A DNA stretch of 45,249 nt from the NCBI GenBank assembly GCA_027450185.1, contig DAIDKF010000017.1:1-45249 (forward strand), read 5' to 3'. A model generated the notes under the pieces. That model saw only the letters and a program-made list of their open reading frames with translations. It searched no databases and had not been told where the DNA came from. The position numbers were made by a program, and so were the translations under genes. The stretch is from Granulicella sp. Its GTDB lineage: Bacteria > Acidobacteriota > Terriglobia > Terriglobales > Acidobacteriaceae. This document shows, one piece after another, positions 1 through 45,249 of this stretch (position 1 is the stretch's first letter; the number at the start of each line of letters is the position of its first letter).

Positions 1-213
1 ATCGCCGATCAAAGGAAGGATCTCCTTCAGCATCTCGCGATCCTGGAGCAGCAGCGTGCAGTCCAAATGAACATCTATCAGGCTGCACACCGGGACCGGG
101 AGATGCTGACGGAGATGTTCAACCGGCAGCAAGATGCCTATGCACGGGAGTCCGTTAGCACCGAGCAAAAAAAATTAGACGATATATTCATAGCGAGACG
201 CCACAGGAGTTAA
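1..213 (+). CDS. fliJ: Flagellar export chaperone FliJ, C-terminal part
   Basis: An open frame enters from the left edge and ends at TAA 211-213, giving 70 residues of a highly charged, Gln/Arg/Glu-rich helix with no membrane segment (heptad-like runs such as LLQHLAILEQQRAVQ). FliJ is a small coiled-coil soluble part of the flagellar type III export apparatus that works with the FliI ATPase and FlhA. The call rests on coiled-coil character plus the position just upstream of fliK, where fliJ normally lies. The 5' part is outside the window. Another coiled-coil flagellar protein cannot be excluded from this fragment alone. Confidence 0.6.
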   Translation: MADQRKDLLQHLAILEQQRAVQMNIYQAAHRDREMLTEMFNRQQDAYARESVSTEQKKLDDIFIARRHRS

Positions 214-578
214 AGGCGGATCAACCGCGTGGTCCCTGGTGGTACATGAATGCCCCTGACAAGTATCTGCATGTATGCCGTTGCCGGGTTTCTGGTTGCG
301 TCTGCCTCTGGTGTCTGTAGGTCGTATGGTGCACAGCCTTTGGCGCGAAGTGATTCCATGATAAGAACCAGTACGTGTGCTGAACCGCTTTCCATCGCGC
401 GGTATGCCGGGCGTGCTTTCGTCTTCCGTTCCATCTCTCTCGTCGGAGTAGGCATGGATTGCCCAGTGACCCGGTAACGATTGCCGCCCTGAAGATGGGA
501 GTCCGCGATCGTTCGCAGTCAGCGGCGTGGAAGTCATTTGAAATCAACCCATCTGGATTGCAAGTGTGAAAGAACGCG
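214..578. other. fliJ-fliK intergenic gap, no gene seen
   Basis: This 365-base gap is unusually long for a locus where neighbours mostly touch. Short frames exist on both strands but none has a recognisable product or a convincing ribosome site. No sigma-28 or sigma-54 consensus was found. The fliK frame is closed by TGA at 567-569, so fliK cannot extend upstream into it. Confidence 0.5.
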
Positions 579-2297
579 ATGTCTGGAAGTTGGCGCGCGA
601 CGTGCTGTACTACTGGCGTGCGTATTCCATCAGTGGCGGTAAGTTCGAGCGCGACCCCTTCCACGCAGTCGCCGGCGAGGTCGCCTGAGAGCACGTTTGA
701 ATCGGTGTTTGCAGGTGCCTCGGACAAGGCAGGTTCGGCTCCCAAGCCGGTGGCGCGGGACACAAATACTCGTGTGGAAGAGACCGCAACGAGTCACAAG
801 GCGAGTCAGTCGGAAGCGTCGCAGTCTTCCCCCACTCTCAGCAGCGGAAGCGGCGCTGGCATCGCGGCCGCTCGGAGTGCGTCAACCTCGCAGACGACGG
901 CAAACGCGGCGAATGGGCAGTCCTCATCTCCGGCGATGCCATCACCCGTGGTTCTGCCGACACCGACGCAAGTCATTCCGGGCCCCGGTGCAATGCAGGC
1001 TGGACTCGCGATGGGTTCAAACGGTGCCGTGCCGGCGAGCAATGTGATCAGTATCAGCGGGAGCACATATGCAGATGCGGGCGCCCCCACTCGACCCACT
1101 GGCAAAAAGGAAAAGTCAAATGCGCCTTCGATTCAGAGCAATGCCGAAGCCGCTGTGCCCACGGTGGCCGCCATCCCGAATCAGAGCATTGTTACCGCGG
1201 TAAACCTGTCGAGTTGGCAGGGAAGTGGGCATGGCCAGGGCGACAAGTCCTCGACTACTTCGTCAAGTGCGTTGGCGGAGAGTGCCTTCACGAGTGCTTC
1301 CATGGGTGCTTCCAGAGGTATCCATGACGTGCCGGCCAGGTCTATTGCAGGCGCTGTGGATGGGGATTTGAAGACAGGCGTTGCTCCGGTCGATACACCA
1401 GCTTCCGAGCCGGGTATCTCCGCCAATGTCCAAGCAGCTACATCCGGCGGCGCGATGACTATACCTCCCGCTTCTGATTCGCCAAGCGGTGACGCGAGCA
1501 GTCCATCGAGTGTCCAGGCCACGTCGAAGCCACCCGCCAATCATTCTGCTGTTGCTAAGAGTTCCGACCTGGTCAACGCTCTGGATGCCGGGAATGGCTC
1601 TACGGGTACTCCTGGTGACATGTTGTTCCAGAGCGTTCAAAGCGATGGCCAGACAGTGTCGGGTCCGCCGGTTGACGCGTTGAAGACAGTAGAGACTGCG
1701 CTGAGATCGCCGGATAGCGGAGTCTCTCCGGTGCAGGCGCAGTCGGTTGTCATGCATGTTGCCTCTCACGAGGCTGCGCCGGTCCTGAATGCAACGGATA
1801 GCCTCGTCAACACAGATGCATCGGTGAAGTCACAGGGAGCTCCGGTAGCAGTTCACGGCTCTGCTGGAGACGTGACGGCGTCGTCTGGCATCAATGCCGC
1901 GAAGCTCATTCAGACGATGGGTGAAACAGAGATGCAGGTAGGGATGCGTACGACTGAGTTCGGCGATATCTCTATTCGTACGACCATATCGCAGCAGCAG
2001 ATGGTGGCGCAGATATCCCTTAATCATAACGATCTGAGCCAGGCGATATCGGCTCACGTTGCAACCGTGCAGGCAAAGCTTGGAGCGGACTATGGTCTTC
2101 ATACCTCGATCGAGGTCAATAACCAGAGTTCATCCCTGTCCGGTGGGTCGGGAGATTCTTCGCGACAGGAGCAGCAGTCGTACCCCCGCTTTACGGGGTC
2201 CGAGCCCTCCATCTTTTCTGCCGGTGGCGATGCAGAGGTAAGCCTGGGAGTGGCGATACATGCAGAAAATGGACATGGATTGGACATCAGAATTTAG
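579..2297 (+). CDS. fliK: Flagellar hook-length control protein FliK
   Basis: FliK is the secreted molecular ruler that measures the hook and switches the export apparatus from hook to filament substrates. The 572-residue product has a long Ser/Ala/Thr/Gly/Pro-rich, disordered, export-compatible N-terminal part (about residues 1-430). A compact C-terminal domain (about 440-520) has the Flg_hook pattern: EMQVGMRTTEFGDISIRT, then QISLNHNDLSQAISAH and a short LGADYGL segment. The start is bounded by a frame stop at 567-569, so the ATG at 579 is the only reasonable choice although its ribosome site is weak. flgD follows after 28 bases, as in many hook operons. Low-complexity composition makes the N-terminal half poorly conserved, so identity rests on the C-terminal domain and context. 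Confidence 0.88.
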   Translation: MSGSWRATCCTTGVRIPSVAVSSSATPSTQSPARSPESTFESVFAGASDKAGSAPKPVARDTNTRVEETATSHKASQSEASQSSPTLSSGSGAGIAAARSASTSQTTANAANGQSSSPAMPSPVVLPTPTQVIPGPGAMQAGLAMGSNGAVPASNVISISGSTYADAGAPTRPTGKKEKSNAPSIQSNAEAAVPTVAAIPNQSIVTAVNLSSWQGSGHGQGDKSSTTSSSALAESAFTSASMGASRGIHDVPARSIAGAVDGDLKTGVAPVDTPASEPGISANVQAATSGGAMTIPPASDSPSGDASSPSSVQATSKPPANHSAVAKSSDLVNALDAGNGSTGTPGDMLFQSVQSDGQTVSGPPVDALKTVETALRSPDSGVSPVQAQSVVMHVASHEAAPVLNATDSLVNTDASVKSQGAPVAVHGSAGDVTASSGINAAKLIQTMGETEMQVGMRTTEFGDISIRTTISQQQMVAQISLNHNDLSQAISAHVATVQAKLGADYGLHTSIEVNNQSSSLSGGSGDSSRQEQQSYPRFTGSEPSIFSAGGDAEVSLGVAIHAENGHGLDIRI

Positions 2298-2325
2298 GAC
2301 GGAATCACGTCAAGAGAGGAAATAG

Positions 2326-2889
2326 ATGAATATTCAAGGAGTAGTCCCAGCAATCACGGCGCCTGTACAAGGGGCAACTGCCAACGCCATCCCCAACGCG
2401 GCTAGCACGACCAGCGCTGCGTCGACTACTGCTACCGGCAGTACTGCAACGGGCACGTCCGCAACCAGCCTTCAGGACACATTCTTGAACCTGCTCGTCA
2501 CAGAGTTGCAGAATCAAGACCCCACCGCACCTGTCGACCCGACCGCGATGGTGGGCCAACTGGTCTCGTTGAATCAGTTGGATCAGCTAATCTCCATCAA
2601 TCAGACGCTTACCAGCATGGCGCCAACCACGTCGACCACAACGAGTTCTTCGACCACGCCTACTGCTGCGCTTGCAAGTCCTACCGGCACGGCTTCAAGC
2701 GGAGCTGCGAGTTCGTCCTCGTCCAATCAAACTTCGGCTGCTGCCGCTGCGGCAATCAGCCGGATCCTCGCTTCGAGCACCAGCGCCACGAATGCAAATG
2801 CAGCCAACGCCGCAGCACTGATGAACCTGTATGGCGGCTTGGCGGCTCCGGCCCAAACTTCAAGTTCCACAACTACAGGAGGTAGGTAG
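2326..2889 (+). CDS. flgD: Flagellar hook assembly scaffold FlgD, short form
   Basis: FlgD caps the growing hook and is needed for FlgE polymerisation. The diagnostic N-terminal scaffold lies at about residues 45-95: LQDTFLNLLVTELQNQDPTAP followed by DPTAMVGQLVSLNQLDQL. A GAGAGGA ribosome site lies before the ATG. The product has only 187 residues. After the scaffold it is a Ser/Thr/Ala low-complexity tail, and the Tudor-like/FnIII-like C-terminal domain of longer FlgD proteins (E. coli about 230 residues) is not visible. It sits between fliK and flgE, and its stop codon directly abuts the flgE start. Confidence 0.93.
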   Translation: MNIQGVVPAITAPVQGATANAIPNAASTTSAASTTATGSTATGTSATSLQDTFLNLLVTELQNQDPTAPVDPTAMVGQLVSLNQLDQLISINQTLTSMAPTTSTTTSSSTTPTAALASPTGTASSGAASSSSSNQTSAAAAAAISRILASSTSATNANAANAAALMNLYGGLAAPAQTSSSTTTGGR

Positions 2890-4131
2890 ATGGCATCCTT
2901 TTCCGTTCCACTGTCTGGCTTGCAGGCGAGTTCTTCGGATCTCAACGTGATTGGTAATAACCTCGCGAACCTTAATACCGATGGCTACAAGGATCAAACT
3001 CTGAGTTTCGGCGATATCTTTTCGCAGATACAAGGGACTTCGGGCAACGGCGACCCCATCCAGGTAGGATCGGGTGTTCAGATTGAAGGCACATCTTCCA
3101 ACCTCACCAATGGCTCCGTCAATTCAACCGGAACGGCTTCAAACATGGCATTGCAGGGCAATGGATATTTTGTTGTAAGCGGCAACGGAGAGACCAGTTA
3201 CACCCGTGATGGTGATTTCTCGGTCAATTCGTCGGGTCAGCTCACCACCGCGACGGGCGAGTTGGTCATGGGATTTCCTGCGGTGAATGGGACGGTTTCA
3301 ACCAGCGGCGTTTTGGCTCCAATTGCTGTCAATTCGAATGGAACGGTGCCTGCCGTCGCCACATCGAGTTTCCAGGTGGATGCAAATCTTGACTCTGCCT
3401 CAACCGTAGGAACGACCTTCAACACGCCGCTTACCGTCTACGATTCACTAGGCACACCACAGACGCTGAATATTCAATACACCAACACAGGCACGAATAC
3501 CTGGAGCTACAGCGTCACACTGCCAGGCTCTGCCACGGGTTCTGCTGCTGCGACGACGACCCTTGCAAGCGGCACCATGAGTTTTAGCTCGTCCGGCCAA
3601 CTGACATCCCCCACCGGCACGGTACCGGCCATCAACATCACGGGCCTGGCGGATGGGGCGGCCAATATGACTCTTACCTGGAACCTGAACGACGCTTCAG
3701 GAAACCCAACCATCACCCAGCAGAATACGGCCAGCGCCCTGAACACTACGCCGACCCAGAATGGTTTTGCGGCTGGTGCGCTGACGGGTTATTCGGTGCT
3801 TTCCGACGGAATTGTCCAGGGGCAGTACAGTAACGGCCAGACGCTGGCACTGGGACAGGTTGCGGTGGCCAACTTCGCCAATCCGCAAGGTCTCACGCAG
3901 AGCGGCGATGGGAACGAGCAAGCAACAGCCGGGTCCGGCGCTGCAGTTGTTGGTATCGCTGGTGTCGGCGGCAATGGCACGATTACCGGAGGCGCTGTTG
4001 AGGAATCCAATGTGAACCTCTCCACCGAGTTCGCCAACATGATCGTGGCGCAGCAGAGCTACGACGCCAACGCAAAGGTTCTGACCACCCTCGACCAGGT
4101 GGATCAGTCAACGATCCAGATGGTCGCATAA
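2890..4131 (+). CDS. flgE: Flagellar hook protein FlgE
   Basis: FlgE is the structural subunit of the hook, the flexible joint between rod and filament, exported by the flagellar type III system. The 413-residue product begins with the rod/hook N-terminal signature (SGLQASSSDLNVIGNNLANLN, residues 9-29). A GNGYFVVSG / YTRDGDF segment typical of FlgE/F/G proteins follows, and it ends with the C-terminal amphipathic helix (EESNVNLSTEFANMIVAQQSYDANAKV). The ATG follows the flgD stop with no gap and has AGGAGG about 8 bases upstream. The central region (about 130-330) is the variable outward-facing hook domain. A hairpin 44 bases downstream may end the fliK-flgD-flgE transcript. Confidence 0.96.
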   Translation: MASFSVPLSGLQASSSDLNVIGNNLANLNTDGYKDQTLSFGDIFSQIQGTSGNGDPIQVGSGVQIEGTSSNLTNGSVNSTGTASNMALQGNGYFVVSGNGETSYTRDGDFSVNSSGQLTTATGELVMGFPAVNGTVSTSGVLAPIAVNSNGTVPAVATSSFQVDANLDSASTVGTTFNTPLTVYDSLGTPQTLNIQYTNTGTNTWSYSVTLPGSATGSAAATTTLASGTMSFSSSGQLTSPTGTVPAINITGLADGAANMTLTWNLNDASGNPTITQQNTASALNTTPTQNGFAAGALTGYSVLSDGIVQGQYSNGQTLALGQVAVANFANPQGLTQSGDGNEQATAGSGAAVVGIAGVGGNGTITGGAVEESNVNLSTEFANMIVAQQSYDANAKVLTTLDQVDQSTIQMVA

Positions 4132-4470
4132 CGCGATGCAGCACAGGAATGATTAGCTTACGATGAGGAACTCCCATCAGGCGAGGAACATCGCCTGGTG
4201 CGGCCTCTTCGCTGCGCGCGCTTCTCATGGCTGACTCATCAGCGTTGAGCAGCGCGACAGCGCGCATCCTCGCCACTAATTGGCTACGGATCAATCATTT
4301 GTCAGATTTTTAGATCCGCGCACTCAGAATTGCATCTTCGAGCCATTCCGGCCCTTCGATTGCTTCATCTGTTGTGTCGGTCCTCCATGGGCGAACGTCC
4401 TCCACCACTGTGGCAAGGAAGCTTCTCCCAGATAGGACCAGCAACTGTACGCAGCCATACGCGAGGGTCC
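4132..4470. other. flgE to fliN-like intergenic gap
   Basis: This 339-base gap separates the hook genes from the export genes. It contains a hairpin at 4175-4200 but no gene I can support; genes such as flbD, motA, motB or fliL that often lie here are absent. The downstream frame is open back to 4330, but the residues before 4471 look non-protein-like and lack conserved features. Confidence 0.5.
4175..4200 (+). terminator. Hairpin downstream of flgE, possible terminator
   Basis: CATCAGGCGA at 4175-4184 pairs with TCGCCTGGTG at 4191-4200 across a GGAACA loop: ten pairs with one G-U. No T-run follows, so it may be a Rho-assisted terminator or a 3' stabilising structure rather than a classic intrinsic terminator. 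Confidence 0.4.
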
Positions 4471-4773
4471 ATGAGTACTTCTGTCCAAAGTTCGGAATGC
4501 AGGCTTACCGAGGTCCCTCCGTCGGAGGAGCCGGCAAGCGAAGAGAACCTGCTCGAGAGAATGCCATGGTTGCCCTGTACTCTCACCGTCGACGTGCCGG
4601 TCGTGCACTTCACCATTGGGCACCTTCTCTCCCTCATCCCGGGCGCAATCGTCGAAACGGCCAGTCACCAGACCAGCGATGTTCCCTTGCGCATCAATCA
4701 ATTGCTGGTTGGCTGGACGGAGTTTGAGGTCATCGGCGATCGTCTGGCGGTACGCATCACGGATCAAGCATGA
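4471..4773 (+). CDS. fliN: Small SpoA-domain switch protein, FliN-like
   Basis: This 100-residue protein carries one C-terminal SpoA (FliM/FliN) domain at about residues 33-100: LPCTLTVDVPVVHFTIGHLL, then PLRINQLLVGWTEFEVIGDRLAVRI. FliN forms the cytoplasmic C-ring and docks the FliH/FliI ATPase complex. The ATG at 4471 was chosen because GAGGG lies just upstream and residues before it look non-coding; the frame is open back to 4330. It overlaps the next gene by four bases (ATGA at 4770) and heads the fliO-P-Q-R-flhB-flhA run, the usual place for fliN. A second, longer SpoA protein follows fliM at 12167, so the assignment of fliN between the two is uncertain. Confidence 0.8.
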   Translation: MSTSVQSSECRLTEVPPSEEPASEENLLERMPWLPCTLTVDVPVVHFTIGHLLSLIPGAIVETASHQTSDVPLRINQLLVGWTEFEVIGDRLAVRITDQA

Positions 4774-5228
4774 CAACCAGGAATCAAAAGCCACGTCCTC
4801 GGCTCAAAGAGTCACGCCAGCAGCTCTCCGTCTGCACTGCGGAGGCTCAGCCCGCAGGAGTGTCATTTCATGCATTGCTTCGCGGATGTGCAGCATCGCA
4901 GGAGGGCTGGAGCTCGCTTCTCCGGTCCGTTGCTTCCTTCTCCCGCGCTCAAGGCACATCTCTGCAACGCGTGGCTCGCGGTGCGCTGGCAAGAATCTGG
5001 TCATGGCTGCATGCGAAGTACGCCCTGACGGCAACCAGGCGATTGCGCATCTCTGAAACGGTCTCCCTTGGCGAGAAGCGCTTTGTGGCCATCGTGACGG
5101 TAGAGGATCGCGAGTTCCTGATTGGTGGCGGAGCCGCTGGGATATCGCTGCTGGCAAAGTTGGGGGCTTGCTCAGAATCCGAGGCAGACCCGCCGCAGGC
5201 ATTGGCCACGAAAAGGGAGGAGCCATAA
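4770..5228 (+). CDS. fliO: FliO-like flagellar export protein
   Basis: FliO helps assemble the FliP ring of the export gate. About residues 90-135 match its cytoplasmic domain: RLRISETVSLGEKRFVAIVTVEDREFLIGGG, a strand-rich pattern ending in a double-Gly turn. The ATG overlaps the previous stop (ATGA), and its own TAA overlaps the fliP ATG by one base, so translation is probably coupled. I do not see the N-terminal membrane helix FliO normally has: residues 1-85 are polar and basic with only short hydrophobic patches. This is either a membrane-less variant or a fusion with unrelated N-terminal sequence. Context between fliN-like and fliP supports the name. Confidence 0.72.
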   Translation: MTTRNQKPRPRLKESRQQLSVCTAEAQPAGVSFHALLRGCAASQEGWSSLLRSVASFSRAQGTSLQRVARGALARIWSWLHAKYALTATRRLRISETVSLGEKRFVAIVTVEDREFLIGGGAAGISLLAKLGACSESEADPPQALATKREEP

Positions 5229-6139
5229 TGCGCCATCGCGCATACCAAAGACTCCTCGTGCTCGCATCGACGCTCGTGCTGACAACGGCTCCTGCGTTTG
5301 CACGTGGACGCTCCGTGCCGGAGGGATTTCAGGTGGCTCAGGCCGATATCCAGCAGATGCAGGCCCCTCCAGTGTTTCCTGCGCCTCGTCCGATCGACAT
5401 TACCCCCATCGGAGAAGCACCGGCTGCGCCCCCCACCGCCGATCGCTCCGGCACGTCCGCTCTTCCATCCGCAACGGACATGAGCGGAGCTCTGCAGGCT
5501 TCAGGGGCGCTGGGGAGATCGGTGCCATGGCCGATCATCTTCACGCTCACGGCGCTTACGCTGATTCCATCCATCCTTATCTGCATGACACCCTTTGCAC
5601 GGCTGCTGATCGTCTTTCACTTTCTCCGCCAGGCCCTAGGGCTTCAGTCCACGCCATCCAACCAGACGCTCATCGGTCTATCGCTGATTCTGACCTTCTT
5701 CCTCATGCAGCCCGTAGCGTCCAAAATCTATCAGGACTCACTCGTTCCCATGCAGTCGGGCCAGATCACTCCGATCGACGCGCTTTCACGTGCAGAGGTG
5801 CCGATGCACGAATTTATGGGGCACTATGTCCGCGAAAGTGACGTAGCTCTATTTATTGAACTAGCCAAGGAGCCGCGCCCGGCCTCGATCAACGACGTGT
5901 CCATGCGTGTACTGCTTCCCGCCTACATCTTGTCCGAATTAAAAGCCGGCTTTCAGATTGGCACGGTTCTGTTCTTGCCGTTTCTGGTCGTAGACATGGT
6001 GGTGGCTTCCATTACGACATCGGTAGGCATGTTGCAGTTGCCTCCGGTCGTCATCTCCACCCCTCTCAAACTCCTGCTGTTTCTGATGGTGGATGGATGG
6101 CATCTGTTGATTGGTTCATTGATGAGGAGCTTTAGCTGA
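5228..6139 (+). CDS. fliP: Flagellar export gate protein FliP
   Basis: FliP forms the core pore of the flagellar type III export gate with FliQ and FliR in the inner membrane. The 303-residue product starts with a cleavable signal (RLLVLASTLVLTTAPAFARG, typical of FliP) and a polar linker (about 30-95). Then comes the conserved FliP body from WPIIFTLTALTLIPSILICM to the C-terminus, including LGLQSTPSNQTLIGLSLILTFF, a periplasmic loop with AEVPMHEFMGHYVRESDVALF, and the closing hydrophobic hairpin. The ATG at 5228 was preferred over an in-frame upstream start at 5168 because it gives the signal peptide and has GGAGG 8 bases upstream. fliQ follows after four bases. Confidence 0.96.
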   Translation: MRHRAYQRLLVLASTLVLTTAPAFARGRSVPEGFQVAQADIQQMQAPPVFPAPRPIDITPIGEAPAAPPTADRSGTSALPSATDMSGALQASGALGRSVPWPIIFTLTALTLIPSILICMTPFARLLIVFHFLRQALGLQSTPSNQTLIGLSLILTFFLMQPVASKIYQDSLVPMQSGQITPIDALSRAEVPMHEFMGHYVRESDVALFIELAKEPRPASINDVSMRVLLPAYILSELKAGFQIGTVLFLPFLVVDMVVASITTSVGMLQLPPVVISTPLKLLLFLMVDGWHLLIGSLMRSFS

Positions 6140-6143
6140 CGCT

Positions 6144-6413
6144 ATGGACGTTGATCAGGCAGTCTTACTCGGACGAATGATGTTGCAAGAGGTGCTCATC
6201 CTGGTGGGGCCCATCCTGGTGGTTGCTATCGTCGTCAGCCTGATGGTGAATATTCTTCAGGTACTCACGTCCTTGCAGGACAACACCGTATCGACCGTGT
6301 CCCGCCTGCTCATTACCGGGGCAGCGCTGTTCTTCACGATGCCGTGGATGTGGCGGAACCTCGCCCACTACACGCTGTTTCTTTTCTCTGATCTCAAGAG
6401 GTATCTGCAATGA
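6144..6413 (+). CDS. fliQ: Flagellar export gate protein FliQ
   Basis: An 89-residue protein with two membrane helices (about 12-37 and 50-75), the normal FliQ size and topology. Typical features are LLGRMMLQEVLILVGPILVVAIVVSLMVNILQ and the polar turn LTSLQDNTVSTVSRLL between the helices. FliQ subunits pack around the FliP/FliR pore in the export gate. It lies between fliP and fliR and overlaps the fliR start by four bases (ATGA at 6410-6413). Confidence 0.95.
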   Translation: MDVDQAVLLGRMMLQEVLILVGPILVVAIVVSLMVNILQVLTSLQDNTVSTVSRLLITGAALFFTMPWMWRNLAHYTLFLFSDLKRYLQ

Positions 6414-7180
6414 CCGAGATAGCTCTGCTTGCGATCATCAGCGGTCTGCTCACGATCAGCGTCCGCCTTTCGGGGCTCATGCTCTTCGCTCCGTTCTTTG
6501 GCAGCAGCGTGATTCCCGCTCGCGTCAAAGCTGGTCTGGTGCTGGTGCTTACACTGCTTTTATTCCCCACCGTGGGGCAACGGATCGGTCCGTATGGACT
6601 GACGGACTGGCCTCTTCTGATCTTGCGAGAGTTCATCATCGGTGTGGGGATGGGGATCGCAACCAACCTTGTCTTCGATGCGACCCAGTTGGCGGGTCAG
6701 GTCATCGGCGTGCAAATGGGCTACTCCCTGGTGAATATTCTTGATCCCCAGACCCAGGTAGATACAACCGTCGTCGCAGTCTTCTACCAGTCGATTGTCA
6801 TGCTGCTCTTTCTGCAGATGAATATTCACTATTGGATTCTTCGCGCGGTTGGGGAGAGCTTTCTCTACTTGCCACCCTCCACGACTCACTTGAGCGGACT
6901 TTTTACGCTGGCGGTTCTCAAGACGGGCGGCATGGTGTTCGGGCTCGGCGTGCGGATAGCAGCTCCTGTACTGGCCGCAACGCTGGTCGGGGATGTCCTG
7001 CTCGGGCTGCTCGGCAAAGCGTCTGCTCAATTGCCCCTCATGTTACTCGGCCCTGCAATCAAGAGCCTGCTGGGAATTCTTATTCTCATGGCAACGCTCA
7101 AGTACTGGCCCGACCTATTCCACAGACTATTTCAGAACACGTTAGAGAACGGTGTTCATATTCTGCACCTCGCACAATGA
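6410..7180 (+). CDS. fliR: Flagellar export gate protein FliR
   Basis: A 256-residue polytopic inner-membrane protein (about six hydrophobic segments) matching FliR: SVRLSGLMLFAPFFGSSVIPARVKAGLVLVLTLLLFP near the N-terminus and REFIIGVGMGIATNLVFDATQLAGQVIGVQMGYSLVNILDPQTQ in the middle are classic family stretches. One FliR subunit completes the FliP5-FliQ4-FliR1 export gate. The start overlaps the fliQ stop; flhB begins six bases after the stop. Length is usual for the family. Confidence 0.96.
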   Translation: MTEIALLAIISGLLTISVRLSGLMLFAPFFGSSVIPARVKAGLVLVLTLLLFPTVGQRIGPYGLTDWPLLILREFIIGVGMGIATNLVFDATQLAGQVIGVQMGYSLVNILDPQTQVDTTVVAVFYQSIVMLLFLQMNIHYWILRAVGESFLYLPPSTTHLSGLFTLAVLKTGGMVFGLGVRIAAPVLAATLVGDVLLGLLGKASAQLPLMLLGPAIKSLLGILILMATLKYWPDLFHRLFQNTLENGVHILHLAQ

Positions 7181-7186
7181 GAGACC

Positions 7187-8293
7187 ATGGCTGACTCCAG
7201 CAAGACTGAACAAGCTACACCGAGGCACCGGCTCAAGGCACGAGAGCAGGGTCAGGTCACGCGCTCCCGCGAGTTGTCCAGTGCGTTGTCTATGTTCGTC
7301 GTTGCGGGCGTAATGGTTATCGTCGCGCGGCAGGGAGCGGCTCAATGGACAGACTTCTTTCGCAACATCTTGAGTTCCGCAAGCACGGACTCGATCGAGC
7401 CGAATGGCCCCTTATTGTTCTGGACGAGCATTGAAGCATTACGTTGGGTCTTTCCGTTTCAGATTGCTGCGCTGGCCGTTGCGCTCGGCGTTGGACTGGC
7501 CCAGGGTGGATTCGTCTTTGCACCCGAAGCGCTCTCCTTCAAATTTGATCGCCTGAGTCCAGCGAGGCGGCTTGGACAGATCTTCTCGCTCACATCGGTC
7601 AGCAGCGTGCTCAAGTCACTCTTGCCGTTCGCCGCTATTGCATGGATCGGCTATGCCAGCATCCAGAGACACTGGATGGACATTTTGGGAAGTTCCTATG
7701 TGGACGCACGAGCCTTTGCAAATCTGGTCGGCGGAATACTTTTCGAGGTCTGTTGGAAGTCCGGTCTGGTGCTTCTTGTGTGGGCGGCTGTGGATTATCT
7801 TCTGCTGTGGCTGAAGAGCGAAGGTGACTTGAAGATGAGTCGCCAGGAGATTCGCGAAGAGATGAAGGACTCGGAGGGTAATCCTGCGAACAAGGCTCGA
7901 ATCCGAAGGCTTCAGCGGCAGTCACGGCGTCGGCAGATGATCAAGGCGGCCGAGACTGCGACCGTCGTCATCACGAATCCGACCCACTACGCAGTCGCAT
8001 TGAAGTTTGAAATGAGCATGGCCGCTCCCTTGGTGGTAGCCAAGGGGCTCGACCTGCTGGCATTGAAGATCAGGGAGATCGCTCAGGACTGCGGGATTCC
8101 CATCATGGAGAACCGTCCGCTCGCGCAGGCGCTGTACAAGGGCGTTGAAGTAGGAGACGCCATTCCTTCCGCCTTGTATCACGCGGTCGCAGAAATTTTA
8201 GTTCTGGTCTACAAGGCGCAGGACGATGTCAAACGGAAGGATGCCGAGAGAAGAACCTCGGTCAACCGATCGGAAGAAACGAGGCCGCAGTGA
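7187..8293 (+). CDS. flhB: Flagellar export switch protein FlhB
   Basis: FlhB is the substrate-specificity switch of the flagellar export apparatus. The 368-residue product opens with KTEQATPRHRLKAREQGQVTRSREL, the usual FlhB N-terminus. Four membrane segments follow (about 28-205), then a cytoplasmic domain containing the self-cleavage motif NPTH at residues 264-267 (TNPTHYAVAL). Autocleavage between Asn and Pro, together with FliK, is what changes export from hook to filament proteins. The ATG at 7187 follows GAGAC six bases after fliR. Its TGA at 8291-8293 overlaps the flhA start. Confidence 0.97.
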   Translation: MADSSKTEQATPRHRLKAREQGQVTRSRELSSALSMFVVAGVMVIVARQGAAQWTDFFRNILSSASTDSIEPNGPLLFWTSIEALRWVFPFQIAALAVALGVGLAQGGFVFAPEALSFKFDRLSPARRLGQIFSLTSVSSVLKSLLPFAAIAWIGYASIQRHWMDILGSSYVDARAFANLVGGILFEVCWKSGLVLLVWAAVDYLLLWLKSEGDLKMSRQEIREEMKDSEGNPANKARIRRLQRQSRRRQMIKAAETATVVITNPTHYAVALKFEMSMAAPLVVAKGLDLLALKIREIAQDCGIPIMENRPLAQALYKGVEVGDAIPSALYHAVAEILVLVYKAQDDVKRKDAERRTSVNRSEETRPQ

Positions 8294-10371
8294 TGAAAAA
8301 ATCCGGACTCCTCAATACGTTGCGCGCCTCCTCGGATTGGTTCATTCCGACGGCGGCTGTAGCTCTGGTGTTCGTAATGCTTGTACCTTTGCCAAGTTTC
8401 GTTCTCGACCTGCTGCTCACATTCAGCATCATGGTGTCCGTGCTGGTCCTTCTCACGGCCATTCAGATCCTTCGCCCCGTGCAATTCTCCGTCTTTCCCA
8501 GTCTCATTCTCCTGCTCACGCTGATGCGGTTATCGCTGGATCTGGCCTGCACACGGCGCATTCTGCTGCATGGCAATGAGGGCTCCTCTGCTGCGGGGCA
8601 GGTGATTGAAGCCTTCGGACAATTTGTCGTGGGTGGCAACTACATCGTTGGCTTCGTCATCTTCCTCGCGCTGATTGCGATTCAGTATCTTGTGGTGAGC
8701 CACGGTGCCGTGCGCACCGCCGAGGTGACCGCCCGCTTTACGCTCGACGCCATGCCCGGCAAGCAGATGGCGATTGATTCTGATCTGAACACCGGCCTCA
8801 TCAACGCCGAGCAGGCCCGTTCCCGTCGTGAGCAGGTTGCTCGCGAAGCGGAGTTTTGCGGCTCGATGGACGGTGCCGCTCGCTTCAGTCAACGGGACTC
8901 TCTGGCCACCATCCTCGTTCTCGCCATCAACATCGTGGCCGGCTTCCTGATCGGTGTCTTCCAACTCGGCGTTCCCTTTCAGCAGGCGCTCAAGACCTAT
9001 ACCATCCTCACCGTTGGCAATGGTCTTGTTTCGATCATCCCATCGCTTCTGGTGTCGGTGGCGGGAGGCATTGTCGTCACGCGGGCCGGATCCGATCTTT
9101 CACTCGGAGCAGACATTGGCAAGCAGATGTTCAAGACCTCGCGCCCTCTATGGATTGTCAGTGGAGTTCTGCTGGGTCTTGCCTTGATTCCAGGGATGCC
9201 AAAGTTCTCCTTCCTCGCCTTGGGCGGTGTCACGATGTTCGCGGCGTGGAAGATGAAGCCCTCGGCCGACGTCGAGCTGACCCCGGCAGCGAATGTTGCA
9301 GCAGGGAAGACCGGAGTTGCCGCAATGCCGGTGGTCGATCCCATGGATGCCGTTCTGAAACTGGACGACCTCATGCTCGAGGTGGGCATCGGTCTTGTGC
9401 CTCTGGTGGATGCGAAGCAGGGCGGGCAACTGCTCGCAAGGGTGAAGTCGCTGCGAAAGAATCTCGCGCAGCAACTGGGATTCCTCGTGCCCTCCATCCA
9501 TATCACGGACAACTTATCCCTGAAGGAACGAGAGTACGTGATCTATCTTCGCGGCGTGGAGATTGCGCGCTGGGAGATGCGGCGCGACCGGTTGTTGGCG
9601 GTCAACTCCAATCCGAAGCCCGGGGATCTGCAGGGTCAGGAGACGCGCGAGCCAGCGTTTGATTCGCCGGCCAAATGGATTACTCCCGACCTGCAGGCGC
9701 AGGCCATCTCCGCTGGATATGCGGTCGTTGACCATACCTCAGTCCTCGCCGCGCATCTTTCCGAACTCATTAAGCAGAATGCGCAGGACCTGCTTTCGCG
9801 TCATGAGACCAAGCGACTGGTGGATCGTCTCTCCGACTCTCATCCGAAGCTGGTCGACGAACTCATGCCGAAGTTGATGAGTCTGGGAGAGGTGCAGAAG
9901 GTGCTCCAGCAGTTGCTGCGGGAGCAGGTGTCGATCCGCGATATGGGAACCATTCTCGAAGCCCTTGTAGAAGCTGCGGCCGTCAATAAGAGTCCCATTG
10001 CACTGGTGGAAGCGGCGAGGCACTCGCTCGGACGTGCCTTGATTCGTCCTCTGCTGGACGAGCAGGGGCAGCTTAACGTGGTTACGCTGGATCGATCCAT
10101 CGAAGACGAGTGCAACCGCACGACCTCGCAACAACAGCCTCAGCCCGCCAGTGGTGCGATACAGATCTCCGTGGCCAGCAGAGTGCTCGCTGGACTCCGC
10201 ACCATGCTGGGGGATCAGGTGGCGTCGGCGCCGCCAGTGCTCCTCTGCTCCTCTCCCGGCCGCTTTTATTTGAAGCGTCTCCTGGAGCCTTACATTCCCA
10301 AGATCGTAGTAATCTCCCCATCCGAGATCCCTCCCATGACTCAAGTGCAGTCCCTGGGTTCGGTTCGGTAG
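8293..10371 (+). CDS. flhA: Flagellar export apparatus protein FlhA
   Basis: FlhA forms the large export ring that receives substrates and couples proton flow to export. The product has about 692 residues. Residues 1-330 hold about eight membrane segments and the FHIPEP-type cytoplasmic loop (VTARFTLDAMPGKQMAIDSDLNTGLI). Residues 345-690 form the soluble nonameric domain, with the helical LLREQVSIRDMGTILEAL stretch. I use ATG 8293, which overlaps the flhB stop; an adjacent in-frame GTG at 8290 is an equal alternative. No flhF or flhG follows, which is unusual; fliA comes next after 37 bases. Confidence 0.97.
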   Translation: MKKSGLLNTLRASSDWFIPTAAVALVFVMLVPLPSFVLDLLLTFSIMVSVLVLLTAIQILRPVQFSVFPSLILLLTLMRLSLDLACTRRILLHGNEGSSAAGQVIEAFGQFVVGGNYIVGFVIFLALIAIQYLVVSHGAVRTAEVTARFTLDAMPGKQMAIDSDLNTGLINAEQARSRREQVAREAEFCGSMDGAARFSQRDSLATILVLAINIVAGFLIGVFQLGVPFQQALKTYTILTVGNGLVSIIPSLLVSVAGGIVVTRAGSDLSLGADIGKQMFKTSRPLWIVSGVLLGLALIPGMPKFSFLALGGVTMFAAWKMKPSADVELTPAANVAAGKTGVAAMPVVDPMDAVLKLDDLMLEVGIGLVPLVDAKQGGQLLARVKSLRKNLAQQLGFLVPSIHITDNLSLKEREYVIYLRGVEIARWEMRRDRLLAVNSNPKPGDLQGQETREPAFDSPAKWITPDLQAQAISAGYAVVDHTSVLAAHLSELIKQNAQDLLSRHETKRLVDRLSDSHPKLVDELMPKLMSLGEVQKVLQQLLREQVSIRDMGTILEALVEAAAVNKSPIALVEAARHSLGRALIRPLLDEQGQLNVVTLDRSIEDECNRTTSQQQPQPASGAIQISVASRVLAGLRTMLGDQVASAPPVLLCSSPGRFYLKRLLEPYIPKIVVISPSEIPPMTQVQSLGSVR

Positions 10372-10408
10372 CAACGCAGGAAAGTCATAAGCCCAAGCAG
10401 GTGAAACG

Positions 10409-11203
10409 ATGATGCCAGCAGAAATAGCGTACAAGACAAGCGTAGCGGATGCAGACGATCAAAACGTCCTCGTGATGCAGGAACTTTCACAGGTGTATTA
10501 CATCGCAGCACGGCTTCGCGAGCGGCTCCCGCAGCACATTGAGTTAGAGGATCTCGTCAATGCCGGCGTCATCGGCTTGCTGGAAGCGAGCCGTAGTTAC
10601 GACTGCACGAAGAACTCCAGCTTCAAGGGATTTGCGAAGTTCAGGATTCGAGGCGCAATTCTTGACAGCCTGCGCGAATCCGATTGGGGTTCGCGCTCCA
10701 TTCGCAGAAGGGGACGCGAAGTTGCGGATACGATTGCTCTGCTTGAAGGCCGGCTGGGAAGGTGCCCCGCCGAGTCCGAAATTGCAGAGGAGATGCATCT
10801 GGAGACCGCTCATCTCCAAAGAATTCTGGCGCAGATCGACGGACTCCATCTGGTGGGGCAGCAGGCAGCGGTGTCGAACGATCAATCGGAGGTTCTGGAT
10901 ATGATCGAATCCGCGCCAAACATCGACGATCCTGACCCATTCGATCTCTGCCTGCAAGGCGAGATCAAGGCGCATTTAGCCGAAGCCATCTCACAGCTAA
11001 GCGAGCGAGAGCAGCTCATCATCTCGCTCTACTATCGAGAGGAACTTACGATGAAGGAGATTGCAGAGGTCATAGGGGTAGCTCTTTCACGCGTCTCCCA
11101 GATACGACAGGCCACCATGAAGAAGCTCAGAGCTTCGCTCGCCCATCTGCGTGAGCGGCCGCTGATTTCCAATGGATCTATAGGAGGTTCCCATGCTAAA
11201 TAG
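10409..11203 (+). CDS. fliA: Flagellar sigma factor sigma-28 (FliA)
   Basis: FliA directs RNA polymerase to late flagellar promoters. The 264-residue product shows region 2 (about 20-95: VYYIAARLRERLPQHIELEDLVNAGVIGLLEA, then FKGFAKFRIRGAILDSLRESDWGSRSIRR), region 3 (about 97-140) and region 4 with its helix-turn-helix at the end (MKEIAEVIGVALSRVSQIRQATMKKLR). This layout is that of the FliA/WhiG group. Two adjacent ATGs (10409, 10412) follow AGGTGA; either could start. The fliM start lies inside its 3' end, overlapping by 11 bases. Its anti-sigma partner FlgM is encoded at 19688, and a matching sigma-28 promoter precedes flgM. Confidence 0.95.
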   Translation: MMPAEIAYKTSVADADDQNVLVMQELSQVYYIAARLRERLPQHIELEDLVNAGVIGLLEASRSYDCTKNSSFKGFAKFRIRGAILDSLRESDWGSRSIRRRGREVADTIALLEGRLGRCPAESEIAEEMHLETAHLQRILAQIDGLHLVGQQAAVSNDQSEVLDMIESAPNIDDPDPFDLCLQGEIKAHLAEAISQLSEREQLIISLYYREELTMKEIAEVIGVALSRVSQIRQATMKKLRASLAHLRERPLISNGSIGGSHAK

Positions 11204-12161
11204 CCAGGAAAAAGCGGAAGATGTGGCCGAGGTTGTGCGGCACTTCGGGTTGAAGGACGCTGTTGACAAGCCGCGATCGATCCATGCGTGCAACTTTCGA
11301 TCGGCAGGAAGATTATCCAATGAGAATGCGCGCTCCCTGACTGCAATTCACGAGACATTTGCACGTCAGCTCGCCAGCGCCCTGGACGTCTATCTTGGTA
11401 CCGGCGTGGAGGTGAAGATTCAGACGCTCGACCAGCTGCCGCTCAAAGAGCATATCTCCAGCATCCCGCCCCTGAGCTATATCGTGCCCTTCTCCCTGAG
11501 TACGATGCAGGGTGCCATTATCGTGGAGTGCGACCTGGCTCTCGTGTTTCCTATCGTCGAACTCCTTCTCGGAGGGCCGGGCACATCTGAGAGCAGTCCT
11601 CGAGAGCTTTCGGAGATTGAAGAAGAGATCATGCAGGATGTGATGTCCCTTATTGCCCGTCAAGCTGAAAATGCGTGGCACATGCCACACCTCGCGCTGG
11701 TGTTCAATCGCCGCATCAAGTCGTCCCTTCTTCACCAGTATTGTCCATCCAACGAGAAGGTTACCTTGGTGAAGTTTCAAGTCGAGATCGCCGGCATCAA
11801 GGGATCATTCCAGCTTGTGTTTCCGGCCTCATTTCTGAACGTTCTCCTCAAGCAGGTCAAGCTTGAACAGCCGCAGCGGAAGGGAGGACTGCGATACTTC
11901 CCGATGCCCAGTATCCGCGAACGCGTCCTTGACTGTGATGTGCTGCTGACCGCCGGACTTCCTCGTATGAAGGTTGCGGTACGAGACCTGATTGCGCTGG
12001 AGCCTGGGTGCCTCCTGAAGCTGCGGGCGCCTGTACGGATCCCGGGAATGTTGACCGCCGGGGGAATGGACGTGTTTGAAGCCGTACCGGTCAGAAACGG
12101 TACGAAGAAGGCGGCTCAGCTTGGCCGTCGCACGCGACTTACAACCTGGGGAGTGGAGTAA
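11193..12161 (+). CDS. fliM: Flagellar motor switch protein FliM
   Basis: FliM is the middle part of the C-ring that binds CheY-P and sets rotation direction. The 322-residue product has the FliM core (about 35-225: LTAIHETFARQLASALDVYLG; ECDLALVFPIVELLLGGPG; RELSEIEEEIMQDVMSLIARQAENAW) and a C-terminal SpoA domain (about 235-300). AGGAGG at 11183 fixes the ATG at 11193. The N-terminal CheY-binding motif, LSQxEIDALL in many species, is only faintly present as LNSQEKAEDVAEVV, so CheY coupling may differ. The C-terminus is rather basic (KKAAQLGRRTRL). fliN follows after five bases. Confidence 0.95.
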   Translation: MLNSQEKAEDVAEVVRHFGLKDAVDKPRSIHACNFRSAGRLSNENARSLTAIHETFARQLASALDVYLGTGVEVKIQTLDQLPLKEHISSIPPLSYIVPFSLSTMQGAIIVECDLALVFPIVELLLGGPGTSESSPRELSEIEEEIMQDVMSLIARQAENAWHMPHLALVFNRRIKSSLLHQYCPSNEKVTLVKFQVEIAGIKGSFQLVFPASFLNVLLKQVKLEQPQRKGGLRYFPMPSIRERVLDCDVLLTAGLPRMKVAVRDLIALEPGCLLKLRAPVRIPGMLTAGGMDVFEAVPVRNGTKKAAQLGRRTRLTTWGVE

Positions 12162-12166
12162 ACAAC

Positions 12167-12967
12167 ATGGACGATCAAGTGAAGCATCAAGTTACCAAGG
12201 CGTTGATTGATGCCCTCAACCTGTCGATTGCAGAGTCGTTAACTCGGAAGACAGGCGTTGCATGGCAGCTAAAGCGCGTTGAGCCTACAGCCTCTGCCGA
12301 AGACCTGGAGGAGTCTGTTCAGCTTCGATTTGCGGCAGAGGGCTCGCTGCACGGGGAGTGCTTTGTAGTGGTATCAAAGCTTCACGTAGCCGAGCTCGCA
12401 GCAAACATGCTCGGTCAACCCGCAACAGCGTTTGCCGACGAACATGCAGAGGCGTGGGCAGAGGTTATTCGGTCGGCCATCGCGGCACTGAAGGCGGCGC
12501 TGCTCTCCGTGTACGGAGAGGTCGCCTTCAAGGTGGACCGGGTCCAGGCGGCAACCTTGTCCGAAATGTTTGCTGTATCGCTTTGCGCATCCATGGGCGA
12601 TGAAGCAGACGTTCCGATGCGGTTTTACGCCGACGATGCATTCATAGAAGCGTTGGCTTCGGCGTCGGTCACGATGACGCCCGATGAGGAGCAGCGTTCC
12701 CCCATCGGTTCCACCAACCTCAAGCTCGTCATGGATGTCGAGTTGAACGTGTCGCTTCGATTTGGGCAATGTCAGTTGCCGTTGCGGGAGGTGCTCGACC
12801 TCGCTAGCGGCTCTGTCATCGAGTTGGACCGCGATGTCGATGACCCCGTCGAACTACTGTTGGACGGCAAGGTCATCGCGCGTGGTGAAGCCGTGATCGT
12901 AGATGGAAACTATGGTCTACGCGTTACGGAGATTCCACAACCCATTGTCTCCCACTTTATCCGCTGA
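12167..12967 (+). CDS. fliN: Flagellar motor switch protein FliN, long form
   Basis: A 266-residue protein ending in a SpoA domain (about 185-255: LKLVMDVELNVSLRFGQCQLPLREVLDLASGSVIELDRDVDDPVELLLDGKVIARGEAVIVDGNYGLRV), the most canonical FliN-type SpoA in the window. Residues 1-170 form an extra domain resembling the middle domain of FliM/FliY proteins. It lacks an obvious CheC active-site motif, so phosphatase activity cannot be claimed. FliN builds the base of the C-ring. Position directly after fliM is normal. With the small SpoA protein at 4471 the cluster encodes two FliN-type proteins besides FliM. Confidence 0.9.
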   Translation: MDDQVKHQVTKALIDALNLSIAESLTRKTGVAWQLKRVEPTASAEDLEESVQLRFAAEGSLHGECFVVVSKLHVAELAANMLGQPATAFADEHAEAWAEVIRSAIAALKAALLSVYGEVAFKVDRVQAATLSEMFAVSLCASMGDEADVPMRFYADDAFIEALASASVTMTPDEEQRSPIGSTNLKLVMDVELNVSLRFGQCQLPLREVLDLASGSVIELDRDVDDPVELLLDGKVIARGEAVIVDGNYGLRVTEIPQPIVSHFIR

Positions 12968-12989
12968 AGTTCACGAGAGAAGAGATCCG

Positions 12990-13898
12990 ATGAAATTATC
13001 ACTAGAGTCCCTGATTGCAGGGGTCGATCAACGTTGGAAGAGGATGCACACAGCCTGCGCGCTGCGATCCTGCCAAACGACGCTGCTCATGCGCAGTGTC
13101 CCCCAGAGCCGCGGTGGAATCCGCATGGGCGAGCTCTGGTACTGTAGTGTGGACTGCTTTGTGAAGGCTGCGCGAGAGCGCTTCTCCTCGCTTCCAGCCA
13201 GGCGTCCTCTCGAGATGCCGCACAATCCACGCTTGTCGATTGGGCTCGTCATGCTTTCAAAGGGCTACCTGACGGATCAGCAGTATCGATTCGCCTTGGC
13301 CGAAAGTAAGTTGACCGGCGAAGAATTGGAGTCCGTTCTGGGCCGCCTGGGCTGGGTCGACGAATGGCAATTCGCTTCGGCGAGAGCGGCACAATGGGGC
13401 TACCCGGTGCTGGGTCGAGACCGCATCAGCCAATCGGTCGACGCTGATATTCCCATGACCCTGTTACGCTCCTTTTCTGCTGTGCCGCTGCACTATTCCA
13501 AGCACGCCCGGCGCTTGCTTCTGGGCTTTGTGAATCGCGTGGAGCATACCCTCCTGCACTCCATCGAGCAGGTTACAGGTTGCAGAGCCGACCCGTGCTT
13601 CATCACCCCGACGGAGTTTCGCTACCAGATGATCCGGGTTACGGCGACCCAGGGCTCAAGGGAAGTTGTACTTGACAACTCGTTGACGCCGGCTGAGATG
13701 GCGAGGACTCTGGGCGGGTTTGCTTTGGACGTCATAGCACGTGAAGCTAGTGTCGCGCATTGCCAGAACTATCTATGGACAAGGCTATCAGGCAAGAGCC
13801 GCACCATAGATGTCCTATTTCAAAGCAGAAGATCGGCTGGGATAAATAAGCGCGATACATTCAGTTCTTTAAAAGAGGAAATGCGCTCCGCCGGTTGA
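12990..13898 (+). CDS. Cys-motif plus MshEN-like domain protein in flagellar cluster
   Basis: A 302-residue protein not belonging to the standard flagellar set. Residues 15-60 carry paired cysteines, C23-x4-C28 and C52-x3-C56, a possible zinc site. Residues 81-217 follow the GspE/MshE N-terminal domain pattern: IGLVMLSKGYLTDQQYRFALAES, then VLGRLGWVDEWQFASARAAQWGYPV, then IPMTLLRSFSAVPLHYSKHARRLLLGF. Some MshEN domains bind cyclic di-GMP, so a regulator of motility is possible, but the second helix-turn motif is degenerate. No ATPase domain follows. ATG 12990 is preferred (AGAGAAGAG upstream, 22 bases after fliN); the frame is open back to 12903 inside fliN. It overlaps the HDOD gene by four bases. 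Confidence 0.75.
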   Translation: MKLSLESLIAGVDQRWKRMHTACALRSCQTTLLMRSVPQSRGGIRMGELWYCSVDCFVKAARERFSSLPARRPLEMPHNPRLSIGLVMLSKGYLTDQQYRFALAESKLTGEELESVLGRLGWVDEWQFASARAAQWGYPVLGRDRISQSVDADIPMTLLRSFSAVPLHYSKHARRLLLGFVNRVEHTLLHSIEQVTGCRADPCFITPTEFRYQMIRVTATQGSREVVLDNSLTPAEMARTLGGFALDVIAREASVAHCQNYLWTRLSGKSRTIDVLFQSRRSAGINKRDTFSSLKEEMRSAG

Positions 13899-14668
13899 AA
13901 AATTCTCCTGAAGTGCCGATCACTATGCGAGGTGATGGCACAGTGACCGATACGAGCGTAGTGGACATCCAGGCAGGACGCATTCCGGGATTCTTTCGTC
14001 AGGCCTTGCAGTGCGAGCCGGACGGTCGCCAGCGCGACCTCCCCGTCCTGCCTGCGACGCGTTTACTGATTGACCTTGAGGTACAGGAAGCAAGCGTGGA
14101 TCTCAACCGGATGATGCACGTCATCCTCAGCGATCTTGGAGCGACTCTTCAGATATTCAAACTTGCAGGCCAGGTATACGGCTGTGCTGACGCTTGCCCG
14201 GTTCGCATCGAAGATTGCATCTCCGATCTAGGACTGCGCGAGTGCATGGCGGCGCTTTCTGCTCCGACCATCATTCATGACGATCTCCGCGACGGCATCG
14301 CCGATATGTGGTCGCATTCCCGGGAGGTTGCTCAGCACGCAAAGCTCGCCGCCGAGGCGACTCAGGACATCCATCCAGAAGAAGCCTACCTGGTCGGTCT
14401 TTGCCATGCGATCGGACGCCTGCCGCAGCTTCTCGGATGGGTTCCGCCGGCTGACCGCACGATGGACGATGCGGAGACCGGGGTCGAACTGGCAAAGAGG
14501 TGGCTCCTGCCACACTTCGTCGTAGAGTCTCTCCTTGATATGCAGATGCCCCGCTCTCACTCGCCATGGCCGGGGATCGTGCAGTCTGCTCACCGGAACG
14601 CCAGTCGACCTCCCTTCGACTGCGTCTTCTCCAGAGACCCGCGCACGCGATTTCTCCACGCTGTCTAA
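13895..14668 (+). CDS. HDOD-domain regulatory protein
   Basis: A 257-residue protein with an HDOD-type domain at about residues 60-225: an HD-like EEAYLVGLCHAIGRLPQLL and helices around LNRMMHVILSDLGATLQIFKLAG. HDOD proteins are usually signalling or regulatory proteins lacking catalytic HD residues; some control motility. The frame begins at TTG 13895, overlapping the upstream TGA (TTGA), with GAGG about 17 bases before; ATG 13925 is an alternative start. Position between fliN and flgF, coupled to the MshEN-like gene, suggests a flagellar regulatory pair. Partner and ligand cannot be read from the sequence. Confidence 0.75.
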   Translation: MKNSPEVPITMRGDGTVTDTSVVDIQAGRIPGFFRQALQCEPDGRQRDLPVLPATRLLIDLEVQEASVDLNRMMHVILSDLGATLQIFKLAGQVYGCADACPVRIEDCISDLGLRECMAALSAPTIIHDDLRDGIADMWSHSREVAQHAKLAAEATQDIHPEEAYLVGLCHAIGRLPQLLGWVPPADRTMDDAETGVELAKRWLLPHFVVESLLDMQMPRSHSPWPGIVQSAHRNASRPPFDCVFSRDPRTRFLHAV

Positions 14669-14854
14669 ACTGGGCACTGCGACGGGTTGTATCGGCGGGC
14701 GTCTCCCATTGCGATCATTGTCTTTTGATGAGAGACGGCCTCGGCTTTCGCAGCCGGGATGCTTGCATGCGGCGCGGCTCTCATTCGTTCTTCATAAATC
14801 CACGGCTGATATGTGCGAACAGGCCTGGATATGGAATAAAAATTATTGCTGGGA

Positions 14855-14870
14855 TGGCACGTGTCATGCA
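14855..14870 (+). promoter_or_regulatory. Sigma-54-type promoter upstream of flgF
   Basis: TGGCACG at 14855-14861, four bases, then ATGCA at 14866-14870 fits the RpoN -24/-12 pattern TGGCACG-N4-TTGCW with one mismatch and correct GG-to-GC spacing. The predicted start near 14881 leaves a short leader holding the flgF ribosome site (GAGAGG at 14883). This would begin transcription of flgF-G-A-H-I-J. Confidence 0.6.
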
Positions 14871-14893
14871 CTGTCCTCTGCCGAGAGGCATCT

Positions 14894-15628
14894 ATGGACA
14901 GTGGATACTACGCTCTGGGCACAGCACTGATTGCCAGCACGCAGGCATTGGACACAATTGCGAACAACCTTGCCAATGAGAGCACCGCCGGTTACCGGGC
15001 CGTGCGCAATATGTTCAGCTCTGTTCTGAATACCGTGGCCGGCGCTCCGGGTTCAGACGTCAATCAGGCTATCAATAACTACGGCGTGCTGGGCGGTACG
15101 ATGCTGGACGCTAGCCAGGGCGCAGTCCAGAAGACGGGCAACGGGCTCGACGTGGCGATCGAGGGGTCTGGCTTCCTGGTTGTTCAAACTCCGAATGGCC
15201 GCATGTATACCCGCAATGGTGCCCTGCGGGTTTCGAGCAAAGGTCTGCTCGTTACAGACTCAGGGGACCCTGTGTTGGGAGACAAGGGTCCAATCACGAT
15301 GCTGCCCGGGCCGGCGTCGATCAGTGCCGATGGGACCATCTCATCCAACGGAGCGGTGACGGGGAAGTTGAAGCTTGTGGATTTCCCCCCCGGCACAAAG
15401 ATCAACAGCGCGGGGGCCCACTACTATACGGCGCCCATCAAGAGTGAAACGGTGCCGACCCATACCAGTCTCGAGCAGGGAGCGCTCGAGAGCTCCAATG
15501 TGAATACTGTCACTGCCATGGTCGAGCTCATCAACGCACAACGCACTGCCGAGATGATGCAGCGCGGACTTTCCATGTTCAACGCGGAGATCGACAAGAC
15601 CGCAACGCAGGATTTGCCCAAAGTCTAG
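14894..15628 (+). CDS. flgF: Flagellar basal-body rod protein FlgF
   Basis: FlgF is a proximal rod subunit of the flagellar axle. The 244-residue product begins with the rod signature (ALIASTQALDTIANNLANESTAGYR). The FlgF/FlgG-type core follows (GNGLDVAIEGSGFLVVQTPNGRMYTRNGALRVSSKGLLV), and it ends with the polymerising helix (LESSNVNTVTAMVELINAQRTAEMMQRGL). The ATG at 14894 is preferred over an in-frame upstream ATG at 14846 because GAGAGG precedes it and because residues before it are not rod-like; the upstream start would also precede the predicted sigma-54 start site. flgG follows. Confidence 0.93.
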   Translation: MDSGYYALGTALIASTQALDTIANNLANESTAGYRAVRNMFSSVLNTVAGAPGSDVNQAINNYGVLGGTMLDASQGAVQKTGNGLDVAIEGSGFLVVQTPNGRMYTRNGALRVSSKGLLVTDSGDPVLGDKGPITMLPGPASISADGTISSNGAVTGKLKLVDFPPGTKINSAGAHYYTAPIKSETVPTHTSLEQGALESSNVNTVTAMVELINAQRTAEMMQRGLSMFNAEIDKTATQDLPKV

Positions 15629-15660
15629 ATCTGCCAACCATCGCCCAAAGGAGCTTCATC

Positions 15661-16452
15661 ATGTTTCACGCCCTCTATACCGCAGCCACTGGAATGACGG
15701 CCCAGGAGATCAACCTGGACAACATTGCGAACAACCTGGCCAACTCCAGCACGACAGGATTTCAGTCGCGGCGCGTGCAGTTCACCGATCTGCTGTATCA
15801 GAGTGAAGTCATGCCCGGCGCAGCGGCTACGCAACAAACAACTGTAGCCGCAGGATTGCAGATCGGTCTGGGCACGCTGCCTGGCAATACCGAAATTACA
15901 CAGACCCAGGGCGACCTGAGCAGCACCGGCAATCCTCTGGACTTCGCGATCGAAGGCACTGGATTCTTTCAGATTCTTTTACCCAACAACCAGATTGGAT
16001 ATACGCGGGCAGGCTCGTTCCAGCCCAATTACCAGGGAACGCTGGTCACCGCGAGCGGCAATGAGTTGCAGCCGGCGATTACCATTCCACCCAACGCGAC
16101 GAATGTAACCGTGGGTAGCGATGGCACCGTCAGTGTGACACTGCCCGGTCAGACGCAGGCCCAGCAGGTTGGCGTCATTCAGCTGGCGAGCTTTGCCAAT
16201 CCCGGCGGACTGAACAGCATCGGCAGCAACATCTACCTGCCCACCACGGCATCGGGAGAGCCGGTGGTAGGGACAGCCGGCGGCTCTGAAGGGCTGGGAA
16301 CCATTCAGCAGGGGATGCTCGAGCAATCGAATGTGAACACGGTAGACGAGTTTGTCAGCATGATTCTGGCGCAGCGCTCGTATGAGTCAAATTCGCGAGT
16401 GGTCAAGGCCGCTGATGAGATGCTCCAGCAGTTGAACCAGTTAGCTCAATAG
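15661..16452 (+). CDS. flgG: Flagellar distal rod protein FlgG
   Basis: FlgG is the distal rod subunit. The 263-residue product matches the family in length and motifs: LYTAATGMTAQEINLDNIANNLANSSTTGFQSRRVQFTDLLYQ at the N-terminus, NPLDFAIEGTGFFQILLPNNQIGYTRAGSF in the core, and GMLEQSNVNTVDEFVSMILAQRSYESNSRVVKAADEMLQQLNQLAQ at the C-terminus. AAAGGAG lies about 8 bases before the ATG. It follows flgF by 32 bases and precedes flgA, a standard order. Confidence 0.97.
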   Translation: MFHALYTAATGMTAQEINLDNIANNLANSSTTGFQSRRVQFTDLLYQSEVMPGAAATQQTTVAAGLQIGLGTLPGNTEITQTQGDLSSTGNPLDFAIEGTGFFQILLPNNQIGYTRAGSFQPNYQGTLVTASGNELQPAITIPPNATNVTVGSDGTVSVTLPGQTQAQQVGVIQLASFANPGGLNSIGSNIYLPTTASGEPVVGTAGGSEGLGTIQQGMLEQSNVNTVDEFVSMILAQRSYESNSRVVKAADEMLQQLNQLAQ

Positions 16453-16463
16453 AAGGACCCACC

Positions 16464-17093
16464 ATGATCCGATACAGGATGACAGCGCAATATACCTATC
16501 GATGGATAACGATTCTGATGCTGTCGTTCATCGTGGCATTTCCTGCCGTGGCAGCATCTGGCCGCAATGTCATTACGGCAACGCAGGTAGCGACTGCGAT
16601 CAGCGAGTTGGGCATGGCGGTTTCTGCCCAGCAGATCACACTCTTGACCGACGCCGTAACGACCAGCGTTGCCCCGTCCCTGAAGGTCCAGTCCATGGAG
16701 CCGTGGGGAGATCGGCGCATGAAGGTCCGCATGGGCTGTGCAAGGCTGGATCAGTGCCTCCCCTTCTATGTCGCAGTCTCGCGAGATCGGCAGAGCACGG
16801 CGAATGCTGCGACTCCGCTCACCGCCGTCTCTCCCTCGTCCCCGGTCACCGCCAGCGCGGGGCGGTCCTCGATGGAGAACCCGCCCAGGACGCCGCGCGC
16901 TGCCAACATTGTCCTGAAGTCCGGTGCGCCCGCCGTCCTCCTTCTCGATGGCAATCACGTGCATATCCAGCTTGTCGTTGTATGTCTTGAAGATGGTGCC
17001 GTAGGTCAAACCATCCGGGTAGCCAGCAAGGACCACCGTCAGAGGTACACCGCCGAGGTATGCAACGGTGGAGTCTTGAAGGGCAGACTATGA
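16464..17093 (+). CDS. flgA: P-ring assembly chaperone FlgA
   Basis: FlgA is a periplasmic chaperone for P-ring assembly by FlgI. The 209-residue product has a signal peptide (about residues 14-31, ending FPAVAA) and a variable middle (about 100-145). The C-terminal SAF-type domain (about 148-209) reads NIVLKSGAPAVLLLDGNHVHIQLVVVCLEDGAVGQTIRVAS, the usual FlgA pattern of a Gly-rich beta clip. Similarity outside that domain is weak, so the call leans on the SAF domain, the signal peptide and its place between flgG and flgH. Confidence 0.87.
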   Translation: MIRYRMTAQYTYRWITILMLSFIVAFPAVAASGRNVITATQVATAISELGMAVSAQQITLLTDAVTTSVAPSLKVQSMEPWGDRRMKVRMGCARLDQCLPFYVAVSRDRQSTANAATPLTAVSPSSPVTASAGRSSMENPPRTPRAANIVLKSGAPAVLLLDGNHVHIQLVVVCLEDGAVGQTIRVASKDHRQRYTAEVCNGGVLKGRL

Positions 17094-17103
17094 GGATGCG
17101 GCG

Positions 17104-17157
17104 ATGAAGACGCGAGCGGCGGTGAAGACACGAGTGGCGATGAAGACGCGCGTATGG
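17104..17157 (+). repeat. Three 18-base tandem units carrying alternative flgH starts
   Basis: Units 17104-17121, 17122-17139 and 17140-17157 share the core TGAAGACGCGAG/CGTGG. Each opens with an in-frame ATG or GTG, so the flgH N-terminus could begin at any of the three. The array encodes repeated KTR motifs just before the signal peptide hydrophobic core. Confidence 0.75.
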
Positions 17158-17859
17158 ATTGCCCTCTCCTTGATTGCAATCTTCCTGGAAGTTGCCATGA
17201 CACCGGCTGCCTTGGCAGCGAAGGGCAAGAAGACGAAGAACGATTCGGCCCAGCTCCGTGCCCAGTACATCGCACAGTTGCAGTTGCAGGATGCCAACCG
17301 TGTCCCGAACAGGACCGTGGGCAGCCTTTGGTCCTCGAACAACAGCCTGGGCGATCTCTCTACCGACTATAAGGCCAGCAAACTGAACGACACCATCGTC
17401 ATCGTCGTGGGGGTCCAGACGACGGCGGCCCAAAGCGGCACCTCTAGTTATCAACGAGCCGTGAAAACCAACTCCGGGATCACTGGACTTGCGGGTGTCG
17501 TGAATACGAACGGGTTGAATCCGCTGTTCAATGCAAACTCCTCGACCCAGCTCGCAGGCGCTGGTGCTACGGGCTCCAACACCACCTTCCAGACCAGTCT
17601 CACCGGACAGGTCATCGACGTCTTGCCCAGCGGTAATCTGGTTGTCGAAGCCCAACGCAATATATTCATGAATAACCAACACGAAGATGTCCTGGTTCGC
17701 GGAGTCGTGCGCCCTGGAGACATCAGTCCAAACAACACCATCTCTTCGGCCCAACTCAGCAGCCTGGAGATTGAGATGAAGGGCAAGGGCATCATCGCGG
17801 ACAGCACCCGCCCGCTCAACCCGATCACCAGGGCCATCTTGTGGCTGGTGGGATTCTGA
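17104..17859 (+). CDS. flgH: Flagellar L-ring protein FlgH
   Basis: FlgH forms the outer-membrane L-ring bushing, which marks the cell as diderm. The 251-residue product has a signal peptide (about 14-38), then SLWSSNNSLGDLSTDYKASKLNDTIVIVV, FQTSLTGQVIDVLPSGNLVVEAQRNIFMNNQHEDVLVRGVVRPGDISPNNTI and LEIEMKGKGIIADSTRP, all typical FlgH motifs. FlgH is usually a lipoprotein with a lipobox Cys. Here the signal ends MTPAALAAKG with no cysteine nearby, so signal-peptidase-I processing is more likely. Start is uncertain: ATG 17104, GTG 17122 and ATG 17140 lie in tandem repeats. flgI follows after six bases. Confidence 0.93.
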   Translation: MKTRAAVKTRVAMKTRVWIALSLIAIFLEVAMTPAALAAKGKKTKNDSAQLRAQYIAQLQLQDANRVPNRTVGSLWSSNNSLGDLSTDYKASKLNDTIVIVVGVQTTAAQSGTSSYQRAVKTNSGITGLAGVVNTNGLNPLFNANSSTQLAGAGATGSNTTFQTSLTGQVIDVLPSGNLVVEAQRNIFMNNQHEDVLVRGVVRPGDISPNNTISSAQLSSLEIEMKGKGIIADSTRPLNPITRAILWLVGF

Positions 17860-17865
17860 GGATCG

Positions 17866-19206
17866 ATGAAGCTTGCACATGCCATCTCGAAGCTGGACGC
17901 CAGAGCTCTCACCCGTTGCGCGCTGGCTCTCTGCCTTCTGCCACACGCGGCGGTTCTGTACGCGGCTACCGCCGTGCCCAACCGCCTGGTGCTGGTCCGG
18001 GACGTCACAACCGTTGAAGGCGTCCGGGATAATCCGTTGGTCGGGTACGGTCTGGTTGTGGGCCTGCATGGAACCGGAGACTCGCAGCAGACCATGTTCA
18101 CCGTACAAACGCTGGCCAATGCAATGGCGAAGATGGGTGTACAGATTCCTCCGCTCACAGCCGTGGTTAAGAATGTTGCGGCCGTGTTCATCACGGCAAC
18201 ACTTCCTCCGTTTGCCCGTCCCGGCGCCAAGCTGGATGTTACCGTCGGTTCGGTCGGCGATGCGCGCAGCCTTGAAGGTGGCGTGCTGCTGATGAGCGAG
18301 TTGCACGGACCAGACGGCGGTGTCTATGCCGTTGCTCAGGGTCCACTCATCATGGGGGGATACTTTGCCGGCAACGGCATGAACGGAAAAGAGGTTAATC
18401 CCGCTAATGTAGGAACCATTCCCGAAGGCGGCATCGTCGAGCGTGACACGGCCGTAGACCTGGCCGGATTCAAGACCGTCTCCCTGCTTCTGCGCAATCC
18501 CGACTTCACCACCGCCACCGAGATTGCCGATGCAGTCAACAACGAATTTCACAAGCCGATCGCATCGGTGCTCGACAGCCGTCGCATCGACGTCAACGTA
18601 GCCAGCGCCTCGGTGCAGTCCGTGCCGCTGCTGATTGCTCGGGTTCAAAACCTGATTCTCAAGGTCTACTCCCCAGCCAAGATCGTCATCAACGAGAGAA
18701 CGGGCACCATTGTCATGGGCGGCAGCGTGAAGCTCTCGCCCGTCTCGGTCATCCACGGCAGCCTGTCCATACAGGTCGTCACCTCGTATACTCCGGCGAT
18801 GCCGGTTGGACTGCTGCCGTCGCCGGATGCTTTTGGGCCGCAGGGCCAGCAGGGTCAGCAGGGAGCCCCTGGGCAACAGAATCAGCAGGGTGCTGCGGGA
18901 CAGCAGAACCAGCAGGCAAACACCGGGCAACAGAATCAACAGGGAAATGCGGGGCAGCAGAATCAGCAGGCAGCCATGGGACTCTCGGGGCCCATGGGAA
19001 TGATGCCTCCTCCGGTGCTTGTGCCGCAGACGACGGTGAGCGTCAACGACGCTCCCGCCCAGTCGATACGGCTGGAAGAGGGCGCCAACGTGGATGAGCT
19101 GGTCAATGGCCTGCACGCCATCGGCGCCACGGCCCACGATGTAGTGGCCATCCTGCAGGCCATACAGGCCGAGGGCGGAATGCAAGCGGACTTGGAGGTC
19201 CAGTAG
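17866..19206 (+). CDS. flgI: Flagellar P-ring protein FlgI with Gln-rich insert
   Basis: FlgI is the periplasmic P-ring subunit around the rod. The 446-residue product has a signal peptide (about 20-37) and the canonical body from VRDVTTVEGVRDNPLVGYGLVVGLHGTGDSQQTMFTVQTL to PAKIVINERTGTIVMGGSVKLSPVSVIHGSLSI. The family C-terminus follows after an insert (VDELVNGLHAIGATAHDVVAILQAIQAEG). Residues 327-371 are a low-complexity insert of GQQNQQ repeats that makes it about 70-80 residues longer than typical FlgI (about 365). The insert lies where FlgI is usually a short variable loop. flgJ starts on the base after the stop. Confidence 0.96.
   Translation: MKLAHAISKLDARALTRCALALCLLPHAAVLYAATAVPNRLVLVRDVTTVEGVRDNPLVGYGLVVGLHGTGDSQQTMFTVQTLANAMAKMGVQIPPLTAVVKNVAAVFITATLPPFARPGAKLDVTVGSVGDARSLEGGVLLMSELHGPDGGVYAVAQGPLIMGGYFAGNGMNGKEVNPANVGTIPEGGIVERDTAVDLAGFKTVSLLLRNPDFTTATEIADAVNNEFHKPIASVLDSRRIDVNVASASVQSVPLLIARVQNLILKVYSPAKIVINERTGTIVMGGSVKLSPVSVIHGSLSIQVVTSYTPAMPVGLLPSPDAFGPQGQQGQQGAPGQQNQQGAAGQQNQQANTGQQNQQGNAGQQNQQAAMGLSGPMGMMPPPVLVPQTTVSVNDAPAQSIRLEEGANVDELVNGLHAIGATAHDVVAILQAIQAEGGMQADLEVQ
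18844..18978 (+). repeat. 27-base minisatellite in flgI encoding GQQNQQ repeats
   Basis: Four in-frame 27-base units (18871-18897, 18898-18924, 18925-18951, 18952-18978) each encode GQQNQQ plus three small residues. A looser preceding unit (18844-18870) encodes GQQGQQGAP. All lengths are multiples of three, so unit gain or loss would keep the frame. Confidence 0.9.
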
Positions 19207-19620
19207 ATGGGAACGAGCACAGGTCTTGGTTCATTGAGCACACAAACGTCCCTCCTTCAAATGAAGGAGGACCGCCTGATCCAACAGATGAACTCTCCCA
19301 AGAGCTTGGCCGATGACGCCAGGATCGACAAGGGAGCCCAGCAGTTTGAGGCTATCCTGATGGGTAGTTGGCTCAATGAGGCAGAGCAGTCTTTTGGTAG
19401 CGTCCCCGGCGGCGATGACGACCAGGATTCCGGAGGAGAGCAGATGATGAGTCTCGGAATCCAGTCCTTGGCCACCTCGCTGGCGGCATCGGGCGGCATC
19501 GGAATCGCCAAGATGGTGGCCTCGGCCATGCACGCTGTGGCCAATAGATCCACCGTGCAGCCCAACGCCGCTGCAGCATCCGGCCAAATGACGGGAATGA
19601 AGAGTGTTCTGAAAAAATGA
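19207..19620 (+). CDS. flgJ: Rod-binding protein FlgJ, N-terminal type
   Basis: A 137-residue protein matching the rod-scaffold half of FlgJ: GAQQFEAILMGSWLNEAEQSF at about 45-65 and the Gly/Ile-rich segment MMSLGIQSLATSLAASGGIGIAKMVASAM at 79-107. This half helps rod polymerisation in the periplasm. The muramidase half present in enterobacterial FlgJ is absent, as in many other phyla, so another enzyme must open peptidoglycan for the rod. The start follows the flgI stop directly, and a sigma-28 promoter for the next gene lies just beyond its stop. Confidence 0.9.
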   Translation: MGTSTGLGSLSTQTSLLQMKEDRLIQQMNSPKSLADDARIDKGAQQFEAILMGSWLNEAEQSFGSVPGGDDDQDSGGEQMMSLGIQSLATSLAASGGIGIAKMVASAMHAVANRSTVQPNAAAASGQMTGMKSVLKK

Positions 19621-19632
19621 TGAGAATACCCC

Positions 19633-19660
19633 TAAACTTTTCCCTCAAGGATGCCGATAC
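19633..19660 (+). promoter_or_regulatory. Sigma-28 (FliA) promoter upstream of flgM
   Basis: TAAA at 19633-19636, 16 bases, then GCCGATAC at 19653-19660 matches the FliA consensus TAAA-N15-GCCGATAA in seven of eight -10 positions, with one extra spacer base. It lies 27 bases before flgM and would drive flgM-flgN-flgK-flgL. Confidence 0.75.
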
Positions 19661-19687
19661 TTACAGCGGTGCACTCTTGGAGGTGTC

Positions 19688-19996
19688 ATGAGAATCGATC
19701 TATCGAACGCAGCGGCCGGTCAACTCTCGAACGATTTGAGTTCGACAAAGGTTGCTGCCCAGAGTGGTGCCCAGAGTACTACCCAGACAGCCACGCAGTC
19801 GGGTAGCTTAAGTGGCGAGGACCACGCGACGCTTACCTCCGGCACGACATCCCTTGGCGCCCTCGTGAGTACCGCCCTCAATTCGCCCGCCGTGCGGCAA
19901 GACAAGGTAGATAGTCTGCGTCAAGCCATCACCAGCGGTCAGTATCGGATCGATCCATCCAGCATCGCTGCATCCATGGCGGGAGAATCCGCTTGA
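19688..19996 (+). CDS. flgM: Anti-sigma-28 factor FlgM
   Basis: FlgM holds FliA inactive until the hook is finished, then is exported through the flagellum. The 102-residue product has a disordered, Gln/Ser/Thr-rich N-terminal half with short repeats (QSGAQSTTQTATQSGS). The sigma-binding half at about 67-98 reads VRQDKVDSLRQAITSGQYRIDPSSIAASM, the typical FlgM pattern. TTGGAGGTG lies before the ATG. It sits behind a FliA-type promoter, which gives the usual autoregulatory loop with fliA at 10409. Confidence 0.92.
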   Translation: MRIDLSNAAAGQLSNDLSSTKVAAQSGAQSTTQTATQSGSLSGEDHATLTSGTTSLGALVSTALNSPAVRQDKVDSLRQAITSGQYRIDPSSIAASMAGESA

Positions 19997-20055
19997 AATC
20001 CTTTGCGGCCTAGGTAGGTTGCCCGACTGAAGAGCACGCACAGAGAGTACCACTC

Positions 20056-20496
20056 ATGACAGGTGCTGTTGTCCCGGATCCAAATCGACAGGCTGCCGAA
20101 TATCTCCACCTCCTGCAGTCCCTGGCGGAGGAGCTTGAGGTGGCCATGCGTGCCATCTCCCGCAACGCTCTGCTGGATTTCGAGGAAAGCCTGATGGATC
20201 AGGAGGCGCTTGGCGCAAGACTCCGAATGTTGGCCAGCGAAGCATCTCTCTTCCGCCAGCGGAATCCTGCGGAAGTCTCAGCGGATTCTCCAGCAGGGAT
20301 CGACAGCGAGCTGGCGAGTCGGATCATTCGTGCCAGCACAACCCTTCAGCAGCTTAATCGGGAGTATGCGGCCCTGCTTCAGTATTCCAGCCGTTCGGCG
20401 GCCATGATGGTGTCCCTCTTGAGCGGATGCAAGGGGCAATTTCAGGAGGCTTCTGGCCCCAGGCTGAAGGTTCAGACCTGGTCCTGCCAGATGTAA
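20056..20496 (+). CDS. flgN: Flagellar export chaperone FlgN
   Basis: FlgN is the cytoplasmic chaperone for the hook-filament junction proteins FlgK and FlgL. The 146-residue product is helical, with a long N-terminal coiled coil (AEYLHLLQSLAEELEVAMRAISRNALLDFEESLMDQEAL). A second helix runs about 85-120 (ELASRIIRASTTLQQLNREYAALLQYSSRSAAMM). This fits the FlgN family, whose sequence conservation is low. Position between flgM and its substrates flgK and flgL is the strongest support. flgK starts five bases after the stop. Confidence 0.85.
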   Translation: MTGAVVPDPNRQAAEYLHLLQSLAEELEVAMRAISRNALLDFEESLMDQEALGARLRMLASEASLFRQRNPAEVSADSPAGIDSELASRIIRASTTLQQLNREYAALLQYSSRSAAMMVSLLSGCKGQFQEASGPRLKVQTWSCQM

Positions 20497-20501
20497 TCAC
20501 C

Positions 20502-21869
20502 ATGGGTGGATTGAATACAACGCTCTCGATCGGCACGCAGGCGCTGGATGCGGCGCAGGGAGCGCTGACTGCTACAAGCAACAACATCGCCAACGTCAAC
20601 ACTCCGGGATATACGGAGGAGGTAGCCCAGCTCAGCGAGAATGGGATGACGGTGTCAGGCGACAACGTCACCGGTGGAGGCGTCACGCTCGATGGCCTCC
20701 AGAGTACACAGGACCAATTGCTTAACCTGCAGATTCAGCAGCAGACATCGCTCCAGAGCAGCGCCAACACTGTGTCCGCAAGCCTTCAGCAGGTTCAGAC
20801 GTACTTCACCACCACGGGCACAGACATCGCCAGTGCGCTGACGGCATTTTCGACCAACCTTGCAGCGCTGTCCGCAAGCCCGTCAAGCGCCGCCACCCAG
20901 CAAGGCGTCCTTTCGAGCGGACAGAATTTAGCCAATGCGTTCAACACCACGGCGAACGCTCTAACCACAGCGCAGTCGTCTGCTGACGGCCTGGTCACGG
21001 AATCGGTGGCGCAGATTAACACGCTCACCGCTCAAATCGCGCAGTTGAACGGGCAGGTCACACAGTTGACCACGTCCGGGCAGGATGCCGGTACGGTTCA
21101 AGACCAACTCAACCAGTCCGTGCAACAGTTGTCCGGATTGACGGGGATCTCGGTAACCCAGGGTGCTGCCGGAGTGACGATCACCACGGGCAACGGAACG
21201 CCGCTGGTGATCGGCAATCAGAGCTTCACCCTGCAGACCACCACGGGCAGCAACGGCTTCCAACAGGTGCTGGATTCCAACGGCAACAACATCACAGCCT
21301 CCATCCAGGGAGGTCAACTTGGTGGGGCAATCCAGGTTCGCGATCAGACGATACCCGGCCTCCTCTCGCAACTGAACACGCTGGCCAGCCAGTTTGCCAC
21401 CAGCTTCAACGCCGCCCAGACCGGAGGGGCTGACTCCAACGGCAATCCGGGTGTGGACTTCTTCACCCTTCCCACGAACCCCGCAGATGCCGCTTCGGGA
21501 ATGAGTGTAGCGATTACCAATCCCGCGCTGATCGCCATCAATGCGACGGGCACCACGGGCGGTAACGCCAATGTTGCAAGCCTCTCCGCGGCGCTCACCA
21601 GCACGCTGCCGTCAGGTCAGACGCCCGCGAATGCCTATGCCAGCCTGGTCTTCGACGTGGGCACTCAAGCCTCAAATGCCACTACGCAATCGACGGCTAT
21701 CGGCAAGAGTCTTCTGCAACTCACCAATCAACAGGGTTCCATCTCTGGCGTAAATATCGACGACGAGACCGCCAATCTCATTCGATTCCAGACGGCATAT
21801 GAGGCGGGCGCGCGCATCGTAAGCACCATTCAGCAGCTCAGTGCGGACACCATCAACATGATCTCCTAA
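20502..21869 (+). CDS. flgK: Hook-filament junction protein FlgK
   Basis: FlgK (HAP1) joins hook to filament. The 455-residue product starts with the rod/hook-type signature (LSIGTQALDAAQGALTATSNNIANVNTPGYTEEVAQL). A helical coiled region (about 75-230) follows, with TAQIAQLNGQVTQL, and it ends with NIDDETANLIRFQTAYEAGARIVSTIQQLSADTINMIS, all typical of FlgK. ATG 20502 is preferred; the frame is open back to 20427 inside flgN, but residues before 20502 are not conserved. Transcription probably comes from the sigma-28 promoter before flgM. Confidence 0.95.
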   Translation: MGGLNTTLSIGTQALDAAQGALTATSNNIANVNTPGYTEEVAQLSENGMTVSGDNVTGGGVTLDGLQSTQDQLLNLQIQQQTSLQSSANTVSASLQQVQTYFTTTGTDIASALTAFSTNLAALSASPSSAATQQGVLSSGQNLANAFNTTANALTTAQSSADGLVTESVAQINTLTAQIAQLNGQVTQLTTSGQDAGTVQDQLNQSVQQLSGLTGISVTQGAAGVTITTGNGTPLVIGNQSFTLQTTTGSNGFQQVLDSNGNNITASIQGGQLGGAIQVRDQTIPGLLSQLNTLASQFATSFNAAQTGGADSNGNPGVDFFTLPTNPADAASGMSVAITNPALIAINATGTTGGNANVASLSAALTSTLPSGQTPANAYASLVFDVGTQASNATTQSTAIGKSLLQLTNQQGSISGVNIDDETANLIRFQTAYEAGARIVSTIQQLSADTINMIS

Positions 21870-21886
21870 GGAGCCTTCCGGCCGCC

Positions 21887-22786
21887 ATGCAAGTCAATCC
21901 AAACCAGACGCCCAACATCATCGCCGACCTCCAGCAGAGCCAGTCGGCTCTCAACACAGCGCTACAGCAGGTGGCCACGGGCCTCAGCGTCAGCGTGCCT
22001 TCCGACAATCCAACCGCATCCGCCGCCATGGTGCAGAACACCATCGAGACCGGCAACGTGGATCAGTACACCCAGAACATCAGCACCGTCCTTGCTACAG
22101 TGAAGTCGGCCAGCTCTGTGTTGAGTAACGTCGTGACAAACCTTACCCAGGCGGTTTCGCTCGGTACCGAGGGCGCCAATGGTACCAACACCACAGCCAA
22201 TTTACAGGCAATTGCCACGCAGGTCCAAGGCGTCCTGAGTAGCGTGGTATCGGAGGCCAACACGTCGGTCGCAGGGTCTTTTCTGTTCGGAGGAACCGGT
22301 ACAACCCCTCCATACACGGCCGATTCCACCTCACCGACCGGCTATACCTACAACGGCACCAGCGCGGTGAGTTCGGTGGCTGTCGGCGATCAACTGAACG
22401 TTCAGGTGAACCTTCCCGGCAGTCAGGTCTTCTCCAACTCCAGCAACAACGTGTTGGGTTCGCTAAACTCATTGGTCACAGCATTGCAAAGCGGCAACAC
22501 CTCGGCGATCAGCACCGCCACGACCGCTGTCAGCTCGGCGATTAGCTACATCGGTCAGCAACAAGCCTTTTACAGCAATGCCGAGAGTCAGTTGAACTCG
22601 CAGGATACCTTTCTTCAGCAGGACACCGTATCCCTGACATCGCAGGCCACCAATCTGGTGGGCGTCAACATGGCGACTGCTGCGACAAATCTGACTCAGG
22701 CCGAGACCGACAACAGCGCCGCCATGGCAGCCGCAGCCAAGGTGATGCCCAACACATTGCTCAACTACCTTGCCCCACCTGCTTAA
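21887..22786 (+). CDS. flgL: Hook-filament junction protein FlgL
   Basis: FlgL (HAP3) is the second junction protein, related to flagellin. The 299-residue product has the flagellin-like N-terminus (IIADLQQSQSALNTALQQVATGLSVSVPSDNPTASAAMV) and C-terminal helix (SLTSQATNLVGVNMATAATNLTQAETDNSAAMAAAAKVMP). SFLFGGTGTTPPY is the usual FlgL GxFLFGG-type motif. It ends the flagellar run; no flagellin gene follows, and the next gene is convergent on the other strand. The terminus ends shortly after LLNYL, as in other FlgL proteins. Confidence 0.94.
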   Translation: MQVNPNQTPNIIADLQQSQSALNTALQQVATGLSVSVPSDNPTASAAMVQNTIETGNVDQYTQNISTVLATVKSASSVLSNVVTNLTQAVSLGTEGANGTNTTANLQAIATQVQGVLSSVVSEANTSVAGSFLFGGTGTTPPYTADSTSPTGYTYNGTSAVSSVAVGDQLNVQVNLPGSQVFSNSSNNVLGSLNSLVTALQSGNTSAISTATTAVSSAISYIGQQQAFYSNAESQLNSQDTFLQQDTVSLTSQATNLVGVNMATAATNLTQAETDNSAAMAAAAKVMPNTLLNYLAPPA

Positions 22787-22857
22787 TATGACTGCCGCAC
22801 AGGCAGGTTCGCTCGTAGCCGTGCGCCACTCCACCGAGCATGCATCGCGCGCAGCGC

Positions 22858-24561
22858 CTACGCCAGCTCCAACTCGATCGTCCCCGTCTCGCAGTCAAGC
22901 TTCACGATGCGAAAGCTGCGAACCTGCCCCAACCCAAGCGGTTCCGGCTTATTTGGCGACGCCGTCGCACCACCCTTCCACCGCTCACTCAGCATCGATG
23001 TAAGCGACGATAGATCCACCCCTGCGTTACTCCTGCTCTCCGCCGCGGCGGCCGTGCCGGTCGCAATCGGACACAGAGCGCGAATCCCTTCGCCCAGCTC
23101 AATCACAGCAGTCTCCGGCGCGTGCTCGACCACTCGCCCGGAGACCACATCCCCCGTTTTGTGTTCCTCCATGTATTCGCCCAGGCTGGTTGGCACCAAC
23201 TGCTTCATGCTCAGCTTGATCTGCCGCTTCTGCGCATCCATCCCGATCACCTGCGCCTTCACCATCTCTCCCACGCGCAGCACATCCTGGGGATGATGAA
23301 CATGGCGGTCCGCAGTAATCTCGCTCACATGGACCAGCCCCTCGACTCCCTCGGCCAACTGCACGAATGCACCAAACTTCATCAGTCGCGTCACCGGGCC
23401 CTCCATCGCCGAGCCCACCGGAAACTTCTTTGGAACCTCACTCCACGGATCGCCCAGCGCCTGTTTCAGTCCCAGCGAAATTCTCCGTTCCGCCGGGTTC
23501 ACCGACAGAATCACAGCCTCGACCGTCTCGCCTTCCTTCAGCATGTCGCTGGGCTTTCTCACCTTCTTCACCCACGACATCTCCGACACATGAATGAGCC
23601 CCTCGACTCCCGGCTCCAACTCCACGAACGCTCCGAAGTCCATTAGTCGCACAACCGTGCCCGTGATCCGTTGCCCCGGCAGATATTTCTCCGCCACAGC
23701 ATCCCACGGCTCCGGCTGCAGTTGTTTCATCCCCAGCGAGATGCGCTTCGCCTCTGCATCGACGCTGAGGATCTTCACCTCCACCTGCTGGCCCACGCTC
23801 AGCACATCCTCCGGAGTCTTCAATCGACTCCACGCAATATCTCCGACATGCAGCAGTCCATCGATTCCACCCAGATCGACAAACGCGCCATACGGCGTCA
23901 TGCTGCGCACCTGTCCACTCACAACCTCGCCCACGCGAATCTCCGCAAAGCGTGTCCCCTGCAGCGCCTTCACCTCTTCTTCGGCGATCACGCGGCGATC
24001 CACCACCACATCTTCCTCAACCGTATCGAGCTTGATGATGCGGCACGTGATCTCCTGCCCAACCAACTTCTCCATCTCGGCAGCCTCGCGCACGCCGCTT
24101 CGCGAGGCAGGCATAAACGCGCGCGCGCCCACATCTACTGAGAGTCCGCCCTTCACCACCGCCGTCACCGTTCCCACCACCGCCGCCTTCTGTTCAAACG
24201 CTTCTTGCAGCGAAGCCCAGTCGGTCGCCTGCGCCACCCGCAGCAGCGACAGCTCGTAGTACCGCTCCGGATTGCGCCCCGTCACCGAGACCGCAAACGT
24301 ATTCCCTGGTACCACGCCCTCAGCGTCGCGCGGAAACGCGCTGCGCAGCAAAATCCCCTCCGTCTTGTACCCGATGTCAAGGTACACCGCCTCTGCGTCC
24401 ATCGAGACGACCGTACCTTCCAGTTGCCTCGCATCGCCCTCGGCCTTATGCGTATGGGTGTGCTCAAACTCCGCCAGCACCTCGCCAAATGATTCAGCGG
24501 GCGTTTCGGTCAGGGCTTCATTCTCAGCGGAGGCGTCAGGGATCATCTCGTCAGGCATCAT
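22858..24561 (-). CDS. rpsA: 30S ribosomal protein S1-like, six S1 domains
   Basis: A 567-residue RNA-binding protein with an acidic N-terminus and six S1 (OB-fold) repeats at about residues 46-108, 125-190, 205-275, 292-362, 378-448 and 465-520. The middle repeats are strongest (SMTPYGAFVDLGGIDGLLHVGDIAW; LMDFGAFVELEPGVEGLIHVSEMSW; LMKFGAFVQLAEGVEGLVHVSEI), as in ribosomal S1 proteins that bind mRNA at the 30S platform. The first two and last repeats are more divergent, also as in S1. The start is one of two adjacent ATGs at the 5' end. It may be the main rpsA or a paralogue; the usual cmk neighbour is not seen. Confidence 0.88.
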   Translation of the reverse strand: MMPDEMIPDASAENEALTETPAESFGEVLAEFEHTHTHKAEGDARQLEGTVVSMDAEAVYLDIGYKTEGILLRSAFPRDAEGVVPGNTFAVSVTGRNPERYYELSLLRVAQATDWASLQEAFEQKAAVVGTVTAVVKGGLSVDVGARAFMPASRSGVREAAEMEKLVGQEITCRIIKLDTVEEDVVVDRRVIAEEEVKALQGTRFAEIRVGEVVSGQVRSMTPYGAFVDLGGIDGLLHVGDIAWSRLKTPEDVLSVGQQVEVKILSVDAEAKRISLGMKQLQPEPWDAVAEKYLPGQRITGTVVRLMDFGAFVELEPGVEGLIHVSEMSWVKKVRKPSDMLKEGETVEAVILSVNPAERRISLGLKQALGDPWSEVPKKFPVGSAMEGPVTRLMKFGAFVQLAEGVEGLVHVSEITADRHVHHPQDVLRVGEMVKAQVIGMDAQKRQIKLSMKQLVPTSLGEYMEEHKTGDVVSGRVVEHAPETAVIELGEGIRALCPIATGTAAAAESRSNAGVDLSSLTSMLSERWKGGATASPNKPEPLGLGQVRSFRIVKLDCETGTIELELA

Positions 24562-24738
24562 AGTCTGCCTATCATTTTGTCACGAACCGCATCCTGCTGG
24601 TCAGACTGTGCGCCATCACGCCAAACCACGCGCCATCTCGATCCGATCCACGCGGCTCGTTGCGCAGCACAGTGAAGAGCGGCTGTATTTTGCTCTCACG
24701 CCAGTACGCTCTCACGCCACCAGCATCCACGTTTCGCA

Positions 24739-27700
24739 TCAAAGCCTGCCGTCAAGCTCTTCGGCCAGCGCCTCCAGCTCCGCACTCGCCGGCTGCCGCG
24801 GCTTCTTCAAATCCCCTGTGTGCAGCACGTCGAGAAACCGCCGCACCTCATAGCCTGCAACCTTCGCCGCATACGCCAGATTCGCTGCAATCGCGGTGAC
24901 ATCGTGCGCAGCCTTCGTATGCACCACCGCACCCTCCCCGCCGGCAATGAGCGCTGGCAGTTGCAGCCAGCACACAAAGGCCTCAAAGCCCTCCTGCTCA
25001 AAGTACTCAGGCTCTTCAACTGCTCCATGAACTCCCGTCAGCCAGCGCACATCTCCATCGTTCCAGAACGCCTCCGACCGCACTGCCGCCGCACATGTCC
25101 CATGCAGATTCATCATCAGCAGTACGCGCACCTGGGCGGCCGCTCTCCACGCCTGCTCGCCCTGCACTCCCACCGCGGAGAATGTCTCCGCCAGCGCATG
25201 ACGCAACCGCAGCGCATCATAGATTCCCACCGCCTCGGCCGGGGAGGGAAGTGCTCGCAACGCCATCCACGCCATCACCGGGGCCCACGTCTGCGCCGCC
25301 GATACGCGCACGTCGTTGCTTGGCAGCACTGACTGCGCCGCCCTCTGCAACGCCTCCGGAAACTTCATCACCAGCCACGGTAACCGTTCCGCAGCCGCCG
25401 CAATCACCGTACCACTGCCCGTCTTCTGCGCCCTCGTCGCGTCCTCAGCCGTCTTCGCCAAAGTCGAAATCCACGCTGGTCCCTCAGTCGCGTCGTTCTG
25501 CATTCCCCCCAACTGCGCAAGATATGTTGCCATCTCCGCAAACGCCTTCACGCCCGCCACAAACTCACTCACTCCCTCCACGCTCACGGCGCCATCGGCC
25601 TCAACCGCCATCTCGGCTATCTTCTTCTTTGTCGTGCGGCGAGCGCCTACAGTCTTCTCCCTCACCTTCGACTCGCGCGTCACCACCTCATACGCTGCCT
25701 TCGCAAACCCATGGATCGTCGCCTCGCTGATCGTGTGGTGCAGCGTATCCACCAGCGGTTGCAGCCGCAACTGTGACAGCGCCTCATCCGCGCTATACAC
25801 TCCCGAACCATGCAGCGCGTCGCACAGCCGGTCCCACGGATACGCCTCCGATGGTCGAAACTCGCGCCACTCCAGCAGCACCACATGCTGGTATCCACGC
25901 AGGTCCATCGTCAGCCCATGATCGCGAAAATCCGTTGCTCTGCGCAGGTATTCCAGACCCTGCGCCGTGTCCCGATACACCATGATCACCGACTCATCCC
26001 CCGCCAATCGCAGCCCATCGCTCAGACTCTTCTGCCGCAGCGTCCCACTCTGCTTCTCCAGAAATTCCACCGACATCTTGATCGTTCCATGCGTTGATCC
26101 ATACCGGTTGTTATAGAGGATCAACGACCGCTCGCCTCCGCACATATTCGAGTACGCGAATACGTTCTCATCCACATCGCCGTAGCCGGTCCAGAAGTCA
26201 TACATCACGAAGTCCGCACTCTCTGCAAACAGCCGCCGGTTCTTCAGCAGCGGCGCAATCAACTGCTGATGCCGCGCAATCATCCCCTCATTCGCCTGCT
26301 CATCCAGCCGAGCCTGTTTGAAGTCCATCCCATAGCGTTCGGTATAGCCTTCAATCTGCCCATGCCCAAACATCGGCAGCCCCGGCAGCGTCGCCAGCAG
26401 CACGGACACGCCAAAGTATTTATCCCCCCATCCGAACTGATCAATCGCCGTGCGTTCATCCGGGTTGCTCATAAAGTTCACATAGCGCTTCAGAATATCC
26501 GGATCGAACTCCACCGTCTTCTTCAGATACGATCGATACTTCGCATTCTCCTCATCGCGCAGCATGTTCATGAACGCGCTGTTGTACACCCGATGCATCC
26601 CCAGCGTGCGCACAAAGTACCCTTCCAGCAGCCAGAACGCCTCGGCCAGCAGCAGCGTTCCCGGAACCTCGGTGGCCACGCGGTCCACCACCTCCCGCCA
26701 GAACTCATGCGGCATCAGCGCGTCGAACGCCTCCTGCGACATCGCATCCTCCGCCCGCGACGGAATCGATCCTCCCGCTCCCGGCAGCGGAAACCACAGC
26801 CGCTGCACATGCCGTTTCGCCAGCACCATCGCCGCATCGAACCGGATAATCGGAAACCTCCGCGCCACACTTAAAATCACCTGGATCACATGCTCCCGCA
26901 CCTCGGCCTTGGAGTAATCCAGTTGCGCCGTATCGTTCCACGCAAACGTCGTCCCATCGTTGCCGTGGTACATATAGCGCACTGCGCCATCGCGATAGTG
27001 CCGCAGTCGAAACACCACCGCAGCATCCGTCTGGTCGTAGTAATGGTCTTCAATTTTGATCTCGACGCGGCTATCGGTTGAGAGGTCCGGTCCCTCAAAT
27101 CTGTACGCGGGGAAAGGGCTCTCCCACCGTGATAAAAACCAGTCCGGGTTCTCGATCACCCAGCTTGAATCGATGCCCATGTGATTCGGCACCATATCGC
27201 TCGCCAGCCGCAGCCCCGCCATCGCCGCCCGATAGCGCAAATTCTCATATGCCTGCTCCCCTCCCAGGTCTTCCGCAATCGCATAATCCTTCAGCGAGTA
27301 CGCCGACGCCACCGCCTCGCGATTTCCCCTCAGCCGCTTGATCGTCTTCGAAGCCCGGCTCCGTTCCCACAACCCAATCAACCACAGCCCGGTAATTCCG
27401 CGGTCGGCCAGCAGTCGCAGCTCCTCGTCTGGAATCTGGTCCAGCCGGTAAATATGCCGCAGATACTTCTTCGACAACTGTTCCAGCCACACATACGTAC
27501 TCTTCGCAATCAGCACCACCGTAGGCATCCACGCCTGGTCCGCGCTGAACGCCTCATACTCGCTCAGCGGAGCCTGGTAGCCCGCCGGATACCGTCGCCG
27601 CCTCACCCCATCCGGCCCAATCACGTACTCCGAATCGAACCCGATGTACTCATCGCCGACAAACCCTTCGCCGCCGCGTCCCGGCTCTCCATGCCGATGC

Positions 27701-28488
27701 CAGTCCGGTCCCGCCGGATGAAACCGCATCCATATCGCCAGCTCTTCCTCGCGCAGCACATCGATCGCCAGCAGCACTCTGCGCAGATCATCGCCCAGGT
27801 ACTCCGCCCACGTCGTGCTGATGTAATCCAGTTGCCCGGTCAGCGAATCCGGCGCAGCCAGCATCGGAGCCCGCAACGCATCCAGCAGCGTCCCCAGGCT
27901 CTTCGCAATCGGTGGCCGCGTCGCAAAAAAATTCGGCAGCTCCTTCGTCGCCCCCGCATACGCCGTCTTCCGCCTCAGCAATTTGTCGTCGAACAGCTTC
28001 CGGAACGGCACAAACGCCGGATTGCTATTGGCTATCCACAGCAGCAGCATCTCCTCAAACGCAACCTCGCGATTCGGCCGGCCCTCGCTGCTGTCCTTCA
28101 GCCACTGCTCGGCCGTCTGCCTGCCCCGATACACCTCCACGGTAGGGAACTGCTCCACAAATTGCAGCAGCAGCCGCTCACTCTCCTTCGGCGTTACCTG
28201 TGCTTGCAGCCAGCGCACCGCCTCGGCCATCACCGCCGGATCCTGTTCTCTGCGATACCGTGCCACCAGCGCATGGCTCAGCTCATCGATCAGTCCCATC
28301 GCAAACAGCGCGCCTGCATTCACCACACCTGTCGCGGCGCCCGGCTCCGCACCCGGCATCTCATTCAGTCCCTGCGCCAGCTTGCGCGCCGCCGCCACAT
28401 TTGCAAACACAACATTGCCCGTAAAGCTGAACAGAACATCGTCCAGCCCCAGCCGTTCTCGTATCGATTTCGAGATGTGAAATTCCAT
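24739..28488 (-). CDS. Large GH13 alpha-glucan-active enzyme
   Basis: A 1249-residue protein with an alpha-amylase-type (GH13) barrel at about 320-720. Region I is DMVPNHMG (D431, H436), region II RFDAA (D551, likely nucleophile), region III LLAEAFW (E616, likely acid/base) and region IV MSNPD (D677), so the catalytic triad D551/E616/D677 is complete. Region IV has Pro where most GH13 have His (NHD). No signal peptide is seen, suggesting cytoplasmic glycogen or maltooligosaccharide metabolism. About 300 residues precede the barrel and about 400 mostly helical residues follow it; neither part is recognised. The protein is far longer than ordinary amylases (450-700). Exact specificity (amylase, transferase or trehalose-related) cannot be assigned. 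Confidence 0.82.
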   Translation of the reverse strand: MEFHISKSIRERLGLDDVLFSFTGNVVFANVAAARKLAQGLNEMPGAEPGAATGVVNAGALFAMGLIDELSHALVARYRREQDPAVMAEAVRWLQAQVTPKESERLLLQFVEQFPTVEVYRGRQTAEQWLKDSSEGRPNREVAFEEMLLLWIANSNPAFVPFRKLFDDKLLRRKTAYAGATKELPNFFATRPPIAKSLGTLLDALRAPMLAAPDSLTGQLDYISTTWAEYLGDDLRRVLLAIDVLREEELAIWMRFHPAGPDWHRHGEPGRGGEGFVGDEYIGFDSEYVIGPDGVRRRRYPAGYQAPLSEYEAFSADQAWMPTVVLIAKSTYVWLEQLSKKYLRHIYRLDQIPDEELRLLADRGITGLWLIGLWERSRASKTIKRLRGNREAVASAYSLKDYAIAEDLGGEQAYENLRYRAAMAGLRLASDMVPNHMGIDSSWVIENPDWFLSRWESPFPAYRFEGPDLSTDSRVEIKIEDHYYDQTDAAVVFRLRHYRDGAVRYMYHGNDGTTFAWNDTAQLDYSKAEVREHVIQVILSVARRFPIIRFDAAMVLAKRHVQRLWFPLPGAGGSIPSRAEDAMSQEAFDALMPHEFWREVVDRVATEVPGTLLLAEAFWLLEGYFVRTLGMHRVYNSAFMNMLRDEENAKYRSYLKKTVEFDPDILKRYVNFMSNPDERTAIDQFGWGDKYFGVSVLLATLPGLPMFGHGQIEGYTERYGMDFKQARLDEQANEGMIARHQQLIAPLLKNRRLFAESADFVMYDFWTGYGDVDENVFAYSNMCGGERSLILYNNRYGSTHGTIKMSVEFLEKQSGTLRQKSLSDGLRLAGDESVIMVYRDTAQGLEYLRRATDFRDHGLTMDLRGYQHVVLLEWREFRPSEAYPWDRLCDALHGSGVYSADEALSQLRLQPLVDTLHHTISEATIHGFAKAAYEVVTRESKVREKTVGARRTTKKKIAEMAVEADGAVSVEGVSEFVAGVKAFAEMATYLAQLGGMQNDATEGPAWISTLAKTAEDATRAQKTGSGTVIAAAAERLPWLVMKFPEALQRAAQSVLPSNDVRVSAAQTWAPVMAWMALRALPSPAEAVGIYDALRLRHALAETFSAVGVQGEQAWRAAAQVRVLLMMNLHGTCAAAVRSEAFWNDGDVRWLTGVHGAVEEPEYFEQEGFEAFVCWLQLPALIAGGEGAVVHTKAAHDVTAIAANLAYAAKVAGYEVRRFLDVLHTGDLKKPRQPASAELEALAEELDGRL

Positions 28489-28682
28489 GCGTTCTTAACT
28501 CTCCGGCGCTATCTTTGCCTGCGACTTACTATAGTGCTTCTCCGTAGGATGCCGCCTCCGTACTCGCACATTTCGCCACCTCGTCTCGTTGCAGCCTGTA
28601 CAATCGCGGTGTTCGCACATGGCTCCTGCAAGCCTGGCGCGAGTCCGCAGACTGAACCTGAGCCGCCCCACGGAGGAATCCC

Positions 28683-31496
28683 TTGCCCCAACTGATCGAC
28701 TCAAAGCAACTCCAATCGCCCGCCTGGGGTCGTCGTCTCCTCATCCTGGTCGCGGTTCTCATCCTCGCGGCCATCTTCGCCAGCAGCACCCTCCTCTCCT
28801 CCTGGGTCAATCTCCTCTGGTTCTCCTCTCTCGGTTACGCCGGCGTCTTCTGGAAGATGATCACTCTCCAGGCCGGCGTCTTTGCCGCCTTCACTCTTCT
28901 CACCTTTCTCATCCTCTTCATCGCCTTCACCGCCCTCCGCCGCACCCATCGGGCCGACCTTCCCAGCGCCCACGCCATCGTTCTCAACGGCCAGACCATC
29001 AACCTCTCCGTCGAGCCCGTCCTGCGCATCGGCTCTCTCATCGCCGCCATCATCTTTGCCTTGTTCAGCGGTGTCACCATCATGGTCGACTGGCCCACGC
29101 TCGCCCTCTTCTGGTACGCTCCCGCATCCGCCGCCGGTCTCGCCGACCCCATCTTCAACAAGCCCCTCAGCTTCTATCTCTTCACCCTCCCCGCCTGGGA
29201 TCTGCTCAACGACTGGCTTCTCACCCTCGCTCTGGTGCTCTGCGCCGCCGCCGCCGTCTACTTCATCATCACCAGCAGCACCCGCGCACTCGACAAAACC
29301 CGCACCGGCGTCTTCCAGTCCCCCTGGCGCGGCCTCTCCGCCGCCCTGTCCTTTCTCCTGCTTGTCGTCGCCAGCATGGTCTACGTCAGCCGCTTCCAGT
29401 CCCTCTTCGATCACCACACTCTCTTCGACGGAATCTCCTACACCGACGCGCACATCACCATCCACGGCCTGCTGCTCGTCTCCCTCGCTCTCGTCCTCGG
29501 AGCCGTCATCGCCGCCGTCAACGCCGTCCGCAACCCCCGCGCCCGCCTCATCGCCGCCTCCATTCTTCCCGCCGCCATCTGCTACATCGGCCTCGGCATC
29601 ATCGGCTGGTACGTCGGCAACTTCGTCGTCAAGCCCAACGAACTTGTTCGCGAGACGCCTTACATCGCCCATAACATTCAGAGCACCCGCGAGGCCTTCG
29701 GTCTTGACCGCTTTGTCCGGCGCGAGTTTCCCGCTGAAACCACCATCGACGCCGCCGACCCCTCCAACAACCAGCCCACACTCCAGAACATTCGTCTCTG
29801 GGACTGGCACGCCCTCCAGGACACCCTCCGTCAGGTTCAGGAGATCCGCACCTACTACGACTTCCCCGACATCGACATCGACCGCTACAGCATCAATGGT
29901 GCCACCCGCGAGGTCATGCTCGCCGACCGCGAGCTTAACGTCGACAAGCTCCCCGTCAGCAGCCGCAACTGGATCAACGAACGCCTCACCTACACCCACG
30001 GCTACGGCGTCACCATGAACCCCGTCAACGGCTTCACCTCTGAAGGTCTGCCTCTCTTCCTGCTCAGCAACATGCCCGTCCAGAGCACCACCCCCAGCCT
30101 CTCCGTCACCCGTCCCGAGATCTACTTCGGCGAGCTCACCAACACCGACGTCTACGTCAACACCCACCAGCAGGAGTTCGACTACCCGCAGGGCCAGGGC
30201 AACAACTTCACCTCCTACCACGGCACCGGCGGCATCGTCCTCGGCAGCTTCATCCGCCGCCTGCTCATCGCCATCGACCGCGGCGACCTCGGCAAACTCC
30301 CCTTCAGCGACGACATCACTCCCCAGAGCCGTCTCCTCATGCGCCGTACCATCCGCGACCGCGCCGCTGCTCTCGCTCCCTTCCTCACCTTCGACCGCGA
30401 CCCCTACATGATCGTCGGCGACGATGGCCGGCTCTCCTGGATCATGGATGCCTACACCACCTCAGACTCCTACCCCTACTCCACCCACTACTCCCTCGGC
30501 GACAACTCCGTAAACTACATCCGCAACAGCGTCAAAGTCGTCCTCGACGCCTACAACGGCTCCGTCACCTTCTACGCCTTCGACCCCTCAGACCCCATCC
30601 TCGCCGCCTACCGCCGCATCTTTCCCGCACTCTTCAAAGATGCCTCCCTCATGCCCGCAGACCTCCGCAGCCACATCCGGTACCCCGAGGACATCTTCAC
30701 CCTCCAGTCCGACGTCTACGGCCTCTACCACATGACCGATCCCGAGGTCTTCTTCAACCGCGAGGACCTCTGGACTGTCGCCACCGAGACGGCCCCTGAC
30801 GCCGACGGCAACCAGGCCGTCCAACCCATGAAGCCCAACTTCGTCCTCATGAAGCTCCCCGGCGGCGCCTCCGAGGAGTTCGTAGAAATCCTCCCCTTCA
30901 CCCCCGCCAACCGCAACAACCTCATCGGCTGGATCGCAGGCCGTTGTGACGGCTCCAAATACGGCACCGCCGTTGTCTATGACTTCCCCAAATCTCGCCT
31001 CGTCGACGGCCCGCAACAGATCGAGGCCCGCATCGACCAGAACGCCCAGCTCTCCGGCCAGCTCACACTCTGGAACCAGCAGGGTTCCCACGTCCTGCGT
31101 GGCAGCTTGCTCGTCATCCCCACCGGCAAGGCCCTGCTCTACGCCGAACCCATCTACCTCCAGGCCCAGCAATCCCCCATGCCCGAGCTTCGCCTCGTCG
31201 TCCTCGCCCTTCAGGACAAGCTTGCCTACGGTCCCACCTTCCAGTCCGCCCTGGCCTCGCTCTTCGGCGGCGAACTCTCCTCACTCACCTCCGCCGAACC
31301 CGCTCAACCCGTCGCCACATCCAGCACCCCCCGGGCCACCCCTCCCTCCGCCAGCCTCAACGACCTCATCAACCAGGCCAGCCGCGACTTCGACGATTAC
31401 CAGCGCCTGACCGCCGCCGGCAAGCTAGGCGAGGCCGGCCAGAAACTGGACGCCCTCAAGCAAGTTCTCAACCAACTCAACGCCCACCCCCACTAG
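28683..31496 (+). CDS. UPF0182 family membrane protein
   Basis: A 937-residue protein of the UPF0182 (COG1615) family of unknown function. About seven membrane segments fill residues 1-320 (for example RLLILVAVLILAAIFASSTLL, and SAWV/NLLWFSSLGYAGVFW near 40-57). A large soluble domain follows with family stretches such as GYGVTMNPVNGF, PEIYFGEL, DITPQSRLLMRRTIRDRAAALAPFLTFDRDPYMIV and WIMDAYTTSDSYPYS. It starts at TTG 28683 with CGGAGGA seven bases upstream, which outweighs the rare codon. The tail (about 845-937) is Pro/Ser/Ala-rich and then helical. Codon use is strongly C-biased, which keeps long false frames open on both strands. Confidence 0.9.
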   Translation: MPQLIDSKQLQSPAWGRRLLILVAVLILAAIFASSTLLSSWVNLLWFSSLGYAGVFWKMITLQAGVFAAFTLLTFLILFIAFTALRRTHRADLPSAHAIVLNGQTINLSVEPVLRIGSLIAAIIFALFSGVTIMVDWPTLALFWYAPASAAGLADPIFNKPLSFYLFTLPAWDLLNDWLLTLALVLCAAAAVYFIITSSTRALDKTRTGVFQSPWRGLSAALSFLLLVVASMVYVSRFQSLFDHHTLFDGISYTDAHITIHGLLLVSLALVLGAVIAAVNAVRNPRARLIAASILPAAICYIGLGIIGWYVGNFVVKPNELVRETPYIAHNIQSTREAFGLDRFVRREFPAETTIDAADPSNNQPTLQNIRLWDWHALQDTLRQVQEIRTYYDFPDIDIDRYSINGATREVMLADRELNVDKLPVSSRNWINERLTYTHGYGVTMNPVNGFTSEGLPLFLLSNMPVQSTTPSLSVTRPEIYFGELTNTDVYVNTHQQEFDYPQGQGNNFTSYHGTGGIVLGSFIRRLLIAIDRGDLGKLPFSDDITPQSRLLMRRTIRDRAAALAPFLTFDRDPYMIVGDDGRLSWIMDAYTTSDSYPYSTHYSLGDNSVNYIRNSVKVVLDAYNGSVTFYAFDPSDPILAAYRRIFPALFKDASLMPADLRSHIRYPEDIFTLQSDVYGLYHMTDPEVFFNREDLWTVATETAPDADGNQAVQPMKPNFVLMKLPGGASEEFVEILPFTPANRNNLIGWIAGRCDGSKYGTAVVYDFPKSRLVDGPQQIEARIDQNAQLSGQLTLWNQQGSHVLRGSLLVIPTGKALLYAEPIYLQAQQSPMPELRLVVLALQDKLAYGPTFQSALASLFGGELSSLTSAEPAQPVATSSTPRATPPSASLNDLINQASRDFDDYQRLTAAGKLGEAGQKLDALKQVLNQLNAHPH

Positions 31497-31772
31497 CTCC
31501 CTGGGCCGTCTTGCACCCCCACCGTGCTGGGAACACCTTCGCAACCGGAGCCGGTCTTTAGCCCCGAGGCTACCCTCCGCCGACCCTTCCAGTGGATTCC
31601 GGCCGCCTGCTCCCTCCAAAACGCACTTTTCTCGAACGTGCATCCTGGAATCGTGTTGAGAGTGTCGAATTGCAGCCCAAAACTGCGTTGAGCCCTACAC
31701 CAAACGCACAGATTTCAAGCGCAGACCGATCGATCCGGGCCCACAATCCACCGCGGTATCTACGCCGTCATC
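31497..31772. other. Gap between UPF0182 gene and the arsR operator
   Basis: No gene is supported here. A five-pair ACCGG/CCGGT inverted repeat at 31544-31555 has only two loop bases and is too tight to be a convincing terminator. Confidence 0.4.
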
Positions 31773-31816
31773 TTGACAAATGAATCCTTATATTCGAACA
31801 TACGAATATAAGGATT
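31773..31816 (+). promoter_or_regulatory. ArsR operator and promoter region
   Basis: AATCCTTATATTCG (31783-31796) and CGAATATAAGGATT (31803-31816) are perfect 14-base reverse complements around AACATA. A TTGACA -35 box lies at 31773-31778, so the repeat covers the spacer and -10 region. The arms resemble the AT-rich inverted repeats bound by ArsR/SmtB repressors, and the adjacent gene encodes one, which implies autoregulation. Confidence 0.8.
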
Positions 31817-31831
31817 ATTCGGTCATCGCCT

Positions 31832-32176
31832 ATGCCCGACTCTCTACGCCGCTTCAAAGCCGACATCTTCCAGGCTCTGGCTCATCCTACGCGTATTGCA
31901 ATCATAGACTTACTGGCAACAGGGGAGCTCTCCGCCGGCGATCTGATGGAGCGACTTGGCATGGAGCAGGCCAACATCTCCCAGCATCTCGCCATCCTTC
32001 GCGCCAAAAAGCTGGTCACCAACCGCAAATCGGCTAATAAAGTCTTCTATTCGGTCAAAGATCCCCTGATCATCGAAGTCTTAGCCATTATGCGTAAGTA
32101 CTTTCAGAACAATCTTAAAGAATCACACGAGCTTCTGCATGAGCTCGACAGCGCCCACTCCGAGGTCACCCCATGA
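31832..32176 (+). CDS. ArsR-family winged-helix transcriptional regulator
   Basis: A 114-residue winged-helix protein: FQALAHPTRIAIIDLLATGELSAGDLMERLGMEQANISQHLAILRAKKLVTNRKSANKVFYSV covers the recognition helix (about 45-57) and wing (about 62-75). It contains no cysteine, so the classic arsenic/cadmium Cys sites are absent. The C-terminal helix has H99, H103 and H109 next to Glu/Asp, which could form an alpha-5 type metal site or be incidental. A perfect inverted repeat overlaps its promoter. It lies 97 bases ahead of the hydrogenase-like operon on the same strand, making it a candidate regulator of that operon. The effector is unknown. Confidence 0.88.
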   Translation: MPDSLRRFKADIFQALAHPTRIAIIDLLATGELSAGDLMERLGMEQANISQHLAILRAKKLVTNRKSANKVFYSVKDPLIIEVLAIMRKYFQNNLKESHELLHELDSAHSEVTP

Positions 32177-32273
32177 CCTCTCGATCTACCCCTTATGGCA
32201 ATCGTCCGTTTGACGTAAAATTTGCGTTTTCAGTAGCTTGCCTATCATTTCACCTCAGGCTGGAGGCTGAGGC

Positions 32274-34319
32274 TTGTCCGTAATGGCCCACCCGTGGATG
32301 ACCTCCGGAATCGTAACGACCGTGTCCACCCACGGCCTCCATCTCCTTCTGTGGCTGACGCTGGCCTGGCTCATTCTTGGCGTATTCGCACTCATCCGCA
32401 TCCACAGCCTCCCGTTCGCCGCACGTCTATTTCCTCTCGGTGCCATTGTCTGTCTAAGCATTGCGCTGATGGCATCTATCATGCTCATTACAGGCAGTTT
32501 GCCTCAGGTGGCGATTCTCCCGCTAGGCCTTCCCAACCTGCCATTCCACGCTCGCCTCGACACCTTGTCAGCATTTTTTCTCCTGCTCTTAGGGGTGTCC
32601 GGTGCCGGAATCTCAATCTTTGCCGGCGGCTACTTTCGCCACAGTCATGGCACTGCTCCAGGCCTGCTTTGTCTGCAATATCATATCTTTCTGGCCAGTA
32701 TGGCCTTGGTGACCCTCGCCGATGACGCCTACTTCTTCATGGTGGCCTGGGAGACGATGGCCCTCAGTTCGTACTTCCTGGTGACCGCGCAGCATCGGTT
32801 TGCAGAAGTTCGCCGCGCCGGTTTCCTCTATCTCCTTATGGCCCATCTCGGCGCCATCTGTATCCTATTGAGTTTCGGCGTTTTACAGGGAGGGCGATGG
32901 CAGTTCACCTTTGAGGCAATGAGGTCCGCAGCTCTCTCGCCTGCATGGGCCAGCGCCGCCTTCCTGCTCGCCCTGGTCGGTTTTGGAACCAAAGCAGGCC
33001 TCGTTCCCATGCATGTTTGGCTTCCTGAGGCTCATCCCGCAGCGCCCTCGCCCGTATCCGCCATGATGAGTGGTCTGATGCTTAGCACCGCAGTCTACGG
33101 TATGCTTCGTATCGCATTCAATTTGTTGCACATACGCTATTGGTGGTGGGGAGTGCTGATACTCGCACTTGGACTGTTCTCTGCGCTGTACGGAGCGGTC
33201 TTTGCCGCTGTCCAGACCGACATGAAGCGTCTACTCGCCTATTCATCGATCGAAAACATCGGCGTCATCTTCACCGGCATTGGTTTGACCATTCTCTTCG
33301 ATGCCTCACATTTACCTTTGTTTGCCTCACTTGCGCTCTCAGCCGCACTCATCCACGCACTCAATCACTCTATCTTCAAGAGTCTACTGTTTCTCACAAC
33401 GGGTTCGGTTCTGCATGCAACGAACCAGCGAAGCCTCGGCAAACTAGGTGGCCTGATTCGGAGCATGCCGTGGGTCGCCACGCTGGCTTTGGTAGGCACG
33501 CTAGCCATTGCAGGCCTTCCGCCGCTCAATGGCTTCGTCTCTGAGTGGCTACTGCTGCAATCGTTTCTTTACACCCCGCTGATTCCACATGCTTTTCTTA
33601 ACATGTTGATTCCATTGGGAGCAGCAGTGTTGGCGCTCACTGCGGCGCTAGCCGCCTACGTGATGGTGAAGTTCTACGGCGTGATCTTTCTTGGTCAGCA
33701 TCGTGAACCTTCATTGGAGCACGCACACGATGCAGACTGGTTGGAGCGCATCGGCCTGACGTGGCTGGCGCTCGGGTGCCTTACGATCGGCGTGTTGCCG
33801 CAACTTGTTCTGCGTGCGGCTGGGGCTGTTACAGGTACGCTACTGGGACAGACAGTCAACCTCGGGTCGCTATTTGGACTATTGGCTCCGATCTCTCCCA
33901 AGCAAGCCTCCTACAGCGGTTTGGTGCTGCTAGCTGGGATCTTCGTGGTTGTGGGGATTACTTTCATCGTGGTGCGAGCTCTTGCTCATGGGCGCATCCA
34001 GCGCACGGCTCCATGGGACTGCGGATACCCCTGGCAGACTTCGCGCATGCAGGATACGGCGGAGGGCTTTGGGCAGCCAATTCGTCACATATTTGGGACA
34101 TTCTTTGGCATGGAGAGGGAACTGCCTTCGCCGGATGATTCTGCTCCGCAGTATCGAATCCGCATCGAGGACCGTATTTGGGGAACGCTCTATCAGCCAA
34201 TTACTCGCAATGTGCAGCGGCTTGCGGACTGGATTGGGTTGCTACAGGGTGGCCGGTTACCCATCTACCTGCTCTATAGCTTTCTCACCCTGATCGCATT
34301 ACTGGTATTTGTCTTATGA
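32274..34319 (+). CDS. hyfB: HyfB/NuoL-like antiporter-type subunit
   Basis: A 681-residue, very hydrophobic proton-translocating subunit related to HyfB/HycC and complex I NuoL/M, with about 15 membrane segments. Key family stretches are FFMVAWETMALSSYFLV (conserved Glu), FGTKAGLVPMHVWLPEAHPAAPSPVSAMMSG (conserved Lys and His), QTDMKRLLAYSSIENIGVIF and ALNHSIFKSLLFLTTGSVLH. Start choice is open: TTG 32274 lies seven bases after GGAGG, while ATG 32283 lies ten bases after a second GAGG. It is the first gene of the six-gene operon and overlaps hyfC by four bases (ATGA). A TTGACG box at about 32208 could belong to its own promoter. Confidence 0.88.
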   Translation: MSVMAHPWMTSGIVTTVSTHGLHLLLWLTLAWLILGVFALIRIHSLPFAARLFPLGAIVCLSIALMASIMLITGSLPQVAILPLGLPNLPFHARLDTLSAFFLLLLGVSGAGISIFAGGYFRHSHGTAPGLLCLQYHIFLASMALVTLADDAYFFMVAWETMALSSYFLVTAQHRFAEVRRAGFLYLLMAHLGAICILLSFGVLQGGRWQFTFEAMRSAALSPAWASAAFLLALVGFGTKAGLVPMHVWLPEAHPAAPSPVSAMMSGLMLSTAVYGMLRIAFNLLHIRYWWWGVLILALGLFSALYGAVFAAVQTDMKRLLAYSSIENIGVIFTGIGLTILFDASHLPLFASLALSAALIHALNHSIFKSLLFLTTGSVLHATNQRSLGKLGGLIRSMPWVATLALVGTLAIAGLPPLNGFVSEWLLLQSFLYTPLIPHAFLNMLIPLGAAVLALTAALAAYVMVKFYGVIFLGQHREPSLEHAHDADWLERIGLTWLALGCLTIGVLPQLVLRAAGAVTGTLLGQTVNLGSLFGLLAPISPKQASYSGLVLLAGIFVVVGITFIVVRALAHGRIQRTAPWDCGYPWQTSRMQDTAEGFGQPIRHIFGTFFGMERELPSPDDSAPQYRIRIEDRIWGTLYQPITRNVQRLADWIGLLQGGRLPIYLLYSFLTLIALLVFVL

Positions 34320-35269
34320 GTGCGATAACCATAGTCCGTCAGCTCAGTGAAGTGGTGTTGGCTATCGCCATTGCACCGCTGTTTGGAGGCTGGATAGCGC
34401 AATGCCGTGCGTGGTTGCAGAGCCGGACAGCACCGCCCTTGATCCAGCCATACCGCATGCTGCGGAAGCTGTTTCATAAGGACGCGGCACTAGCTACTAC
34501 CGCATCACCACTATTCCGGATGACGCCCTACATTCTGTTCGGGACCATGGTCCTGGCAGCTGCGATTATTCCCTCCATCGCGACAGATTTGACGTTTGCG
34601 CGGGCAGCAGATGCGATCGCACTGATCGGCTTGTTTGCCACCGCACGCGTCTTTCAATCGCTCGCGGCAATGGATATTGGCACAGCATTCGGTTCGATGG
34701 GCGCGCGCCGCGACATGATGATCGGATTTCTCGCAGAGCCGGCTCTATTGATGGTATTGTTCAACGCGTTTCTGCTATCGGGAAGCACGGCTCTGCCTAG
34801 TGTTGTGGATGTTCGGACGATGCATTCGTTCTTCGTTGACCCGAGTCTGCTCTTTGCCGCGATAGCGTTTCTGATGGTTCTACTAGCCGAAAATGCACGT
34901 ATTCCTATCGATAATCCCGCAACCCATCTTGAACTCACCATGATCCACGAAGCCATGGCCTTGGAATATTCCGCACGGCATCTGGCGTTGCTCGAGTGGG
35001 CTGCGAATTTGAAGCTCTTCAACTACGCCTGTATTGGCTTCGCTCTCTTCCTGCCATGGGGCATCGCAACGCAAGGCAGAGATGGCGGTGTGGCGCTAGC
35101 TGTGGCCGTAGGCGCGTTGCTGGTGAAGCTCGTGTTGGCGGGAGCGGTGCTGGCACTGATAGAGGCGTTGTCGGCCAAACTGCGTATTTTTCGAGCCCCG
35201 GAATACTTGGCCATCTCGTTTCTGCTCGCTGTGCTGGGGTTGCTCGTCCACCTGTTGTTGGAGGCATAG
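34316..35269 (+). CDS. hyfC: HyfC/HycD/NuoH-like membrane subunit
   Basis: A 317-residue membrane protein with about eight helices, matching the HyfC/HycD (NuoH-like) family that links the peripheral arm to the membrane arm. Diagnostic parts are PLIQPYRMLRKLFHKDA near residue 40, AMDIGTAFGSMGARRDMMIGFLAEPALLM at about 118-145, and ENARIPIDNPATHLELTMIHEAMALEYSARHLALLEWA at about 190-225, where the acidic residues near the quinone or proton entry lie in related proteins. The ATG overlaps the hyfB stop. hyfE follows after five bases with GGAGG in between. Confidence 0.9.
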   Translation: MSAITIVRQLSEVVLAIAIAPLFGGWIAQCRAWLQSRTAPPLIQPYRMLRKLFHKDAALATTASPLFRMTPYILFGTMVLAAAIIPSIATDLTFARAADAIALIGLFATARVFQSLAAMDIGTAFGSMGARRDMMIGFLAEPALLMVLFNAFLLSGSTALPSVVDVRTMHSFFVDPSLLFAAIAFLMVLLAENARIPIDNPATHLELTMIHEAMALEYSARHLALLEWAANLKLFNYACIGFALFLPWGIATQGRDGGVALAVAVGALLVKLVLAGAVLALIEALSAKLRIFRAPEYLAISFLLAVLGLLVHLLLEA

Positions 35270-35274
35270 ATCCA

Positions 35275-35940
35275 ATGCATTCGCCATATATGATCACCGG
35301 AGTATTAAATCTGCTGGCAGCGAGCCTCCTGCTTATCTCCTTTGCAATGCTGTCGCGGCGGCGCACACAGCGCTTGATTACGCTCTTCGCCTGGCAGGGC
35401 GTGGTGCTCTTTGCGTCAACTTGTCTCGTAGGCTATCGGGCTGACTTAACAGAACTCTATTATTCCGCCGCACTGACGCTTCTGTTGAAAGTAATCGCTT
35501 TGCCATGGATACTCCATCGCCTGATCCATCGCCTGGGTGTTCAGTGGGACAGCGAACCTCTGGTTAATATCCCCGCCACCATGCTCGTAGGTTTAGGGCT
35601 GGTTATCTTCGCCTTTGGTCTAGCCCAGCCAATCAGTCGCATGGCTACGACAATTACGCGCAACACCATAGGCATTGCTCTCGCGGTCATCTTCCTTGCC
35701 TTTCTAATGATGATCACTCGCCGCAGGGCTATTACACAGGTGATTGGATTTCTCGCCATGGAAAATGGTCTATTCTTCGCTGCAACGAGCGCAACGTATG
35801 GCATGCCTATGGTGATCGAGTTAGGCATTGCCCTCGATCTCCTAATCGGGTTCTTCATACTGGGTATATTTTTCTTCCAGATCCGCGAGCAGTTCGACAG
35901 CCTCGATCTCAGCAACATGGAATCTCTCAAGGAGGAATGA
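35275..35940 (+). CDS. hyfE: HyfE-like membrane subunit
   Basis: A 221-residue protein with about six membrane helices resembling HyfE, a NuoK-related subunit of the Hyf and related complexes that E. coli Hyc lacks. Typical segments are LFAWQGVVLFASTCLVGYR, TLLLKVIALPWILHRLIHRLGVQ and RRAITQVIGFLAMENGLFFAATSATYGMPMVIELGIALDLLIGFFILGIFFFQIREQFDSLD. The ATG at 35275 has GGAGG about 11 bases upstream; the frame is open further back but overlaps hyfC. Its presence marks the complex as Hyf/Ehr-like rather than Hyc-like. Confidence 0.88.
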   Translation: MHSPYMITGVLNLLAASLLLISFAMLSRRRTQRLITLFAWQGVVLFASTCLVGYRADLTELYYSAALTLLLKVIALPWILHRLIHRLGVQWDSEPLVNIPATMLVGLGLVIFAFGLAQPISRMATTITRNTIGIALAVIFLAFLMMITRRRAITQVIGFLAMENGLFFAATSATYGMPMVIELGIALDLLIGFFILGIFFFQIREQFDSLDLSNMESLKEE

Positions 35941-35941
35941 A

Positions 35942-37396
35942 TTGGAGATACTGATCATTCTGGGTTTGCCGCTGCTGGGAGCGCTCTTGTTAGCACTGTT
36001 CGGTCCACAGCGTTTTGCCGCAGATCTAAATGCCGGGATAAGTATGGTCACGCTGATTGCCGTCGTATTCCTGGTTATGCGCGTGCTTCAACACGGATCG
36101 ATTCTGGCTCTACATGAACAGTTCTTTGTAGATTCGTTTAATGTCTTTCTGGTTGCACTCACGGCCTTTGTCGGATTCACCACTGCGCTCTTTTCACGGC
36201 CGTACATGCGGATTGAAGAGCAGCGCGGACGTCTTAATGCAGTCAGGCTTCGCCTCTATCACAGCATGTACCAAGTCTTTATGGCCGCGATGTTTCTCGC
36301 ATTGCTGACAAACAATATGGGCCTGCTGTGGGTGGCGATGGAAGCAGCCACACTCTCCACAGTCTTATTAGTCTCGCTCTATCGCACGCGTGCCAGCCTG
36401 GAGGCTGCTTGGAAATACTTCATTCTGTGTGGAGTGGGTATTGCGCAGGCGCTCTTTGGAACAATTCTTCTCTATTTGGCAGCAGAACACGTTTTAGGGC
36501 GCGAGGGAATGACGGCTTTATTGTGGACACACCTGAATGCCGTGAAGGGGGAACTCGAACCCAGAGTGCTTGGGCTGGCCTTTGTCTTTCTGCTGGTGGG
36601 TTATGGAACCAAAGTCGGGCTCGCTCCACTGCACAATTGGTTGCCTGATGCCCACGCCGAAGGTCCAACACCAGTCTCCGCAGTGCTCTCCGGACTGCTT
36701 CTGAATGTTGCACTCTATGCTGTTATCCGCTGCAAGATCCTGGTCGAAGGATCTATTGGCACCTATCTTCCTGGCCATATGCTCATGGGTTTTGGCCTGC
36801 TTTCCGCAGTATTTGGTGCTTTTTTTCTGTGGAGACAGCGCGATATCAAGCGGCTCTTTGGGTACTCTTCGATCGAGCACATGGGTATTATTACGTTCGC
36901 CTTTGGGATTGGGGGGTCGATCGCAAACTTTGCAGCGTTGCTCCACATGACGGTTCACTCACTCACCAAGTCATCCATCTTCTTTGCTGCTGGCCACGCA
37001 TCGCAAACCGCCCAGACACAGCAAATGGATGGTATTCGTGGTCTGGCGAGCATTAGTCCGACGATCGGGTGGGGGCTGATGCTCGGCTCTCTTGCGATTC
37101 TCGGCATGCCACCATTTGGAGTATTCGCCAGTGAGTTTCTGATCTTGACTACCGCCATGCGCGAACATCCATGGACGACGCCCTTGCTGCTGATCGCCCT
37201 CGGCGTCGCATTTGCGGCCATCTTCCGTAAGGTCCAGCCAATGGTCTTTGGAGACAGCGATGCGCCGCCACTTTCGCATTCTCCAGCGCTGATTCCCGTA
37301 TTTCTTCACCTTGCGATCGTATTAATGCTGGGTGTCTATATCCCGTTCGTGCTTGCGGAGTGGTACCGGGCGGCATCACTGCTGATTGGAGGATGA
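35942..37396 (+). CDS. hyfF: HyfF/NuoN-like antiporter-type subunit
   Basis: A 484-residue, about 14-helix proton-channel subunit of the HyfF/NuoN type. Family stretches are MGLLWVAMEAATLSTVLLVSLYRTRASLEAAWKYFILCGVGIAQALFG, GYGTKVGLAPLHNWLPDAHAEGPTPVSAVLSG and RQRDIKRLFGYSSIEHMGIITFAFG, holding the conserved Glu, Lys and His of the channel. The start is TTG 35942, one base after the hyfE stop, with AGGAGG about ten bases upstream. Together with HyfB it gives the complex two full antiporter-type pumps. hyfG starts two bases after the stop. Confidence 0.9.
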   Translation: MEILIILGLPLLGALLLALFGPQRFAADLNAGISMVTLIAVVFLVMRVLQHGSILALHEQFFVDSFNVFLVALTAFVGFTTALFSRPYMRIEEQRGRLNAVRLRLYHSMYQVFMAAMFLALLTNNMGLLWVAMEAATLSTVLLVSLYRTRASLEAAWKYFILCGVGIAQALFGTILLYLAAEHVLGREGMTALLWTHLNAVKGELEPRVLGLAFVFLLVGYGTKVGLAPLHNWLPDAHAEGPTPVSAVLSGLLLNVALYAVIRCKILVEGSIGTYLPGHMLMGFGLLSAVFGAFFLWRQRDIKRLFGYSSIEHMGIITFAFGIGGSIANFAALLHMTVHSLTKSSIFFAAGHASQTAQTQQMDGIRGLASISPTIGWGLMLGSLAILGMPPFGVFASEFLILTTAMREHPWTTPLLLIALGVAFAAIFRKVQPMVFGDSDAPPLSHSPALIPVFLHLAIVLMLGVYIPFVLAEWYRAASLLIGG

Positions 37397-37398
37397 CA

Positions 37399-38946
37399 AT
37401 GGCAGCGGAAAAGACTGACGAGCAGCAGGTCAAGATGTTCGGAAACTTGGCGTGCAGCCGCATACGCGTTGACCGTGAGGGATGGATCAGTACGGCTGAG
37501 CAACTCAGCGAGTCGGGAGCCCGTCTGCTCACCCTGTGGGGAACGGATGATCGCGATCAGGCTGGCGGTTTTCGCATTGACGCAGCCTACCTGCTCTCGG
37601 ATAGTGTGCTCGTAGTCGAGCATAGGATGGTGGATGAAGGGGAGCCATGGTATCCGAGTCTAGCCGGCTTATTTCCAGTTGCACTGCGCATGCAGCGCGC
37701 TGCTTATGACTTATTGGGAATCTCCACCAATGAGAGCGATGATCGCGGTTGGCTGCGTCATGGTGGCTGGCCGCAGATGGTCTTTCCCCTGCGGCGTGAT
37801 GTCGATGGAAGCCAGCAGTATCCCGTTGTGTCGCAACCCTACTCGTTCGTTTCGGTAGAGGGAGATGGGGTGCATGAAATCTCCGTTGGGCCTGTCCATG
37901 CTGGAACGATTGAGCCAGGCAACTTCCGATTTTCGGTTGTCGGGGAGAAGGTGCTGCGGTTGGAAGAACGGCTCGGATACACGCACAAGGGTGTTGCAAA
38001 GCTGTTTGAGAGCCTCACACAGCACACCGGGCATCGATTGGCAGCGCGCGTCTCAGGTGATTCCGCGATTGCCTTTTCGTGGGCGTACTGTGCTGCGCTG
38101 GAGGCCATCACGACAACAACATGCTCTGCCCGAGCCCTTGCACTCCGTGCTCTTGCACTGGAACATGAGCGGCTCGCAAATCATTTGGGGGATCTGGGAT
38201 CTCTCGGCAACGATGCGGGCTTTGCCTTCGGGTTCACACACTTCTCGAAGCTGAAAGAGGACTTGCTGCGTGCCAACAGCGTCGTGTTCGGGGCACGATA
38301 TCTAATGGCGTTTGTCGTACCTGGAGGGGTTGCGGCTGACCTGAATACGGAAGCGCGGAGCCTGCTGCTTGAACTATATGATGCCTTGGAGACCTCGGTC
38401 ATCAACTTACGCACTATCTACGATAATCACGCAGGATTGCAGGACCGCTTCCGAGAGGCGGGACGACTGGACCGTAGCACCGCGAAGCGATTGGGGGCGA
38501 TTGGTTTAGCGGGACGCGCATCAGGTCTCGCCTGCGACCTGCGCGTTGACCACCCATGGGCTCCGTATACGTCGCTTGCCGTAACCATGATGACGCAGAA
38601 GGGGGGCGACGTTGCGGCGCGAGTGCAAATCCGCTTCGATGAAGTCGTCGAGTCCCTGCGACTGTGTCGTGCGCTGCTCACGGAGAATGATTCCGGAGTG
38701 ATCCAGGCGACCGTGCCCACGGCACAATCGAATCAACTTGGAATGGGAATCATCGAAGGCTGGCGTGGTCCCGTAGCGGTTGTTCTGGAGACGGGGAGAG
38801 ATGGGGGTATTCATCGTTGTCATACGCATGACCCTTCGTGGCAGAACTGGCCACTCATCGAGCACGCCATTATTGGCGATATCGTGCCGGACTTTCCGCT
38901 AATCAACAAGTCTTTTAACCTGTCCTACAGCGGACAGGACGGGTGA
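37399..38946 (+). CDS. hyfG: Hydrogenase-like large subunit lacking NiFe cysteines
   Basis: A 515-residue homologue of HyfG/HycE: a NuoC-like N-terminal part (about 1-160) and a NuoD/hydrogenase large-subunit part (about 170-515). HycE-like landmarks remain: LALEHERLANHLGDLG, DNHAGLQDRF..GRLD and GLACDLRVDHPWAPYTSL. The NiFe ligand motifs are lost. The RVCGICG motif of HycE corresponds to RVSGDSA (S219, S222), and the C-terminal DPCYSC to NLSYSG (S509, G512). The protein also ends three residues later, so there is no maturation tail. It should not bind NiFe or make hydrogen, and fits the energy-converting-hydrogenase-related (Ehr) group. GGAGG lies six bases before ATG 37399. Confidence 0.88.
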   Translation: MAAEKTDEQQVKMFGNLACSRIRVDREGWISTAEQLSESGARLLTLWGTDDRDQAGGFRIDAAYLLSDSVLVVEHRMVDEGEPWYPSLAGLFPVALRMQRAAYDLLGISTNESDDRGWLRHGGWPQMVFPLRRDVDGSQQYPVVSQPYSFVSVEGDGVHEISVGPVHAGTIEPGNFRFSVVGEKVLRLEERLGYTHKGVAKLFESLTQHTGHRLAARVSGDSAIAFSWAYCAALEAITTTTCSARALALRALALEHERLANHLGDLGSLGNDAGFAFGFTHFSKLKEDLLRANSVVFGARYLMAFVVPGGVAADLNTEARSLLLELYDALETSVINLRTIYDNHAGLQDRFREAGRLDRSTAKRLGAIGLAGRASGLACDLRVDHPWAPYTSLAVTMMTQKGGDVAARVQIRFDEVVESLRLCRALLTENDSGVIQATVPTAQSNQLGMGIIEGWRGPVAVVLETGRDGGIHRCHTHDPSWQNWPLIEHAIIGDIVPDFPLINKSFNLSYSGQDG

Positions 38947-38953
38947 TCGAACC

Positions 38954-39487
38954 ATGTGGAACACACTCTCACGCATGTTGCGAACCGGATTATTGACCGA
39001 GCCCCTACCTAAGCTAAGCGAAGCTCGATCTGTAGTTGAGGGGCTGCCATTAGAACCCATGCAGCAAAACCTACTCAACATCTTGGGGCGCGCACTTTGT
39101 ATCCGTCACGTCGATGCCGGTTCCTGCAACGGCTGTGAACTGGAGATTCAGGCATTGGGAAATCCTTACTACAATATAGAGGGAGTAGGGATTAAGTTCG
39201 TTGCCAGCCCGCGCCACGCGGACCTTCTTCTGGTGACAGGTCCGGTGTCAGTAAACATGGAAGAGGCTCTTCGGCGAACCTACGAAGCTATGCCTGAACC
39301 GAAGTTGGTCATTGCTCTGGGTGATTGTGGAGCTTGCGGTGCAGCGTTCGGCAGCAGCTATGCGAGTCGAGGAGGGGTTTCCAATGCTATTCCGGTAGAC
39401 AAGACGGTTGCTGGCTGTCCGCCAAGTCCACCTGAGATATTGCGCGCCATTCTTGATTTGATCCGACCGGCTGCGGATGAAGTGTGA
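38954..39487 (+). CDS. hyfI: HyfI/NuoB-like small subunit, 4Fe-4S
   Basis: A 177-residue small subunit of the HyfI/HycG/NuoB family. The ligands of the proximal 4Fe-4S cluster are intact: C58 and C61 in SCNGCELEI, C125 in GDCGACG and C155 in AGCPPSPPE. The C-x2-C form is that of hydrogenases rather than the adjacent Cys pair of NuoB. It would dock on the HyfG-like subunit and pass electrons next to its altered active site. The start is seven bases after the hyfG stop with a weak ribosome site. It ends the operon; a strong hairpin begins on the base after its stop. No ferredoxin-like HyfA/HyfH gene follows. Confidence 0.92.
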   Translation: MWNTLSRMLRTGLLTEPLPKLSEARSVVEGLPLEPMQQNLLNILGRALCIRHVDAGSCNGCELEIQALGNPYYNIEGVGIKFVASPRHADLLLVTGPVSVNMEEALRRTYEAMPEPKLVIALGDCGACGAAFGSSYASRGGVSNAIPVDKTVAGCPPSPPEILRAILDLIRPAADEV

Positions 39488-39523
39488 AGTAAGCATCCCC
39501 GGCTCTGCCGGGGGATACTTACT
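39488..39523. terminator. Bidirectional terminator hairpin between hyfI and tmRNA
   Basis: AGTAAGCATCCCCGGC and GCCGGGGGATACTTACT form a near-perfect stem of about 16 pairs with a TCT loop. It lies directly after the hyfI stop and 27 bases beyond the tmRNA 3' end on the other strand, so it can end both convergent transcripts. No long T-run is present on either side. Confidence 0.7.
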
Positions 39524-39549
39524 TTGAATGAAATCAATAATTTATTGTA

Positions 39550-39901
39550 TGGTGGAGGCGGCGGGAGTCGAACCCGCGTCCGAAAAAACTTTCAACAGAG
39601 AGCATTCATGCTTTTTCCGTTCGTATTTGTCTTGTAGTGAATGCTTGCAACGGACGAAGACGCATTCACCACCAGCCTGATTAGTCTCGTCCTTGGCGTA
39701 CAGGCGGAACCCCGCGGACCAGCCTACTGTGCGACGATCGGTACAAGCCCGTAGGCGAAGCCTGAGCGATCGGCTACTTAATTATTAAGCAGCAAGCGCG
39801 AATTGAGGTTCGGCACTTATAGTTTTGTGAGCGATTACGGGTGTTCACACCCCGGCATGCCTCTCTGCCGCAAGCAATCCCGTCGAAGCCGTGACGCCCC
39901 C
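39550..39901 (-). ncRNA. ssrA: Transfer-messenger RNA (tmRNA)
   Basis: tmRNA rescues stalled ribosomes and tags nascent peptides. On the minus strand the RNA starts GGGGGCG at 39901 and ends with CGCCTCC-A-CCA at 39550, forming the seven-pair acceptor stem (one G-U). The tRNA-like T arm (GGGTTCGACTCC) is present, with CGACGGG near the 5' end as in other tmRNAs, and the CCA is encoded. The tag frame at 39814-39785 encodes AEPQFALAA then TAA, with the usual ALAA end. Length is 352 bases, normal for a one-piece tmRNA. A TATACT box at about 39953 on this strand could be its -10, leaving a leader for RNase P to remove. Confidence 0.96.
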
Positions 39902-39912
39902 ATTGTTGAGGC

Positions 39913-39928
39913 TGGCACCAACATTGCA
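39913..39928 (+). promoter_or_regulatory. Sigma-54-like site facing the 3' end of the EamA gene
   Basis: TGGCACC, four bases, then TTGCA at 39913-39928 matches the RpoN -24/-12 consensus at all but the seventh position, with correct spacing. It points right, antisense to the EamA gene, and no plus-strand gene follows. It may be chance or the promoter of an antisense RNA. Confidence 0.3.
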
Positions 39929-39976
39929 TTGGGCACTCAAAGAGCTGAATGTAGTATACGTCCAATTGCGTCCAGC

Positions 39977-40396
39977 TCACGCAAACGCGAGGACCATGGC
40001 TCCTGCCGTCACCAATACCGCGCCTGCAAGCCTCACCGGCGACATGCTCTCGCCGAAAAAGAGCCATCCGGCGACGATGACGATGGCAACGCTGAGTTTG
40101 TCGATCGGAGCAACTCCGCTGACTGGGCCCATCTGTAAGGCTCGGAAATAGCAGAGCCAGGATAGCCCTGTACAAAGGCCGGAAAGCACGAGGAAGATCC
40201 AGCTTCGGCGGCTGATCGTGCCCAACCCATGATGTGCATCGAGGCTTAAGGCGAGGGTCCAGGTGAAGATCAGAACGACGGTCGTCCGAATGGCGGTCGC
40301 GAGGTTGCTGTCGATGTTCTCGACGCCTACTTTGGCGAGGAGTGCTGTAGCGGCAGCAAATACTGCGGAGAGAATGGCCCACAAGACCCAGGTCAT
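39977..40396 (-). CDS. Half-size EamA-family transporter
   Basis: A 139-residue membrane protein with about five helices: WVLWAILSAVFAAATALLAKVG at the N-terminus and FGESMSPVRLAGAVLVTAGAMVLA at the end are the EamA (DMT superfamily) pattern. Most EamA exporters carry two such domains in about 300 residues. Single-domain forms of this size work as dimers in some families, so it may be complete rather than truncated. Substrate unknown. It lies upstream of the tmRNA gene on the same strand, 75 bases apart. Ribosome site GATGGGG precedes the ATG. Confidence 0.85.
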   Translation of the reverse strand: MTWVLWAILSAVFAAATALLAKVGVENIDSNLATAIRTTVVLIFTWTLALSLDAHHGLGTISRRSWIFLVLSGLCTGLSWLCYFRALQMGPVSGVAPIDKLSVAIVIVAGWLFFGESMSPVRLAGAVLVTAGAMVLAFA

Positions 40397-40839
40397 TTTT
40401 GTACCCCATCGGAAAGGGGAGATGTCGTAATGCCCATTGCTTTGCCTCGTGTCTTATGCACTCTATGAAATTCGGATTCTATGCGTTTACGTAGAATCTG
40501 GTTCCAGATCAGCAGAATGATATCAATGGCTACCGAAGGCCGTGACCGCAAGGCTGGGAATCGAATCAGGGGCAATCTGGTCCGTCGTTGTGTTCGACGG
40601 TTGAGTGTTGATGGTAACTAGTTGTGTTTGTGTTGATTATAGATGATGCAGCTAATGTGCCCCAAGAAAAAAAGGCGGCACGAACGGTGCTTTGTTCGTG
40701 CCGGGAGGCCAGTGACGCAACTTGCTCTCGGGGTTTGGCAGCACCCGATAAAACTTTCGCGAGATATGTTCTTTGGGAGAAATATCCGCTAAAAAGAATA
40801 TAGCACACGTGAGGTCGAAGATGTCCAGCGGTTCTGGCA
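40397..40839. other. Intergenic region between EamA gene and phhB
   Basis: This 443-base AT-richer region holds the phhB-side terminator (40664-40703) and two overlapping inverted repeats (40475-40509) upstream of the EamA gene. A 62-63-codon frame overlapping the phhB stop runs through the terminator and is not accepted as a gene. Confidence 0.5.
40664..40703 (-). terminator. Intrinsic terminator downstream of phhB
   Basis: On the minus strand, CGGCACGAAC and GTTCGTGCCG (40676-40685 and 40694-40703) form a perfect ten-pair stem with an eight-base loop. It is followed by a T-run (the A-run 40667-40673 on the plus strand). This is a classic Rho-independent terminator for the glmU-phhB direction, about 140 bases past the phhB stop. 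Confidence 0.85.
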
Positions 40840-41127
40840 TCATTTTGTTAATTCTTTGTCGATCTGTTCGGCGAGGCTAATATCCTTCTGGGTAATGCCT
40901 CCGGCATCATGCGTCACCAGTGCCAACCGAACACAGTTGTAGCGGATGTCGATATCGGGATGATGTCCTGCGTTTTCAGCTAGTTCAGCGATTCGATTGA
41001 CGAATGTTATGGCCTGCTTGAAGCTGCTAAAGGTTACGGTCTGAACGAGTTCGCCCTGCTCGAGTTTCCACTTGGGCAGGGCTGTGATTATGGCTTGGTG
41101 CTCCGTTTCGTCCAATTTCCCGCTCAT
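40840..41127 (-). CDS. phhB: Pterin-4a-carbinolamine dehydratase
   Basis: A 95-residue protein of the PhhB/PCD family, which dehydrates 4a-hydroxytetrahydrobiopterin to recycle the pterin cofactor of aromatic amino-acid hydroxylases and, in some bacteria, serves molybdopterin metabolism. The diagnostic block is complete: AENAGHHPDIDIRYNCVRLALVTHDAGGITQKD (about 50-82), with the His-His-Pro motif and downstream His and Asp. Length is normal. It lies 59 bases after glmU on the same strand, so the two may be cotranscribed, with a strong terminator beyond. Confidence 0.94.
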   Translation of the reverse strand: MSGKLDETEHQAIITALPKWKLEQGELVQTVTFSSFKQAITFVNRIAELAENAGHHPDIDIRYNCVRLALVTHDAGGITQKDISLAEQIDKELTK

Positions 41128-41186
41128 GGGTACCCTCGCGTAGGTGAAATCGTATGTGAAATATGGAAAGGTAATGGAAGTGTGAC

Positions 41187-42611
41187 TTATTCACAGCGTT
41201 TGGATGCGGCAGCCTTGCGTGCGGAGACCCATCCGGGCTTGATGGTTTGGCGGCTGCGTCCCAAAGCCAGAGCGCCTGGGGGTACATCCTCAGTAATGCA
41301 GGATGCGGCGGCGATGTAGGCCTCATCGTCCAGGCTGATGGGGGCGACGAGGGTGGAATTGGAGCCGACGAAGACGTTGTTGCCAATTTTTGTGGGGTGT
41401 TTTAAAGTTCCGTCGTAGTTGCAGGTGATGGTGCCGGCGCCTATGTTTACGCCCGAGCCGATGGTCGCATCTCCTAGATAAGCAAGGTGGTTAGCCTTGG
41501 AGCCCCGGCCCATTTTCATTTTTTTGGTTTCGACGAAGTTGCCGATGTGGGCTTCTTCGCCAATTTCGCTTCCAGGGCGGAGGTGCGCGTAAGGTCCTAA
41601 TTTTGCACCACTTGCGATGGTGGACTCGGAGACGATGCAGCCGTGGCGGAGAAGCACGTTGTCGCCAATGGTGGTGCTCTCAACAGCGGAATAGGACGCA
41701 ATTCGACACTCTGAACCGACTTTTGTGTTGCCCAAAAGCTGGACGAAGGGTTCGATGATGGTGTCGGAGCCGACCTCGACCTGAGCGTCGATGACGCAGG
41801 TTTCGGGACGAAAGATGGTGACGCCCTGGGCCATGAGGCGGCGGGCGGTGCCCAGGCGCATGGCGGCGTCGAGGTGCATCATCTCCTCAATGGTGTTGGC
41901 GCCGAGGACCTCGTCGACTGAGCCGGAGGATTTGAGGGCGACGACGCGCTGGTGGCCGGCGACGAGGAGGGCGGCGATGTCGGTGAGGTAGAACTCGCCG
42001 TGGGCGTTATTGGTGGAGAGGGAATCGAGATGGGCGAAGAGGGCGGAGGTGCGGAAACAGTAGATGCCGGAGTTGATCTCGGGGGCAGAGATCTGGTCTG
42101 GGGCGAGGGACTTCTGCTCGACGATGGCGGTCACTTCGGCGGCGGACGGGCTGGTGCGCAGGACGCGGCCGTAGCCGGTGGGGTCGGTGGGGACGGCGGT
42201 GAGAATGGTCATGGCGGCGCGCTCGCCGAGATGGAAGGCGCAGAGTGCTTCGAGGGTGGAGGGCTGGATGAGAGGCACGTCGCCGGAGAGGACGAGAAGA
42301 TGATCGGGCAGGGCTTCGCCGGTGGCGGCGAAGTGCGCTTTAAGCTGCTGGAGGGCGTGGCCGGTGCCGCGCTGCTCGGCCTGCAGAACGAAGGCGACGC
42401 CGGTGGACTCCGCCGCTGCACGCACGCGGGCTGCTTCGTGACCGATGATGCAATAGATCTTCTCCGCAGGCGCGATGGTTCTGGCCGCGGCGATGACGTG
42501 GAGCAGGAGGGCCTGGCCGCCTATCTCGTGGAGGACTTTGGGGCGGCGGGACTTGAGGCGGGTGCCTTTGCCCGCGGCCATGATTGCGATTCCGAAGCTG
42601 GAGGTTTCCAT
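41187..42611 (-). CDS. glmU: Bifunctional UDP-GlcNAc pyrophosphorylase / GlcN-1-P acetyltransferase GlmU
   Basis: GlmU acetylates glucosamine-1-phosphate and then makes UDP-GlcNAc, the precursor of peptidoglycan and lipopolysaccharide. The 474-residue product has the N-terminal uridyltransferase domain with MAAGKGTRLKSRRPKVLHEIGG (about 10-31). The C-terminal left-handed beta-helix has hexapeptide repeats, TKKMKMGRGSKANHLAYLGDATIG (with the likely catalytic His) and NIGAGTITCNYDG. Length is close to the E. coli enzyme (456). The minus-strand neighbour phhB follows; lipase lies upstream 227 bases away. Confidence 0.96.
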   Translation of the reverse strand: METSSFGIAIMAAGKGTRLKSRRPKVLHEIGGQALLLHVIAAARTIAPAEKIYCIIGHEAARVRAAAESTGVAFVLQAEQRGTGHALQQLKAHFAATGEALPDHLLVLSGDVPLIQPSTLEALCAFHLGERAAMTILTAVPTDPTGYGRVLRTSPSAAEVTAIVEQKSLAPDQISAPEINSGIYCFRTSALFAHLDSLSTNNAHGEFYLTDIAALLVAGHQRVVALKSSGSVDEVLGANTIEEMMHLDAAMRLGTARRLMAQGVTIFRPETCVIDAQVEVGSDTIIEPFVQLLGNTKVGSECRIASYSAVESTTIGDNVLLRHGCIVSESTIASGAKLGPYAHLRPGSEIGEEAHIGNFVETKKMKMGRGSKANHLAYLGDATIGSGVNIGAGTITCNYDGTLKHPTKIGNNVFVGSNSTLVAPISLDDEAYIAAASCITEDVPPGALALGRSRQTIKPGWVSARKAAASKRCE

Positions 42612-42838
42612 ACGGAGATTATCGTCTCATCCGGGATGTTTTGGGAGGGGCTGCCGCGAGGGGTAGTGCGGCAGATCGCTTTTGAGGGGCTGTGGTCCGA
42701 AGAGGTTTATGCGCCACCGATGAGGGAATGATCGTTTTTGTTGAAGATCGGTTGTTCCGGCTTGGAGTTGCCGATGAGCACTGTCCGGGCTAGGACGCAG
42801 GATGACTTTCATTCATGTTGCTCGAATGACGATGCAAC

Positions 42839-43732
42839 CTAGACGCACTCCGCGGCCAATGGCAGGCTGGGGTTGAGCCAATGCAGGTAGGTATCGATGC
42901 TGTGGTAACAGCCAAGGTTCTTCTTCGCAAAGAGACGGGAATCGAATGGATAGGCCTGGGCGACGTGCTCGTAGTCGAGGATGAAGGGTAGCTTTGGGGG
43001 AAGCTTTGGAACAACATCGCAGGTGTTGACGATGCGCCAGGAGGTGAGCGGAAGGGCATCGAAGAGATGTTTGAACTCGAGGTTTCCGACTCTGGGTGAC
43101 GCCAGGGTGGTGCAAAGGGAGATGTCGAACCTCTGCTTGAGGCTGTTCTCAAGGACAAAGAGCGTGGCGAGCGCGGATCCGAGGCTATGGCCGGTGACCA
43201 CGGTGGGCCGCTCGCGGCGGGTGCGGCCTTGGGCGAATTGGTGTGCAACGCCGCGTTCGGCCTCGCGGCGCAGGGCGAGTTGCTCTAGCTGGTCTGCAAA
43301 AGAACCTGTGAGTTCGGGTGCGGCAGCAGCGTCCAGCCCACGGTCCGGGTGGGGTACGGGCACGATCTTCATGGTGGAATAGATGTTGTCGAATCCGAAG
43401 GCCACGCGTCCGGCGGATGGCACCTCTCTGAACGGAACCATGACGATGGAGGCGCCGTCGTCTAACCACTCGACGATGCCTTCTGTGCCGCGGATGGCGA
43501 TGATGCGATTGTCAGGGTTGAGAATTTCATGCACGACAATCCCGTAGAACTTCGGCTCGGACATCTGGAAGAGGAAGTCCGACATGTTGATCCAGGCGGA
43601 GAGCTCCCAACCGGAAGGAATGCTTTCAGGAGCGGGGCGCAGGTCATGGTTGTTGGTCGCATACATGTCATAAGCGGCTGCAACGAACTGGCCGTAGAAG
43701 GCGGCTTTGCCGGGATCTAGAGAAGTGCTCAT
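42839..43732 (-). CDS. Class 3 lipase family protein
   Basis: A 297-residue alpha/beta hydrolase of the fungal-type class 3 lipase family. The triad is readable: S183 in TGHSLGSALAT, D239 in NTCDVVPKLPP and H277 in CYHSIDTYLHW; IIAIRGTEG (about 77-85) is the usual oxyanion-side stretch. No signal peptide is seen, so it is predicted cytoplasmic unless exported otherwise. The ATG at 43732 is chosen because AAGGAGG precedes it by seven bases; the frame extends 15 codons further upstream without support. Substrate unknown. Confidence 0.88.
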   Translation of the reverse strand: MSTSLDPGKAAFYGQFVAAAYDMYATNNHDLRPAPESIPSGWELSAWINMSDFLFQMSEPKFYGIVVHEILNPDNRIIAIRGTEGIVEWLDDGASIVMVPFREVPSAGRVAFGFDNIYSTMKIVPVPHPDRGLDAAAAPELTGSFADQLEQLALRREAERGVAHQFAQGRTRRERPTVVTGHSLGSALATLFVLENSLKQRFDISLCTTLASPRVGNLEFKHLFDALPLTSWRIVNTCDVVPKLPPKLPFILDYEHVAQAYPFDSRLFAKKNLGCYHSIDTYLHWLNPSLPLAAECV

Positions 43733-44036
43733 CGCGTTCCTCCTTGCTGCTGTTCGGCTCTGCGAATGATAAGCCACCGCTCTGGACCTGTGCCAGGTGG
43801 ATCACTGGCCGGGCGCTGCTGTCGCGTCAGAGTCACTCCGGCTTATGCGCTGTGGGCACCGCGGACGCTGAGGGAATGGATAGAAGCCGGGCCGGCAGAT
43901 ACAGATAGCAGATACAGATATCTGAGGCGGGAGAGGCGGCGATGCTATGGAAGGAGCGGCGAGCTATCGTCGGTGGGGTGCGTTCCTTTAGAATACGGTA
44001 GACGTTTGTTCCCAGCGAATAGGAGATGCAAAGTAT
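43733..44036. other. Divergent region between lipase and secreted-protein gene
   Basis: Holds the lipase ribosome site, a perfect 13-base tandem duplication (GCAGATACAGATA at 43895-43907 and 43908-43920) running into the palindrome CAGATATCTG (43915-43924), and a TAGAAT box near 43990 that could be the -10 for the plus-strand gene. No additional gene seen. Confidence 0.45.
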
Positions 44037-44906
44037 ATGGTTCATTCCGGAGTGAGGAAGTCTGTTGCGTGGATGGCGGTCGCCACGGTTGGCCTAATGG
44101 CAGTGGCCGCGAGGGCCCAGGAGCATACTTCGGAGCCGCACGGGCCTGCGCCGGTTCTGATGACCGTGCGGGAGATGGTAAAGCCGGGTGAGGAAGCCAC
44201 GCATGCGAAGCTGGAGTCCGAGTATGCAGCGGTGCTGGACGCGGGCAAGGGCAGCGAATACTACCTGGGCATGGGAGCGATCACCGGAAAGCAGCAGACG
44301 GTGTTCCTGTCGGGCTATGCGTCTCTGGAAGAGATGTCGGATGTGCACGACTACGACGAGACGATGCTGGGGGAGAAGCTGGACGCTCTGGACAAGCAGC
44401 ATGGTGGGACGCTGGCCGGTGTGGACACGGCGGTGTGGCGGCTGCGTCCGGGGTTGAGCAACCCGGACATGACAAGCCTGGGCAAGATGCGCTATATGGA
44501 GTTGGTCCAGATTCACGTGAAGCTGGGCCATGGGGCGGAGTTTACCGATGTGTTCAAGCACATCCGGCAGGGATGGATGAAGGTCGATCCGGATTTTCAC
44601 TATGTGGTCTATCAGCAGATGTTCGGTGAATCGGCGGATGATTCGTACCTGGTGGTGATCGCGGTGAAGTCGCTGGAGGACCTGGACAAGCACCACGCGA
44701 AGGTGGTGACGTACCAAAAAGGAGTCGGCGAGGACGCTTACAAGGAGATGCTGGAGTTCCAGCGCGCAGACTATAACAGCACGGTGTCAAACCTGTTCGT
44801 GTTTACGCCCAGCATGAGCCGGCTGCCGGAGAGCTGGACGAAGGATGATGCAGCATTCTGGAATCAGCCGGCGGCTCCGGTGAAGAAAGCGGCTACTACG
44901 AAGTAG
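44037..44906 (+). CDS. Secreted protein with two similar halves, function unknown
   Basis: A 289-residue protein with a signal peptide (AWMAVATVGLMAVAARAQ, cleavage near residue 28). The mature part looks like two tandem copies of a ferredoxin-like fold. Copy 1 runs about 39-105 (VLMTVREMVKPGEEATHAKLESEYAAV ... YLGMGAITGKQQTVFLSGYASLEEMSDVHDYD). Copy 2 runs about 150-220 (YMELVQIHVKLGHGAEFTDVFKHIRQGW ... SYLVVIAVKSLEDLDKHHAK). This resembles dimeric alpha/beta-barrel (ABM/NIPSNAP-like) domains, but no family is firmly recognised. The C-terminus is Lys/Ala/Pro-rich. GGAG lies about 14 bases before ATG 44037. A strong hairpin terminator follows the stop. Confidence 0.8.
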   Translation: MVHSGVRKSVAWMAVATVGLMAVAARAQEHTSEPHGPAPVLMTVREMVKPGEEATHAKLESEYAAVLDAGKGSEYYLGMGAITGKQQTVFLSGYASLEEMSDVHDYDETMLGEKLDALDKQHGGTLAGVDTAVWRLRPGLSNPDMTSLGKMRYMELVQIHVKLGHGAEFTDVFKHIRQGWMKVDPDFHYVVYQQMFGESADDSYLVVIAVKSLEDLDKHHAKVVTYQKGVGEDAYKEMLEFQRADYNSTVSNLFVFTPSMSRLPESWTKDDAAFWNQPAAPVKKAATTK

Positions 44907-44932
44907 ACGGACAGTGTTGCGACGATCGGTAG

Positions 44933-44961
44933 AACGGCCCCGGGGATTCCCCGGGGCCGTT
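44933..44961 (+). terminator. GC-rich hairpin terminator after secreted-protein gene
   Basis: AACGGCCCCGGGG (44933-44945) and CCCCGGGGCCGTT (44949-44961) are perfect 13-base arms around ATT, 26 bases after the stop. There is no T-run beyond TT, but the stem is very strong. Confidence 0.75.
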
Positions 44962-45022
44962 GTGCGTGAGTGGTCGGAGTGTGATGATCCGAACGGGTGC
45001 GCTCGATGTGGGAGCGGCTATG

Positions 45023-45052
45023 AAAAAGCGGCTGCCGGGAGAGGCAGCCGCT
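45023..45052 (-). terminator. Intrinsic terminator of the Gly/His-rich gene
   Basis: On the minus strand AGCGGCTGCC / GGCAGCCGCT (45027-45036 with 45043-45052) form a perfect ten-pair stem followed by a T-run (A-run 45023-45027 on plus), about 20 bases past the stop of the minus-strand gene. Confidence 0.8.
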
Positions 45053-45072
45053 GTGATGTTATGAGCTGTGGG

Positions 45073-45249
45073 TTAGTGGCGTCCGCCGCCACCATGTCCA
45101 CCACCGCCGCCGTGGAAGCCGCCGCCACCGCCATGAAAGCCGCCGCCACCGTGGAAGCCGCCACCCCCCCCACCGCCATGAAAGCCGCCACCTACGTTAC
45201 CACGGCCACCGCCCCAGCCGCCACGACCACGGTCTCCTCCCCAGCCGCC
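45073..45249 (-). CDS. Gly/His-rich protein, C-terminal end
   Basis: A minus-strand frame enters from the right edge and ends at TAA 45075-45073, giving 58 C-terminal residues. It is nearly pure Gly with regularly placed Phe-His, Trp-Gly and Arg: GGWGG, then four GGGFHGG-type repeats and a final GGRH. A terminator follows at the expected distance, which supports real expression. Such tails occur in small secreted or membrane proteins of Acidobacteria-like genomes; the His spacing could bind metal but nothing proves it. The N-terminus, with any signal peptide, lies outside the window. Confidence 0.6.
   Translation of the reverse strand, partial: GGWGGDRGRGGWGGGRGNVGGGFHGGGGGGGFHGGGGFHGGGGGFHGGGGGHGGGGRH

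Follow-up and report, generated by a model that had tools for sequence, protein, structure and literature searches.

Group 4 hydrogenase-like complexes that lack the residues binding the NiFe centre have been described under the name Ehr, and the available parts of three reports leave them without an assigned function (PMC6349859, PMC10284858, PMC4378227). This agrees with the first-pass annotation of the DNA analysed here, which had held that the class is known and its substrate is not. The NiFe residues are similarly absent from the group 4 complexes of Nitrospira, according to the accessible text of one study (PMC12542776). Extracts of other papers suggest a role in pH homeostasis for ehrABCDLS of Methylacidiphilum (PMC6688271), report that Ehr subunits of Geobacter are more abundant with formate than in hydrogen-containing conditions (PMC7894505) and propose an FDH-Ehr complex (PMC6349859). 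The hyfBCEFGI cluster of At. ferrooxidans is classed as a non-hydrogenase by the HydDB classifier in the accessible part of another study, which mentions a formate role for the cluster and did not identify group 4 subunits during growth on H2 (PMC7735108). A source available in part reports no expression of the group 4 genes of N. moscoviensis on H2.

Extracts on M. tuberculosis describe a hyc locus, Rv0082-Rv0087, three genes of which are predicted to be essential by transposon screens (PMC3087520), and an ArsR-type regulator, Rv0081 (PMC6177252). MBS of P. furiosus reduces polysulfide at its proximal cluster, as stated in the available text (PMC7684303). In the FHL structure, as given in excerpts of that report, HycE D529 is strictly conserved, D192/E193 are proton donors, and H284, E437, R395 and R478 form the relay and canopy (PMC9474812). 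Within the open-licence literature we found no assay of a purified Ehr-type complex, and its accessible parts give no reaction for these relatives; on a graded ferredoxin domain and on four-cysteine intermediates, at neither of which our searches were aimed, we found nothing there.

The operon and its relatives

We analysed a stretch of 45,249 nucleotides from Granulicella sp. (assembly GCA_027450185.1, contig DAIDKF010000017.1), which we call the window. Judged by its sequence, the complex encoded there (Table 1) is an unexceptional Ehr-type complex (hyfBCEFGI/ehrABCDLS): homologues of the group 4 large and small subunits are encoded in one operon with complex I/Mrp-type membrane subunits, and the large subunit has no NiFe CxxC pairs. 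An in-frame ATG lies at 32283 in the hyfB homologue, the ORF list offers a longer GTG start for the large subunit at 37360, and the HyfE-like subunit had no Pfam match.

Table 1. Positions of the operon features in the window and the basis on which each was assigned
Feature	Position	Strand	Basis
ArsR/SmtB-type regulator ahead of the operon	31832..32176	+	Pfam HTH_5 2e-13, NCBIfam HTH_metalloreg 9e-27
HyfB-like antiporter-type membrane subunit, TTG start as called	32274..34319	+	NCBIfam hydrogenase 4 subunit B, 850 bits (cut-off 667)
HyfC/NuoH-like membrane subunit	34316..35269	+	Pfam NADHdh 7e-29
HyfE-like membrane subunit	35275..35940	+	NCBIfam hydrogenase 4 membrane subunit, 93 bits (under cut-off 136)
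HyfF-like antiporter-type membrane subunit, TTG start as called	35942..37396	+	NCBIfam hydrogenase 4 subunit F, 842 bits (cut-off 543)
HyfG/EhrL-like large subunit without NiFe ligands (S219, S222, S509, G512)	37399..38946	+	Alignment, PDB search, Pfam, model
Former N-terminal ligand motif, residues 218-222, VSGDS (HycE VCGIC)	38050..38064	+	D221 in 82/82 rows
Former C-terminal ligand motif and protein end, residues 503-515, NKSFNLSYSGQDG (HycE IGSLDPCYSC...)	38905..38943	+	Alignment
HyfI/NuoB-like small subunit, cluster ligands C58, C61, C125, C155	38954..39487	+	Pfam Oxidored_q6 1.1e-28, sole hit

A scan of one genome per species confirmed at least 569 relatives, of which we retained the best 80. 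These come from Acidobacteriota, Rhodanobacter, Dyella, Burkholderia and its relatives, Sulfuricella, Gallionella and others, and the closest relatives of the window's bacterium are Acidobacteria. Cupriavidus metallidurans CH34 also carries a homologue. Both operon ends, with 300 bases to spare, are contained in 53 of the best 80 loci; the 82-row alignment of large subunits includes a second copy in L073 and the damaged row of L008. Wherever a contig among these 80 loci holds the six genes, their order is B-C-E-F-G-I, with the exception of L008, where hyfF is fragmented, no separate hyfC was called and the end of hyfG is out of frame. An operon on a Rhodococcus plasmid has the order I-B-C-E-F-G and the end NKSFNLSYAGNDL; the M. 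tuberculosis hyc locus is presumably also ordered I-B-C-E-F-G. The ArsR/SmtB-type regulator of the window contains no cysteine. Among the 20 Acidobacteriota loci in the best 80, a homologue of it lies just upstream in all 15 that have enough upstream sequence, a count that leaves out L017 and four contigs ending inside the operon. We found no constant partner gene beside the operons: neighbours other than ArsR and SulP were inconsistent, and neighbour calls are noisy, with long antisense ORFs in the GC-rich loci.

At E<=1e-30, homologues were detected in 53 of 200 genomes from the taxonomic order to which the window genome belongs, that genome being one of the 53, and they fall into three identity bands of about 59-73%, 37-44% and 28-33%; we took 20 loci from the two lower bands. 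In the order of G200, the genome that carries L052, 79 of 300 genomes have a match at E<=1e-60, and a phylum sample gave 74 of 297 at E<=1e-40, a threshold that also admits true hydrogenases. Addition of 60 further loci and six plasmid loci brought the large-subunit set to 171 rows, or 165 once six repeats were removed. HyfH accompanies six of these rows; the operons of the other 159 lack a separate HyfH, in the sense that none was seen in the locus, some loci being incomplete at contig edges. The relatives are common. In the database records covered, the labels, where there are any, read hydrogenase 4, nickel-dependent hydrogenase or NADH-quinone oxidoreductase.

The former NiFe site

The large subunit of 515 residues had been annotated as a HycE/HyfG homologue in which all four NiFe cysteines are replaced and the cleaved maturation tail is missing, and each of these claims was borne out. 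A phmmer search of PDB chains gave E. coli HycE as the best match (7z0s_E, E 4.3e-53, residues 77-513), followed by Mbh and complex I chains. Pfam recognized Complex1_30kDa and Complex1_49kDa, the latter from residue 272 only, and the HyfG, HyfC and HyfI homologues were matched in NCBIfam by models for NuoD, NuoH, NuoB and related subunits only, all below cut-off. An AlphaFold model built on 65 aligned sequences (mean pLDDT 84.1, pTM 0.88; weak at residues 1-5 and 148-195, the second stretch containing E172) had HycE as its top PDB match (TMq 0.88) and also matched E. coli NuoCD (TMq 0.75-0.83). The window genome also contains, outside this stretch, two NuoD genes of complex I; for L002 and L003 the best match is NuoCD.

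In the alignment with HycE, the columns of C241, C244, C531 and C534 hold S219, S222, S509 and G512. Only three residues (QDG) follow G512, compared with tails of 35 in HycE and HyfG. We also checked for real CxxC pairs displaced to another part of the protein: there is no CxxC among its six cysteines and the model superposes on HycE, which rules displaced ligands out.

The same loss extends across the relatives. Among the 159 rows from operons without HyfH, 139 have no cysteine at the four ligand positions, 17 have one, always in the C241 column, and three have all four. With at least 569 relatives, and 139 of 159 large subunits devoid of all four cysteines, the absence of ligands is far beyond chance. 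All but one of the 159 rows stop three residues past the last ligand column, the exception being the out-of-frame end of L008. A separate HyfH-like ORF was present in four of the 20 loci from the lower identity bands (L097, L101, L102 and L103), and their large subunits have four cysteines and tails of 30-38 residues, like E. coli HycE/HyfG. The three four-cysteine rows without HyfH (L162, L163 and L164) belong to acidobacterial operons of the Ehr type; they share the NKSF signature and the short end of three residues with the Ni-free rows and have Glu in the D529 column, and hypD is present in their genomes.

In a 67-row tree calculated with the ligand columns removed, the rows without HyfH formed a group of 58 that is separated from Hyc/Hyf and Nuo (support 100/100); the tree was drawn with a midpoint root. 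The window falls in this group, in a tree that holds no sequence published under the name Ehr. The four-cysteine rows also lie inside the group, but the AU test (p 0.166) does not reject an alternative tree that places them outside the Ni-free rows. Two changes are needed to account for the ligand state on the tree, in which L111 and L112 form long branches.

The distribution of hypD points to INDEPENDENCE from nickel maturation. A close homologue, defined as one scoring over 600 bits, occurs in 24 of the 200 members of the window genome's order, the window genome among them. Setting that genome apart, hypD is present in 17 of the 23 and missing from six near-complete members (G036, G055, G071, G156, G157 and G195; at least 90% complete), and the absence was repeated in three of the six. 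Across the order hypD occurs in 97 of 200 genomes, so the complex shows no avoidance of genomes with hypD; it can simply do without the gene. The assembly of the window genome is 54% complete, and little weight attaches to its own lack of hypD.

The first-pass annotation had further proposed a changed active site. The site is indeed remodelled, but in the 82-row alignment the four substituted residues are not themselves the new site; their neighbours are. Position 219 is S in 61 rows, C in 15 and A in 6; position 222 is S in 74, T in 7 and A in 1; position 509 is S in 64, A in 10, N in 6, R in 1 and T in 1; and position 512 is G in 81 and A in 1. The four residues vary and are therefore not strictly fixed. 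D221 (HycE I243), D265 (HycE N287) and W455 (HycE P477), by comparison, are present in 82 of 82 rows, N503, K504 and S505 in 81 of 81 aligned rows (the 82nd is gapped, and S505 is Ser in HycE as well), and N507 (HycE D529) and N261 (HycE S283) in 80 of 82 each. As the alignment has it, then, the conserved new site consists of the residues around the ligand positions and not of the serines, with a signature made up of GDS, NKSFNLSYSG and Asn in the HycE Asp529 column.

The proton relay of HycE (E193, H284, R395, E437 and R478) has its counterparts in E172, H262, R373, E415 and R456, all found in 82 of 82 rows; the HycE D192 column holds I171 in the window. The His and Tyr of E. coli NuoCD at the compared columns, which we take to be the quinone-headgroup pair, are replaced by Ile171 and Gly220 in 82 of 82 rows. 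Because of these differences a complex I-like quinone site is unlikely, and we set it aside.

Electron wire and membrane arm

The small subunit had been described as intact, and for the proximal cluster this holds in 80 small subunits: C58, C61 and C125 are present in 80 of 80 rows and C155 in 79 of 79 aligned rows. The C58-x2-C61 spacing is of the hydrogenase type, as in HycG. A motif script and Pfam detected no ferredoxin domain in the window small subunit, whose N-terminal part is 57 residues long with one cysteine, so a single [4Fe-4S] cluster is the only predicted redox cofactor of the window complex. HyfH- or HyfA-like ORFs were absent from the window and from the best 80 loci at E<=1e-6, and the 60 further loci gave no match to HyfH, HyfA or NuoI. 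The predicted complex is thereby missing its electron-input subunits HyfH and HyfA too, a point beyond the earlier annotation. In the best 80 loci and the window, a lone ORF with two ferredoxin motifs was found, in L009, 6.6 kb from the operon. In the more distant L092 a HyfA-like ORF is encoded on the operon's strand at a distance of about 3 kb, and a separate carrier may therefore exist in some groups.

A ferredoxin unit is nevertheless fused to the small subunit in several operons of this type, and the idea that all Ehr-type operons lack one was wrong. Using patterns devised for this analysis, on which the one- and two-cluster classes rest, we found an N-terminal ferredoxin domain with two cluster motifs in 13 small subunits (L096, L098-L100, L159 and L165-L172) and one with an apparent single cluster in 15 (L087-L094, L104-L106, L111 and L162-L164), while 11 small subunits of other Ehr-type groups have no cluster motif (L107-L110, L153, L155-L158, L160 and L161). 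For the window, its family and 40 loci of G200's order, a set that counts six loci twice, 114 of 121 small subunits have no ferredoxin domain; the other seven were ambiguous by script, and the C..C..C motif is absent from the examined part of all seven. Pfam recognized Fer4 twice in L172 and, in L099, a dicluster domain that passes the cut-off; its ferredoxin matches in L087 and L106 were sub-threshold only, and it gave none for L164, L153, L052 and the window. On the ligand-free tree, a division into two clusters and fewer requires at least four changes and a four-state count at least six, in a mapping where 64 of 67 rows have a state, unclear rows are coded as none and the Nuo rows are coded, on our assumption, as having two clusters. 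In the small subunits of L104-L106 the fourth cluster position is occupied by Asn, which speaks against a universal [4Fe-4S] site.

The membrane subunits, also described as intact, keep the pumping residues of HyfB, HyfC and HyfF largely conserved. In HyfB, K240, K318, H365, K369, E424 and K466 are present in 64 of 64 rows and E160 in 63 of 64. The K240 column is Leu208 in HycC; the HycC K239 column holds Lys in 55 of 64 HyfB rows and Ser271 in the window, and the HycC D354 column holds Ser or Asn in 63 of 64, Ser387 in the window. HyfC has E141, E192, E206, E212 and H204 in 67 of 67 rows, with His in the HycD E201 column of all 67 and with HycD E199 and Y102 lost. HyfF has E134, K224 and E398 in 74 of 74 rows, and the NuoM K265 column is Asn in the same 74, as it is in E. 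coli HyfF. The two glutamates of NuoK have no counterpart in the HyfE homologues or in E. coli HyfE.

Compared with L004, L007, L009 and L005, the large subunit gave dN/dS ratios of 0.04-0.10, which are rough because dS is saturated (2.3-4.5). As read from these codon comparisons, the large subunit is under strong purifying selection, and on this ground we set gene decay aside. Together with the intact cluster cysteines and the largely conserved pumping residues, the ratios uphold the view of a retained machine.

Possible mechanisms and known systems

As predicted from its genes, the complex has lost the NiFe ligands, the maturation tail and any ferredoxin subunit or domain, has retained one four-cysteine [4Fe-4S] site, the proton relay and most pumping residues, and has an emptied site lined by a conserved new set of polar residues. 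The explanation we favour, tentatively and with considerable doubt, is a complex I-like ion-translocating membrane arm with a peripheral arm reduced to one large and one small subunit, in which ion transport is coupled to a small polar substrate held where the NiFe centre would sit. This molecule, probably charged or hydrogen-bonding, would bind in the remodelled pocket beside the proximal cluster and would be protonated or deprotonated through E172, H262, R373, E415 and R456, and this step would be coupled through HyfC to HyfB and HyfF to drive ion movement. Power would most likely come from the exchange of single electrons between the lone cluster and a soluble carrier docked at the HyfH position. 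A precedent in favour is MBS, a NiFe-less relative in which two of the four cysteines are missing, according to the available text (PMC7684303). Against this explanation, no electron donor is encoded in or next to the operon, Asn takes the place of the HycE canopy residue Asp529 in 80 of 82 rows, the cluster, unlike that of MBS, is probably saturated, and some pumping residues are lost (HycC K239 and D354; HycD Y102 and E199).

With one cluster and no electron input, the machine could instead be non-redox, and because the electron wire is missing we regard such a mechanism as a serious rival, possible if rather unlikely. The complex would then be a secondary or gated ion translocator (Mrp-/DAB-like), acting for example in control of internal pH or in proton-driven uptake of anions or inorganic carbon, with the hydrogenase-like arm as a ligand- or pH-sensing gate and the cluster as a structural element or sensor. 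Such a role is consistent with a ferredoxin unit that varies between two clusters, apparently one and none, with at least four tree changes between two and fewer, with the retention of most pumping residues and with the pH homeostasis suggested for Methylacidiphilum in the accessible text (PMC6688271). The [4Fe-4S] ligands, however, do not vary within the window family, and a cluster that served structure alone need not be so constant. A DAB-type carbonic anhydrase reading was weighed by analogy with the DAB2 paper, as far as its text was available.

The gene neighbourhood bears on non-redox transport in both directions. Of 40 loci drawn from the 79 genomes with a match in G200's order, nine have a SulP-STAS gene immediately upstream on the same strand, 21-291 bases away (L114, L121, L122, L124, L125, L126, L131, L132 and L133), and in L089 a SulP gene lies downstream of the operon. 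Weaker SulP matches occur farther upstream in L151 and L152 and on the opposite strand in L171. In the best-80 set, a member of the SulP cluster, assigned to the family by a scan of L052, lies upstream in L046, L048, L052 and L073, and in L080 one lies downstream on the other strand. The ORF list, however, showed no SulP gene next to the operon of the window, and SulP substrates are diverse: in a scan of four SulP proteins, three reached the cut-off of the general sulP model and all four fell far under that of BicA. In addition, metG, a housekeeping gene, lies upstream on the same strand in six of the same 40 loci (L145, identified by Pfam, and L115, L118, L123, L144 and L148, identified by sequence cluster), so the SulP position may simply be inherited.

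We consider it unlikely that the complex passes electrons from formate dehydrogenase to the membrane, as proposed for Ehr of Geobacter, Margulisbacteria and At. ferrooxidans. The higher abundance of Geobacter Ehr with formate than in hydrogen-containing conditions (PMC7894505), the proposed FDH-Ehr complex (PMC6349859) and the formate role mentioned for the At. ferrooxidans cluster (PMC7735108), all taken from parts of those papers, argue for it. The loci argue otherwise: formate dehydrogenase did not appear among the identified neighbours, a minority of all neighbours, or in the annotated plasmid regions, and no HyfA or HyfH that could do the wiring was found in the best 80 or the 60 further loci.

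Quinone oxidoreduction of the complex I type appears quite improbable. The fold and subunits common with complex I, including the match of the predicted model to NuoCD, would suit it, but Ile171 and Gly220 at the NuoCD His and Tyr positions (82 of 82 rows), the change of the canopy Asp to Asn (80 of 82) and the hydrogenase-type C-x2-C of the small subunit do not. It is very hard to credit that the protein is a hydrogenase holding NiFe by a different set of ligands, or that the gene is decaying, for although one cysteine is retained in 15 of 82 rows and all four in three more distant loci, hypD is missing from 6 of 23 near-complete order members, purifying selection is strong and 158 of 159 rows end three residues past the last ligand column.

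Window-type Ehr complexes may perhaps be ion-moving machines that have gone beyond long-range electron transfer, a generalization we put forward with little confidence. The ferredoxin wire would have been reduced from two clusters to one and to none, with strong selection preserving the membrane arm and a remodelled pocket that can be protonated, leaving a relative of complex I without an electron chain, driven by substrate binding or a single-cluster reaction and possibly working with a SulP anion transporter. The pocket signature, the graded ferredoxin domain and the three four-cysteine relatives offer a natural series for testing the departure from hydrogenase, and a series leading from hydrogenase to another function bears on how complex I couples chemistry with pumping.

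Among known systems, E. coli FHL (HycB-G) and hydrogenase-4 have the fold, subunits, proton relay and proximal cluster in common with the window. The window operon differs from them in having no NiFe ligands, maturation tail or HyfA, HyfH and HyfD homologues, and its HyfB retains the Lys that is replaced by Leu208 in E. coli HycC. It thus has neither the four cysteine ligands nor the two-cluster HyfH subunit that mark a group 4 [NiFe] hydrogenase (FHL/Hyf). From complex I it differs in having Ile171 and Gly220 at the positions of the NuoD quinone-headgroup His and Tyr, and C58-x2-C61 in place of the tandem NuoB cysteines.

MBS of P. furiosus resembles the window complex in lacking NiFe and in combining a proximal [4Fe-4S] cluster with an arm that pumps ions; in the available text it has three clusters, two of the four cysteines and no proton pathway (PMC7684303), whereas the window has one cluster, none of the cysteines and the pathway. 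MBS is distinguished by a shortened Cys loop that leaves its proximal cluster with one non-cysteine iron, in place of which the window small subunit has a predicted HycG-like C-x2-C and four cysteines. Because these cysteines retain the hydrogenase spacing, unlike those of MBS, the window cluster is probably saturated, and we set MBS-type cluster chemistry aside for the same difference in spacing.

The closest likeness is to the Ehr operons of Methylacidiphilum, Geobacter, Sulfobacillus and Nitrospira, which combine complex I/Mrp-type membrane subunits with a large and a small subunit as the window does. For Sulfobacillus and Nitrospira the accessible descriptions, on which this comparison draws, report that the NiFe motifs are absent, again as in the window. 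Some of the Ehr-type operons sampled here have a one- or two-cluster ferredoxin domain on the small subunit, whereas the window has none. The hyfBCEFGI set of At. ferrooxidans is the same as that of the window by gene name alone, as given in the available text, and in M. tuberculosis Rv0081-Rv0087, as described in the parts of two papers at hand (PMC6177252, PMC3087520), an ArsR-type regulator stands beside the hyc locus just as one stands ahead of the operon in the window.

Ehr-type operons that keep the NiFe cysteines

Three Ehr-type operons of relatives, all from Acidobacteriota (loci L162, L163 and L164 of genomes G506, G586 and G713), encode large subunits with all four NiFe cysteines and the motif NKSFELCY[SA]C. 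Despite the four cysteines, these proteins lack the maturation tail that follows the last ligand. None of the three operons contains a separate HyfH, the two-cluster ferredoxin subunit of hydrogenase-4, and the NiFe maturation gene hypD is present in each of the genomes (3/3).

Neighbouring genes and additional copies

The large subunits of the second operon copies in L073 and L137 stand at 42-43%. SulP-STAS genes directly precede hyfB in further loci besides those tabulated; the L052 and L114 proteins (720 and 707 aa, respectively) carry about 100 additional residues within the transporter domain. Other Ehr-type groups in the window genome's order (L095, L099, L100, L104 and L106; motif SGVDS or AATS) lie near enolase-, dihydroxy-acid dehydratase- and universal stress protein-like genes, named by eye from sequence. 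DUF190 and CrcB genes surround the plasmid-borne gene of L112, and the adjoining annotation shows no further hyf genes.

Coordinates of features in the window and in loci of relatives
Feature	Locus	Position	Remarks
Second hyf operon copy	L073	15434-19508	More distant; adjoins first copy
Second hyf operon copy	L137	2-2305	More distant; adjoins first copy
Lone large-subunit-like gene	L112	8761-10257	Alicyclobacillus plasmid
Predicted membrane protein	Window	28683-31496	937 aa; upstream of ArsR gene
SulP-STAS transporter gene	L052	1703-3865	Directly upstream of hyfB
SulP-STAS transporter gene	L114	398-2521	Directly upstream of hyfB
SulP-STAS transporter gene	L126	10930-13101	Directly upstream of hyfB

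Ferredoxin domain on the small subunit

Where a ferredoxin domain is fused to an Ehr-type small subunit, it has two clusters or apparently one, depending on the locus. The window small subunit has no such domain, in contrast to those of L087-L094, L096, L098-L100, L104-L106, L159 and L162-L172, in which it is fused.
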